Shown in pieces: positions 1 to 40,051 of a DNA stretch of 40,051 nucleotides (position 1 is its first letter; every line of letters begins with the position of its first letter). This DNA comes from Gammaproteobacteria bacterium (GTDB lineage: Bacteria; Pseudomonadota; Gammaproteobacteria; Ga0077536). The notes below the pieces were generated by a model, which worked only from the letters and a program-made list of their open reading frames with translations, did not search any database and had not been told where the DNA came from. Both the position numbers and the translations under genes were made by a program. Location: contig JAIEQK010000125.1 in the NCBI GenBank assembly GCA_019747795.1, positions 1 through 40,051 on the forward strand. The letters run 5' to 3'.

Positions 1-398
1 GCGTGGGGCTCTTCGTTCGGCTGCATCATGGCGTTGATGTTCGGGCCCAGCACCAGCGCCTGGCCCCAGTAGGCCATCGCGAGTGTCGGGTCCAGGCGCG
101 CCGCTTCGCGGAACGCGCGGCGCGCCTCGGCGTGATTGAAGGCGTAGGCGAGCTTCAGGCCCTGGTCGATGAAGCGCTGGGCCTGGTCGTTCCTGGTACT
201 GACCGCGAAGTGATGGTCGCCCAGGTTCTGCAGGCGCGGCGCGAGTTCGCCGTCCGGCCCCGGCGCGGCGGCACGCGGCTCGTCGGCGTAGTGCTGGTGG
301 CTGCCGCCGTGGGCGGCTTCATCCGCGGCCCGCGCCCCGGCCACCCCCAGACAGCTGGCAACGACAACAGTGCAGAAGGCTTGTAGCAGGCGCGGCAT
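1..398 (-). CDS. TPR-type tetratricopeptide repeat protein, N-terminal part (runs off the window)
   Basis: The reading frame opens with ATG at 398, preceded by a GGGGAG ribosome-binding site, and runs off the left edge. The product begins with a hydrophobic signal peptide ending near ARA-AD (about residue 24). It continues with a helical repeat containing GLKLAYAFNHAEARRAF, then AAxLDPTLAMAYWGQALVLGPNIN. That block is characteristic of a widespread exported family of TPR proteins of unknown function, in which the repeat precedes a long alpha-solenoid. About 132 codons are present and the C-terminus is missing, so length and repeat number cannot be judged. A shadow ORF on the opposite strand shows no family features. 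Periplasmic location is inferred from the signal peptide; the cargo or partner is unknown. Confidence 0.8.
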   Translation of the reverse strand, partial: MPRLLQAFCTVVVASCLGVAGARAADEAAHGGSHQHYADEPRAAAPGPDGELAPRLQNLGDHHFAVSTRNDQAQRFIDQGLKLAYAFNHAEARRAFREAARLDPTLAMAYWGQALVLGPNINAMMQPNEEPH

Positions 399-543
399 GG
401 CTAGTCTCCCCGACGTCGACCGGAACAGCGCGACGCACGGGGCGCCGCGGCGCTCAGTCTAGCCCGCGCGCGGGCTCACGGTGGGACGCGGCTACCAAAG
501 ACCAACAATCCCGCCGCGCGTGGCGCGGCGGTGCGCGAGATCC

Positions 544-798
544 TCAGTGGCGGTGGCCGCAGGCGCCGCTGCCGCAGCCGCCGCCCATGGCCGGCGCCGG
601 CGAACTCGCCGCCTTGCTCATGCCGCCGATGCCGGTGGCGGCGAGCTGCTTGGCGACCGGCGCGTCGCCCGGGGTCGCGTCCAGCGGGATCCCGGCCAGT
701 TCGCACAGCTCCTGCCAGGTGGAGACCTTGGCGCTCATGGCGTGCTTCACTTCGACGGTACGGCCGTTGGCCGCGCAGTGGTAATCGTAGGTGGGCAT
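544..798 (-). CDS. Small FmdB-like zinc-ribbon protein, 84 aa
   Basis: The product starts MPTYDYHC, the hallmark N-terminus of FmdB-type regulatory zinc-ribbon proteins. Instead of the usual CxxC it has C8 followed by AAN, so the first knuckle carries only one cysteine. The remaining cysteines are C32, C75 and C80. The C-terminus is a glycine/cysteine/histidine-rich tail (GGGCGSGACGHRH) that could bind metal. The ATG at 798 is preceded by GGAGCAG. The longer in-frame extension to 981 is rejected because the family N-terminus sits exactly at 798. Its role is unknown; a regulatory or metal-binding function is only an analogy with FmdB. It is divergent from the DUF885 gene that starts at 972. 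Confidence 0.72.
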   Translation of the reverse strand: MPTYDYHCAANGRTVEVKHAMSAKVSTWQELCELAGIPLDATPGDAPVAKQLAATGIGGMSKAASSPAPAMGGGCGSGACGHRH

Positions 799-971
799 GG
801 GCTCTGCTCCGGGTTCTGGAATGGGCGAAGTGTACTGAAGCCAGGGGCGTGGGCGCGAGGGCCGAGGGGGGTTCGCGCGGGGAGGCGGCCGCCTGTCACC
901 GCGGCCGCCGGGAATGGCACAATCGGCCCGCCCACGCGGCCCGTCGCCGCGCGTCGAAAGGACAGGTCCCA

Positions 972-2774
<1,803 letters not shown>

Positions 2775-2833
2775 GCCGCGCAACGACCACCGCCCGCGCG
2801 ACGCACGCGGGTCCTTTGAGAAGGGGAGACGAC

Positions 2834-4036
2834 ATGATCCTGGAAGGCCTTCGAGTACTCGATTTCACCCAGTACCTGGCAGGACCGACGGTCACGCGCC
2901 TCATGGCCGAGATGGGCGCCGAGATCATCAAGGTGGAACGCGCGCCGGGCGGCGATCCGTCGCGCAACCTGCCGGCGGTGAAGAACGGGCGCAGCGCCTA
3001 CTTCGTGCAGCAGAACCTCGGCAAGCAGAGCCTGTGCCTGGACATGGACAGCCCGGAGACCGACGTCATCGTGCGCGATCTCATCAAGCACTGCGACGTG
3101 CTGGTCGAGAATTTCGGACCCGGCGTGATGGAGAAGCGCGGCTGGGACTACGCCTCGCTGAAGGCCGACCACCCGCGCCTGCTGATGGCCTCGATCTCGG
3201 CCTTCGGCCGCAACAGTCCGCTGTCGCACAAGACCGGCTTCGACCTCATCGCCCAGGCCTTCGCCGGCGTGATGGCGGTGACCGGGCCGCGCGGCGGGGC
3301 GCCCCATCCTGCCGGCCTCGGCATGGCCGACGTCAGCTCCGGCGTGCACGCCTTCGCCGCGCTCGGCTACGCGCTCTACCACCGCGAGCGCACCGGCCGC
3401 GGGCAGTGGATGGACATCTCGATGATCGACTCGCTGTTCCACATGCACGAGGTGAACGTGCAGGCGCCGCAGGTCACCGACGGCGCCTTCCGCCCCTCGC
3501 CCATGGGCAACCACCATCCGCTGGTCTGCCCCTGCGGCGTGTACAAGGGCCCACAGGGCTATCTCGCGCTGCTGGTGCTGCCGCCGCAGTGGAAGAACCT
3601 GTGCAAGGCGATGAACCGCCCGGATCTCGAGACCGACCCGCGCTTCGCCGAGCCGGCCGATCGCGCCAAGAACCAGGCCGAGCTCATCGCGCAGATCGAA
3701 CAGTGGATGGCGAGCTTTCCCACCGACGTCGCGCTGCTCGATCACCTGGAGAGCTGCCGCGTGCCCTCGGGCCCGGTGGTCAACCCCGCCGACGCCGCGG
3801 AGCATCCGTATTTTCGCGGCCGCGGCACGCTGCGCGAGGCGCAGGACCGCATCCTCGGCAGCCTGATGCTGCCGGGCTTTCCGCTGCGCTTCTCCGAGCA
3901 GGCGGAGTACCCCGCGCGGCCGGCGCCGCTGCTCGGCGAACACAACGAGGCCGTGCTGGGCGGACTGTTGGGCTATGGCGGCGCGCGGCTGTCCGAGCTC
4001 GCCGCGAAGAAAGTGACGTTCTCCGCGCCGATCTGA
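2834..4036 (+). CDS. CaiB/BaiF family (class III) CoA-transferase, 400 aa
   Basis: A family III CoA-transferase, which moves CoA between carboxylic acids through aspartyl-CoA anhydride intermediates. The N-terminus (GLRVLDFTQYLAGPTVTRLMAEMGAEIIKVE) is the standard family opening. Asp166 in GMADVSSG corresponds to the catalytic aspartate of formyl-CoA transferase. ENFGPGVMEK and GQWMDISMIDSL are further family blocks. Length (400 aa) is typical. ATG 2834 has AAGGGGAG five bases upstream; an in-frame TTG at 2816 is less likely. The substrate acid cannot be read from sequence. Its place among acyl-CoA dehydrogenase and hydrolase genes suggests CoA activation of a carboxylic acid for oxidation. 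Confidence 0.93.
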   Translation: MILEGLRVLDFTQYLAGPTVTRLMAEMGAEIIKVERAPGGDPSRNLPAVKNGRSAYFVQQNLGKQSLCLDMDSPETDVIVRDLIKHCDVLVENFGPGVMEKRGWDYASLKADHPRLLMASISAFGRNSPLSHKTGFDLIAQAFAGVMAVTGPRGGAPHPAGLGMADVSSGVHAFAALGYALYHRERTGRGQWMDISMIDSLFHMHEVNVQAPQVTDGAFRPSPMGNHHPLVCPCGVYKGPQGYLALLVLPPQWKNLCKAMNRPDLETDPRFAEPADRAKNQAELIAQIEQWMASFPTDVALLDHLESCRVPSGPVVNPADAAEHPYFRGRGTLREAQDRILGSLMLPGFPLRFSEQAEYPARPAPLLGEHNEAVLGGLLGYGGARLSELAAKKVTFSAPI

Positions 4037-4049
4037 GCAAGGACTCGCA

Positions 4050-4733
4050 ATGCCAAGACCCTATGTCATCTGCCACATGATCCCTTCGCTGGACGGGCGC
4101 ATCGTCACCGCGAAGTGGGGCATGGCAAAACGCGGCTACGACGCCTACGAGCGCACCCACAAGGCGCTCGCCTACGACGCCTGGATCATCGGCCGCGTGT
4201 CGATGGCCCCCTACGCCGGCAAGTCGCGCATTCCGAAGCGCAAGGACGACGCGCAGATGCCGCGCACCGACTTCGTCGCGCCCGACGCGCGCGCGCCCTA
4301 TGCCATCGGCATAGACCCGAGCGGCAAGCTCGCCTGGAAGGTCAACAATGTCGAAGGTGAGCACGCCATCACCGTGCTCACAGAGGCAGTATCCGACGAC
4401 TACCTGGCCTTCCTGCGCGCGCGGGGCGTGTCCTACGTGTTCGGCGGCAGGCGCGCCATCGACCTGCCGCGCGTATTGGAGAAGCTACGCAAGCTGTTCG
4501 GCATCCGGCGCCTCGCACTCGAGGGCGGTGGCAAGATCAACGGGCATTTCGCCAAGGCCGATCTCATCGACGAGATGAGTGTCATCGTCGCACCGGTGCT
4601 GGACGGCTCGGCGGGCACGCCGACCCTCATCGACATACCCGGCGGCCGGCAGACCGTGCGTGCTCTGAAGCTCCTGTCCTGCGAGTCGCTGGGCGGCGAC
4701 CTGGTGTGGCTGCGCTACAAGGTCAGGCGCTGA
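4050..4733 (+). CDS. Dihydrofolate reductase/RibD C-terminal family protein, 227 aa
   Basis: The sequence resembles the RibD C-terminal (DHFR-like) reductase fold: an N-terminal strand YVICHMIPSLDGRI, a central GRVSM helix, a VFGGRRAIDL turn, and a nucleotide-binding segment LALEGGGKINGHF followed by DEMSVIVAPVLDG. Members use NAD(P)H to reduce pyrimidine, pterin or unrelated substrates. Outside riboflavin operons the substrate is usually unknown, and there are no riboflavin genes here. AAGGA precedes ATG 4050 and the gene follows the CoA-transferase by 13 bp, so the two are probably co-transcribed. It converges on the acyl-CoA dehydrogenase gene with only six bases between the stops. Confidence 0.85.
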   Translation: MPRPYVICHMIPSLDGRIVTAKWGMAKRGYDAYERTHKALAYDAWIIGRVSMAPYAGKSRIPKRKDDAQMPRTDFVAPDARAPYAIGIDPSGKLAWKVNNVEGEHAITVLTEAVSDDYLAFLRARGVSYVFGGRRAIDLPRVLEKLRKLFGIRRLALEGGGKINGHFAKADLIDEMSVIVAPVLDGSAGTPTLIDIPGGRQTVRALKLLSCESLGGDLVWLRYKVRR

Positions 4734-4739
4734 AGCCCT

Positions 4740-5903
4740 TCAGGTTCGCTCCATCGCGCGCGCGATCAGCTCCTTCATGACCTCGTTGCTGCCGCCGTAG
4801 ATACGGCCCACGCGCTGGTCGGCAAAGATGCGGCAGATGGGATACTCGTTCATGTAGCCGTAGCCGCCGAAGAGCTGCAGACAGGCATCCACCACCTTGC
4901 CGACGGTGTCGGTGACCCACCACTTGGCCATCGCGGCGGTGGCGAGATCGAGTTCGTCGGTGAGCGCACGGCGCACGCAATCGTCGACGAAGCAGCGCGC
5001 GACGGTGGTGAGCGTCTGGCATTCGGCCAGCACGAAGCGCGTGTTCTGCATCGCCATCAGCGGTTGGCCGTAGACCTTGCGTTCGAGCACGTAAGCGAGC
5101 GTCTCTTGCACCGCACGTTCCAAGGTCGCGACCCCGCCCACCGCGATGATCAGCCGTTCGCGCGGCAGCTGCTCCATCAATTGACGAAAGCCCTGGCCCT
5201 CGTCCGTGCCGAGCAGGTCCTCCACCGGCACGCGCATGTCGTCGAAGAAGAGTTCGCAGGTGTCGATGGTGTGCTGGCCCATCTTGTCCAGCAGGCGACC
5301 GCGGCGAAAGCCCGGTAGGTCCTTGACCTCGGCCATCACCAGGCTGAGCCCCTTGGCGCCCGGTGCGTCGCTGGTGCGGCACACGATGCAGATGAGGTCC
5401 GCGTGGTAGCCGTTGGTGATGAAGGTCTTGGCGCCGTTGATGACATAGCTGTCGCCGTCACGCCGCGCGCTGGTGCGGATAGCCTGGAGATCCGAGCCCG
5501 CGCCGGGCTCGGTCATGGCGATCGCCGCGACCGTCTCACCGCTCGCCATCTTCGGCAGCCAGCGGCGCTTCTGCGCCTCGGTGCCGTAGCGCAGGATGTA
5601 GTGCGCGACGATCACGCTGTGCACGCCGTTGCTGAAGCCACCGGCCAGGCTGTGGGCGTGGGCCTGGGTGATGGCGACCTCGTGACCGAAGTGTCCGCCG
5701 CCGCCGCCGTATTCCTCGGGGATGCTCGCGCACAGCAACCCGGCCGCGCCGGCCTTCAGCCAGATGTCGCGATCGCCGCGCCGCTGCTCGCGCCAGCGCG
5801 CCTGGTGCGGCAGGCACTCACGCGTGAAGAAGCGCGTGGCGTTGTCCGCCAGCAGTTCCAGGTCGGCGTCCAGCCAGGCGGGTTTGGGCGTGGGAATGGC
5901 CAT
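4740..5903 (-). CDS. Acyl-CoA dehydrogenase, 387 aa
   Basis: An FAD-dependent acyl-CoA dehydrogenase forming a trans-2-enoyl-CoA. It shows the three-domain family layout. Recognisable blocks are IPEEYGGGGG (61-70), the flavin-binding AMTEPGAGSDLQ (129-140), NGAKTFITNG (156-165), and a C-terminal LFGGYGYMNEYP (344-355). The usual C-terminal catalytic Glu (IYEGT) is replaced by Gly370 (IYGGSNE). Glu249 in LPRERL sits where long-chain and isovaleryl-CoA dehydrogenases carry their base, so the enzyme should still be active but of that subtype. ATG 5903 has GAGGAT upstream. Divergent from the aminopeptidase gene. Chain-length preference is not determinable. Confidence 0.93.
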   Translation of the reverse strand: MAIPTPKPAWLDADLELLADNATRFFTRECLPHQARWREQRRGDRDIWLKAGAAGLLCASIPEEYGGGGGHFGHEVAITQAHAHSLAGGFSNGVHSVIVAHYILRYGTEAQKRRWLPKMASGETVAAIAMTEPGAGSDLQAIRTSARRDGDSYVINGAKTFITNGYHADLICIVCRTSDAPGAKGLSLVMAEVKDLPGFRRGRLLDKMGQHTIDTCELFFDDMRVPVEDLLGTDEGQGFRQLMEQLPRERLIIAVGGVATLERAVQETLAYVLERKVYGQPLMAMQNTRFVLAECQTLTTVARCFVDDCVRRALTDELDLATAAMAKWWVTDTVGKVVDACLQLFGGYGYMNEYPICRIFADQRVGRIYGGSNEVMKELIARAMERT

Positions 5904-6056
5904 GGAGATCCTCGGGTCGGGGTTGCGGGTCGATGGGAGGAGGTCATCAAAGGCGAATCATACCGCCGCGCCGCGCGGTGGCCGCGCGCCATTGACATCG
6001 GTCCCGAGGTCGCCGCAATGTCGGGCGTCGAATCCGCCATGCTGAAAGGTGCGCCC

Positions 6057-7865
6057 ATGGACACACCCACCTCCCCCGCCCGCCTGCGCATCGAGCGCGT
6101 GCGCGATGTACTGCGCGCGCGGGCCATCGATGCGCTCCTGGTGCCGAGCAGCGATCCGCACCTGAGCGAATACCTGCCCGCCCGCTGGCAGGGGCGCCAG
6201 TGGCTGTCCGGCTTCACCGGCTCCATGGGGACGCTCGCGGTGACGCTGGAACACGCCGCGCTGTTCGCCGACAGCCGTTACTGGGTGCAGGCCGAGGCCG
6301 AACTCGCAGGGTCAGGCATCGACCTGGTGAAGATCCCGGCCGGCAATCCCAACATCCACTTGGACTGGCTCGCCGCCGAAGTGCGCGAGGAAGGCTCGGT
6401 CGCGGTGGATGGCGACGTGCTCGGACTCGCCAGCGCGCGCGCGCTCACCGCGGCGCTCGCGGCCAAGCAGATCCGTCTCGAGACCGGCGCCGACGTGCTG
6501 GCGGAAGCCTGGCCGGATCGCCCGGCCCTGCCCACCGCGCCGGTCTACGCCCACCTGCCGCCCCACGCGGCCGTGTCGCGCGTCGCGAAGTTCGCGCAGC
6601 TGCGGGAAGAGATGGCGCGGACGGGCGCCAGTCATCACTTCGTCTCCACGGTCGACGACATCGCCTGGCTCACCAACCTGCGCGGCGCCGACGTGACCTA
6701 CAACCCGGTGTTCCTCGCGCACCTGATGCTCGACGCCGACACCGCCACGCTGTTCGTCGGCGCGGGCAAGGTGGATGACACGCTCGCCGCGACCCTGGCG
6801 GCGGACGGCATCACGCTCGCGCCCTACGCCGCCGCCGGCGACGCACTGGCCGCGCTGCCGGCGGATGCCGTGCTGCTGATCGATCCGCGCCGCGTGACCC
6901 ACGGCCTGCTGGCGCGCGTGCCCTCGAGCGTGAAAGTGGTCGAGGCCTTGAATCCCAGCACCCGCGCCAAGAGCCGCAAGACCGCTGAAGAAGCCGCGCA
7001 CGTGCGCGAGGCCATGATCGAAGACGGCATCGCGATGTGCGAGTTCTACGCCTGGTTCGAACAGGCGCTGGGTCGCGAACGGATCACCGAGCTGACCATC
7101 GACGAACGGCTGTCCGCCGCGCGAGCCCGACGGCCGAACTTCGTCGGACTGAGTTTTCCGGTGATCGCCGGCTTCAACGCCAATGGCGCGATGCCCCACT
7201 ACCGCGCCACCGAGGCGTCGCACGCGGTCATCGCAGGCGACGGCCTGCTGCTCATCGACTCCGGCGGCCAGTACCTGGGCGGCACCACCGACATCACCCG
7301 CGTGTGGCCCATCGGCACGCCGAGCGCGGCCATGAAGCGCGACTACACGCTGGTGCTGAAGGGCACCATGGCGCTGTCCCGCGCGCGCTTTCCGCGCGGC
7401 ACCTTGAGCCCCATGCTGGACGCGCTGGCGCGCGCGCCGTTGTGGGCCGAGGGCATCGATTTCGGCCATGGCACCGGTCACGGCGTCGGCTATTTTCTCA
7501 ACGTGCACGAAGGCCCGCAGAGCATCAGCAAGGCCATCCCCGAGGCCAGCATGGCGATGGAGCCCGGCATGATCACCTCCATCGAACCGGGCGTGTACCG
7601 CGCGGGACAGTGGGGCGTGCGCATCGAGAACCTGGTGCTGAACGTGCCGGCCGCAACGCCGGAGGGCAATGCTTTCGCCGAGATGCTCGAGTTCGAAACG
7701 CTGACGCTCTGCCCCATCGACACGCGCTGCCTGGATTTCAACCTGCTGCGCGAGGACGAGCGGGCGTGGTTGAACGCCTATCACGCAATGGTGCGGGAGC
7801 GGCTCGCGCCGCGCCTGGCGGGGGATGCGAGAGCGTGGCTGGAGGCGCGGACAGGGGCGGTGTAG
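6057..7865 (+). CDS. Xaa-Pro aminopeptidase (aminopeptidase P, M24B), 602 aa
   Basis: A two-metal peptidase that removes an N-terminal residue before proline. Two creatinase-like N-terminal domains (starting near RIERVRDVLRARAIDALLVPSSDPH) precede the pita-bread M24 domain. All five metal ligands are visible: Asp401 (LIDSGG), Asp412 (TTDITR), His475 (GHGVGYF), Glu510 (SIEPGVY) and Glu524 (RIENL). The length of about 600 residues matches the eukaryote-like cytosolic APP1 class rather than the 440-residue E. coli PepP. The ATG at 6057 has GAAAGGTG six bases upstream; the open frame extends back to 5403 but antisense to the acyl-CoA dehydrogenase, so that part is a shadow. No signal peptide; cytosolic. 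Confidence 0.95.
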   Translation: MDTPTSPARLRIERVRDVLRARAIDALLVPSSDPHLSEYLPARWQGRQWLSGFTGSMGTLAVTLEHAALFADSRYWVQAEAELAGSGIDLVKIPAGNPNIHLDWLAAEVREEGSVAVDGDVLGLASARALTAALAAKQIRLETGADVLAEAWPDRPALPTAPVYAHLPPHAAVSRVAKFAQLREEMARTGASHHFVSTVDDIAWLTNLRGADVTYNPVFLAHLMLDADTATLFVGAGKVDDTLAATLAADGITLAPYAAAGDALAALPADAVLLIDPRRVTHGLLARVPSSVKVVEALNPSTRAKSRKTAEEAAHVREAMIEDGIAMCEFYAWFEQALGRERITELTIDERLSAARARRPNFVGLSFPVIAGFNANGAMPHYRATEASHAVIAGDGLLLIDSGGQYLGGTTDITRVWPIGTPSAAMKRDYTLVLKGTMALSRARFPRGTLSPMLDALARAPLWAEGIDFGHGTGHGVGYFLNVHEGPQSISKAIPEASMAMEPGMITSIEPGVYRAGQWGVRIENLVLNVPAATPEGNAFAEMLEFETLTLCPIDTRCLDFNLLREDERAWLNAYHAMVRERLAPRLAGDARAWLEARTGAV

Positions 7866-7872
7866 TTTCCCC

Positions 7873-7913
7873 GGGGCACAAGACGCATTCGTGGAATGAG
7901 TATTGTGTCCCCC
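7873..7913. repeat. Imperfect palindrome, REP-like hairpin between convergent genes
   Basis: GGGGCACAA (7873-7881) pairs with TTGTGTCCCCC (7903-7913) with one bulged base. Inside, CATTC (7886-7890) and GAATG (7894-7898) form a second short stem around GTG. It lies just after the aminopeptidase stop and before the end of the convergent FAD monooxygenase gene. The GGGGACA-type arm resembles the two palindromes at 16657 and 18275. There is no T-tract, so it is more likely a REP-like extragenic palindrome than a simple rho-independent terminator, although it could stabilise both transcript ends. Confidence 0.55.
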
Positions 7914-7949
7914 GAATCCCTCCGGAGCCGGTCCCTCGTATATCCCGCC

Positions 7950-9182
7950 CTACGGGCCGAACAGCGCGTCGAAGTAGTCCTGCGTGAATACTGCGTCCGG
8001 GGCGCTCTCGGGCCCTGCCATGCCCGCCACCAGGTATCCCTGGAAATCCTGGCTTTCCGCCATGCGGCCAAACGCGCGCGTCCGCGCAGCGACCGCGTCC
8101 GGGTCGAAGCGGCCGTAGAGTTGCGTGGCGTAGCGGGTCTCCCAACGCAGCCTTCGGCTTCGCTCACGGCGTTCCTTCACGTAGGGCGCCAAGGTGGCGG
8201 CGTTCCACGCAGGCTCTGAGAGGAGCAGGTCGCGCACGATGCGCACGTCACGAAAGGTCGACGACAGCCCTTGTCCCCAGATCGGATCGGAATAGCCGGC
8301 GGCGTCGCCGATCAGGACGGCGCCCTCCACGCATGGCGTATCCACCGAGGCGTCCTGGCTAGGGAAGGCGCGACAGGGGCCGGCAGGCACCCCGGCGGCC
8401 AGTGCCCGTCCCTCGGGCAGACTAGGGTGATCGAACGCGGCCAGCAGACGCCGGGCACCGGCCGCACCGCTGTACCGGCCACGCCGTGCGATGTCGTAAT
8501 CGACGTATGCGCGCACCCGCCCACCGCCCTGCGGAAACACGAAATAGGACACGTCGCCAATCTTGCCGAGCGCTACCAGGTCGCTCGGCCAATCGTCGGC
8601 GTGGTCGACCAGCAGGCCCGACATGAGGTGGTCGATGGGATCTTCGGCAAGCGCGAGTCCGAGTTGGCGACGCACGGCCGAGGTACGACCGTCCGCACCG
8701 ACCACGAGGCGGGCGGCGACCTCCCGACTCTCACCCGCCTGCCTGTAGGACACATGCGGTGCCGCGCCGGCGGTCACGCGCAAGTCCTCGACCCCGCGAC
8801 ACACTTGCGCACCGCGGGCCTCGGCGTGCGCGAGTAGCGCGTTCTGCATCACCACGTGCTCGACACAGAGCGGCAAGGGAAGGTCGGGCAAGGCCTCCGC
8901 GTAGCGCAACGTGGCGGATTCGGCGTCGGCCGGCGACACGATTTCGTCGTATGCGATGAGTCGCTGCACTTGGTTCGCGCCGGCGTCGAGCAGCACCTGG
9001 TGAATGCCGAGGCGCTGGCACTCGGCCGTGCCCCACGGCGTGATCCACTCACCACGGATACGATCGACGAAGGACGTCTCGCGTTCGAGTAGCAGGACTT
9101 CAAGCCCTGCCGTCGCGAGGTTGGCAGCGAGTGCACTGCCGCCTATGCCGCCGCCCACGATCACCACATCCAGCCTATGCAT
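7950..9182 (-). CDS. FAD-dependent monooxygenase/oxidoreductase (PHBH-like fold), 410 aa
   Basis: A single-component flavoprotein of the p-hydroxybenzoate-hydroxylase-like superfamily. The N-terminal dinucleotide motif is VIVGGGIGGSALA (GGGIGG at 10-15), followed by LLLER. The middle motif is VGADGRTS (about 161-168) and the second FAD motif is LIGDAAGYSDPIWGQGLS (about 290-307). These three motifs mark aromatic hydroxylases, halogenases and geranylgeranyl-type reductases; which of these it is cannot be told. I start at ATG 9182 because GAGGAG sits six bases upstream and the dinucleotide strand begins at once; ATG 9218 would add 12 residues. It is the last gene of a minus-strand run with the amidase and oxidase genes, possibly one catabolic unit. 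Confidence 0.88.
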   Translation of the reverse strand: MHRLDVVIVGGGIGGSALAANLATAGLEVLLLERETSFVDRIRGEWITPWGTAECQRLGIHQVLLDAGANQVQRLIAYDEIVSPADAESATLRYAEALPDLPLPLCVEHVVMQNALLAHAEARGAQVCRGVEDLRVTAGAAPHVSYRQAGESREVAARLVVGADGRTSAVRRQLGLALAEDPIDHLMSGLLVDHADDWPSDLVALGKIGDVSYFVFPQGGGRVRAYVDYDIARRGRYSGAAGARRLLAAFDHPSLPEGRALAAGVPAGPCRAFPSQDASVDTPCVEGAVLIGDAAGYSDPIWGQGLSSTFRDVRIVRDLLLSEPAWNAATLAPYVKERRERSRRLRWETRYATQLYGRFDPDAVAARTRAFGRMAESQDFQGYLVAGMAGPESAPDAVFTQDYFDALFGP

Positions 9183-9432
9183 CCTGCTCTCCTCGACAAC
9201 ACGCGAACGCGAGCTCATGGTTGCAGCCCTCTTCCCCGACCTGCCGTCCGGCAGGATGGGAATCGCGGCGCGAAGAACCCACTCCGCTAGTGCTCATTGC
9301 ATGCACGCCGCGCGCGGTCTCGGTACATAGTCCTTTGATGAGGATCCGCTCACCCGGGCCGGGGACCGGTTTGGGCATGTCGGCCACCCGCAGCATCTCG
9401 CTTCGCGGGCGGGTGCCCGCTGCCTCGCGCAT
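9175..9432 (-). pseudogene. Possible remnant of a medium-chain dehydrogenase/quinone oxidoreductase N-terminus
   Basis: The stop of the carbonic-anhydrase-like gene overlaps an ATG (TAATG at 9430-9434) opening an 85-codon frame. Residues about 11-31 read EMLRVADMPKPVPGPGERIL, the standard N-terminal strand-turn of zinc-type alcohol dehydrogenases and quinone oxidoreductases. After that the similarity stops at once, the frame runs through non-conserved sequence and ends inside the start of the FAD monooxygenase gene. I read this as the stub of a deleted gene. It could be coincidence in GC-rich sequence, as only about 20 residues support it. Confidence 0.35.
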
Positions 9433-10154
9433 TACGACGCCACCGGCTCCCACGCGCGCGTCTGCGGCTGGTAGCGCCGCACGTCGGTGAGCCGGTCGGT
9501 GCCGGTGATGACCGTGGCTCGGATCACCGCCAGCGTACCGGCCTTGAGCGCTGGCGCGATGACGGGCGCCTGCAGCAGCGCTTCGATGTGGCGCGGCGTG
9601 GCGTCCACGGCGGCAGAGATCAGCGGCCAGGCGCTTCCGTCCGGCCCGCTCGCGACGGCGAGCGCCGCGCAATCGGTGTGGGTAAGCAGGCAAACGAGCC
9701 GGACGCCATGCTTGCTGACCGCGAGCTGCAGCGCTTCGATCTCGCGTGGCGTGACGGCGCCGTAGGGATTGGCGATGTCGTCGACGAACTTCATGTCGCC
9801 GAAGACGCGGCCCATGTCGAGCTTGCGGTCCATGCAGCGCACGACCGCGACCCAGGTGCGTCCGTCGAATGGCGGCTTGCGCACCCGCGACGCTCGTGCG
9901 TTGTACCTGAGCACGTTGGCGAGCACCTGCTCGGGGCTGGGCTCTTCGAGGCGGTACAGGGTCATGGACTCGGAGCCTTGCCGAATCAGGGACGCGAGCT
10001 CGACCAGGCGATCGCTGCACCACCACGCGGCGCGCTCCAGTGCGGGGACGCGGCGCACGAACATCCAGGCGGCAACCCAGCGGCGCAAAAGACTCTGCAG
10101 GAATCCTGGGTGTTTGCCGTCGTAGGCGCGCGGAGGCTCTGCCATGCCGTTCAT
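9432..10154 (-). CDS. Beta-carbonic-anhydrase-like protein, 240 aa
   Basis: The C-terminal half has the beta-carbonic anhydrase signature: a strand WVAVVRCMDRKLD with C107-x-D109-R110, then LLTHTDCAA with H159-x-x-C162. The ligand spacing (Cys, about 52 residues, His-x-x-Cys) matches the zinc site of beta-CAs. The preceding 95 residues (helical, Trp- and Arg-rich, LRRWVAAWMFVRR) have no match I recognise. The Arg of the canonical CxDxR is displaced by one position, so it may be a zinc protein with another activity. Start choice is uncertain: ATG 10154 is used, with GTG 10160 and ATG 10145 as alternatives. Immediately followed (TAATG) by a possible oxidoreductase stub. Confidence 0.62.
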   Translation of the reverse strand: MNGMAEPPRAYDGKHPGFLQSLLRRWVAAWMFVRRVPALERAAWWCSDRLVELASLIRQGSESMTLYRLEEPSPEQVLANVLRYNARASRVRKPPFDGRTWVAVVRCMDRKLDMGRVFGDMKFVDDIANPYGAVTPREIEALQLAVSKHGVRLVCLLTHTDCAALAVASGPDGSAWPLISAAVDATPRHIEALLQAPVIAPALKAGTLAVIRATVITGTDRLTDVRRYQPQTRAWEPVAS

Positions 10155-10279
10155 GCTCACACCGACCAGGGTGCGCCAGATTGTCGACGGTCAATTCACT
10201 GGCATGGTGGAACGCACCCCGCCGCCGAAATCAGCTTGCGGCTCCTGGCGGCAGACCGCAGGTCGTTGAGACCCGCGCT

Positions 10280-11455
10280 TCAACCGAACGCCGGCGGCAA
10301 AGGCTGCCCGAGCAGGCACTTGCCGTAACGCTCGTAGGAGACATCGCTGATCAGCAGGTGGTTGGCGGCGGTGTGCATGTCGCGCAGGCAGCGCTGCAGC
10401 ACGCTTGTCCGCGATACCGCGGCGCCACCCGCGTAGCGAAAGGCGGCGTCGGTGGCAGCCAGGGCGGCGTCGACCGCGTAGGTCGTGACCGCGCTCATCT
10501 CGTGCTGATCTGCCGTGCTCGGCGGGTTGCCGCCCTGCACGGTCTGCCAGGTGCGTTCGAACACTTCGAACACCAGGCCACGCGCGGCGCGCAGGCGCAG
10601 GTCGCCCTCGGCCACGACACGCTGGAACACTTCGCGTTCGGCCAGCGCCGCCTTGGGACCGTAGCCCCGTCGACGGCTGGCGGCGAGTTCGATGATCGAG
10701 TCCTGCGCGCGTCGCCCGACGCCGAGGGCGAAGGCCGCCAGTTCGTTGATCAAGAGCCCCGGCAGGCCGAGCTGGTAGAGCGGCCCGCCGCGGCATTGCG
10801 CCCACGCGGCGAGCGAGAAGGCGAGGTCGCGCGGCACGAACACGTTCTCGACCGAGAAGTCGCAGCTGCCCGAACCGCGCAGGCCGACCGGGTCCCAGTT
10901 GTCGTGCACGGTGACGGCCTCGCGGGGAAAGACCATCATCACGGGCTCGGGCATCCCGCCCTCCCGCGCTTCAACCAGCGCCACGCCACCGACCCACTCG
11001 GCGTGGCGCACGCCGCTCGCCCAGGACCAGCGGCCGGTCACGCGATAACCGCCGTCGGCAGCTTCGGCGCGCGCCGGCATGACGGCCGCCGCCATGCGCG
11101 GCGGTCGCGGACCGGCGAACACGCGGGCGGCCCCGGCCTCGCTCAGGAAAGCGCCGATCAGCGAGATGGCGCCGTTACCTATGCATACGCACCAGCCGGC
11201 GGCAGGGTCGGTGTAGGCCACGCGTTCGATGACTTCCATCTGCGTGACGGGGTCGGCTTCGGCGCCGCCGAGCACGGCGGGGCACTTCATGGCCAGCAAG
11301 CCGTGGACAGTGAGCGCGTCGACCGAGGGTTGCGGCAGCGTACACAGCGACTCGGAGTCGTCCATGTGCGCCGCCAGTACCGGCAGCACGGCGTCGACCG
11401 CGTCCAGCAATCGCCGCCGGGTCGCGCGCCTGTCGGCAGGGTATTCCGTGAGCAT
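10280..11455 (-). CDS. Acyl-CoA-dehydrogenase-fold flavin monooxygenase (HsaA/DszC-like), 391 aa
   Basis: The fold is that of acyl-CoA dehydrogenases, but the sequence matches the oxygenase branch (HsaA, HpaB-type, dibenzothiophene monooxygenase), which uses reduced flavin from a partner reductase. Blocks seen are GYRVTGRWSWASGVRHAEWV (middle domain), DNWDPVGLRGSGSCDFSVENVFVP, and the C-terminal AATDAAFRYAGGAAVSRTSV followed by LQRCLRDMHTAANH. The last two segments are typical of the type-2 C-terminal domain. No separate flavin reductase gene is present here. ATG 11455 has GGGGAG ten bases upstream; the longer frame to 11674 lacks similarity. The substrate is probably aromatic or heterocyclic; this is inference from the family. 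Confidence 0.85.
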   Translation of the reverse strand: MLTEYPADRRATRRRLLDAVDAVLPVLAAHMDDSESLCTLPQPSVDALTVHGLLAMKCPAVLGGAEADPVTQMEVIERVAYTDPAAGWCVCIGNGAISLIGAFLSEAGAARVFAGPRPPRMAAAVMPARAEAADGGYRVTGRWSWASGVRHAEWVGGVALVEAREGGMPEPVMMVFPREAVTVHDNWDPVGLRGSGSCDFSVENVFVPRDLAFSLAAWAQCRGGPLYQLGLPGLLINELAAFALGVGRRAQDSIIELAASRRRGYGPKAALAEREVFQRVVAEGDLRLRAARGLVFEVFERTWQTVQGGNPPSTADQHEMSAVTTYAVDAALAATDAAFRYAGGAAVSRTSVLQRCLRDMHTAANHLLISDVSYERYGKCLLGQPLPPAFG

Positions 11456-11530
11456 GGTCGTTGACTCCCCAGTTGGACGGCCGTGCACGGACCGAGGAGA
11501 CGAGATCGCGCACGGCGCATCCCTTCGGGC

Positions 11531-11552
11531 CACAGCATGCTGAAATGCTGTG
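11531..11552. promoter_or_regulatory. Short inverted repeat upstream of the HsaA-like gene
   Basis: CACAGCAT (11531-11538) is repeated inverted as ATGCTGTG (11545-11552) around a six-base spacer. It lies in the 232-bp gap 5' of the monooxygenase gene (start 11455), about 75 bp before its start codon. The size and placement fit an operator for a dimeric repressor or a leader hairpin. No -35/-10 boxes are convincing in this GC-rich gap. Confidence 0.3.
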
Positions 11553-11687
11553 CGCCGAGCATACGCCGGGCTACGGGGCCTGCCCATAAGCATCGCGGCA
11601 ACGGTATGCCTCTGAGGGCTGGCGAGCAGCGGCGTACCGAGCATGCGTCCCGGGCGGCACTGTGCCCATCGCACGGTGACGCGCGCC

Positions 11688-13007
11688 TCAGCCCATGCGC
11701 CGCGCCAGCGCCTCGCCGCTCAGCACGGCCCCGTGGGCGGTGCCGTAGTAGTGTCTCGAACAGGCTTCACCGCAAAACCACAGGGCGCCGTCCCAGTCCG
11801 CGCCGAACAAGGCCTCGCGCATGGACGGCGTCGCACCCACCGGGTTGAAGCTGTAGCTGCCCTGGGCCCAGGGGTCACGCCCCCAGCGCGTGACCTGCGC
11901 GGCCAGGGGTCGCGGAAAACTCGAGACGAACATCGCCTTCAGGGCATCGTGGGCCGCGGCGACCGTCGCGCGGTCGTCCAGCGCTTCGACGACCCTCGCC
12001 TGCTCGGCGGCGTTGAAGCCGAGCAGCACCGGTACGCCGAGCCCGCGCGCCAGGGACACCCACTCCGCCCACAGGCCGCCGGTCGGGCCCAGCCATTCGA
12101 TCCAGTCGACGTCGTGCGGCCAGGCGGTCCGCGCGAAACGCAGGCAGGTCTTGTTCAGCAGGCCCATATGCAAGGTGTCGATGGCCCGTTGCCGGTCACG
12201 CGCCAGGGGCTCGGCGAAGCGGAGGCGGCCGGACTTCAGCACGCCGAGCGGCACGGTCACGACCACCTGTCCCGCGCTCAGAACGGTGCCGCCGGCCAGC
12301 CTGACCCGCCCGGGCGCGATCTCCTCCACCACCTGCGAGAGGCGGACATCAAGGCCGCGGGCGAGATGCGCGGCGATGCGGGCATAGCCGCCGGGAAAGA
12401 GCGCATCCTCGCCCTCGAACTCCGCGCCGTCGTCGCCGTACCAGGCGGACAACACGTCTGCCGCACCACCGTACTCCTGTTCCAGTGTCGAGTTGACCAG
12501 GTAGTCCACCGCCCGGCGTGTGCGGGGCGAGGCCGTCCGCCAGTCGGGACTGCGGGTCAACGCGGCGCGCACCGAGAGGTCCTGCGTTCCTGCAGCCGCG
12601 TCGCGCAGCGCGTTGCGAAGGATACATTCAGCGTCGTCGAGAGCGAGTTCCAGGTGCTCGCCCCGCGGCCCGAGGGTGAGCGCGGCTTCGTAGCTCGTCG
12701 TCACCCAACGGGCGTCGGCGGCACGAGCGAGAGCAGTCAGTGGATTGCCCTCGAGTCCATGGATCCAGCTCGCACCGAGATCCAGCGGCAGGTCTGGCCA
12801 GGCCAGGGACGTATGGAGGCGACCACCGATACGATCGCGCGCCTCGAGCAACGTGGTCGTCACGCCGCGTGCCGCGAGGGCGCGCGCCACCGACAGGCCG
12901 GCGAGACCGGCGCCGACCACCATGACGTCCACCGACGCCCCGCGGGCCTGCGATGCCAGCAGCGGCGCCGCGAGCAGTCCGCCGAGCAGGCGCCTGCGCG
13001 TCAGCAT
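11688..13007 (-). CDS. Flavin monoamine oxidase family protein with Tat signal, 439 aa
   Basis: An FAD amine oxidase. The N-terminus MLTRRRLLGGLLAAPLLASQ is a twin-arginine type signal, predicting export of the folded flavoprotein. The dinucleotide motif VVGAGLAGLSVA (about 30-41) is followed by LLEARDRIGGRLHT, the family's arginine-rich turn, and LDLGASWIHG. The C-terminal FAD block is LWFCGEACSRHYYGTAHGAVLSG. Amine oxidases of this type oxidise primary to tertiary amines or polyamines. ATG 13007 has GGAG just upstream and gives the most natural signal. A GTG at 13055, seven bases before which the amidase large-subunit gene ends, adds 16 residues. The tight link to the amidase genes suggests an amine product as substrate. 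Confidence 0.88.
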   Translation of the reverse strand: MLTRRRLLGGLLAAPLLASQARGASVDVMVVGAGLAGLSVARALAARGVTTTLLEARDRIGGRLHTSLAWPDLPLDLGASWIHGLEGNPLTALARAADARWVTTSYEAALTLGPRGEHLELALDDAECILRNALRDAAAGTQDLSVRAALTRSPDWRTASPRTRRAVDYLVNSTLEQEYGGAADVLSAWYGDDGAEFEGEDALFPGGYARIAAHLARGLDVRLSQVVEEIAPGRVRLAGGTVLSAGQVVVTVPLGVLKSGRLRFAEPLARDRQRAIDTLHMGLLNKTCLRFARTAWPHDVDWIEWLGPTGGLWAEWVSLARGLGVPVLLGFNAAEQARVVEALDDRATVAAAHDALKAMFVSSFPRPLAAQVTRWGRDPWAQGSYSFNPVGATPSMREALFGADWDGALWFCGEACSRHYYGTAHGAVLSGEALARRMG

Positions 13008-13061
13008 CGCGCTCCGTGACGCCGGTGCCACCTCGACGTCACCAGGAGCGGACACCCCGCA

Positions 13062-15326
13062 TCACACCACCTCGTCGACCGGCCCGTCAGCCGCGAAGCG
13101 CCGCAACACGTTCTCGGTCAGGCGCGAGACATTGTTGGCGTAGCCGTTGTGCGAGAGGCTGCCGCACCAGGCCATGGAGGACGCGCTGAACACCGCGCCG
13201 CCCCGGCGCGTGGTGGCGTACGCGATGTCGGCGCGGACCAGCGGATTGTCGCGGCCGGTGATGCCGGGGTAAGCGAAGTACTGTTCCTCGGGGACCAGCA
13301 TCGCGCTCGCGGTGTGGCCGTGGGAGCTTGCGAGCAGCAGCGTGTTGGGCGGCGTGCCCAGGCTGTAGTCGATGCGATCCATCTCGAGACCCGAGGCGCC
13401 GCCGTTCACCAGGCCGAAATCGCCGATGACTTCGTCCTGGCCGATGCCCTCGAACATCCACGCCACACGCGGATCGCGCGCGTCCGGCAACTGGTGATAG
13501 CCCGCGGACACATCGAGACCGTGCGCGGTATAGCCGGTCGCCCAGATCTTCTGCGGTGCACGGGCGCGATGCCGCCACAGGCCACCGCGTTCACCGGTGA
13601 CGCCGTGAAAGAGTTCGCCAGGCCGCGCGCGCCAGGCCTGGTCGCCGCTCTCGCCCTTGCGCACTTCGATGAGCCAGGGCTTGGTCGGATGGCGGCTCGC
13701 GACCCAGTAGAAGCCGTTGGCGCCGAGATACACGCCGCGCCCGCCGTCGGCGAGGTATTGCTCATAGGCATCGAGCATCTGCGCCGAGCTGTACTCGGCG
13801 TGGGACGGCGATATGACCACCGCGTAGTGACACAGCAGCGCGGCGCCCTCTTGGTGCACGTCGTGATCGGTCAGCACGTCGAAGGCGAAGCCCTTGGCGT
13901 GCAGCCAGTCGACCAGGTGCAGATCCGCCGGGAACTGCCACACCGCGCCGAACTCGTGGCGATAGTCGGGCCGCATGTTCAATATCGGCCGGCGCCAGCT
14001 GCTGTACTGCACGCCGCGGCCGTCAACGTGGTAGTCGTAGGTCGACATACCGTAGTGCGGCGTCTCGTTCAGTTCGAGGTCGATGTCGTCCAGCGTGGTC
14101 AGTATGCCCATCACCGCCTGGCCGGTGGCTGCGTTCTGCATCACCTGGGTGTTGGCGTACGCGAGATAGCTGAAGGTCGGCAACACCAGCGCGATGCGCG
14201 CGCGCGGACCGTCGGCGCGCGGCACGACGAAGAACGGCACGCGATCGCAGGCCTCACCTTGGCGCAGTTCGAGCGCGTAGGCGCCGCTGGGGAGATCCGC
14301 CGGCAAGTCGAGCGTGAGCGAGCGCTGCCAGCGGCAGTCGTCCAGGCTGTCCTCGTGGAACCACAGCGCGCCGTATTGCGCCGGGCAGTGCACGAAGTGC
14401 TCCTCAGTGCCGTCCCAGTTCCAGCCAGTCATTGCGCGGTCCGGCTGGTTGACGCACAGGCCGTGAAAGCCGTTGCCGCTGATGTCACGCGCTTCGTCGC
14501 TCGCGATGCCCTCGCGCGAGATACCGGCGGCGAAATCCCAGGCGGCAAGCGCGCCGGGCACGGCGGCGCCGGCGTGCAGGCGCGTGATCTCGTCGGCGTC
14601 GAGCGCACGGTTCCAGAAGCTCGGGCCGTCCAGCTTGCCATTGAAGAGCGCGGTGACGCGCGTGGCGGTATCGACGCGTTCGCCGAGCCCTGCCATCACG
14701 AGCGGCATCGCTTGTGTCGCGGGTACCAGCAGGTCGCCGCTCACCGCGCAGTCGCCATCGATATCGACCATGCGGCCGAAGCGGCTGTTGACGCTGTTCA
14801 GCGTCACGACCTGCGACAGGCTCGCGTGGCCGTCGGCGCCGAGCGTGACGGCCACCGAGACCCAGGTCTCCGGCCACAGCGGCCGCGTCGCGGCGAGCCG
14901 CGCGACGCGCGTGCCATCGCCACACAGGAACACCAGCACACCGTCCTCGATGATGAGCGCCCAGCCGCGACGCGTGCGTTCACACCAGCGCGCGATCACG
15001 CCCTGGCGCTTGTGCGGCAGGGTGGGCCACAGGTGCAGATGCAGGCTGAGCCCCGTGGCGCCGGCGAGCGCGGCGCCGGGATCGGCCACCCGCACGTGCG
15101 CGCCGAGCTGGGTGAACTGCGGCCCGACCTCGATCTCGCCGGATGCGAGGCCCGCGACTTCCTCGACCTTGTAACCCGGCCCGGCGGGATTGCGGTCGCC
15201 GTGCAGCAGGCGCAGCACGCGGGTCTGGCAGGCGCCCGAGACCGGACTGCTGACGAAGAAGTCCAGGCGCTCGCCCGGGTGAGGATTGGGGCGGTCGCAG
15301 TAGCCGCGAATGTGCTTGCCGCTCAT
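13062..15326 (-). CDS. N,N-dimethylformamidase-like large (beta) subunit, 754 aa
   Basis: Homologous in layout and motifs to the large subunit of N,N-dimethylformamidase, a non-haem-iron amidohydrolase that yields dimethylamine and formate from DMF. Residues about 90-300 form a laminin-G/jelly-roll-like domain (VTALFNGKLDGPSFWNRAL). Residues about 375-750 form the catalytic domain. In the Paracoccus enzyme the iron is bound by two tyrosines and a glutamate; by order and spacing the equivalents here are Tyr390 (SYLAYAN), Tyr430 (MSTYDYH) and Glu511 (SPSHAEYSS). Other family blocks are GGRGVYLGANGFYW and SMAWCGSLSHNGY. The start ATG overlaps the small-subunit stop (ATGA), so translation is coupled. 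Many relatives act on amides other than DMF, so the substrate is open. Confidence 0.9.
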   Translation of the reverse strand: MSGKHIRGYCDRPNPHPGERLDFFVSSPVSGACQTRVLRLLHGDRNPAGPGYKVEEVAGLASGEIEVGPQFTQLGAHVRVADPGAALAGATGLSLHLHLWPTLPHKRQGVIARWCERTRRGWALIIEDGVLVFLCGDGTRVARLAATRPLWPETWVSVAVTLGADGHASLSQVVTLNSVNSRFGRMVDIDGDCAVSGDLLVPATQAMPLVMAGLGERVDTATRVTALFNGKLDGPSFWNRALDADEITRLHAGAAVPGALAAWDFAAGISREGIASDEARDISGNGFHGLCVNQPDRAMTGWNWDGTEEHFVHCPAQYGALWFHEDSLDDCRWQRSLTLDLPADLPSGAYALELRQGEACDRVPFFVVPRADGPRARIALVLPTFSYLAYANTQVMQNAATGQAVMGILTTLDDIDLELNETPHYGMSTYDYHVDGRGVQYSSWRRPILNMRPDYRHEFGAVWQFPADLHLVDWLHAKGFAFDVLTDHDVHQEGAALLCHYAVVISPSHAEYSSAQMLDAYEQYLADGGRGVYLGANGFYWVASRHPTKPWLIEVRKGESGDQAWRARPGELFHGVTGERGGLWRHRARAPQKIWATGYTAHGLDVSAGYHQLPDARDPRVAWMFEGIGQDEVIGDFGLVNGGASGLEMDRIDYSLGTPPNTLLLASSHGHTASAMLVPEEQYFAYPGITGRDNPLVRADIAYATTRRGGAVFSASSMAWCGSLSHNGYANNVSRLTENVLRRFAADGPVDEVV

Positions 15327-15715
15327 GATTGCGGGGCGCCGTCGTCCAGCAGACCAAGCGCGACGAGACGCGCCAGGAACACGGCGTGTACCGCCTCGCG
15401 CTCGCTGCCGTGCACCGGCCCATCAGTCACGACCGGCGGCTTGCCACGCCCCTGCATGTGCCCCAGGCGATATCGCGCGTAGGGCTCTGCGGCGTAGGCA
15501 AAGGACTTGCCGGCGGTCGGCTGGTTGTGCAGGTAGTTCAGCACGTCCTGCAGGGCCGTCCCGTGGGGCGTGTCGGCGCCGCGCGGGTCCTCGGCGTGCT
15601 CGGCGAGCAGGGCCGGCGTCACCAGCGGCTTCAGCGCGGCGCGGCGGCGCTCCGCGAAGAAGTCGAGCCAGTCGGCGGTCTTGTCCCGGTAGTCTTGCGG
15701 ATTGCGCAGCGGCAT
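15323..15715 (-). CDS. N,N-dimethylformamidase-like small (alpha) subunit, 130 aa
   Basis: A 130-residue protein directly upstream of, and overlapping by four bases, the large-subunit gene. The known DMFase small subunit is of the same size (about 15 kDa) and gene order is the same, which is the main basis of the call. It is soluble and mostly helical, with NYLHNQPTAGKSFAYAAEPYARYRLG in the middle and GSEREAVHAVFLARLVALGLL at the C-terminus. The small subunit wraps around the large subunit in the known alpha2-beta2 enzyme. The start at 15715 follows a GGGGAG. First gene of the minus-strand cluster; divergent from the LLM gene at 15821, with a 105-bp gap that must hold both promoters. Confidence 0.82.
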   Translation of the reverse strand: MPLRNPQDYRDKTADWLDFFAERRRAALKPLVTPALLAEHAEDPRGADTPHGTALQDVLNYLHNQPTAGKSFAYAAEPYARYRLGHMQGRGKPPVVTDGPVHGSEREAVHAVFLARLVALGLLDDGAPQS

Positions 15716-15820
15716 GACATTTCTCCCCTCGGCGTTGGCCGGTCTTTGTGCCGGCGCTCGCCAGGGATTCTAATCCGGTCTTCGTCAATCGAGCGCGAGC
15801 GCCGCGCAGGGAGTTCCAAC

Positions 15821-16645
15821 ATGTCCGCTACCGCTACACCGCGCGTCGAACGCGGCCTCCTGCTGCGAAACATGGGCCCACAGTCGAGCCTCGCCATGCT
15901 GCGCGAATGCGCCGCGCTCGCCGAGCAGGCTGGCATCGATCACCTGTGGGTGGTCGATCACATCGCGATTCCGCCCGACGACGCCGAGGGTTCGGGCGGG
16001 CGCTACCTCGACCCGCTCGGCACGCTCGCGTGGCTGGCGGGCGCGACGACGCGCATCGGTCTCGGCGTGACCGTGCTGATCGCACCCTATCGGCCGAAAC
16101 TCCCGACCGCCAAGCTGATCGCGACCGTGCAGGAGCTCTCCGCCGGACGTCTGCAACTCGGCGTCGGCGTGGGCTGGATGGAAGCCGAGTTCCGCGCGCT
16201 GGGCGTGCCGCGCGGCGCGCGCGGGCGGCTGACCGATGAGTTCCTGGCCTTCCTGCACGAGTGCTTCGCGCACGACGTCGTGGAAGCCCATGGACAGCCC
16301 TTCATCTTCGCGCCGCGCCCGGCGCGGCCACCGGTGCTGATCGGCGGCGCGCCGGAACACGCGTTCGCGCGGGTGGTGGCCCACGGCGACGGCTGGATGC
16401 CGATGCGCGCCGAGGCCGCGACGCTCGCGCCGCAGCTCGCCGAACTGCGCGCGCGCATGGCGGAAGCCGGGCGTCCCGCGCCGCGGGTGGTGCCGCTGAC
16501 CGGGCTCAGTCTCGACGACGGCGTGCGCGCGGCGGACGAGCTGGCGGCACTGGCCGCGCTCGGCGTCGCTGGCGTGGTCCACGCCGCGCGCTATGACAGC
16601 GCGGCGGATTTCGGGCGCATGGTCGAGGGACTGGCGCGGCTGTAG
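15821..16645 (+). CDS. LLM class oxidoreductase (probably F420- or FMN-dependent), 274 aa
   Basis: A luciferase-like TIM-barrel oxidoreductase. ALAEQAGIDHLWVVDHIAIPP, LAGATTRIGLGVTVLIAPYR, and LSAGRLQLGVGVGWMEAEF are the standard blocks of the group often labelled F420-dependent (Rv2161c-like). Cofactor choice between F420 and FMN cannot be settled here, and no F420 biosynthesis gene lies in the window. ATG 15821 has GGGAG seven bases upstream; the open frame back to 15329 runs antisense to the amidase small subunit and is a shadow. At 274 residues it is at the short end for the family. Next to a palindromic repeat at its 3' end. Confidence 0.87.
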   Translation: MSATATPRVERGLLLRNMGPQSSLAMLRECAALAEQAGIDHLWVVDHIAIPPDDAEGSGGRYLDPLGTLAWLAGATTRIGLGVTVLIAPYRPKLPTAKLIATVQELSAGRLQLGVGVGWMEAEFRALGVPRGARGRLTDEFLAFLHECFAHDVVEAHGQPFIFAPRPARPPVLIGGAPEHAFARVVAHGDGWMPMRAEAATLAPQLAELRARMAEAGRPAPRVVPLTGLSLDDGVRAADELAALAALGVAGVVHAARYDSAADFGRMVEGLARL

Positions 16646-16656
16646 CCCGATGACAG

Positions 16657-16704
16657 GGGGACAGACCACGGTTTCGCGCGAGCGCGAAACCGTGGTCTGT
16701 CCCC
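16657..16704. repeat. Perfect palindrome, copy 1 (22-bp stem, 4-base loop)
   Basis: The arms at 16657-16678 and 16683-16704 are exact reverse complements; the loop is CGAG. It starts GGGGACAGACCACGG. The same element, with a compensated base-pair change, lies at 18275-18322. The two copies bracket the acyl-CoA synthetase gene. It resembles REP/REPIN-type extragenic palindromes mobilised by RAYT transposases. It also sits between convergent gene ends (stops at 16645 and 16708) and could work as a bidirectional RNA hairpin, though no T-tract follows. Confidence 0.85.
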
Positions 16705-16707
16705 GTT

Positions 16708-18240
16708 TCACTTCAACCGCGCTTCGAGCTCGTGACGCTGGATCTTGCCGGTGGTGGAGCGCGGAAGCTCCGCGTCGTCGACGAAGATGATGGCCTTGGG
16801 CCGCTTGTAGCTCGACAGGTCGCGTCGGCAGCGTTCGAGCAGGACTTCGGCTGTGACCGCAGGATCGAGGCGCGTGACGAAGGCCACCGGCACCTCGCCC
16901 CACTTGGCGTCGGCGCGGCGCACCACCACCGCCTCCTTCACGCCGGGCTCGGCGGCCAGTACGAGCTCTATTTCGGCGGGATAGATGTTCTCGCCGCCCG
17001 ACTTGATCATGTACTTCACGCGGTCGACGTAATCGAGGCTGCCGTCCTCGTTGCGCCGGAGCACGTCGCCCATGTGAAACCACCCGTGGCGGAAGTCGTG
17101 GGCGTTGGTCGCGTCGGCGTTCCAATAGCCGCTGAACACGGTCGGGCCGCGCACCGCGGCCTCGCCGGGCGTGCCGACCGGCACGTCGTTGTCGTCCGGA
17201 TCCACCAGGCGCAGCTCGCAGAACGCGCTCTGGCGCTTGGCGAGACTCCCCGGCACCACGCCGATGGGCAGCACGCCGCCGGTGGCCGGTGGCAGGCCGG
17301 TCTCGGTGGCACCGAAAGTGTTGTTGTAGGGCGCGTTCAGCACGCGGGTCGCGAGCGCGATGTCCTCGCGCGGCACGAGATCCGCCATCGCGCCGCAGAT
17401 GCCGATGCCCTTCACGCGAATGCCGCTCGCCTCCACCGCGCGCGCGAACTCGCCGACCATGCCGGGCATGAGAATGAAGAACTGCATGGTCTCACGCGCG
17501 ATGATCTCGATGAGCCTGTCGGGCTGGTACCCGTCCACCACGTGCACCGTACCGCCGCGCATCAGCGTGGCGAGAGACTGGTCGGTGGAGGCCATGTGAT
17601 ACATCGGCGCCCAGGCGACGAAATGATCGCCGACCGGCACACCGAGTTCGGAGGCGAAGCACATGGCGCGCGCGAGCATCGCGCGGTGGCTGATCATCGC
17701 GCCCTTGGGCAGACCGGTGGTGCCGCTGGTGTAGAGCACCACCAGCCCGTCCTCGGGATCGAGCGGGACGTGGGGACAGACGTCGGGCGCCGCTGCGAGC
17801 GCGCGCTCGTAGTCTTCACCTATCACCAGGCGCGGCAGCGGCGGCAGGTCCAGACGCTCGACGTTGGGCAACAGTTCGGCCTGCACCAGCAGCAGCGCCG
17901 GCCCCACCAGGGTCACGCTGTGGGTGAGTTCGCGATCCGCGAGCCGCCAGTTGAGACAGGCGACGATCACGCCGAGCTTGGCGGCGGCGAGTTCGATCTC
18001 GAGATACTCGCTGCAGTTGCGAGCAAGCAGCGCCACGCGGTCCCCGCGGCCGAGGCCGCGCGCAGCGAGCACCTGCGCCACGCGGTTCGAGCGTGATTCG
18101 AGTTCCGCATACGTCACCACCCGCGCGCCATCGACGATGGCGGGGCGGCTGGGATGGGCAGGCACGCGGCGGCGGAACATGTCGCCGACGGTGCTGCGCC
18201 CGGCGGCGAGGACGGGGAGCGAGGGCTGGTAGCGGGACAT
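16708..18240 (-). CDS. AMP-dependent acyl-CoA synthetase/ligase, 510 aa
   Basis: An ANL-superfamily adenylating enzyme that activates a carboxylic acid to its CoA thioester via acyl-AMP. Motifs in order: the phosphate loop YTSGTTGLPKG (170-180), NNTFGATETGLPP (A5 region), GWFHMGDVLRRNEDG (A7), YVDRVKYMIKSGGENIYPAEIE (A8 hinge), and the C-terminal lysine of STTGKIQRHEL (A10). Length is typical of medium-chain or aromatic acid ligases. The start at 18240 has no clear Shine-Dalgarno site. The region just upstream holds a half palindrome and a full REP-like palindrome, so translation or transcription could be affected by them. No carboxylate specificity can be read. Confidence 0.93.
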   Translation of the reverse strand: MSRYQPSLPVLAAGRSTVGDMFRRRVPAHPSRPAIVDGARVVTYAELESRSNRVAQVLAARGLGRGDRVALLARNCSEYLEIELAAAKLGVIVACLNWRLADRELTHSVTLVGPALLLVQAELLPNVERLDLPPLPRLVIGEDYERALAAAPDVCPHVPLDPEDGLVVLYTSGTTGLPKGAMISHRAMLARAMCFASELGVPVGDHFVAWAPMYHMASTDQSLATLMRGGTVHVVDGYQPDRLIEIIARETMQFFILMPGMVGEFARAVEASGIRVKGIGICGAMADLVPREDIALATRVLNAPYNNTFGATETGLPPATGGVLPIGVVPGSLAKRQSAFCELRLVDPDDNDVPVGTPGEAAVRGPTVFSGYWNADATNAHDFRHGWFHMGDVLRRNEDGSLDYVDRVKYMIKSGGENIYPAEIELVLAAEPGVKEAVVVRRADAKWGEVPVAFVTRLDPAVTAEVLLERCRRDLSSYKRPKAIIFVDDAELPRSTTGKIQRHELEARLK

Positions 18241-18252
18241 GGTGGCAGAGGC

Positions 18253-18266
18253 GACAGACCACGGTT
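18253..18266. repeat. Solo half-arm of the palindromic repeat
   Basis: GACAGACCACGGTT at 18253-18266 equals one arm of copy 1 (with GG, not GT, at the variable pair). It lies eight bases before the full copy 2, with no partner arm of its own. It looks like a degraded copy or half of a REP doublet. Confidence 0.6.
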
Positions 18267-18274
18267 CAGTTATC

Positions 18275-18322
18275 GGGGACAGACCACGTTTTCGCGCGAG
18301 CGCGAAAACGTGGTCTGTCCCC
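18275..18322. repeat. Perfect palindrome, copy 2 (22-bp stem, 4-base loop)
   Basis: Arms at 18275-18296 and 18301-18322 are exact reverse complements around CGAG. Relative to copy 1 the G-C pair after CACG is changed to T-A in both arms (CACGTTTT/AAAACGTG against CACGGTTT/AAACCGTG), so pairing is kept. It lies 34 bases upstream of the acyl-CoA synthetase start and 25 bases after the cupin gene's stop. Confidence 0.85.
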
Positions 18323-18347
18323 GAATGAGCGCGTCGTCTGTTCCTCG

Positions 18348-18833
18348 TCAGATGCGCTTCTGCACGAAGTCTTCGATGGTCGCGGTGGTCAGCACCTTGC
18401 CACTCGCGGTCAGCACCTCGAACAGCTTGCCGTCTTCGACCGCGTGGCAGCGGAAGAACACCAGCGCGCCTTCCGGGCCGCCGAACTCCATGTGCAGGTC
18501 GCCACCCGGGTTGTGCGCGACGAAGCCGGGCGTGCGCTTCTTGTGGATGGTCTGGTTGTCGGTGGTCTCGACCACGTTGTGCTCGCCGGCCAGCACTTCG
18601 ATGGAGGTGTTGCCCAGATGGCGGTGGTAGTGACAGTAGGCGTTCGGTTCCCACCACGACAGGAAGTCGATCACCCCGTTCTCGGCGTCGACGTTCAGGA
18701 CCGCCACGGAGTAGTCGATGGGGTAGTCGAAACGCGGCGTACCAAGCACGCGCTGCCACTCGAGATTCGCGAAGTCGTAACCGGTGGCGAGCGAGGGCTT
18801 GATGACGGGCGAGGCGATGGTGGATGCATTCAT
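18348..18833 (-). CDS. Cupin-domain protein, 161 aa
   Basis: A single-domain cupin. The first metal motif reads CHYHRHLGNTSIEVLAGEH, giving His68, His70, His72 and Glu79. The second motif contributes His114 in GGDLHMEFGGPEG. The complete ligand set suggests a metal-dependent dioxygenase or isomerase rather than a structural cupin. Size and the WWEPNAYCHYHRH opening recall small dioxygenases acting on hydroxylated ketones or diketones, but the reaction is not determinable. GAGG lies seven bases before ATG 18833. Same strand as the epoxide hydrolase upstream (76-bp gap), so likely co-transcribed. Confidence 0.82.
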   Translation of the reverse strand: MNASTIASPVIKPSLATGYDFANLEWQRVLGTPRFDYPIDYSVAVLNVDAENGVIDFLSWWEPNAYCHYHRHLGNTSIEVLAGEHNVVETTDNQTIHKKRTPGFVAHNPGGDLHMEFGGPEGALVFFRCHAVEDGKLFEVLTASGKVLTTATIEDFVQKRI

Positions 18834-18909
18834 GATTAGGACCTCGAAACTCGGGACTCTGGAATGGGCGCCAGCCTAGCCCCCCGGCGCGGGGGGTGCA
18901 ATCCAGGCG

Positions 18910-20061
18910 TCAGCGCAACGGCCGGAAGAACTCGGTGATTTCGCGTGCCAGGGCCTCGGGCTGCTCGAGCGCGGCGAAATGTCCCCCGCGCGGCATCACG
19001 GTCCAGCGGCGGATGTCCTTGTACAGCCGCGTCGCGACCTGGCGCGGCGGGCGCAGGATCTCGCAGGGAAAGGCGGCGTAGCCCGTCGGCGCGACCACCC
19101 CCGATGGGGGTATCGGCCAGGCACCGTGCATGCGGGCGTAGTAGGGCCAGAAGGACGCGTTGATGGCGCCGGTGAACCAGTAGAGGCTGATGTTGGCGAG
19201 CATGTGTTCGCGCGCAATGACCGACTCGATGTCGCCGCCGCAGTCGCTCCATGCGCGGAACTTCTCGACTATCCAGGCCGCGAGCCCGGCCGGCGAATCG
19301 CTCAAGCCGAAGGCGAGCGTCTGCGGCCGCGTACCCTGGATCCATTGGTAGCCGGTCTCCTCCTTCATGAACACCGCGAGCTCTTGCAGGTAGCCGCGGG
19401 ACTCGGCGTCGTCGCCGAGGACGAAGGCCGGATCGCGCGGCACGGCGAGCAGGTTGAGATGAATGCCGAGCAGCTTGTCGGCATGCACCGCGCCCAGGCG
19501 CGAGGTGATGAAGGCGCCCCAGTCGCCGCCCTGCGCGGCGAAGCGCGGGTAGCCGAGATGCTCGGTCATGAGTTCGGCGAAGCAGTCGGCGATCATCTCC
19601 GCGCTGAAGCGCTTCTGGCCCGGCGTGTAGGACAGTCCATAACCCGGTAGCGAGGGCGCGACCACGGTGAAGGCATCGGCCGGGTCGCCGCCGAAACGCG
19701 CGGGATCGGTGAGCCGCGGAATGAGTTCCAGGAACTCGAACACCGAGCCCGGCCAGCCGTGGGACAGCAGCAGCGGGCAGGGCTTGGGACCACGACCTTC
19801 GACGTGCAGGTAGTGCAGGTCGATGTCGTGCAGGCGCAGCTTGAACTGCGGGAAGGCGTTCAGGCGCGCTTCCTCGGCCCGCCAGTCGAAGCGCTCGCGC
19901 CACCAGCTGACGAGTTCCGCGAGGTAGTCGGTATCGGTGCCGTAGGCCCAGGCCTCGCCCGGCGTGCGATCCGGCCAACGGGTGCGAGCCAGGCGCTCGC
20001 GCAGATCGGTGAGTGCCGCGTCCGGCACATGGAGCGTGAAGGGCGTCGGATCCGTTGCCAT
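18910..20061 (-). CDS. Epoxide hydrolase (alpha/beta hydrolase, EHN domain), 383 aa
   Basis: The N-terminal EHN segment PTPFTLHVPDAALTDLRERL with RTRWP is diagnostic of microsomal-type epoxide hydrolases. The oxyanion motif HGWPGS is at 101-106, the nucleophile Asp180 lies in QGGDWGA, and the base His361 in PRGGHFAALEQPE. The enzyme opens epoxides to vicinal diols through an ester intermediate. Length is normal. ATG 20061 matches the family start; the extension to 20121 via GTG has no support. Neighbouring ring-hydroxylating and cupin-type enzymes point to degradation of an epoxidised aromatic or terpenoid. No membrane anchor is seen at the N-terminus. Confidence 0.93.
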   Translation of the reverse strand: MATDPTPFTLHVPDAALTDLRERLARTRWPDRTPGEAWAYGTDTDYLAELVSWWRERFDWRAEEARLNAFPQFKLRLHDIDLHYLHVEGRGPKPCPLLLSHGWPGSVFEFLELIPRLTDPARFGGDPADAFTVVAPSLPGYGLSYTPGQKRFSAEMIADCFAELMTEHLGYPRFAAQGGDWGAFITSRLGAVHADKLLGIHLNLLAVPRDPAFVLGDDAESRGYLQELAVFMKEETGYQWIQGTRPQTLAFGLSDSPAGLAAWIVEKFRAWSDCGGDIESVIAREHMLANISLYWFTGAINASFWPYYARMHGAWPIPPSGVVAPTGYAAFPCEILRPPRQVATRLYKDIRRWTVMPRGGHFAALEQPEALAREITEFFRPLR

Positions 20062-20189
20062 GGTGTCGCGACTCGGGGGCGTGGGTGCGCATTGTGATTC
20101 CGACCGTCGCGCGCTGTCCACGCGACAGCTTGCGCGGCGTGGCGCTTTTCGTTTGTACTGCCGCCCGGACGACGCTTCGGGGGGAGCAC

Positions 20190-21563
20190 ATGATGAGGGA
20201 GCGGCGTGCTGCAGCGCCGGCGCGAACCGGCCGGCGCCTCGCGTCGCTGTGCGCCTGCCTGCTGCTCAGCCAGCCGTCGCATGCCGAGTGGCGGCACGAA
20301 CTCGGCGCTGGCCTGGAGGGCTATGCGGGCCTGGAAGCTGGCTTTGCCGCCATCACCATGATCAACGCCAATCTCGGCCTCGGTCGCGTCAACGCCCTGA
20401 CCGGCGTGCGCAGCGGCGACCCGACCTGGACCGAAGTCTTCATCGAACCGCGCGTGGGCCTGGTGAGCGACACCGGCCTCTACGGCCAGGTGTCCATCGT
20501 CGGTGCCACCACCTTCTTCGACGGCGACGCGGCCGGCTTCACCGGCGGCGGCGACGGCAGCTTCGACTGGGAGACGGCGTTCGTCGGCTGGCGCTCGGGG
20601 CTGCCAGACGACGACCAGGCGCGGCCAGTGATTGACGTATCCATCGGCCGCCAGATGTTCGACGTCGGCGATGGCTTCCTGATCGACGACGGCAATCTCG
20701 ACGCCTTCGACGACGGCGGCGCGTGGCTGGTGCCGCGCCAGGCGTTTCGCCGCACGGCCATCGCGCGCGTCGACTTTCGCGCCTGGCACGGCGACGCGTT
20801 CTACCTGCAGTCCGATCCGCACAACGAAGAGCCCGCGCTCATCGGTGGCAATCTCGAGTATCGCCAGGCGAGCGGCGGACACGTCGGCGTGCTGTATTTC
20901 CACATCCTCGACGCCGACCGGCCGCGCCTGTTCCTCGCGCGGGACGGCATGGAAGTGCTGAGCGTGCGGGTGAACGATCTGCGACTGCCCATATTGCCGC
21001 AGGTCGGCTGGTGGGCCGAGGCCACGCGCCAGTTCGGCACCGGTCGCGAGCTGCGCTTCGACGCGTCGGCGTTCTACCTGGAAGGCATCTATCACTTCGC
21101 CGGCCTGCCCTGGCGTCCGCGGCTGTCCTATCGTTACGCGTATTTCTCCGGCGACGAGCACCTGCACGACGCCACGCGGCGCGACTTCGACCCGCTGTTC
21201 TACGGCTTCGACAAGCGCGTGTGGGGCACCTGGTTCCAGGGTGAACTGACCGGCGGCTGGCTCTTGTTCAACAACAACCAGCGCAATCACCTGCTGCACC
21301 TGCTCGCCAATCCGACCGACAGGGTGACGGTGGGCGCCATCGGTGGCCGCTTCGAGCTGGTGAAGGCGAACTACCGCGGCGTGCCGGTGACGGACAAGCA
21401 CTTCAGCGACGAGCTGAATCTCTACGTCGACTGGCTCATGACCGACCAGGTGGCGCTGAGCGCGGCCTGGGGCGTGATGTTTCCCGGCGACGGCGCCGCG
21501 CAGGGCGTGGGCGACGACGAAGCGTTCCAGATCTTCGAGATGGGGCTCAACTTCAACTTCTGA
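20190..21563 (+). CDS. Predicted outer-membrane beta-barrel protein (alginate-export/porin-like), 457 aa
   Basis: After an arginine-rich n-region and a hydrophobic stretch (LASLCACLLLSQPSHA, cleavage about residue 32) comes a mature protein made of alternating amphipathic strands. It ends in a C-terminal phenylalanine (EMGLNFNF), the signature recognised by the BAM machinery. The middle part, with SIGRQMFDVGDGFLIDDG and WYxxS-like turns, resembles AlgE-type alginate-export porins. I cannot assign a solute. GGGGAG precedes the tandem ATGs at 20190 and 20193; the second has better spacing. Divergent from the epoxide hydrolase and convergent with the kinase gene (eight bases between stops). Confidence 0.75.
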   Translation: MMRERRAAAPARTGRRLASLCACLLLSQPSHAEWRHELGAGLEGYAGLEAGFAAITMINANLGLGRVNALTGVRSGDPTWTEVFIEPRVGLVSDTGLYGQVSIVGATTFFDGDAAGFTGGGDGSFDWETAFVGWRSGLPDDDQARPVIDVSIGRQMFDVGDGFLIDDGNLDAFDDGGAWLVPRQAFRRTAIARVDFRAWHGDAFYLQSDPHNEEPALIGGNLEYRQASGGHVGVLYFHILDADRPRLFLARDGMEVLSVRVNDLRLPILPQVGWWAEATRQFGTGRELRFDASAFYLEGIYHFAGLPWRPRLSYRYAYFSGDEHLHDATRRDFDPLFYGFDKRVWGTWFQGELTGGWLLFNNNQRNHLLHLLANPTDRVTVGAIGGRFELVKANYRGVPVTDKHFSDELNLYVDWLMTDQVALSAAWGVMFPGDGAAQGVGDDEAFQIFEMGLNFNF

Positions 21564-21570
21564 GGCGGAC

Positions 21571-22851
21571 TCAGGCGGCGAGCCGGACGGTGACGCCGCG
21601 CCGGCCCAAGCCGCGCGGCAGCCAGGCGTCGATGAGTTCGAGCAGTTCCTCGGCCGACTGCAGACGTTCATCGGCCTCCTTGGCCAGCAGCAGGTCGAGC
21701 AGGGGCTGCGCCGCCGCGCAGGCCTGGGGCAGGCGCGGCAGCGGCGCGCTGACGTGCTGGCGGAGCACCGCCTCCACGCCGTCGCCGGCAAAGGGCTTGC
21801 GCCCGGTCAGCAGTTCGTAGAACACCACGCCCAGGCTGTAGAGATCGCTGCGCGCGTCGGCGTGCGCGCCGTGCGCCTGTTCGGGCGAGAGATAGCTCGG
21901 TGTGCCGACCAGGCCGAAGCGCGCGGTCAGATCGCTGTCCTCACCCAGGCGTCGCGCGATGCCGAAGTCCGCCAGCGCCAGCGTGCGATCGGCACGGAAC
22001 ATGAGATTGCCGGGCTTCAGATCGCGATGCACGATGCCGCGCGCGTGGATCGCGCGCAGGCCCTGGGCCACGTCGCGCAGGTAGCGGACAGCCTGGTCGA
22101 GTTCGAGCCCGGTCTCGAGGCGACGGCGCAGGTCGCCGCCCGGAAAGAACTCCATCGCGAGCCAGGCGCAGCCGTGCTGGCTGCCGTGCTCGAAGACGCG
22201 CACCACGTGCGGATGAGCGATGTCCTCGAGCAACGCGGCTTCGCGCAGGAAGCGCTGCAGGGCGCCGGTGCGCCGCCCTTGCGCGATGTCGGTGACCTTG
22301 ACCACCACCCGCGGCCCGCCCGCCATGCGCTCGGCGAGATAGACCCGCGAGAAGCCACCGTGCCCGATCAGACGCAGCAGGCGATAGCCCTGCTCGCGGA
22401 GATCGGGCATGCGGGCGGCCCACGTCGCGGGCTCCGCAGGATCGACATCGGCGAGCAGTTGGGTCGATTCTAAGGACGTGCGCCGGCATTCCGCCTGGAC
22501 CAATTCCGCCAGTCGCGCCCCCAGGGCATCCACGCGCCGCAGATAGCCCCGCGCGCCGGCCTTGCAGGCGGCCACCGCGAGGTACTCGTCGCCGTGCCCG
22601 GCGATCAGCACGGTGGGGGGAAAGCCGGGCCGGGCGGCGTAGCGCCGCAACCAGTCCAGGCCACTGTCGCCGCCGCCCAGCTCCTGGGACAACAGCAGCA
22701 GATCGTAGAGCCGCCAATCGAAGGCCGCCGACGGCGTGCCCTGTTGATCGGGGTCGAACTCGCTGACCTCGATGGCGGGGAACGCGCAGGCGAGGCGCTG
22801 CCGGAGCGCGACACGGAATACGGGTGAGGGATCGACGAGCAGAAGCCTCAT
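21571..22851 (-). CDS. Serine/threonine protein kinase with N-terminal degenerate receiver domain, 426 aa
   Basis: Residues 1-120 look like a response-regulator receiver (MRLLLVDPSPVFR; LIAGHGDEY; KAGARGYLRR). The strand that should hold the phospho-acceptor reads YDLLLLSQELGGG, so Ser55 replaces Asp, and the conserved Lys is replaced by Arg. Residues about 156-410 form a complete Hanks-type kinase: GHGGFSRVYLA, Lys185 (VVVKV), Glu204, HRDLKPGN (275-282), DFG (295-297), SPEQ and DARSDLYSLGVVFYELLTG. The kinase should be active, while the receiver is probably a protein-binding or phosphorylation-independent module. No membrane segment. Start ATG 22851 fits the receiver fold but lacks a clear Shine-Dalgarno. 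Targets unknown. Confidence 0.88.
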   Translation of the reverse strand: MRLLLVDPSPVFRVALRQRLACAFPAIEVSEFDPDQQGTPSAAFDWRLYDLLLLSQELGGGDSGLDWLRRYAARPGFPPTVLIAGHGDEYLAVAACKAGARGYLRRVDALGARLAELVQAECRRTSLESTQLLADVDPAEPATWAARMPDLREQGYRLLRLIGHGGFSRVYLAERMAGGPRVVVKVTDIAQGRRTGALQRFLREAALLEDIAHPHVVRVFEHGSQHGCAWLAMEFFPGGDLRRRLETGLELDQAVRYLRDVAQGLRAIHARGIVHRDLKPGNLMFRADRTLALADFGIARRLGEDSDLTARFGLVGTPSYLSPEQAHGAHADARSDLYSLGVVFYELLTGRKPFAGDGVEAVLRQHVSAPLPRLPQACAAAQPLLDLLLAKEADERLQSAEELLELIDAWLPRGLGRRGVTVRLAA

Positions 22852-23041
22852 GGGCGAGAACAGCGGCGGGGCGCGCCGGGAGTTGAATGCCGGACGCCAT
22901 GGAGGGCGCCGCGCGAGGCGCCGCGAGCGCGCGGCCGGTACCTTATACTGCCGCCGCGTCGCCCCTTGTCCGATTGCCTGCGATTGGCGCGCTCGTGACG
23001 ATTCCGTCCTCACCATCCTGGAAGCAACGAGGAGATCCCCG

Positions 23042-24037
23042 ATGAAGCTTGCCCTCTACCTGCCCAATTTCCGCGACAAGGTCACCGTCAAGGAACTCGA
23101 GGATCTGACCGCGCTCGCCGAGGCGCTGGACTTCGATTCGGTCTGGACGCTGGACCGCATCGTCGTGCCCGAGGCATCGGACCAGCAGAAGCTGCAGTAC
23201 CCCTTCGGCATGATGGACCAGTTCCCCAAGCAGCTGCCGGTTTCGGCGCGCGGTGAGTGGCTGCACGGCATGCCGCTCATTCCGTGGCTGGCGGCCAAGA
23301 CGCGCAAGGTGCGCATTGGCATGAGCATCATCGACACGCCCTACCGCGCGCCAGGCGTGCTGGCCGGCGAGATCGCGACGGTCGATCACCTGTCCAATGG
23401 GCGGGTCAACGTCGGCGTAGGCTCGGGCTGGATGCCCGAGGAATTCGCGGCCGCCAGCGCCGCGCACATCTTTCCCAAGCGCCACAAGCACGTGCGTGAG
23501 ACCATCGAGGTGCTGCAGGGGATCTGGACCAACGACGTGTTCGAGTACCACGGCGAGTTCGCCGATTTCGAGCGCTGCGGTTTCGGCGCGAAGCCGCTGC
23601 AGAAGCCCACGCCGCCCATCTACTTCAGCGGTCTGAAGGACCCCAAGCGTTCGGCGAAGCGCATCGCCAAGTATGGGCTGGCGGGCTGGATCGGCATCCA
23701 GGACACGCCTGAGGAGATCGCGCGCTGGCGCGCCGAGATCCAGCGCGAGCTGGTCGAGATGGGCAGCAGCCGCTCGCTCGATGACGGCTTCGACATGTGC
23801 AGCATGATCTGGTTTGCGATCACCGACGAGCCGACCGATCAGACGCCGAACGGCAAGCTGAGCAATCTGCTGGTGGGGACGGCGGCGCAGATCACCGACA
23901 ACTTGAAGCGCTTCAAGGACGCCGGCATGAACATGCCGCTGCTGTGGCCGCCGTTCAGCGGCGTGCCGGTCGCGAAGACCCTGGACGACATGAAGCGCCT
24001 GGTCGAGGAGATCATGCCGAAGGTCAACGCGGCCTGA
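23042..24037 (+). CDS. LLM class flavin/F420-dependent oxidoreductase, 331 aa
   Basis: A second luciferase-like monooxygenase-fold protein. It has MKLALYLPNF, LAEALDFDSVWTLDRIV, AAKTRKVRIGMSIIDTPYRAP, and the active-site-proximal LSNGRVNVGVGSGWMPEEF. The C-terminal part keeps TAAQITDNLKRFKDAGM. At 331 residues it is full length, unlike the shorter paralogue at 15821. GAGGAG lies seven bases before ATG 23042. Divergent from the kinase gene. Reaction unknown; such proteins oxidise or reduce xenobiotics and aldehydes using FMN or F420. Confidence 0.87.
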   Translation: MKLALYLPNFRDKVTVKELEDLTALAEALDFDSVWTLDRIVVPEASDQQKLQYPFGMMDQFPKQLPVSARGEWLHGMPLIPWLAAKTRKVRIGMSIIDTPYRAPGVLAGEIATVDHLSNGRVNVGVGSGWMPEEFAAASAAHIFPKRHKHVRETIEVLQGIWTNDVFEYHGEFADFERCGFGAKPLQKPTPPIYFSGLKDPKRSAKRIAKYGLAGWIGIQDTPEEIARWRAEIQRELVEMGSSRSLDDGFDMCSMIWFAITDEPTDQTPNGKLSNLLVGTAAQITDNLKRFKDAGMNMPLLWPPFSGVPVAKTLDDMKRLVEEIMPKVNAA

Positions 24038-24075
24038 GGGTTACACGCGGCGGCGCCTGGCGCGCCGCCGCGCAC

Positions 24076-24828
24076 TCATTCCGCGAAGGGCGCCAGCGCC
24101 ATGCGGCGGGTGAAGCCCAGCGCCACCAGGCCGGCGATGTGCGCATTGGGATCGCGTCGCGCCTCCCCCTCCATCAGCGCGCCGAAGTCGCGCTTGAAGT
24201 TCAGCCGCGGATAGGCGGCGACGACGTCCGCGCGAGTCTGCGCGGCGACGTCTTCCGCGTGGTAGCCGATGACGTCGACGCCGGCGCCAAAATGCACCAG
24301 GGCCAGCTCGGCCGGTCCGCGATCGGCGAGGCCTACGGTCGCGTGGCGCGCGATGGCTTCATGCACGCGATCCGCGCGCGGGGCCGGCAGCCCGGCGGCG
24401 AGCAGGAAGTCGCGCGCCACCGTCGCGCCCCGCACTTCGAAGGACCCGGCACCGGCGTGCTCGGGGCACAACCCGACGTCGTGCAGCACGGCCGCCAGGT
24501 ACAGCAGTTCGAGATCCACCTGCATGCCGAGGTGACGGCCGACCGCCACGCCGAACATGTAGCTCCTGAGCGAATGGTTGAACAGGAGCGGCGACTCACA
24601 GCGCCGCGCGAACTCGGTCGCCTCGTTGCACAGCCGCGTATCGGGCGCGGCCAGCGCGTCGAGGCCAAGCGCCGTCGGACGCTTGATGCCGAGGGCGCGC
24701 GCGCAACGCCGGAGAACGCCACCCAGTTCGATGCGCAACATACGCGCGACCAGCGTCGGCGCGGGCACGCGCGGGAGATCGAGGGTGAGGCCCTGCACGT
24801 GGGGCAGCGACGAGGAGAGCGCGTTCAT
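24076..24828 (-). CDS. HD-domain hydrolase (cyanamide-hydratase-like), 250 aa
   Basis: A small HD-superfamily protein: NHSLRSYMFG (His85), LHDVGL (His116-Asp117) and RHATVG (His162). These give the metal set of HD phosphohydrolases and related hydratases. The NHSxRxYxFG opening plus a short length resemble cyanamide hydratase/Ddi2-like proteins rather than nucleotide hydrolases. It is not an HD-GYP protein. The start ATG overlaps the stop of the upstream GST-like gene (ATGA), so translation is coupled. Substrate unknown; linkage to a GST suggests a detoxification role, which is inference. Confidence 0.78.
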   Translation of the reverse strand: MNALSSSLPHVQGLTLDLPRVPAPTLVARMLRIELGGVLRRCARALGIKRPTALGLDALAAPDTRLCNEATEFARRCESPLLFNHSLRSYMFGVAVGRHLGMQVDLELLYLAAVLHDVGLCPEHAGAGSFEVRGATVARDFLLAAGLPAPRADRVHEAIARHATVGLADRGPAELALVHFGAGVDVIGYHAEDVAAQTRADVVAAYPRLNFKRDFGALMEGEARRDPNAHIAGLVALGFTRRMALAPFAE

Positions 24829-25736
24829 CGCGTCGCCACCCGCGCGAGGCCACCGCCCAGCAGGCGCTCCACCGCCGCCTTGAAGCGGAACACGCGGTGC
24901 ATGGTCTGGTTCGGCGCCAGCACCCCGGCTTGGAAGCCGGGCCGCGCGCGCACGTGATCGAACCAGGCGTTCAGGCGCGGAAAGCGCGCCGCGAAGGGAT
25001 AGCCGCACTCGAAGATGCGCAGCACCATCGCGGCCCACAGGATGTCAGCGCGGGACAGCGAGTTGCCGGTGAGGAACTCGCGGCCATCGGCCACGAAGCG
25101 TGCTTCCTGCGCGCCCCAGCCGTCCTCCAGCGCGCGCAGATGACCGAGGTAGGTGTCCTCGTCGATGGCGTCGCGGTTGTAACGCTTGTAGAAAGCCAGG
25201 AGCTGCTCGGGAGAATCCGCGCTTTCCAGTTGCGCGATGCGCGCTTCGTCCTCCCGGCCGATGCGCCCCAGGCGGCCCAGCCCCCAGTGGAAAGACACGT
25301 AGCGCACCGAGACGTGGAGCTTCTTGCCGAGCTCGATGAGCTCGTACATCAGCGCCGCGGCGTCCGCGTCGCTCGGCACGAGCGCCGGCGTCGTCACGAG
25401 TCGATCGAGATAGTCGACGATGTCCATGGACTCGATCACCGCCTGCCCATCGTGGACCAGGACCGGCACCACCATGTTGGGCTGAAGGGCGGCGTACTCT
25501 GGGGTCAGGTGTTCCTTCTTGATGAGCGACACCGGGCGGAAGATGTAGGTCCCGGGCGGCGCCACGCAGGCGCCGGCCGAATCATCGTTCCAGCGCACGC
25601 TGCGGGCGCGCTTGAAGCCCTTTTCGGCGAGCGTGAAGCTGACGCGCTGCGAGCAGGGCGCACCATCGAAACCGAACAGGTGCAGGCCCTTGAGCTTGGG
25701 TACGAGCGGGCTCTTGGGAGTGTCGATGAGGGGCAT
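24825..25736 (-). CDS. Glutathione S-transferase family protein, 303 aa
   Basis: The N-terminal thioredoxin-like domain begins LHLFGFDGAPCSQRVSFTLAEKGF, with VVPVLVHDGQAVIESMDIVDYLD forming the glutathione-binding cis-Pro and ES motif. The C-terminal all-helical domain ends with LSRADILWAAMVLRIFECGYPF, the family N-capping region, then FPRLNAWFDHVRARPGF. At 303 residues it is longer than the usual 200-220, with extra helical sequence in the C-terminal domain. GAGGAA lies upstream of ATG 25736. Overlaps the HD gene by four bases and follows the GlxA regulator on the same strand. Confidence 0.88.
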   Translation of the reverse strand: MPLIDTPKSPLVPKLKGLHLFGFDGAPCSQRVSFTLAEKGFKRARSVRWNDDSAGACVAPPGTYIFRPVSLIKKEHLTPEYAALQPNMVVPVLVHDGQAVIESMDIVDYLDRLVTTPALVPSDADAAALMYELIELGKKLHVSVRYVSFHWGLGRLGRIGREDEARIAQLESADSPEQLLAFYKRYNRDAIDEDTYLGHLRALEDGWGAQEARFVADGREFLTGNSLSRADILWAAMVLRIFECGYPFAARFPRLNAWFDHVRARPGFQAGVLAPNQTMHRVFRFKAAVERLLGGGLARVATR

Positions 25737-25831
25737 GGCGGTTCCTCTGCCTTGGGTGGTTCGAGCGAGGTCCATGCTGGCCCGAGTGGGCCATGGCCGC
25801 AATGACAATCAGGCCAAGAATCCTGCCAGGT

Positions 25832-26830
25832 TCAACGACTGCCGCGAAAGCGCTCACGGTAGGCCGCGGGGCCGATGCCGAGCGCGCGGTGCAGCGCGAT
25901 GCGCAGCGTTTCCACCGAAGCGAAACCGCTCGTGCTGGCCACCTGCTTGACCGGCATGTCGGTCTCTTCGAGGTGACGGCGTGCGGCTTCAACGCGCAGG
26001 CGCTCGACGAAACGCGCCGGGGTGACGCCGGCGTCGCGCGCGAAGACCCGCGCGAAATTGCGCGGGCTCATCGCCACTCGCGCCGCCAGCGCCTCCACCG
26101 AGAGATCGTCGGCGGGATGTTCTGCCATCCAGAGCTGCAGTTCGGCCAGGGGTGAAGGGCTCGCGGCCTGCGCGGCGAGCAGGCCGCTGAACTGCGCCTG
26201 GCCGCCCGGCCTCCGCAGGTAGACGACCAGCGCGCGCGCTACTTCCAGCGCCACCTCGCGGCCCAGATCGGCCTCGACCAGCGCCATGGAGAGATCCATG
26301 CCGGCCGACACGCCCGCCGAGGTGTAGACGTCACCGTCCTGGATGTAGATCGCGTCCGCATCGACCCGCACGCGCGGAAAGCGCGCGGCGAAGCGTGACG
26401 CGTAGGCCCAGTGGGTGGTGGCGCGCCGGCCGTCGAGCAGACCGGCGGCGGCCAGCAGGAAGCTGCCGGTACATACGGAGCCGACACGTCGCGCGCGCCC
26501 CGCGAGCCGTGCCAGGCCGCGCACCAGCGGCCGCTCGTCCAGCACGGACTCGATGTCCGGCCCGCCAGCGACCAGCAAGGTGTCGAGCGGGGCGCGCTGG
26601 GCGGCGAGCGGCAGGTCCGGCACCAGCGACAGGCCGTCACTGGTGCGCAGGGGCGTCGTCGAGCTGGCCAGCACGGCGATGTCGTAGGGCAGCGGCGCGG
26701 TGGGATCGCGCGCCGCGAGCATGCGGTTGGCGCCCGCGAACACCGCGCTCGGACCCGCCACGTCCAGCGCTTCCACCCCCGGAAACACCACCAGCGCCAC
26801 GCGCCGTGACGCTTGTTCCTTCACCGCCAT
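25832..26830 (-). CDS. GlxA-type transcriptional regulator (DJ-1/PfpI plus AraC HTH), 332 aa
   Basis: Residues about 10-195 are a DJ-1/PfpI amidotransferase-like sensor domain with the nucleophile-elbow cysteine Cys120 (GSVCTGSFLLAAAG). Residues about 230-330 are an AraC-family pair of helix-turn-helix motifs (SVEALAARVAMSPRNFARVF; MPVKQVASTSGFASVETL). Such regulators activate neighbouring amine or amino-acid degradation genes in several bacteria. Here the nearest downstream genes on the same strand are the GST and HD hydrolase, 95 bp away, which are the likeliest targets. The start at 26830 is the first possible and fits the family N-terminus. Confidence 0.93.
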   Translation of the reverse strand: MAVKEQASRRVALVVFPGVEALDVAGPSAVFAGANRMLAARDPTAPLPYDIAVLASSTTPLRTSDGLSLVPDLPLAAQRAPLDTLLVAGGPDIESVLDERPLVRGLARLAGRARRVGSVCTGSFLLAAAGLLDGRRATTHWAYASRFAARFPRVRVDADAIYIQDGDVYTSAGVSAGMDLSMALVEADLGREVALEVARALVVYLRRPGGQAQFSGLLAAQAASPSPLAELQLWMAEHPADDLSVEALAARVAMSPRNFARVFARDAGVTPARFVERLRVEAARRHLEETDMPVKQVASTSGFASVETLRIALHRALGIGPAAYRERFRGSR

Positions 26831-26886
26831 GAGCCGCTCGACCGCGCTGCCAGTATGGCGCGCAGTCTAGCCGGGTTGGCCTGTCT

Positions 26887-27675
26887 TCAGACGCGGCGGC
26901 GGCGGAAACCGAGCAACCCGCAGGCGCCGAGCAGGAGCGGAGCAGCGGCAGGCAGCGGGATCGGCGCGGCGGTGAGCCGCACGTTGTCGAAGTCGACTTC
27001 GAGATTGGCACCAGGATGTGCCGGGTCGACCACGTTCAGATTGACCAGGCGCAGGCTCAAGGACTGGCCGAGGCCGAGCGGATTGGCACCACTGGAGAAG
27101 CTGACCACGCTGGTCCCCACCTGGCCTTCGCCCAGGATCGGGGCCAGCGAGTTCTGATCGGAGGCGAGCAGCACGTCCCCGGCTCGCAGTTCGACCCGGT
27201 AGCCGGGAAAGCCCGAGAGGTCGAAGAAATCGCCGGAACGCGCGGTGCCGGAGGCGATGTTGATCACATCGACTTCCAAGGTATAGCGCGTGTGCGCGCT
27301 CAGCACGGCGGAGAGCGTCTGCTCGAGGCCGTACTCCCCTTGTCCGCCCGAGCCGGCGAAGTTGAAGTTGATCGCCACCCGCTGCCCTTCCGGCGCGCCG
27401 GCGGGGATGTTGGTGAAGACGCCCGGTGCGCCGACGGGATCGGCAACGAAAGGCGTGAGCGTGCCGACGAAGTGCACCGCGCCCGCGCCGCCCGCGGTGA
27501 CGCCCGCGGGATCGTAGAGCGACCAGCCGGGCGGCGGCCCGAAGGTGAACTCGTTGAACACGAGCTCGCCGTCGATATCTTCGAAGCCGGCATTGACCAC
27601 CGCGAGCGGCGCGGCTTCCGCCGCGCCTGCCACACCGAGCACCGTGAACAGTGCGCTCCAGAGTCCCCTGCGCAT
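26887..27675 (-). CDS. Secreted protein with VPLPA-CTERM sorting signal, 262 aa
   Basis: A signal peptide (LWSALFTVLGVAGAAEA) precedes a beta-sandwich-like region (VVNAGFEDIDG, WSLYDPAGV, LEVDFDNVRL). That region resembles carbohydrate-binding or galactose-binding-like domains. The C-terminus PLPAAAPLLLGACGLLG followed by an RRRR cluster is a PEP-CTERM-type (VPLPA variant) tripartite sorting signal: motif, transmembrane helix, basic tail. Such proteins are processed by an exosortase and linked to extracellular polysaccharide; no exosortase gene is in this window. A very strong GGGAGGAG lies six bases before ATG 27675. Function of the mature domain is unknown. Confidence 0.85.
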   Translation of the reverse strand: MRRGLWSALFTVLGVAGAAEAAPLAVVNAGFEDIDGELVFNEFTFGPPPGWSLYDPAGVTAGGAGAVHFVGTLTPFVADPVGAPGVFTNIPAGAPEGQRVAINFNFAGSGGQGEYGLEQTLSAVLSAHTRYTLEVDVINIASGTARSGDFFDLSGFPGYRVELRAGDVLLASDQNSLAPILGEGQVGTSVVSFSSGANPLGLGQSLSLRLVNLNVVDPAHPGANLEVDFDNVRLTAAPIPLPAAAPLLLGACGLLGFRRRRV

Positions 27676-27780
27676 CGCGTCTCCTCCCTAGATGACGTGA
27701 ATCGATACTAGGTGGGGACGTGGCGCCGCCGCGCGGAAATGCTTGGCACAATCGCTGTTACATGGGCGGCGGGAGCACGT

Positions 27781-28740
27781 TCACAGCATCGCGACGATGC
27801 GCACCGGCGCGCCGGTGGCGCCGCGGAACTTGGTGGGCAGGATGACGATGGTCGCCTCCCACAGGCCGCGACTCACCATGGCATCGGTCTTGACGTTCTC
27901 GATGATGTAGATGCCCTGGCGCGTGATCAGGTGCTGATGCACGGGAAAGATGACCTTCGAATCCTCGCAGGGCCAGACCTCCAGTGCCATGTTGTCCGCT
28001 CCCACGGCCACCACTTCCTTGGCCGCCAGCCATTTCGACGCCGCGAGGCCGATGCCGGGATAGCCGTGCGCGTACTTCACCGGCTCCGACCAGAACTTCG
28101 CGCCCCAGCCAGTGTGGATCAGAACGATGGCGGCCTTGGGGATCCTGATCTTCTGGCGCTTGAGGGCGGCTTCCAGATCGGCCGGCGTGATCGCGTAGCC
28201 CGGATCCAGGTGCGCCACGCCGTGCACCGCCGCGACGTCCAGCACGACGCCGCGCGTGAAGAAGGGCGGCGCCTTCTCGATACCGCAATGACGCAACCCG
28301 AAATCATCGGCGCCGACGGGCGCGGGAATGCCGCCGTAGAGTTCCGCATGGATGGTGGCATGCCCGAGCGCATCGATATGGGTGCTGACATGGGTGGTCA
28401 TCTCGATGCGTTCGAGATAGAAGCCGATGCCGTTCTCCGCGCCCAGCGCATCGCGAATGAAGCGCTCGCTGTTCTGCGCGCTGCTCGAGACAGTCATCAC
28501 GTAGGGCGACTGGATGGGCGGGATGGACGGTGCGCCCTGAGCGACATCGTGGGAGAGATCGATGATCTCGCCCTTCTGCACCTTCTGCAGCGCGCCCAGG
28601 ATGGTCCTGGTCGTCATGCGGTTGCCCGCGCCCAGTTGATCGTCTGGGCCCCAGATCCAGTTGTCGGGGCCGAGATCGACAGGCATTTTCGCCGCCGCCT
28701 TGCGCGTGCCGGCGGACGGTGACTTGCGACTCTTCGCCAT
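27781..28740 (-). CDS. Cyclase family protein (kynurenine-formamidase-like metal hydrolase), 319 aa
   Basis: Carries the cyclase-family metal signature H117-x-x-T-H121-x-D123-x-x-x-H127 (THVSTHIDALGH). It is preceded by IIDLSHDVAQGAP and followed by VVLDVAAVHGV, IVLIHTGWG and GADNMALEV. These are the conserved strands of the SmcD/kynurenine formamidase fold. Members hydrolyse amides, lactones or isatin. A lysine-rich N-terminus (AKSRKSPSAGTRKAAAK) is unusual and looks like a disordered tail. AAGGAG lies eight bases before ATG 28740; the longer frame to 28812 overlaps the next gene's end. Probably co-transcribed with the SDR gene 34 bp upstream. Confidence 0.9.
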   Translation of the reverse strand: MAKSRKSPSAGTRKAAAKMPVDLGPDNWIWGPDDQLGAGNRMTTRTILGALQKVQKGEIIDLSHDVAQGAPSIPPIQSPYVMTVSSSAQNSERFIRDALGAENGIGFYLERIEMTTHVSTHIDALGHATIHAELYGGIPAPVGADDFGLRHCGIEKAPPFFTRGVVLDVAAVHGVAHLDPGYAITPADLEAALKRQKIRIPKAAIVLIHTGWGAKFWSEPVKYAHGYPGIGLAASKWLAAKEVVAVGADNMALEVWPCEDSKVIFPVHQHLITRQGIYIIENVKTDAMVSRGLWEATIVILPTKFRGATGAPVRIVAML

Positions 28741-28774
28741 CTTCGAAGCTCCTTGTCCTGCCGTCCGCGTCGAC

Positions 28775-29536
28775 TTAGAGGTTGCCCTTGTGCTGCACGC
28801 CGTCAACCGCAAGGGTCACGCCCGACACCCAGCTCGCCTTGCCCGAGGCCAGGAACACCACGGCGTTCGCCACTTCTTCCGGGCGACCCATGCGACCGAA
28901 GGGAATAGTGCTGACCACCATGTCGTAGAACGCCGGCTGGTTCTGGTGCACGTTCTCCCAGAAGCCGCCGGGGAAGTCGATGGATCCCGGCGCCACGCAG
29001 TTGACCCGGATGCCCTTGGGAGCGAGTTCCATCGCCATGCTCTTGGCGTGGCTGATGAGCGCGGCCTTCACCGCCGCGTAGGCCGCGACGCCCGGCAGGC
29101 TGGCCTCCATGCCCGAAATCGAACTGATGTGCACGATGGCGCCGCCACCCTGCTGCTCTATCCACGGCGCGACCTTCCAGGTGGCGCGCACCGGCGCCAT
29201 CATGTCGATCGCCATGCTGGCCGCCCAGCCGTCCTCGTTGTCCGTGACGCCGAAACCCGAGGGGTTGTTGATCAGCACATCGACCCGTCCAAGGGCGGCA
29301 TGCGCAGCGGCAAGGAACCCGTTGAGCGAATCGGCCTTGCCCACGTCGCAGGTCTGCGCGTGCACCTTGACGCCGAGCGCGGCGATATCCGCGCGGGTCT
29401 GCTCGAGCGCCTCCGCGCCGCGCGCGCAGATCGCGACATTCGCACCTTCACGAGCGAATTCCAGCGCGATAGCCCGGCCGATGCCCCGGCTCGCCCCGGT
29501 AACGATGACGCCCTTGCCCTTGAGTCCGAGATCCAT
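28775..29536 (-). CDS. SDR family oxidoreductase, 253 aa
   Basis: A classical short-chain dehydrogenase. TGASRGIG (13-20) is the NAD(P)-binding turn, the Ser in HISSISG is about residue 138-139, and Tyr153 and Lys157 form YxxxK. The usual NNAG motif is NNPSG here, a change often seen in enoyl reductase-like and oxoacyl reductase-like members. ICARG after the second strand suggests NADP(H) preference. The C-terminal block PEEVANAVVFLAS is typical. AAGGGGGA precedes ATG 29536. It lies between the cyclase and HIBCH-like genes on the same strand, suggesting a shared catabolic operon. Substrate unknown. Confidence 0.94.
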   Translation of the reverse strand: MDLGLKGKGVIVTGASRGIGRAIALEFAREGANVAICARGAEALEQTRADIAALGVKVHAQTCDVGKADSLNGFLAAAHAALGRVDVLINNPSGFGVTDNEDGWAASMAIDMMAPVRATWKVAPWIEQQGGGAIVHISSISGMEASLPGVAAYAAVKAALISHAKSMAMELAPKGIRVNCVAPGSIDFPGGFWENVHQNQPAFYDMVVSTIPFGRMGRPEEVANAVVFLASGKASWVSGVTLAVDGVQHKGNL

Positions 29537-29596
29537 AGCGATTCCCCCTTGGATGATGTGTTTTGAGAGTTTGAGTGAGGTGGCGCCTGCGCGCGT

Positions 29597-30733
29597 TCAG
29601 AGATCGGCCAGCGGGTGCGCCTGCGGCGACCAGGGACTGGCAAAAAAGCCGTCTATCCACGCGTCGGTAACCGCCTCCACCGTGGCCGGTTGCCAATGGG
29701 GCTTGCGATCCTTGTCGATGATGAGCGCGCGAATGCCCTCGGCGAGGTCAGGTCGCGCCGCGCAGGCCAGCGAGGCGACGAGTTCGGCGCGGAACACCTC
29801 GGCGAGCGAACAAATCTTGAGTCTGCGCTGCAGTTCGATGGAGAGCACCGCGGTGGTCGGCGAGCCGGCGCGCAGCGTGGCCGCCGCCCGCGCAAGCCAC
29901 TCGTCGCTCGACTCGAGCGCGGCGACGGCCGCAATTATCTCGCGCGGATCGGTCGGCGCGCAGAGCCGATTGATGAGGTCGAAATGACGGCGCAGCGGGC
30001 CAGGGGCGGCGGCCGGCGCGGCCAGGTCGTCGAGAATGCGTGACAGCGCCGCGCCATCGGCGCGAGATGCGCCCCGCCAGGGCTGCGCCTGGAGCCGCGC
30101 CAGGACTTCCGCCTTGCGCGCGTGCTCCACGTGGTAATCGGCGAGACCGGCGAAGAGCGCGTCGGACGCGCCGAGCTGGGCGGCCGTCAAGGCCAGGAAC
30201 AGCCCGGTGCGACCCGGTGCACGGGCCAGGAACCAGCTGCCGGCGACGTCGGCATACAGCCCGATGTTGATCTCCGGCATCGCGATACGCACCTGCTCCG
30301 TGACGACCCGGTGGCTCGCGCCGATCATGAGTCCCATGCCACCGCCCATGACCACACCGTGCCCCCAGCACAGCACGGGCTTGGGGAAGGTATGCAGGGC
30401 ATAGTCGAGGCGATATTCGCGCGAGAAGAAATCCAGCGCATAGGCGTTGGCGCGGATGTCGTCATGCGACGCGGACGCGTGGTGCGCCAGGCAAGCCCCG
30501 TGCAGACGGGTGAGGTCCGCACCGGCACAGAAGGCCCGCTCGCCAGCCCCCTCGAGGACCACGAGGGCGATACCGTCATCTGCCGACCATGCCGCGCAAC
30601 GCTCGGCCAGGAGATCGATCATCTCCAAGGTCAGGGCATTCAGGGATTTCTCGGCGTTGAGCCGCGCGACACCCAACCGATGACCGGACTCCGTGGGCAG
30701 TTCCTCGAATAGCACGGGAGCGGATTGCGACAC
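29597..30733 (-). CDS. Enoyl-CoA hydratase/isomerase family, 3-hydroxyisobutyryl-CoA hydrolase-like, 378 aa
   Basis: A crotonase-fold protein with the HIBCH-type long C-terminal half. Oxyanion-hole segments are AFCAGADL (68-73) and VMGGGMGLMIGASH. The acidic pair is Glu154 (AMPEINIGLY) and Asp162 (ADVAGSW), the arrangement of hydroxyisobutyryl-CoA hydrolases. IELQRRLKICSLAEVFRAEL and DKDRKPHW match the HIBCH C-terminus. It would free 3-hydroxyisobutyrate or a similar hydroxy acid from CoA in valine-type degradation. Start codon is GTG at 30733, with only a weak AGGGC upstream. Same strand as the SDR and cyclase genes. Confidence 0.9.
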   Translation of the reverse strand: MSQSAPVLFEELPTESGHRLGVARLNAEKSLNALTLEMIDLLAERCAAWSADDGIALVVLEGAGERAFCAGADLTRLHGACLAHHASASHDDIRANAYALDFFSREYRLDYALHTFPKPVLCWGHGVVMGGGMGLMIGASHRVVTEQVRIAMPEINIGLYADVAGSWFLARAPGRTGLFLALTAAQLGASDALFAGLADYHVEHARKAEVLARLQAQPWRGASRADGAALSRILDDLAAPAAAPGPLRRHFDLINRLCAPTDPREIIAAVAALESSDEWLARAAATLRAGSPTTAVLSIELQRRLKICSLAEVFRAELVASLACAARPDLAEGIRALIIDKDRKPHWQPATVEAVTDAWIDGFFASPWSPQAHPLADL

Positions 30734-30877
30734 GCGACGGCCCTGGTCTCTGGTGGAAGCAGGATTCTAAGGGCAATGCGTTGAGCAGTGCAGTGCCGCT
30801 GGCCAGGGGCTCGGCGACCGAGGCGGCGGGGGTGAGTGGAGGTGCGGGCGGTCGCCGCGACGCACCGCACCTACGGC

Positions 30878-31549
30878 TCAAAAATCGCGCAGGTACTGCC
30901 AGTGCGTACCGGCCATGATCAGCCGGTGACGCGGTCCGGGCGTGTGGAAATCCAAGGTCTCGTAGCTCGCGTCCTCCTGGTAGACCGTGCAGCGACCGTC
31001 CTCGATCGGCACCAGCCGTGGGACGAAGCGCTGGACCGGGGTGGCGCGCACACTTTGAACCAGCCCAGCGACGCCGGCATGGCTGGAGAACCCCAGCAAG
31101 GTCACGTAGGTGGGCGCCGGCAACTCCAGTTCGCCCCGCCCGTGCATCTCCAGCGCCCTCGCCGGAGTCAGCCAGGCGCTGTCGACGATCTCGGAGTTGT
31201 CGATGCGCACCTCCGGCGTCCCCGTCACCGGGGCAACAAAGAACCACGTAGCAAATCGCTTGGGCAGTTGCACGGGCGTCGTCCAGTGTGCGAACGGCAG
31301 CATGCCGTCCACCGTCACCTCAAGGCCGGTCTCCTCCAGCGTTTCCCGCACGGCTGCCCGCTTGGCGATCTCGAGCTCGTCATCCGCGCCATCCGCCACG
31401 TCGACCCGCCCGCCGGGAAACACCCAGGCGCCGCCGTGAAAGGCGATTTTCTCGTTGCGTCGAAGCATGAGGACTTCGATCGCACTGTTACCGTCCCTGA
31501 TAACGACGACGGAGGCGGAGGGCTTGGCGGGGGCGGGTTGCGCATTCAT
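30878..31549 (-). CDS. NUDIX hydrolase (NUDT19/CoA-diphosphatase-like), 223 aa
   Basis: A canonical Nudix box runs from Gly54 to Leu76: G-x5-E60-x7-R68-E69-x-x-E72-E73-x-G75. It is preceded by VFPGGRVDVAD. The protein hydrolyses nucleoside diphosphates linked to another group. The N-terminal SASVVVIRDGNSAIEVLMLRR and a long C-terminal extension resemble the NUDT19/NUDT7-like class acting on CoA derivatives, fitting a CoA-rich neighbourhood, but this is inference. Start ATG 31549 has only a weak ribosome-binding site. It is the last gene before the composition changes at about 31550. Confidence 0.88.
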   Translation of the reverse strand: MNAQPAPAKPSASVVVIRDGNSAIEVLMLRRNEKIAFHGGAWVFPGGRVDVADGADDELEIAKRAAVRETLEETGLEVTVDGMLPFAHWTTPVQLPKRFATWFFVAPVTGTPEVRIDNSEIVDSAWLTPARALEMHGRGELELPAPTYVTLLGFSSHAGVAGLVQSVRATPVQRFVPRLVPIEDGRCTVYQEDASYETLDFHTPGPRHRLIMAGTHWQYLRDF

Positions 31550-31826
31550 GACTCGAAAGTATAGCGCAGAGCAGTGTCGCCTCGGGCGTCTGAGCGGCCA
31601 CGCGCCCCACTAAGTCCCACCACCACCGTCGTGTCTCCCCCAATTTCGCTCCTGAATCCACTCGGTCCATCGAGCACAGAGTCAACCAGCGGAAGCCTCA
31701 AGCACACACCAACCGAGAGACGAGGTCGGCCACCAATGTTGCAAAGTCAGTCACACGAGCATAGCGACGACTCGATTCGCGGCCCAAGCCGCTCAAACCC
31801 ATCGAAGCTCCTACCACCCACCTTAG
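31550..31826. other. Non-coding stretch at the edge of the low-GC segment
   Basis: 277 bp between the NUDIX gene and the IS30 left inverted repeat. No credible ORF, RNA or hairpin is seen. Base composition already drops here, so the foreign segment probably begins within it. The promoter of the NUDIX gene must lie at its left end, but I see no clear boxes. Confidence 0.5.
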
Positions 31827-31849
31827 ATTCAACTGCGAAGTGCAACACC
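31827..31849 (+). repeat. IS30 left inverted repeat
   Basis: GATTCA, a variable hexamer, then GAAGTGCAACAC-type core. The core AAGTGCAACAC (11 bases) is identical in the inverse orientation at the right end. Confidence 0.65.
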
Positions 31850-31854
31850 GGTAG

Positions 31855-32804
31855 TTATCGGGATTCATAACACTGCTCCGGTGTCAGGAAGCCGATCCGC
31901 TCTCGGGGACGGGTGTTCAGTCGATGCGCGATGGCATCGTAATCTGCCTGAGTGAGATGGGCCGTGCTTTGGGCTTTGGGCAGGTACTGTCGTGTGAGCC
32001 CGTTGGTGTTCTCGTTCAGTCCCCGCTCCCATGAGTGATGTGGGGTGGCGAAGTAGAAGCGCGTACCGGTCTTCTGTTCTATCTCGCGGAATTGGTGGAA
32101 CTCGGTGCCGTTTTCGGCGGTGACGGTTCGCACTGGCCTGGACTGCCTTTGTAGCAGGCGTATGACCCGCCGGTTGAGTTCGGTGGTGGTGCGTGCCTTG
32201 AGCTTGCCGATGAGGGTATAGGCGGTCTTCCGCTCGACCAGAGTGACGATGCAGTGCTGGTCGCGGTCGCCAATGACGGTGTCGATTTCCCAGTGGCCGA
32301 CCCGTGAGCGATGCCCGGCCCCCGGGGGCGTTCAGAGATGTGCCGTTTACCGGGCATGACGCCGCGGAAATCGACCGAGCGGTAACGCTTGCGCCACTTC
32401 TTGCCTGCCTGGCAGAGGTGAAGATAGAGGGTGCCGCCGTAGAAGCGGTCGTACCAGACAAAGCGGTAGATGGTCTCGTGGCTGATGGAGAAGACCCCGT
32501 GCCCGGCGAGCCAGCCTGAGATTTGCCTGAGGCTCCACTCGAGGCGGAGCAGTGAGATGACCATCTGCCAGTGGTGGTCGGCAAAGTGCCACTTCCGTCG
32601 GGCCTGGTGGCGCCGAGCCTGGGTGCGGCGAATGGCCTTGGCGGCACGATAGCCGCCATCGTTGCAAAGGTTACGCCTGACCTCGCGCATGACGGTGCTG
32701 CGATGGCGCCCGAGCTGCCGTGCAATCTCGCTGTAATTGAGACCTTGCCGAAGGAGAGCGGCGAGCATATACCTCTCCTCGGCGGTGAGCTGATGATACT
32801 TCAT
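31855..32804 (-). pseudogene. IS30 family transposase, frameshifted
   Basis: The N-terminal part (32804 down to about 32325) reads MKYHQLTAEERYML, an HTH (YSEIARQLGRHRSTVMREVRRN) and ISHETIYRFVW. The C-terminal part continues in another frame: VGHWEIDTVIGDRD, then TVTAENGTEF and NENTNGLTRQYLPKAQ. The break is in the run CCCCCGGGGG (32319-32328); one extra base there would restore a continuous protein of about 316 residues. DDE residues: Asp at 32281-32283, a Glu (32113-32115) where Asp is canonical, and the final Glu 34 residues on. Start ATG 32804 has AAGGAT upstream; an ATG at 32813 is also in frame. Confidence 0.87.
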
Positions 32805-32886
32805 CGATGGCATCCTTCTCCGGCCAGAAAAGAATGCTGATGAGTACCCCGGCTCGCCGCGTCTAATGTGACCCTGGGACGAAAGC

Positions 32887-32909
32887 GTGTTGCACTTAGT
32901 TTATGAATC
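32887..32909 (-). repeat. IS30 right inverted repeat
   Basis: Reads GTGTTGCACTTAG then TTTATGAATC on the plus strand, the imperfect inverse of 31827-31849. Confidence 0.65.
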
Positions 32910-33017
32910 CGCGGGCCAATAGATACGGAGTCCCAGACCGCATCAACGCGAAGCCACACGCTGTTTGGCTCACGCGCTCCCGCGTTCGTCGATGCCCCAT
33001 CCCCAGCATCCGGATCA

Positions 33018-33911
33018 CTATAGTCTCACCAAGACAGAACCGGATGCCGGCGCGCCATCTTCCCCTAACTCCTGTGGAACTTTCGCTGGGCTGATCTTTG
33101 GAATTCCGGCGTGCGAAGGTCCACAGGAACGATTCAAGTTCCACACAAGGCCGCAACGCTCGAAAACCACGAAAACGAAGAACCCAAGGTCGAGTTGCCA
33201 CCACTCATGCCCAAGGCGCGCACTGCGCGGGTTTGCGTGGTGGTTGTTATGCCAGCCCTCGCCAAACGTAAGAAGCGCGAGCAGGAACGAATTCTTACTA
33301 TCGTCCCCCGTGCAGTATGTGGGCTTTCCTAAGATGTGGAACAGAACTGACACTGAGAACGCCAAATGCCACACCGCCACAATCGAAAGAAGCCCCCCGT
33401 AAACAAGTACCTCTCGGCCGCCAATCTTGTATAGAAGAGCTAACAAGACCAGATTGGGGACGAAATACCATTGATTGAGCAGGACGAGCTCAGGGAAGCG
33501 CTTGAGATCGGACACTCGCCCAAGAACATTCTCGTGATATCTCTTACTAATTACCCACCCAATGTAACTCTTGAAAAACCCGTCTTGCCGGAAGCTATGA
33601 AGATCTCCTGCGCTATCCGAAAATAGATGATGATGTCGATGACCTGACGCGAATCGAATCGGAGACCGCGCCATTGTAAGCGTAGACCATACGCCGAGCA
33701 CTGCCTGGAATCCCCGCGACGTACTGCAGACGCGATGTGAAAAATAGCGATGCGCGGCGCACGTAAAACCCAACCACCTAAACCCCACCATTCCGAAAAA
33801 CCAGAAAACCGCCTCTGCCGAAAGATCTGTTGTGGCCACCAAATCGAGAGTGAGCCAATGCACCAAAAGAAAAACGATAAGTATCGAGTAATTTACCTCT
33901 GAAACTCGCAT
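33018..33911 (-). CDS. Membrane fatty-acyl desaturase (acyl-CoA/acyl-lipid delta-9 type), 297 aa
   Basis: A di-iron membrane desaturase with all three histidine boxes: HRYFSH (54-59), HRHHH (91-95) and HNNHH (221-225), the last followed by ANPRSAR as in stearoyl-CoA-type enzymes. Hydrophobic stretches at about 8-28, 33-50, 146-165 and 170-195 fit the four-helix topology. It introduces a cis double bond in an acyl chain at the inner membrane. GGAG lies nine bases before ATG 33911. It starts 26 bp after the RpfF-like gene's stop on the same strand, so the two probably form one transcript. Composition is clearly AT-richer than the flanking chromosome. The acyl carrier used is not readable from the sequence. 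Confidence 0.9.
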   Translation of the reverse strand: MRVSEVNYSILIVFLLVHWLTLDLVATTDLSAEAVFWFFGMVGFRWLGFTCAAHRYFSHRVCSTSRGFQAVLGVWSTLTMARSPIRFASGHRHHHLFSDSAGDLHSFRQDGFFKSYIGWVISKRYHENVLGRVSDLKRFPELVLLNQWYFVPNLVLLALLYKIGGREVLVYGGLLSIVAVWHLAFSVSVLFHILGKPTYCTGDDSKNSFLLALLTFGEGWHNNHHANPRSARLGHEWWQLDLGFFVFVVFERCGLVWNLNRSCGPSHAGIPKISPAKVPQELGEDGAPASGSVLVRL

Positions 33912-33937
33912 TTCAAATCTCCAGACGAAGGATTAGA

Positions 33938-34822
33938 TCAGACAACACGAATGCTCGGGGCCAATCGAAACAGGCGGCTTTGCGCCTGCGAAAGATACCC
34001 AATGGTCTTGATTTCCTTCTTTCCAAGCAGCATGGCCCGCTCCGCCCACTGCCTAGCAGTACTTCGAAGATCCGATTCTCGCACCCTAGAGAAGCGCTTC
34101 TTTTTTAGCTTAATGAACGATTTTTTTTCGTTCTGACAGACTTCCGTCGCAAGCTCCATTCCTTGACCAGTCGGCGCCAAGTAGTCCACGACCCCGGCTT
34201 CGTATAGCTCCTCCGCCGAAATCTTCGTCGCATTCCGAATCAGAGTAAGACCCAGTTCACGCGCACCTCGGCATTCCATTAATCTTGCCCCGCCCATGCC
34301 CGGGAACAAGCCAAAGAGTGCCTCAGGAAAGCCGAATACAGCCCCTTTCTCAGCAACTAGTACGTTACACGCGAGAGCTGCTTCGAACCCACCGCCCAGT
34401 GCATCGCCTTGCACCACTGCAACCGTAATCGTCTGGTCCAAATCGAATCCCGAAATGGCGTTCCAGACGGCATCAATGGAAAGATTGGCGTAATTGAAGA
34501 GAGCAGTTTCGTCACCTTTTGCCAAACATGATTGGAAGTAATCCAGATGTCCCCCGAGTGAGAAAACGTGCGGCCGGCCTGAACCATAGATCACGAAGCC
34601 GGGTGCACTTGCACCGAGACTGCGCATTTGGGATCCGAACGTTACAAGTTCCTGCAGAACCGGGACGGTGTACGAGACTGGCGCAGTGGCTCTCGATATC
34701 AGCCACGCGGTGGAAAGACGTGGCTCCACAGTGACATCAAAGTGGTCACGGGGCTTGCAGCCTGAAAGCGTTGCATGAGTGAGGTTACGTTCGACTTGTA
34801 GCGCAACTGGGGGCAAAGACAT
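33938..34822 (-). CDS. rpfF: RpfF-like DSF synthase (crotonase family), 294 aa
   Basis: A crotonase-fold protein that follows Xanthomonas RpfF block by block: HVFSLGGHLDYF, VVQGDALGGGFEAALACNV, and FGFPEALFGLFPGMGG. The two catalytic glutamates of RpfF (Glu141 and Glu161, 20 residues apart) have exact counterparts in Glu147 and Glu167. RpfF dehydrates 3-hydroxyacyl-ACP and releases the cis-2-unsaturated fatty acid signal DSF. Length (294) matches RpfF (289). ATG 34822 is preceded by CGGAG at good spacing; a GTG at 34864 would add 14 residues. The C-terminal half is more basic (KKSFIKLKKKRFSR) than usual. Nearby ACP, ketosynthase, desaturase and RpfC-like kinase genes support a signalling role. 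Confidence 0.85.
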   Translation of the reverse strand: MSLPPVALQVERNLTHATLSGCKPRDHFDVTVEPRLSTAWLISRATAPVSYTVPVLQELVTFGSQMRSLGASAPGFVIYGSGRPHVFSLGGHLDYFQSCLAKGDETALFNYANLSIDAVWNAISGFDLDQTITVAVVQGDALGGGFEAALACNVLVAEKGAVFGFPEALFGLFPGMGGARLMECRGARELGLTLIRNATKISAEELYEAGVVDYLAPTGQGMELATEVCQNEKKSFIKLKKKRFSRVRESDLRSTARQWAERAMLLGKKEIKTIGYLSQAQSRLFRLAPSIRVV

Positions 34823-35117
34823 ATCGAGTTCTCCGAGGGGTCCAAATGGAAGAGGCTCCGGCACGGCCGGATGCGGCAGCGATGCAATGGCAGTGCGCTG
34901 TGCGCGTTCTCTATTCCCAAGAAACCTCAGACAGCCCGCTTACCTGTAAAGGCGGACCAGCCTTTCGCTGTGCATCCCTTCGTTGCAGCGCATTGCGTAT
35001 GTAATATTGCCCTAAGTGGGGTGTCGCCATTGCAACGCGCATGGTCACGTGCGGCTTCTAACTGGTTCAAGGCCAGCGGCCGTTCGGTCGGTTCAGGTAG
35101 GTGGCTTGGAATTTGAA
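34823..35117. promoter_or_regulatory. Divergent intergenic region between the RpfF-like and ACP genes
   Basis: 295 bp that must contain the start signals for both the minus-strand synthase-desaturase pair and the plus-strand ACP-ketosynthase pair. It would suit a shared, coordinately regulated promoter. TTGCAG (34983-34988) and TAATAT (35002-35007) are present, but the 13-base spacing is too short for a standard sigma-70 promoter. No clear operator palindrome was found. Confidence 0.4.
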
Positions 35118-35372
35118 ATGAAAAATACTTCGAATACGGTACATTCGAGAGTTCTACGGCTGGTCGCCGAAGTTCTTGCACTGTCTGCAGAAAAGGTGAC
35201 GCAGGAGGCCCTGTTGAATGCGGACCTCGGAGCGACCTCGATGGATCTCGTCAGCATTGCCATCGCCATAGACGACGAATTCGATGTCGAGATAGATCTA
35301 GCCGCTCTACCGAAAGGAGACGTGACAGTCGCACAGGTGGTTGATCACGTCGCGGACCTAGTTGGTGCGTAG
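35118..35372 (+). CDS. Acyl carrier protein, 84 aa
   Basis: A free-standing ACP. The 4'-phosphopantetheine attachment serine is Ser41 in DLGATSMDLVSIAIAIDDEFDVEID. The usual DSL is ATSMD here, as in specialised secondary-metabolite and signalling ACPs rather than the housekeeping AcpP. Acidic helix II follows as expected. The length is normal. A short GGA lies about eight bases before ATG 35118. The 3' end overlaps the start of the ketosynthase gene. In this context it most likely carries the acyl chain for the adjacent ketosynthase and RpfF-like synthase. It needs a phosphopantetheinyl transferase encoded elsewhere. Confidence 0.9.
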   Translation: MKNTSNTVHSRVLRLVAEVLALSAEKVTQEALLNADLGATSMDLVSIAIAIDDEFDVEIDLAALPKGDVTVAQVVDHVADLVGA

Positions 35373-36735
35373 GGCACAGCGCCACCAAGTGGCGGTCACC
35401 GGCATCGGAATCGTGTCCGCGCTAGGGCACGAGATTGAGGAGTTCTGGCGAAACTGCATCGATGGCGCGAGCCCGTGTACTCCAGTCCCTTCGCACTGGT
35501 CTGTCTATTACAAAGCGAAAAGTAAGTTCTGGAGCCCCTTGCCGTTGCCACCCTATGAGACTGCAGGCATTCGCCGTATTGAGCTTCTCTCATACGACCC
35601 TGCGTGTCTAAACGCGATGTTCGCCGGCACCATGGCCCTTCGCAACGCGAATCTTGGCATTGCTCCGTACGACGAGAAGGGGAATCGATATCGTCTGCTC
35701 GATGTGGACAGAAGACGTAGCGGTGTCTTCATTGGTACCGGCTTAGGCTGTATATCCTCGAGTTTTCAAAACTACGTTCCGCATCTGTTAGCCCCTCTTC
35801 GAGGTGACCTGGAGTCCCCAGATTTCGCGACGTTACAATCGGAACAGCAGTCGGTACGCGAGGAGCTGCTTGAGTATTTGCGCGAATCCCCACGCGTATC
35901 ACAGGTCGCGAGCCTGAAGTCGATGGGTAGCTCGATTAGCGCAGCGCTGTCGATTCGCTACGGCTTCACGGGACCAAATCAGACGACCTTAGGGGCCTGC
36001 GCCGCGGGGCTTATGGCCCTTTGCCAGGGATTTGAATCCATAGCGTCCGGTCAACTTGACCTCGCGCTTGTGGGCGGCAGTGAATACTACGGGGATCGCG
36101 CGGGCGGAGTTTTCATGGCTTTTGACCGCATCAATACACTGACGACTGGTGACTGCGCCGGTAGCCCCGCCAACTGCCCGTTTGACGAGTCAAGGACAGG
36201 ATTTCTTTTCAGTCAGGGGGCGGCGTGTGTACTAGTTCTCGAGAAGCTCGACCAGGCTATCGCTCGTGGTGCACCGATACTCGCCAAGGTCCACAACGCC
36301 GGTATGTCGTCGGACGCGTACTCAATGGTCGCGATATCGGAAGAGGACAACAGTATCGAATCGCTGCTGGAGGAAGTGCTGCGCGACTCAGAGATCTCGC
36401 CGTCGGACATTGACTACGTGAACGCTCATGGGACGGGGACCGTTCAGAACGACGCGGTGGAGGCGAGAATCGTGCGACGAGTCTTTAAGGATCATCCTTT
36501 TGTGAACAGCACTAAGTCGCTCCTAGGGCATACCATCGGAGCATGCGGCGCGATCGAAGCGGCGGTGGTGATTCAGTCATTACGGACTGGAAAATTGCAT
36601 CCTAGTATGGGGCTCTGCGAACCGGTCGAGCCACTGAATTTCGTACGCTCGAGAACTGCAGCTGATATCCGGTTGGCTCTCACACAGAACTTTGGATTCG
36701 GCGGGCACAACGCCGTGGCCGTTTTTGCCAAATAG
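35365..36735 (+). CDS. Beta-ketoacyl-ACP synthase (KAS II/FabF-like), 456 aa
   Basis: A thiolase-fold condensing enzyme with the full Cys-His-His triad: Cys212 (LGACAAGLMAL), His355 (NAHGTGTVQND) and His389 (KSLLGHTIGACGA), plus Lys384. The C-terminal NFGFGGHNAVAVF is the standard glycine-rich turn. It elongates acyl-ACP with malonyl-ACP. It is about 45 residues longer than E. coli FabF. The extra sequence is mainly between the first strand-helix region and the nucleophile (HLLAPLRGDLESPDF and following). It starts with GTG 35365 (or TTG 35362) inside the last codons of the ACP gene, so translation is coupled. Not the housekeeping fabF context: no fabD, fabG or plsX nearby. Confidence 0.92.
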   Translation: MRRAQRHQVAVTGIGIVSALGHEIEEFWRNCIDGASPCTPVPSHWSVYYKAKSKFWSPLPLPPYETAGIRRIELLSYDPACLNAMFAGTMALRNANLGIAPYDEKGNRYRLLDVDRRRSGVFIGTGLGCISSSFQNYVPHLLAPLRGDLESPDFATLQSEQQSVREELLEYLRESPRVSQVASLKSMGSSISAALSIRYGFTGPNQTTLGACAAGLMALCQGFESIASGQLDLALVGGSEYYGDRAGGVFMAFDRINTLTTGDCAGSPANCPFDESRTGFLFSQGAACVLVLEKLDQAIARGAPILAKVHNAGMSSDAYSMVAISEEDNSIESLLEEVLRDSEISPSDIDYVNAHGTGTVQNDAVEARIVRRVFKDHPFVNSTKSLLGHTIGACGAIEAAVVIQSLRTGKLHPSMGLCEPVEPLNFVRSRTAADIRLALTQNFGFGGHNAVAVFAK

Positions 36736-36743
36736 CTGAGAGC

Positions 36744-39308
36744 CTACAGGCTTGCCATTGAAGCTTTGGTCTGCTGCGCAACCTCCTCCAGAGTCTTTGA
36801 GTAGTCCGACAGCCGCGCCGCTAACGATCCGGGGTCGGCTCGCTCGATCGTGCGAGCTATGGTTGCTAAGCGTGGGGCTCCAATTATTCCTGCCGCTCCT
36901 GCAAGAGCGTGCATAGCATCTCGTACCGATTGGATGTCATCGGGAATCCGTGCCTGCCGAACAGTCGCAACGTAGTGCTCTGAATCCTGGTAAAACTCTT
37001 CAAAGAAAGAAGTCTGCTCGGATTTCTCCATCAACTCCACCAGCTCTGAAATCGCTCGATTGTCGATAAGTGGAACATCGAGCTGCCGCACCAGCGCTAT
37101 CGTTTCGTCAGTCGTTCGCACGGCGGACCCGGTAGGAGCAGTTGAAGACACTCGTACGTCACTCAGATGAGACTCGATGGGTTCATACGCCACCTCCTCC
37201 ACGACACGAACAATCTCTGACGGGAGTATGGGTTTGGTTAGGAACCTTGAGATTCCTGCCGACGCCGCCTCCTCTCTCGTTTCGTTGGTGGTGTCCGCTG
37301 TTAACAGAATTATTGGAGTTGCACGGGAGGAGCTAAGGCCAGCGAAGTTATAAATCTTTGCCACCTCTATGCCGTGACGACGTGGCATGTGCATGTCCAG
37401 TAACGCTACGTCATATGGGTCGTCGTTAAGGGCAAACAGTGCCTCATCTCCATTGTCTACGAGAGTGCATGAATGCCCGGCGTTCTCTAACGCGATTTGG
37501 GCGATCTTCCGATTCGTTATGTTGTCATCAGCCACAAGAACTCTCAGCGACCTGGTCCAAACAGGTTGATTCTGTTCTTCGGGCAGTTCTCTTCCTTCTA
37601 GGGTCCCGGAGAGGGCGCAGAGGTTCGTTAGAATTCTGGCGAGCGTCTCTATCGCGACGTCCTGACTAATGAATGTGCTCGCTCCAACAGCGAGGGCAGT
37701 GGTCCGCTCTGAATTCGTTCCAACGACAGCGATCGGGAGCATGCGGGCGACATAGGTCTGCTCAAGGGCGCGAAGCACAGGGCCGATTCCTTCGGGAAAA
37801 TCGTGAGAATGAAGGATTACGGCTTGTGTGCGCGACCACAACGGAGACGAATGTTGCTGCGAAAGGAACTCGCCCAGAGCAATCGAATTCGGGTTCGCGA
37901 GACGGAGCCTAGAGTAGATTGAGCTAATCGTGGTGCATTGATTATCGTCGTTCGCAAGCAGCAGTACATCGGGTAGATCTGGCTCCACGCCACTTGAGTC
38001 GGGTGCAGGCAGACGAAAGGGCAGAGAAAATGTCACCGTGGTACCGAGACCAACTGCAGATCGCAGGGATATCTCTCCCCCCATCAGTCTTATCAGTTCC
38101 TTGGAGTAGGAAGTCCCAAGGCCCGTCCCGTCGTGCCGGCGAGTTCTAGACGTATCAGCCTGCATAAAGGGCTCAAATATCCGGGCAAGATCCCGCTCGG
38201 GGATTCCACATCCCGTGTCTTCAATGTTGAAGGTAACCGTAGTTTCGCGCGAAGTTATTGCGTCTACACTTATGCGGACAACCACCTCACCTTCGTCTGT
38301 AAACTTGACGGCGTTCCCGATGAGATTTAATAGCACTTCACGGAGATGGGTTCCCGAGCAGTAAACGGACAAGGGAAGGCTCGGGTCGATTTCGACGCGC
38401 AGGCGAACGTCCTTTGAGCGGGCCTGTGGGTGCATAACCGCTACCACTTGCCCAACAAGCTTCGCAGGAGACACCACGTCGGTGGATATCCCTATTGCGC
38501 CCGATTCGAATTTACTCAAATCGAGCACGCGGTTAATGAGTTCAAGTAGTGTTTTAGAAGACAGGTCGATGACGTCGATGTAATCGTTTGGGGTGCGGTC
38601 CTTCTGCGAGTCGCGAAGAAACTCAGCAGATGAAATGATTGCGTGCAGTGGGGTCCTTAGCTCGTGGCTCATTCGTGCCAGAAAGTCACTCTTAGCCCGA
38701 TACGCTATCTCCCTTTCCCTTACCGCTTCGTGGAGTTGCGTGATCAGAAAACCTGAGTACAGTGGTACGCACACCATGCCTAAGGCTAGCCCGGTTACGA
38801 AGGGGACTCGGTCTATCCAGAAAGGGGTGACGGAGGCCATCGTTAGGAAGCAAGCCGTCGAGATGACGACGTTAACTTTCAGGTAGTTAACACCATACCT
38901 GGTGCCGTAGCCAATTGAGGTCCAGATATAGATCGCCCAGAGACCGGCAGTGGCGCCACCGCCGATGAGTAGGACGAGGGTGACGAAAAGATTGTCGCTA
39001 ATCAGCGAAGCCGCTCGCTGCCACCGGCGCTCACTTAGACTCGAATTCCTCTGTTGTAGGTAATTAGCCCACCAACAAAGAGTGGTCGCCGAGATCATTG
39101 CTGCGCTCGAAATCCACGCAAAGTGTTTTAGGCTGATCTGCGGATCAGCCCTATACGCGAGGAAGGTCAGACCGACGAAAACGGCGTGGAGAACTACGCG
39201 GATCTTCGCTTGCGGAAGTTCGGTGAGTACCTTGCGGTCTACGGTAGATGGACTCGGACTACGCATGAGTGCCACGGCGCTGCTAGGTAGGCCTCCGTTC
39301 GAAAACAT
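36744..39308 (-). CDS. rpfC: RpfC-like hybrid sensor histidine kinase with receiver and Hpt domains, 854 aa
   Basis: Layout: five hydrophobic segments (about residues 37-52, 62-82, 104-120, 122-158, 168-190) with only short loops. Then HisKA with His215 (MSHELRTP), HATPase with Asn332 (GNAVKF), Asp364 (DTGCG) and GTGLGTS. Next is a receiver-like region (446-563) lacking the acceptor Asp, a full receiver (588-705: Asp594/595, Asp638 in LLDMHMP, Lys692), and a C-terminal Hpt with His800 (MHALAGAAG). This is the order of Xanthomonas RpfC (TM-HK-REC-Hpt) plus one extra degenerate receiver. RpfC senses DSF and phosphorelays to RpfG, which is not in this window. Convergent with the ketosynthase (8-bp gap). 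No clear ribosome-binding site at ATG 39308; ATG 39266 is an alternative. Confidence 0.88.
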   Translation of the reverse strand: MFSNGGLPSSAVALMRSPSPSTVDRKVLTELPQAKIRVVLHAVFVGLTFLAYRADPQISLKHFAWISSAAMISATTLCWWANYLQQRNSSLSERRWQRAASLISDNLFVTLVLLIGGGATAGLWAIYIWTSIGYGTRYGVNYLKVNVVISTACFLTMASVTPFWIDRVPFVTGLALGMVCVPLYSGFLITQLHEAVREREIAYRAKSDFLARMSHELRTPLHAIISSAEFLRDSQKDRTPNDYIDVIDLSSKTLLELINRVLDLSKFESGAIGISTDVVSPAKLVGQVVAVMHPQARSKDVRLRVEIDPSLPLSVYCSGTHLREVLLNLIGNAVKFTDEGEVVVRISVDAITSRETTVTFNIEDTGCGIPERDLARIFEPFMQADTSRTRRHDGTGLGTSYSKELIRLMGGEISLRSAVGLGTTVTFSLPFRLPAPDSSGVEPDLPDVLLLANDDNQCTTISSIYSRLRLANPNSIALGEFLSQQHSSPLWSRTQAVILHSHDFPEGIGPVLRALEQTYVARMLPIAVVGTNSERTTALAVGASTFISQDVAIETLARILTNLCALSGTLEGRELPEEQNQPVWTRSLRVLVADDNITNRKIAQIALENAGHSCTLVDNGDEALFALNDDPYDVALLDMHMPRRHGIEVAKIYNFAGLSSSRATPIILLTADTTNETREEAASAGISRFLTKPILPSEIVRVVEEVAYEPIESHLSDVRVSSTAPTGSAVRTTDETIALVRQLDVPLIDNRAISELVELMEKSEQTSFFEEFYQDSEHYVATVRQARIPDDIQSVRDAMHALAGAAGIIGAPRLATIARTIERADPGSLAARLSDYSKTLEEVAQQTKASMASL

Positions 39309-39451
39309 GCCGTCGCAGAATGGTGACGACGCTTGGGAGCCCTAGTGAAGATTGGCAGCGGAATCATCGCTGTGCAAGCGTGGCCGAGCAGCCTACCCGA
39401 ACGGTGCGATGCACTTCTGCGAGAGCATTCCTCAGTGGTGGACCGGCAAAA

Positions 39452-39480
39452 AAAACCCCAGCGGGCTCCGCTGGGGTTTT
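39452..39480 (-). terminator. Rho-independent terminator of the rrn operon
   Basis: A 13-bp perfect stem (39452-39464 with 39468-39480) and a three-base loop. Read on the minus strand it ends GCTGGGGTTTTTTTT, i.e. a GC-rich hairpin followed by a U-tract. It lies just downstream of the 5S gene, where an rrn terminator is expected, and separates the rRNA transcript from the kinase gene downstream. Confidence 0.93.
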
Positions 39481-39493
39481 CTCAGGAATTAAA

Positions 39494-39609
39494 TCCTGGC
39501 GATGTCCTACTTTCGCATGGTGAATTCCACACTATCATCGGCGCTGAGCAGTTTCACTTCTGAGTTCGGGATGGGGTCAGGTGGTTCCTACTCGCTATTG
39601 TCGCCAGGA
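39494..39609 (-). rRNA. rrf: 5S ribosomal RNA
   Basis: On the minus strand it begins CCTGGCGACAATAGCGAG and contains the conserved core CACCTGACCCCATCCCGAAC then TCAGAAGTGAAAC. It closes with the complementary TCGCCAGGA. Length about 116 bases. The core is nearly identical to E. coli 5S, supporting a gammaproteobacterial origin. Ends are approximate to a few bases. Confidence 0.96.
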
Positions 39610-39705
39610 AAATCGGTGATCGATGCGGTCGGTGTGCGACCCATCGATTAATCTGGAAAGTCGAATTTGTACACTCGCGTCATGACCAAACGCTTGAGCG
39701 TTATA

Positions 39706-40051
<346 letters not shown>

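Follow-up and report, generated by a model that had tools for sequence, protein, structure and literature searches.

TIR-TIR hairpins and their TIRYT transposase in a gammaproteobacterial genome

The described systems closest to the repeat studied here are TIRYT/TIRtron and REPIN/RAYT. For the former, Di Nocera (2013) gives the terminal inverted repeat (TIR) motif GGGGWSAS, and self-complementary TIR repeats are reported there from S. maltophilia (PMC3733652). Subclass 2.1 of the TnpA-Y1 proteins is described as having an extra HTH-type C-terminal domain (Quentin et al. 2018, PMC6006769). For REPINs, Bertels and Rainey (2011) had earlier pointed out compensatory changes in the spacers (PMC3116915). 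Template switching can homogenise the arms of an inverted repeat in one event, with inversion of the spacer expected (PMC8604942, PMC3820800); the passages cited here are yeast work, whereas we infer the process from a natural bacterial repeat family only.

The family reported here resembles TIRYT/TIRtron in having a Y1 transposase between TIRs with the GGGGWSAS core, here GGGGACAG (PMC3733652), TIR dimers repeated in the genome, and a long protein with a C-terminal helical extension (PMC3733652, PMC6006769). Unlike the TIR repeats described in the cited passages of PMC3733652, it comprises about 70 near-perfect TIR-TIR hairpins in one genome, whose end code is kept across phyla and which show compensated arm changes and a bias to convergent spacers. 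It shares with REPIN/RAYT the inverted arm pairs that form hairpins, the compensatory changes, the intergenic siting and the Y1 transposase, but differs from the system as presented in the cited parts of PMC3116915 in that the GTAG tag is missing and inverted arms also delimit the transposase gene. A search of printed literature text, figures lying outside it, returned no occurrence of the arm sequence, and one unrelated match in a mouse paper for its reverse complement. The family is a new, unusually abundant and informative example of the known but little-studied TIRYT kind.

Two hairpins around an acyl-CoA synthetase gene and their copies in the genome

The window is a stretch of 40,051 nucleotides from a gammaproteobacterial assembly (GCA_019747795.1, contig JAIEQK010000125.1), and the features of the locus within it are as follows.

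16657..16704, no strand: TIR-TIR palindrome copy 1, pair 15 G-C, in a 62-bp convergent spacer
18275..18322, no strand: TIR-TIR palindrome copy 2, pair 15 T-A, 5' of the acyl-CoA synthetase start
18250..18266, plus strand: solo half-arm GGCGACAGACCACGGTT, one mismatch against the 14-mer, 8 nt ahead of copy 2
16708..18240, minus strand: acyl-CoA synthetase CDS between the palindromes (Pfam AMP-binding and AMP-binding_C)
15329..16645, plus strand: gene for a luciferase-like monooxygenase, its 3' end towards copy 1 (listed start codon)
18348..18833, minus strand: cupin-like gene 5' of copy 2 (Cupin_7 below cut-off, 21.3 vs 27 bits)

An earlier note on this DNA had described two perfect hairpins with a CGAG loop bracketing the synthetase gene, a single compensated pair between them and a solo half-arm beside copy 2, and all three descriptions were borne out. 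Each copy is 48 nt long, consisting of a 22-bp perfect arm, the CGAG loop and a second 22-bp arm, and the sole difference between them is pair 15, which is altered in both arms. Folding as single-stranded DNA gave about -30 kcal/mol for each copy, a value equalled by 0 of 200 shuffles. Both palindromes lie outside the synthetase CDS, copy 1 being 3 bp past its stop and 11 bp from the stop of the converging gene, and copy 2 being 34 bp ahead of its start. At up to 3 mismatches the window contained 11 arm matches against a mean of 6 in shuffles; a match with 2 mismatches inside the synthetase gene (at 17772) is of the kind expected by chance.

Among the 61 elements analysed below, the CGAG loop was found only in these two copies, and they are probably sisters. 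The same loop would also fit a composite mobile unit with the two palindromes as its ends and the synthetase gene as its cargo, as would the 77% identical orthologue in a sister genome, which has other neighbours and is without the palindromes, and the like bracketing of the TIRYT gene. However, each copy also fits a free-standing miniature element, local hopping of sisters accounts for the common loop, and a second copy of such a unit was not found, and we consider a composite unit very improbable. We looked within the genus for the window locus without its two palindromes and found no such empty site, the orthologue sitting among other neighbours.

Counting arm copies elsewhere in the genome, as the earlier note had proposed, gave 137 exact occurrences of the 14-mer GGGGACAGACCACG in 5.94 Mb (66 forward and 71 reverse) and 0 for the reversed-pattern control; the counts come from pattern searches and individually retrieved stretches of the genome. 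There were 50 arm pairs with a gap of 4-33 nt. At 15 places the gap was 34-63 nt, and some of these are a full hairpin with an extra half-arm. Most arms lie in arm-to-arm palindromes, of which there are at least 61, and these 61 pairs were analysed. Another 10 hairpins with imperfect arms (7 rows dropped) bring the genome to about 70. Including this genome itself, the exact arm was present in 8 of the 349 genomes of a phylum sample and in 10 of 58 relatives; since no other genome in either sample had more than 9 arms, this one is an outlier. A 400-kb sample of large contigs (L236-L255) contained 0 arms where about 9 were expected, so the spread of the elements is uneven, or smaller contigs are richer in them.

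Four elements (L142, L150, L162 and L183, around 1501-1571) have an unrelated perfect palindrome nested between the arms. In the sister genome G349, one contig (C104, L201) has three identical 41-nt hairpins, at 1, 6586 and 8304, and a search of that genome at up to 3 mismatches found no hairpins beyond these.

The Y1 transposases and their terminal inverted repeats

A Pfam Y1_Tnp search of the genome returned two genes, on contigs C134 and C64.

C134:410-1150, minus strand: intact TIRYT gene (P0001), 247 aa, Y1_Tnp 45.5 bits against a cut-off of 23
L034 (C64) 153-785: second Y1 gene, a true REP transposase, with classical GTAG hairpins 3'

The TIRYT gene lies between two palindromes of the family (413-453 and 1187-1227 of L033), which agrees with the suggestion to look for a RAYT gene with the arm on its flanks, this Y1 gene being RAYT-like. 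The palindrome at 413-453 overlaps the 3' end of the TIRYT reading frame. At 407-453 of L033 the frame continues through the palindrome, giving a C-terminal tail GQTTVSAKPWSVPD. The structure predicted for the protein had a mean pLDDT of 81 and, in Foldseek, was closest to the REP-associated transposase 4er8 (E 2e-8), followed by IS608 and ISDra2 TnpA. The HUH residues His60/His62 and several tyrosines were invariant across 32 aligned proteins. In the predicted structure the C-terminal part has helices at 167-179, 184-196 and 203-213. The TIRYT here probably belongs to TnpA-Y1 subclass 2.1.

A contig scan yielded 65 relatives of the transposase, 53 of which were examined for arms after 12 short matches (L118-L129) were left out; one further analysis step used 50 of the 65. 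Their records come from Beta- and Gammaproteobacteria and orders of these, Desulfocapsa, Desulfobacteraceae, Thermodesulfobacteriota and one Opitutaceae. The results showed a plus arm within 400 bp upstream of the transposase gene in 46 of 53 relatives, a minus arm downstream in 39, and both inverted arms around the gene in 34, while two scrambled control patterns gave 0 and wrong-orientation arms 2 and 1. The 14-bp end code is kept while the transposases drop to about 52-60% identity. Beyond this the TIR sequence shifts with transposase divergence, the start of the end sequence staying common: GGGGTCAGAGTAAA or GGGGTCAGACTCGATT at about 45-50% identity, GGGGACAGATTTATTT at 39% and GGGGACACAATACTT at about 32%. 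At several divergent loci no convincing end repeat was found. The GGGGWSAS motif fits the arm of this genome and also the divergent relatives, where it reads GGGGTCAG and GGGGACAC. In a same-genus genome with almost no hairpins, a TIRYT remnant with two in-frame stops was observed (L204, G350:C100).

Because the arms behave as the inverted ends of a transposase unit, the family is TIRYT/TIRtron and not REP/RAYT, and the arm is the terminal inverted repeat of a TIRYT rather than a GTAG-tagged REP. The earlier note had favoured REP/REPIN elements moved by a RAYT; it was right about the kind, a mobile hairpin with a Y1 transposase, but not about the family. The elements do have two inverted conserved arms, a variable spacer, multiple copies and extragenic siting, as REPINs have, and hairpin-forming inverted arms, the siting at gene 3' ends, the adjoining Y1 transposase and its nearest fold, that of the E. 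coli REP transposase, all speak for a classical GTAG REP/REPIN. However, the 61 palindromes are without a GTAG/GTGG tag at the foot, the TIR-like flanking of the transposase is conserved across phyla, and the C134 protein scored 69.4 bits against the NCBIfam REP-associated transposase model NF047646, below the cut-off of 80, compared with 141.7 bits for the C64 protein. A separate, genuine GTAG-REP/RAYT pair is found on contig C64 of the same genome, where GTAGGGCCGATTTCAATCGGCC forms GTAG hairpins at 617 and 749 and GTAGGGCGGGTTTCAACCCGCC is present in inverted orientation. A classical REP/RAYT origin of the window hairpins is therefore highly unlikely.

Pairing of the arms, outer stems and placement between genes

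In the 61 pairs, position 15 was paired in 60 and position 18 in 59 (shuffled expectation 0.60 for each), and positions 20-23 in 68-87% (0.35-0.38 shuffled), in statistics that take the copies as independent although they are related. A small number of inherited events, not many independent ones, may account for the variants at pairs 15 and 18. Among the 10 hairpins with degenerate arms, three (L145, L184:712 and L219) had a compensated double change, at three different positions, as the sole change within an otherwise fixed arm, and the remaining seven had nine single changes. About 0.01 doubles would be expected by chance on these filtered rows, 7 of 17 non-exact rows (L133:1966, L142:1522, L143:1454, L150:1501, L167:1501, L181:1530 and L182:1501) having been excluded by eye where the arm was paired with inner, spacer or unrelated sequence; the unfiltered rows gave 35 single and 3 double changes, with 0.11 doubles expected. 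The left and right ends of TIRtrons, about 750 bp apart, agreed at position 15 in 68% of cases, compared with 34% after shuffling; TIRtron ends are thus also homogenised, less fully than hairpin arms.

It had been proposed that the hairpin is either under selection or copied as a hairpin. The arm pairing and the compensated doubles favour copying, and template switching is probably the better explanation of the matched arms, selection on folding also being possible. Selection on an RNA hairpin, acting for instance as a bidirectional terminator or a stabiliser of mRNA 3' ends between convergent genes, would likewise make compensated changes, and a mobile origin would then be secondary. However, the inner pairs of hairpins of up to 50 nt comprised 307 Watson-Crick, 2 GT, 2 AC and 4 other pairs, so that an excess of GT wobble, which would point to RNA, is lacking. 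Triloops of the form GNA/TNC capped 24 of the 36 copies and, with each inner sequence counted once, 9 of 19, where 12.5% was expected. GNA triloops are unusually stable in DNA, and are special for DNA and not for RNA, which also argues against this reading. The GC-rich hairpin is strong (about -30 kcal/mol as single-stranded DNA) but is followed only by GTTT/GATT, so that there is little U-tract, and an Rfam search gave no match.

Pairing also extends outward from the arms. In the 61 elements it reached 79% at -2 (42% shuffled), 61% at -5 (27%), 61% at -6 (34%) and 43% at -7 (31%), was above shuffles at -3 as well, and showed nothing past -8, while single copies paired over up to 10 bp. The flanks at the foot read AAAC, AATC, ATTC and similar; 30 elements have fully matched AAAC/GTTT or AATC/GATT flanks, and in 26 such a flank palindrome spans 12 bp or more. 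Insertion into short palindromes already present would by itself account for this copy-specific outward pairing. However, only 52 AAWCGWTT sites occur in the whole genome, non-palindromic ones included, which is too scarce a supply of targets for the matched-flank elements, and we rejected this explanation as highly unlikely. The outer triplet at -7 to -5 was GCT in 6 of 17 cases (p 0.0008 by Monte Carlo), the base at -5 was T in 49% against a background of 10%, and the three G349 copies have a common outer GGGAAATA on their readable sides. The recurrent GCT and the GGGAAATA shared in G349 weaken a pure model in which the outer stem is made anew at each insertion. A pure model in which it is carried with the element is weakened as well, because copies with the same inner sequence have different outer flanks, showing that the outer stem does not travel with the inner sequence. 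Directly outside the arm the sequence is often a tandem repeat, for example of GGGAATTA units or of CGCGGGAAATA in two copies, which gives the impression of recopying (L074, L082, L108, the L139 flank and L201 6552-6586).

The expectation that copies avoid coding sequence also held, the elements being mostly intergenic and near stop codons. The 58 classifiable elements lay at 40 convergent, 16 tandem and 2 divergent junctions, whereas an independent 400-kb sample had 25 convergent junctions in 289 (p 1e-21); two elements inside read-through ORFs (L159 and L176) and one at a contig edge were left out. This baseline supersedes an earlier one of 7 in 122, which was biased by locus choice, and genes were called with an author-made codon-usage score trained on 21 window ORFs rather than with a standard caller. 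The median distance was 15 bp from element to stop codon (96 ends) and 87 bp to start (20 ends). REPs generally prefer such places, according to the passages cited from PMC3733652.

One convergent spacer, between genes that we take from their translations to be metW and xthA, was compared between this genome and 11 relatives in the hope of an empty site, but turned out to have palindromes of three different families: the TIR palindrome in this genome, a GTGG-type hairpin in two same-genus genomes, and in two others a AAAAGTGTCTGACACTTTT palindrome that is also found there upstream of a TIRYT relative. In three relatives the spacer is short and without a palindrome, and in four others none was obvious by eye. 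Paired copies of a palindrome AAAAGTGTCWGACACTTTT lie upstream of a TIRYT of 47% identity (L049 and L050, about 2305-2375); the palindrome is also found in the metW-xthA spacer (L226 and L227) and is probably another TIRYT hairpin family. These results, a lead from one locus, suggest that the same convergent spacer has been colonised repeatedly. The three families at one site fit the usefulness of any hairpin there, and with the short distance past stops and the convergent bias they favour the RNA hairpin, but the three short spacers lacking a palindrome do not. Taken with the stems, loops and flanks, we regard RNA-hairpin selection as unlikely to be the primary explanation.

A model for mobile hairpins and its meaning

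The reading that we prefer, and hold to be very probable, is that the hairpins are TIR-TIR miniature non-autonomous elements mobilised as single-stranded DNA by the TIRYT, with arms homogenised probably via template switching. Copy number, TIRtron anatomy, the association of TIR and transposase, placement and covariation were directly observed. We infer from them the recognition of single-stranded DNA, its cleavage, transposition and template switching. Two TIRs on single-stranded DNA would pair as a single perfect hairpin, in many cases with a GNA triloop as its cap. The TIRYT would read the conserved 14-bp stem, cut at the foot and move the hairpin. Arm complementarity would be kept by template switching within the hairpin, one arm being copied onto the other, and the loss of badly folding copies would help to keep it. 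Insertions would persist mainly in short convergent spacers or right after stop codons. The two window copies would probably have arisen as sisters by a short-range hop, after which one pair was altered on both arms.

Neither a transposition event nor an empty site was seen. Some 70 hairpins share the genome with a single intact TIRYT, and they may be old copies. We also put forward, tentatively and as a possibility of rather low probability, a spread on single-strand templates in which snap-back synthesis, at every insertion or replication, would rewrite one arm and a few flank bases from the other. A new copy would then gain a private inverted copy of about 3-7 bp of target flank, not a direct duplication, and short convergent spacers would be common landing zones, colonised again and again by unrelated palindrome families.

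TIRYTs are widespread, yet the name appears in few of the papers searched. The genome described here offers a clear system, with one transposase gene, a conserved 14-bp end code and about 70 countable hairpins, whose stems are a record of palindrome change. It makes two questions directly testable, namely whether template switching repairs palindromes in nature and whether mobile hairpins come to serve as 3' ends for convergent genes.

Follow-up and report, generated by a model that had tools for sequence, protein, structure and literature searches.

Loci in which an RpfF-like synthase is accompanied by its own carrier and condensing enzyme raise the question of how RpfF avoids draining the cellular acyl-ACP pool. 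DSF signals have so far been known as simple cis-2 fatty acids derived from housekeeping fatty acid synthesis, and known rpf loci draw their 3-hydroxyacyl-ACP from this source (PMC4504480, PMC4542539). We analyzed one such locus in a window of 40,051 nucleotides, the whole stretch of DNA under study, from a gammaproteobacterial genome (G000). It is rather likely that this island encodes a DSF-type signalling system that supplies its own substrate. If this is true, the dedicated carrier and condensing enzyme would give the signal a supply line of its own and leave room for structural variety.

The island contains five intact ORFs at positions 33,018 to 39,308, encoding a desaturase, an RpfF-like synthase, an ACP, a FabF-like ketosynthase (KS) and an RpfC-like hybrid kinase. 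The first (33,018–33,911, minus strand) is a membrane fatty acyl desaturase resembling SCD and DesA, with the His boxes HRYFSH, HRHHH and HNNHH and a Pfam FA_desaturase match (1.1e-13), and is separated by 26 bases from the synthase gene (33,938–34,864, minus strand). This pair is divergent from the ACP gene (35,118–35,372, plus strand; Pfam PP-binding, 5.9e-8; phosphopantetheine site DLGATSMD) and the overlapping KS gene (35,362–36,735, plus strand), the latter encoding a beta-ketoacyl-ACP synthase of a divergent FabF-like subfamily with both the N- and C-terminal Pfam ketoacyl-synt domains. The region between the synthase and ACP genes (34,865–35,117) is the expected site of divergent promoters; scanning it detected no sigma-70 consensus, a consensus that is not informative for the host lineage. 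The kinase gene (36,744–39,308, minus strand) is convergent on the KS gene. Thus, the presence and intactness of the five adjacent genes, their domains, and the divergent and convergent orientations claimed in the preliminary description all agree with the ORF coordinates, strands and Pfam matches. The left border of the island is a frameshifted IS30-family transposase gene (31,855–32,813, minus strand; NF033563, 4.9e-22), which is split into two overlapping ORFs. The right border is the end of an rRNA operon, represented by the 5S rRNA (39,494–39,608, minus strand; Rfam RF00001, 85.7 bits) and the 3' part of the 23S rRNA (39,705–40,051, minus strand; Rfam RF02541). The ORF list of the window contains no further gene between these borders.

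The synthase has a predicted crotonase fold (Pfam ECH_1). It scored 209.8 bits against NCBIfam PRK08788, above the cut-off of 177, and 135.6 bits against the RpfF equivalog model, below the cut-off of 550, and is therefore classed as a divergent relative rather than as RpfF itself. Its best PDB sequence match was RpfF (3m6m), and the best relatives of known structure were Xcc RpfF, a further RpfF and two BDSF synthases. A tree of 56 proteins placed 11 cassette synthases in a clade (100/98) within the RpfF side, which was split from the ordinary enoyl-CoA hydratases with a support of 98/96; the long branch of the window synthase (2.31 changes per column) calls for caution on its placement. An AF2 model (mean pLDDT 90) matched the structures 3m6m, 5fus, 6dgn, 7zq7 and 3m6n with rmsd values of 2.0–2.6 and E values of 1e-22 to 1e-19, whereas the next crotonase structure followed at 1.7e-13, some six orders of magnitude behind. 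Glu161 and Glu181, which we take to be the catalytic pair of DSF synthases, were invariant across 41 sequences and aligned with Glu residues in Xcc RpfF. The RpfF-like identity proposed earlier was thus borne out by both the phylogeny, which puts the synthase among the DSF synthases, separate from ordinary enoyl-CoA hydratases, and the model, whose fold is nearest to solved DSF synthases and far from ordinary crotonases. Sequence and model together place the enzyme with the DSF synthases, with the formation of a cis-2 product as its predicted function.

The kinase shares the HisKA-HATPase-REC-Hpt architecture of RpfC, and the expected phospho-acceptors His215, Asp638 and His800 were invariant in the aligned kinases. 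When the sensor region alone, cut before HisKA, was used as a query, it matched RpfC of Stenotrophomonas (6e-33), Lysobacter (4e-28) and Luteimonas (7e-26), and no match was obtained to any of four further kinase or regulator ORFs from the loci examined. The hydropathy profile showed four clear membrane segments, compared with the five transmembrane helices of RpfC. Since the membrane sensor region matches xanthomonad RpfC, the earlier assignment stands; the kinase is RpfC-like by sequence, and its response to a ligand is a prediction. Neither a linked rpfG (REC-HD-GYP) near the island nor a linked rpfB (acyl-CoA ligase) within it was found. The host genome encodes a single stand-alone REC-HD-GYP protein, unlinked to the island, which is a candidate partner of the kinase. 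When the genomes of the family were searched with a true RpfG as the query, 3 of 36 passed the threshold of 1e-60, and the host genome was not among them.

The phosphopantetheine Ser was invariant in 14 aligned ACPs. The KS retains the catalytic residues Cys213, His356, Lys385 and His390, and this Cys-His-His-Lys set was invariant in the aligned KSs. The nearest structures to its AF2 model were those of FabF, and its score against the NCBIfam fabF equivalog was 267 bits, below the cut-off of 494. Together with its kin, it formed a clade of its own (100/99) separate from housekeeping FabF. Because the host genome has other FabF-type KS genes, the cassette KS is extra to the housekeeping set.

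Conservation was assessed in a sample of 36 genomes of the family and a sample of 369 genomes of the class. A contig search with the window synthase as the lone query found no relatives, and a search with an alignment of cassette synthases yielded 440, the best 80 of which were kept. The cassette synthase was present in 11 of the 36 family genomes, representing six genera, and the ACP and KS genes were in the same locus in every case. The RpfC-like kinase was found in 10 of these 11 cassettes. The exception is locus L020 of genome G007, which has no kinase beyond the KS gene and whose contig ends soon after the desaturase gene. Pairwise distances across the cassettes were correlated (synthase–KS, r 0.82; KS–kinase, r 0.90), as expected of genes inherited together. 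The arrangement is kept in other genera, which excludes chance as its origin. Outside this family, RpfF has a KS of the same subfamily next to it in two further families, one represented by G117 and the other by G372 and two Thiotrichaceae MAGs; the G117 locus also contains rpfG, a GGDEF gene and rpfC. In the class sample, this KS subfamily was detected in 7 of 369 genomes, all seven of which have RpfF, whereas in the sample as a whole RpfF occurs in 68 of 369 (hypergeometric p 5.6e-6, for genomes that are related and hence not independent). The two genes are linked in six of the seven; in the remaining genome (G165), each is close to the end of a different contig, which fits a contig break between them. 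In the class survey, the majority of rpfF loci lacked an ACP and KS, so the rpf locus bearing both is a minority architecture. The claimed pairing of the five genes thus held for the synthase, ACP and KS and nearly always for the kinase, whereas the desaturase recurred at one other locus.

The desaturase was present in 2 of the 11 family cassettes and absent from 9, and is not a core component; the conserved unit consists of the synthase, ACP, KS and kinase. It is possible, though doubtful, that the desaturase is an ordinary membrane-lipid enzyme that came in as a passenger of the island, and that the signal comes from the synthase, ACP and KS alone, a reading compatible with the four-gene unit and in line with both the sparse distribution and the resemblance to acyl-CoA desaturases (best PDB match, acyl-CoA desaturase 1, 4ymk, 5e-18). 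However, the desaturase of G007, a genome of another genus, lies in the same place and orientation downstream of the synthase gene, which it overlaps, and it is 63% identical to that of the window while the synthases are only ~30% identical. Moreover, the KSs of the two desaturase cassettes form one clade (100/97) with that of the G017 cassette, whose synthase carries a fused TauD-family dioxygenase, and these three share an altered motif (SLKSMGSS, SVQSMANA and SLKSMPNS) at a site that reads VICQTMPN or VICQSMPN in the other eight cassettes.

The ACP and KS could also be explained as a small polyketide or lipid module that is regulated by the kinase, with the synthase using housekeeping acyl-ACP as the studied RpfF enzymes do (PMC4542539, PMC6361424). 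The position of the ACP and KS genes outside the synthase operon in the family cassettes would agree with this. Nevertheless, the two genes accompany the synthase in all cassettes, even in L020, which has no kinase nearby, and are codirectional with it in G117, and the KS subfamily never occurred without RpfF among the 369 genomes. Such a module is therefore unlikely. The cassette contains no ketoreductase or loading enzyme, and synthesis of a polyketide by the island alone was discarded as an explanation because Pfam detected no KR, AT or other PKS domain.

The island differs from its contig in base composition (54.5% versus 69% G+C), and the step is sharp and coincides with the IS30 element. 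Two genomes of the same genus lack the cassette synthase and carry only another RpfF paralogue. Given the low G+C content, the IS30 and rRNA borders and this absence from close relatives, the cassette is probably a horizontal gain in the host genome. The same step at a mobile element in an assembly of 331 contigs, together with the two cassette-free genomes, could instead reflect an assembly chimera in which the island was misjoined to the contig at the IS element. This is quite improbable, since no second full-length IS30 copy that could cause a misjoin was found in the host genome and the assembly has a completeness of 99% and a contamination of 0.7%; irrespective of how the junction arose, the occurrence of the cassette in other genomes confirms it. 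Finally, it is very improbable that the synthase is a housekeeping-type acyl-ACP thioesterase or dehydratase that remodels lipids and makes no signal, for although crotonases are versatile, their activity is not readable from sequence and this one falls below the RpfF equivalog cut-off, it is nested in the DSF synthases in the tree, is closest to solved ones in structure and has an RpfC-like sensor linked to it in 10 of 11 loci.

The DSF-type cassette with its own substrate supply would operate as follows. The dedicated KS would elongate an acyl chain carried by the dedicated ACP, and housekeeping FabG would reduce the product to 3-hydroxyacyl-ACP. The synthase would then dehydrate this intermediate to the cis-2-enoyl form and hydrolyse the free fatty acid off the ACP; the studied RpfF enzymes carry out this dehydration and hydrolysis, and cleave many acyl-ACPs promiscuously (PMC6361424, PMC4542539). 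The membrane desaturase may introduce another double bond into the chain, in which case the signal would perhaps be a DSF-family fatty acid with two double bonds. There are precedents for both features: CDSF, a signal of the DSF family, is 2,5-dienoic (PMC4542539), and jamABC encodes a membrane desaturase together with a dedicated ACP (PMC8406139). The RpfC-like kinase would sense the signal and relay it through REC and Hpt to a regulator encoded elsewhere. With an ACP and KS of its own, the cassette would avoid drawing on the housekeeping acyl-ACP pool and would fix the chain. All of the chemistry, the stage at which desaturation takes place and the response regulator are inferred, and the gene content suggests a signal that would differ from DSF and BDSF in chain length or unsaturation.

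Acyl-modifying genes were also encountered in other rpfF loci. L071 and L089 encode fusions of RpfF with a haem-oxygenase-like diiron oxidase. A second KS type occurs in rpf loci of Sedimenticola, tubeworm endosymbionts, Thiohalobacter and Chromatiales (L042–L100), in which an ACP gene is mostly present and a cyclopropane synthase gene often so; the class survey added two genomes with this KS type. A radical SAM gene lies beside the KS or ACP gene in two loci. Because the loci with modifying genes were recovered through the alignment of cassette synthases, their frequencies are not representative. Independent recruitment of the window and Sedimenticola KS types was considered and is not supported, as the AU test does not reject a single clade (p 0.296).

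These loci are concrete places to seek new DSF-family molecules. We are evenly divided on whether DSF loci can be small biosynthetic clusters that yield chemically distinct, private signals insulated from housekeeping lipid synthesis. It would be an equally balanced proposal that such privacy arises from a dedicated ACP and KS, or from modifiers fused or linked to RpfF, differing by lineage. The modifiers concerned are the desaturase, the TauD-family dioxygenase, the haem-oxygenase-like diiron oxidase, the cyclopropane synthase and the radical SAM protein.

In the portion of the DSF review PMC4504480 used here, rpfF is described with rpfC, rpfG and rpfB or with rpfR, and dspI within a fatty acid metabolism cluster; that portion makes no mention of a dedicated ACP and KS. 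The open-access literature yielded no description of rpf loci with an ACP, KS or desaturase, and earlier work may exist elsewhere. The jamABC and polyyne clusters (fatty acyl-AMP ligase, desaturase and ACP) likewise combine a membrane desaturase with a dedicated ACP (PMC8406139), whereas the island has no acyl-AMP ligase, jamABC yields an alkyne natural product, and no product sensor is known to belong to that cassette. FabG2 of X. campestris, a long-chain 3-oxoacyl-ACP reductase, is comparable as a non-housekeeping fatty acid enzyme that feeds DSF synthesis (PMC5941067), but it is encoded by a lone gene away from other fatty acid genes and is a reductase, not a carrier with a condensing enzyme. 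The rpf loci of Sedimenticola, the tubeworm endosymbionts, Thiohalobacter and Chromatiales are similar in that RpfF, RpfC, a FabF-like KS and usually an ACP are encoded together. Their KS, however, belongs to the other subfamily (~402 aa) and lies beyond rpfC, whereas the window KS gene is divergent from the synthase gene, and they often contain rpfG and a cyclopropane synthase gene. With the rpfF-rpfC-rpfG system of Xanthomonas, the island shares an RpfF-like synthase and an RpfC-like kinase with matching sensor and phosphorelay domains; it differs in having no linked rpfG or rpfB and in possessing a dedicated ACP, KS and desaturase, a package which suggests that some bacteria build custom-made DSF-type signals.

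The 3' end of an rRNA operon directly borders the cassette recurrently, in loci L015, L016, L018, L021 and L022 as well as in the window, where the operon end (39494-40051) lies on the kinase side of the cassette. In the five other loci it is the synthase stop that faces the 5S gene, at a distance of ~100-190 bases. A contig of G032, a genome of the same family as that of the window (G000), matched a public record titled Klebsiella pneumoniae (L102), a title that looks wrong.

Fusions of the synthase were also found. An RpfF-like synthase joined to a TauD-family dioxygenase lies within the cassette of genome G017 (L014:7870-9828, the same as L034). At L071:2269-4296 and L089:1994-3880, RpfF carries a fused haem-oxygenase-like diiron oxidase domain (Haem_oxygenas_2), which might convert the DSF product to a different compound; both genes are adjoined by a regulator gene. 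In the rpf loci L047, L050, L051, L052, L056, L072, L079, L097, L100, L205 and L225, which belong to Sedimenticola, tubeworm endosymbionts and their relatives, a cyclopropane synthase-like gene adjoins the ketosynthase.

Flanked by rpfG and rpfC, the gene at L145:2992-4137 encodes a GGDEF protein whose membrane region resembles that of RpfC; it is perhaps an additional sensor for the same signal.

G000 carries a second RpfF-like gene on contig 181 (L150:2967-3902), whose neighbours include no ACP, ketosynthase or kinase; the same paralogue is also present in G001, G002, G008 and G015. Contig 324 of G000 holds a cassette resembling jamABC, of the alkyne or polyyne type (L151:3728-12366). It encodes two AMP ligases and two desaturases, along with an ACP and a carbamoyltransferase.
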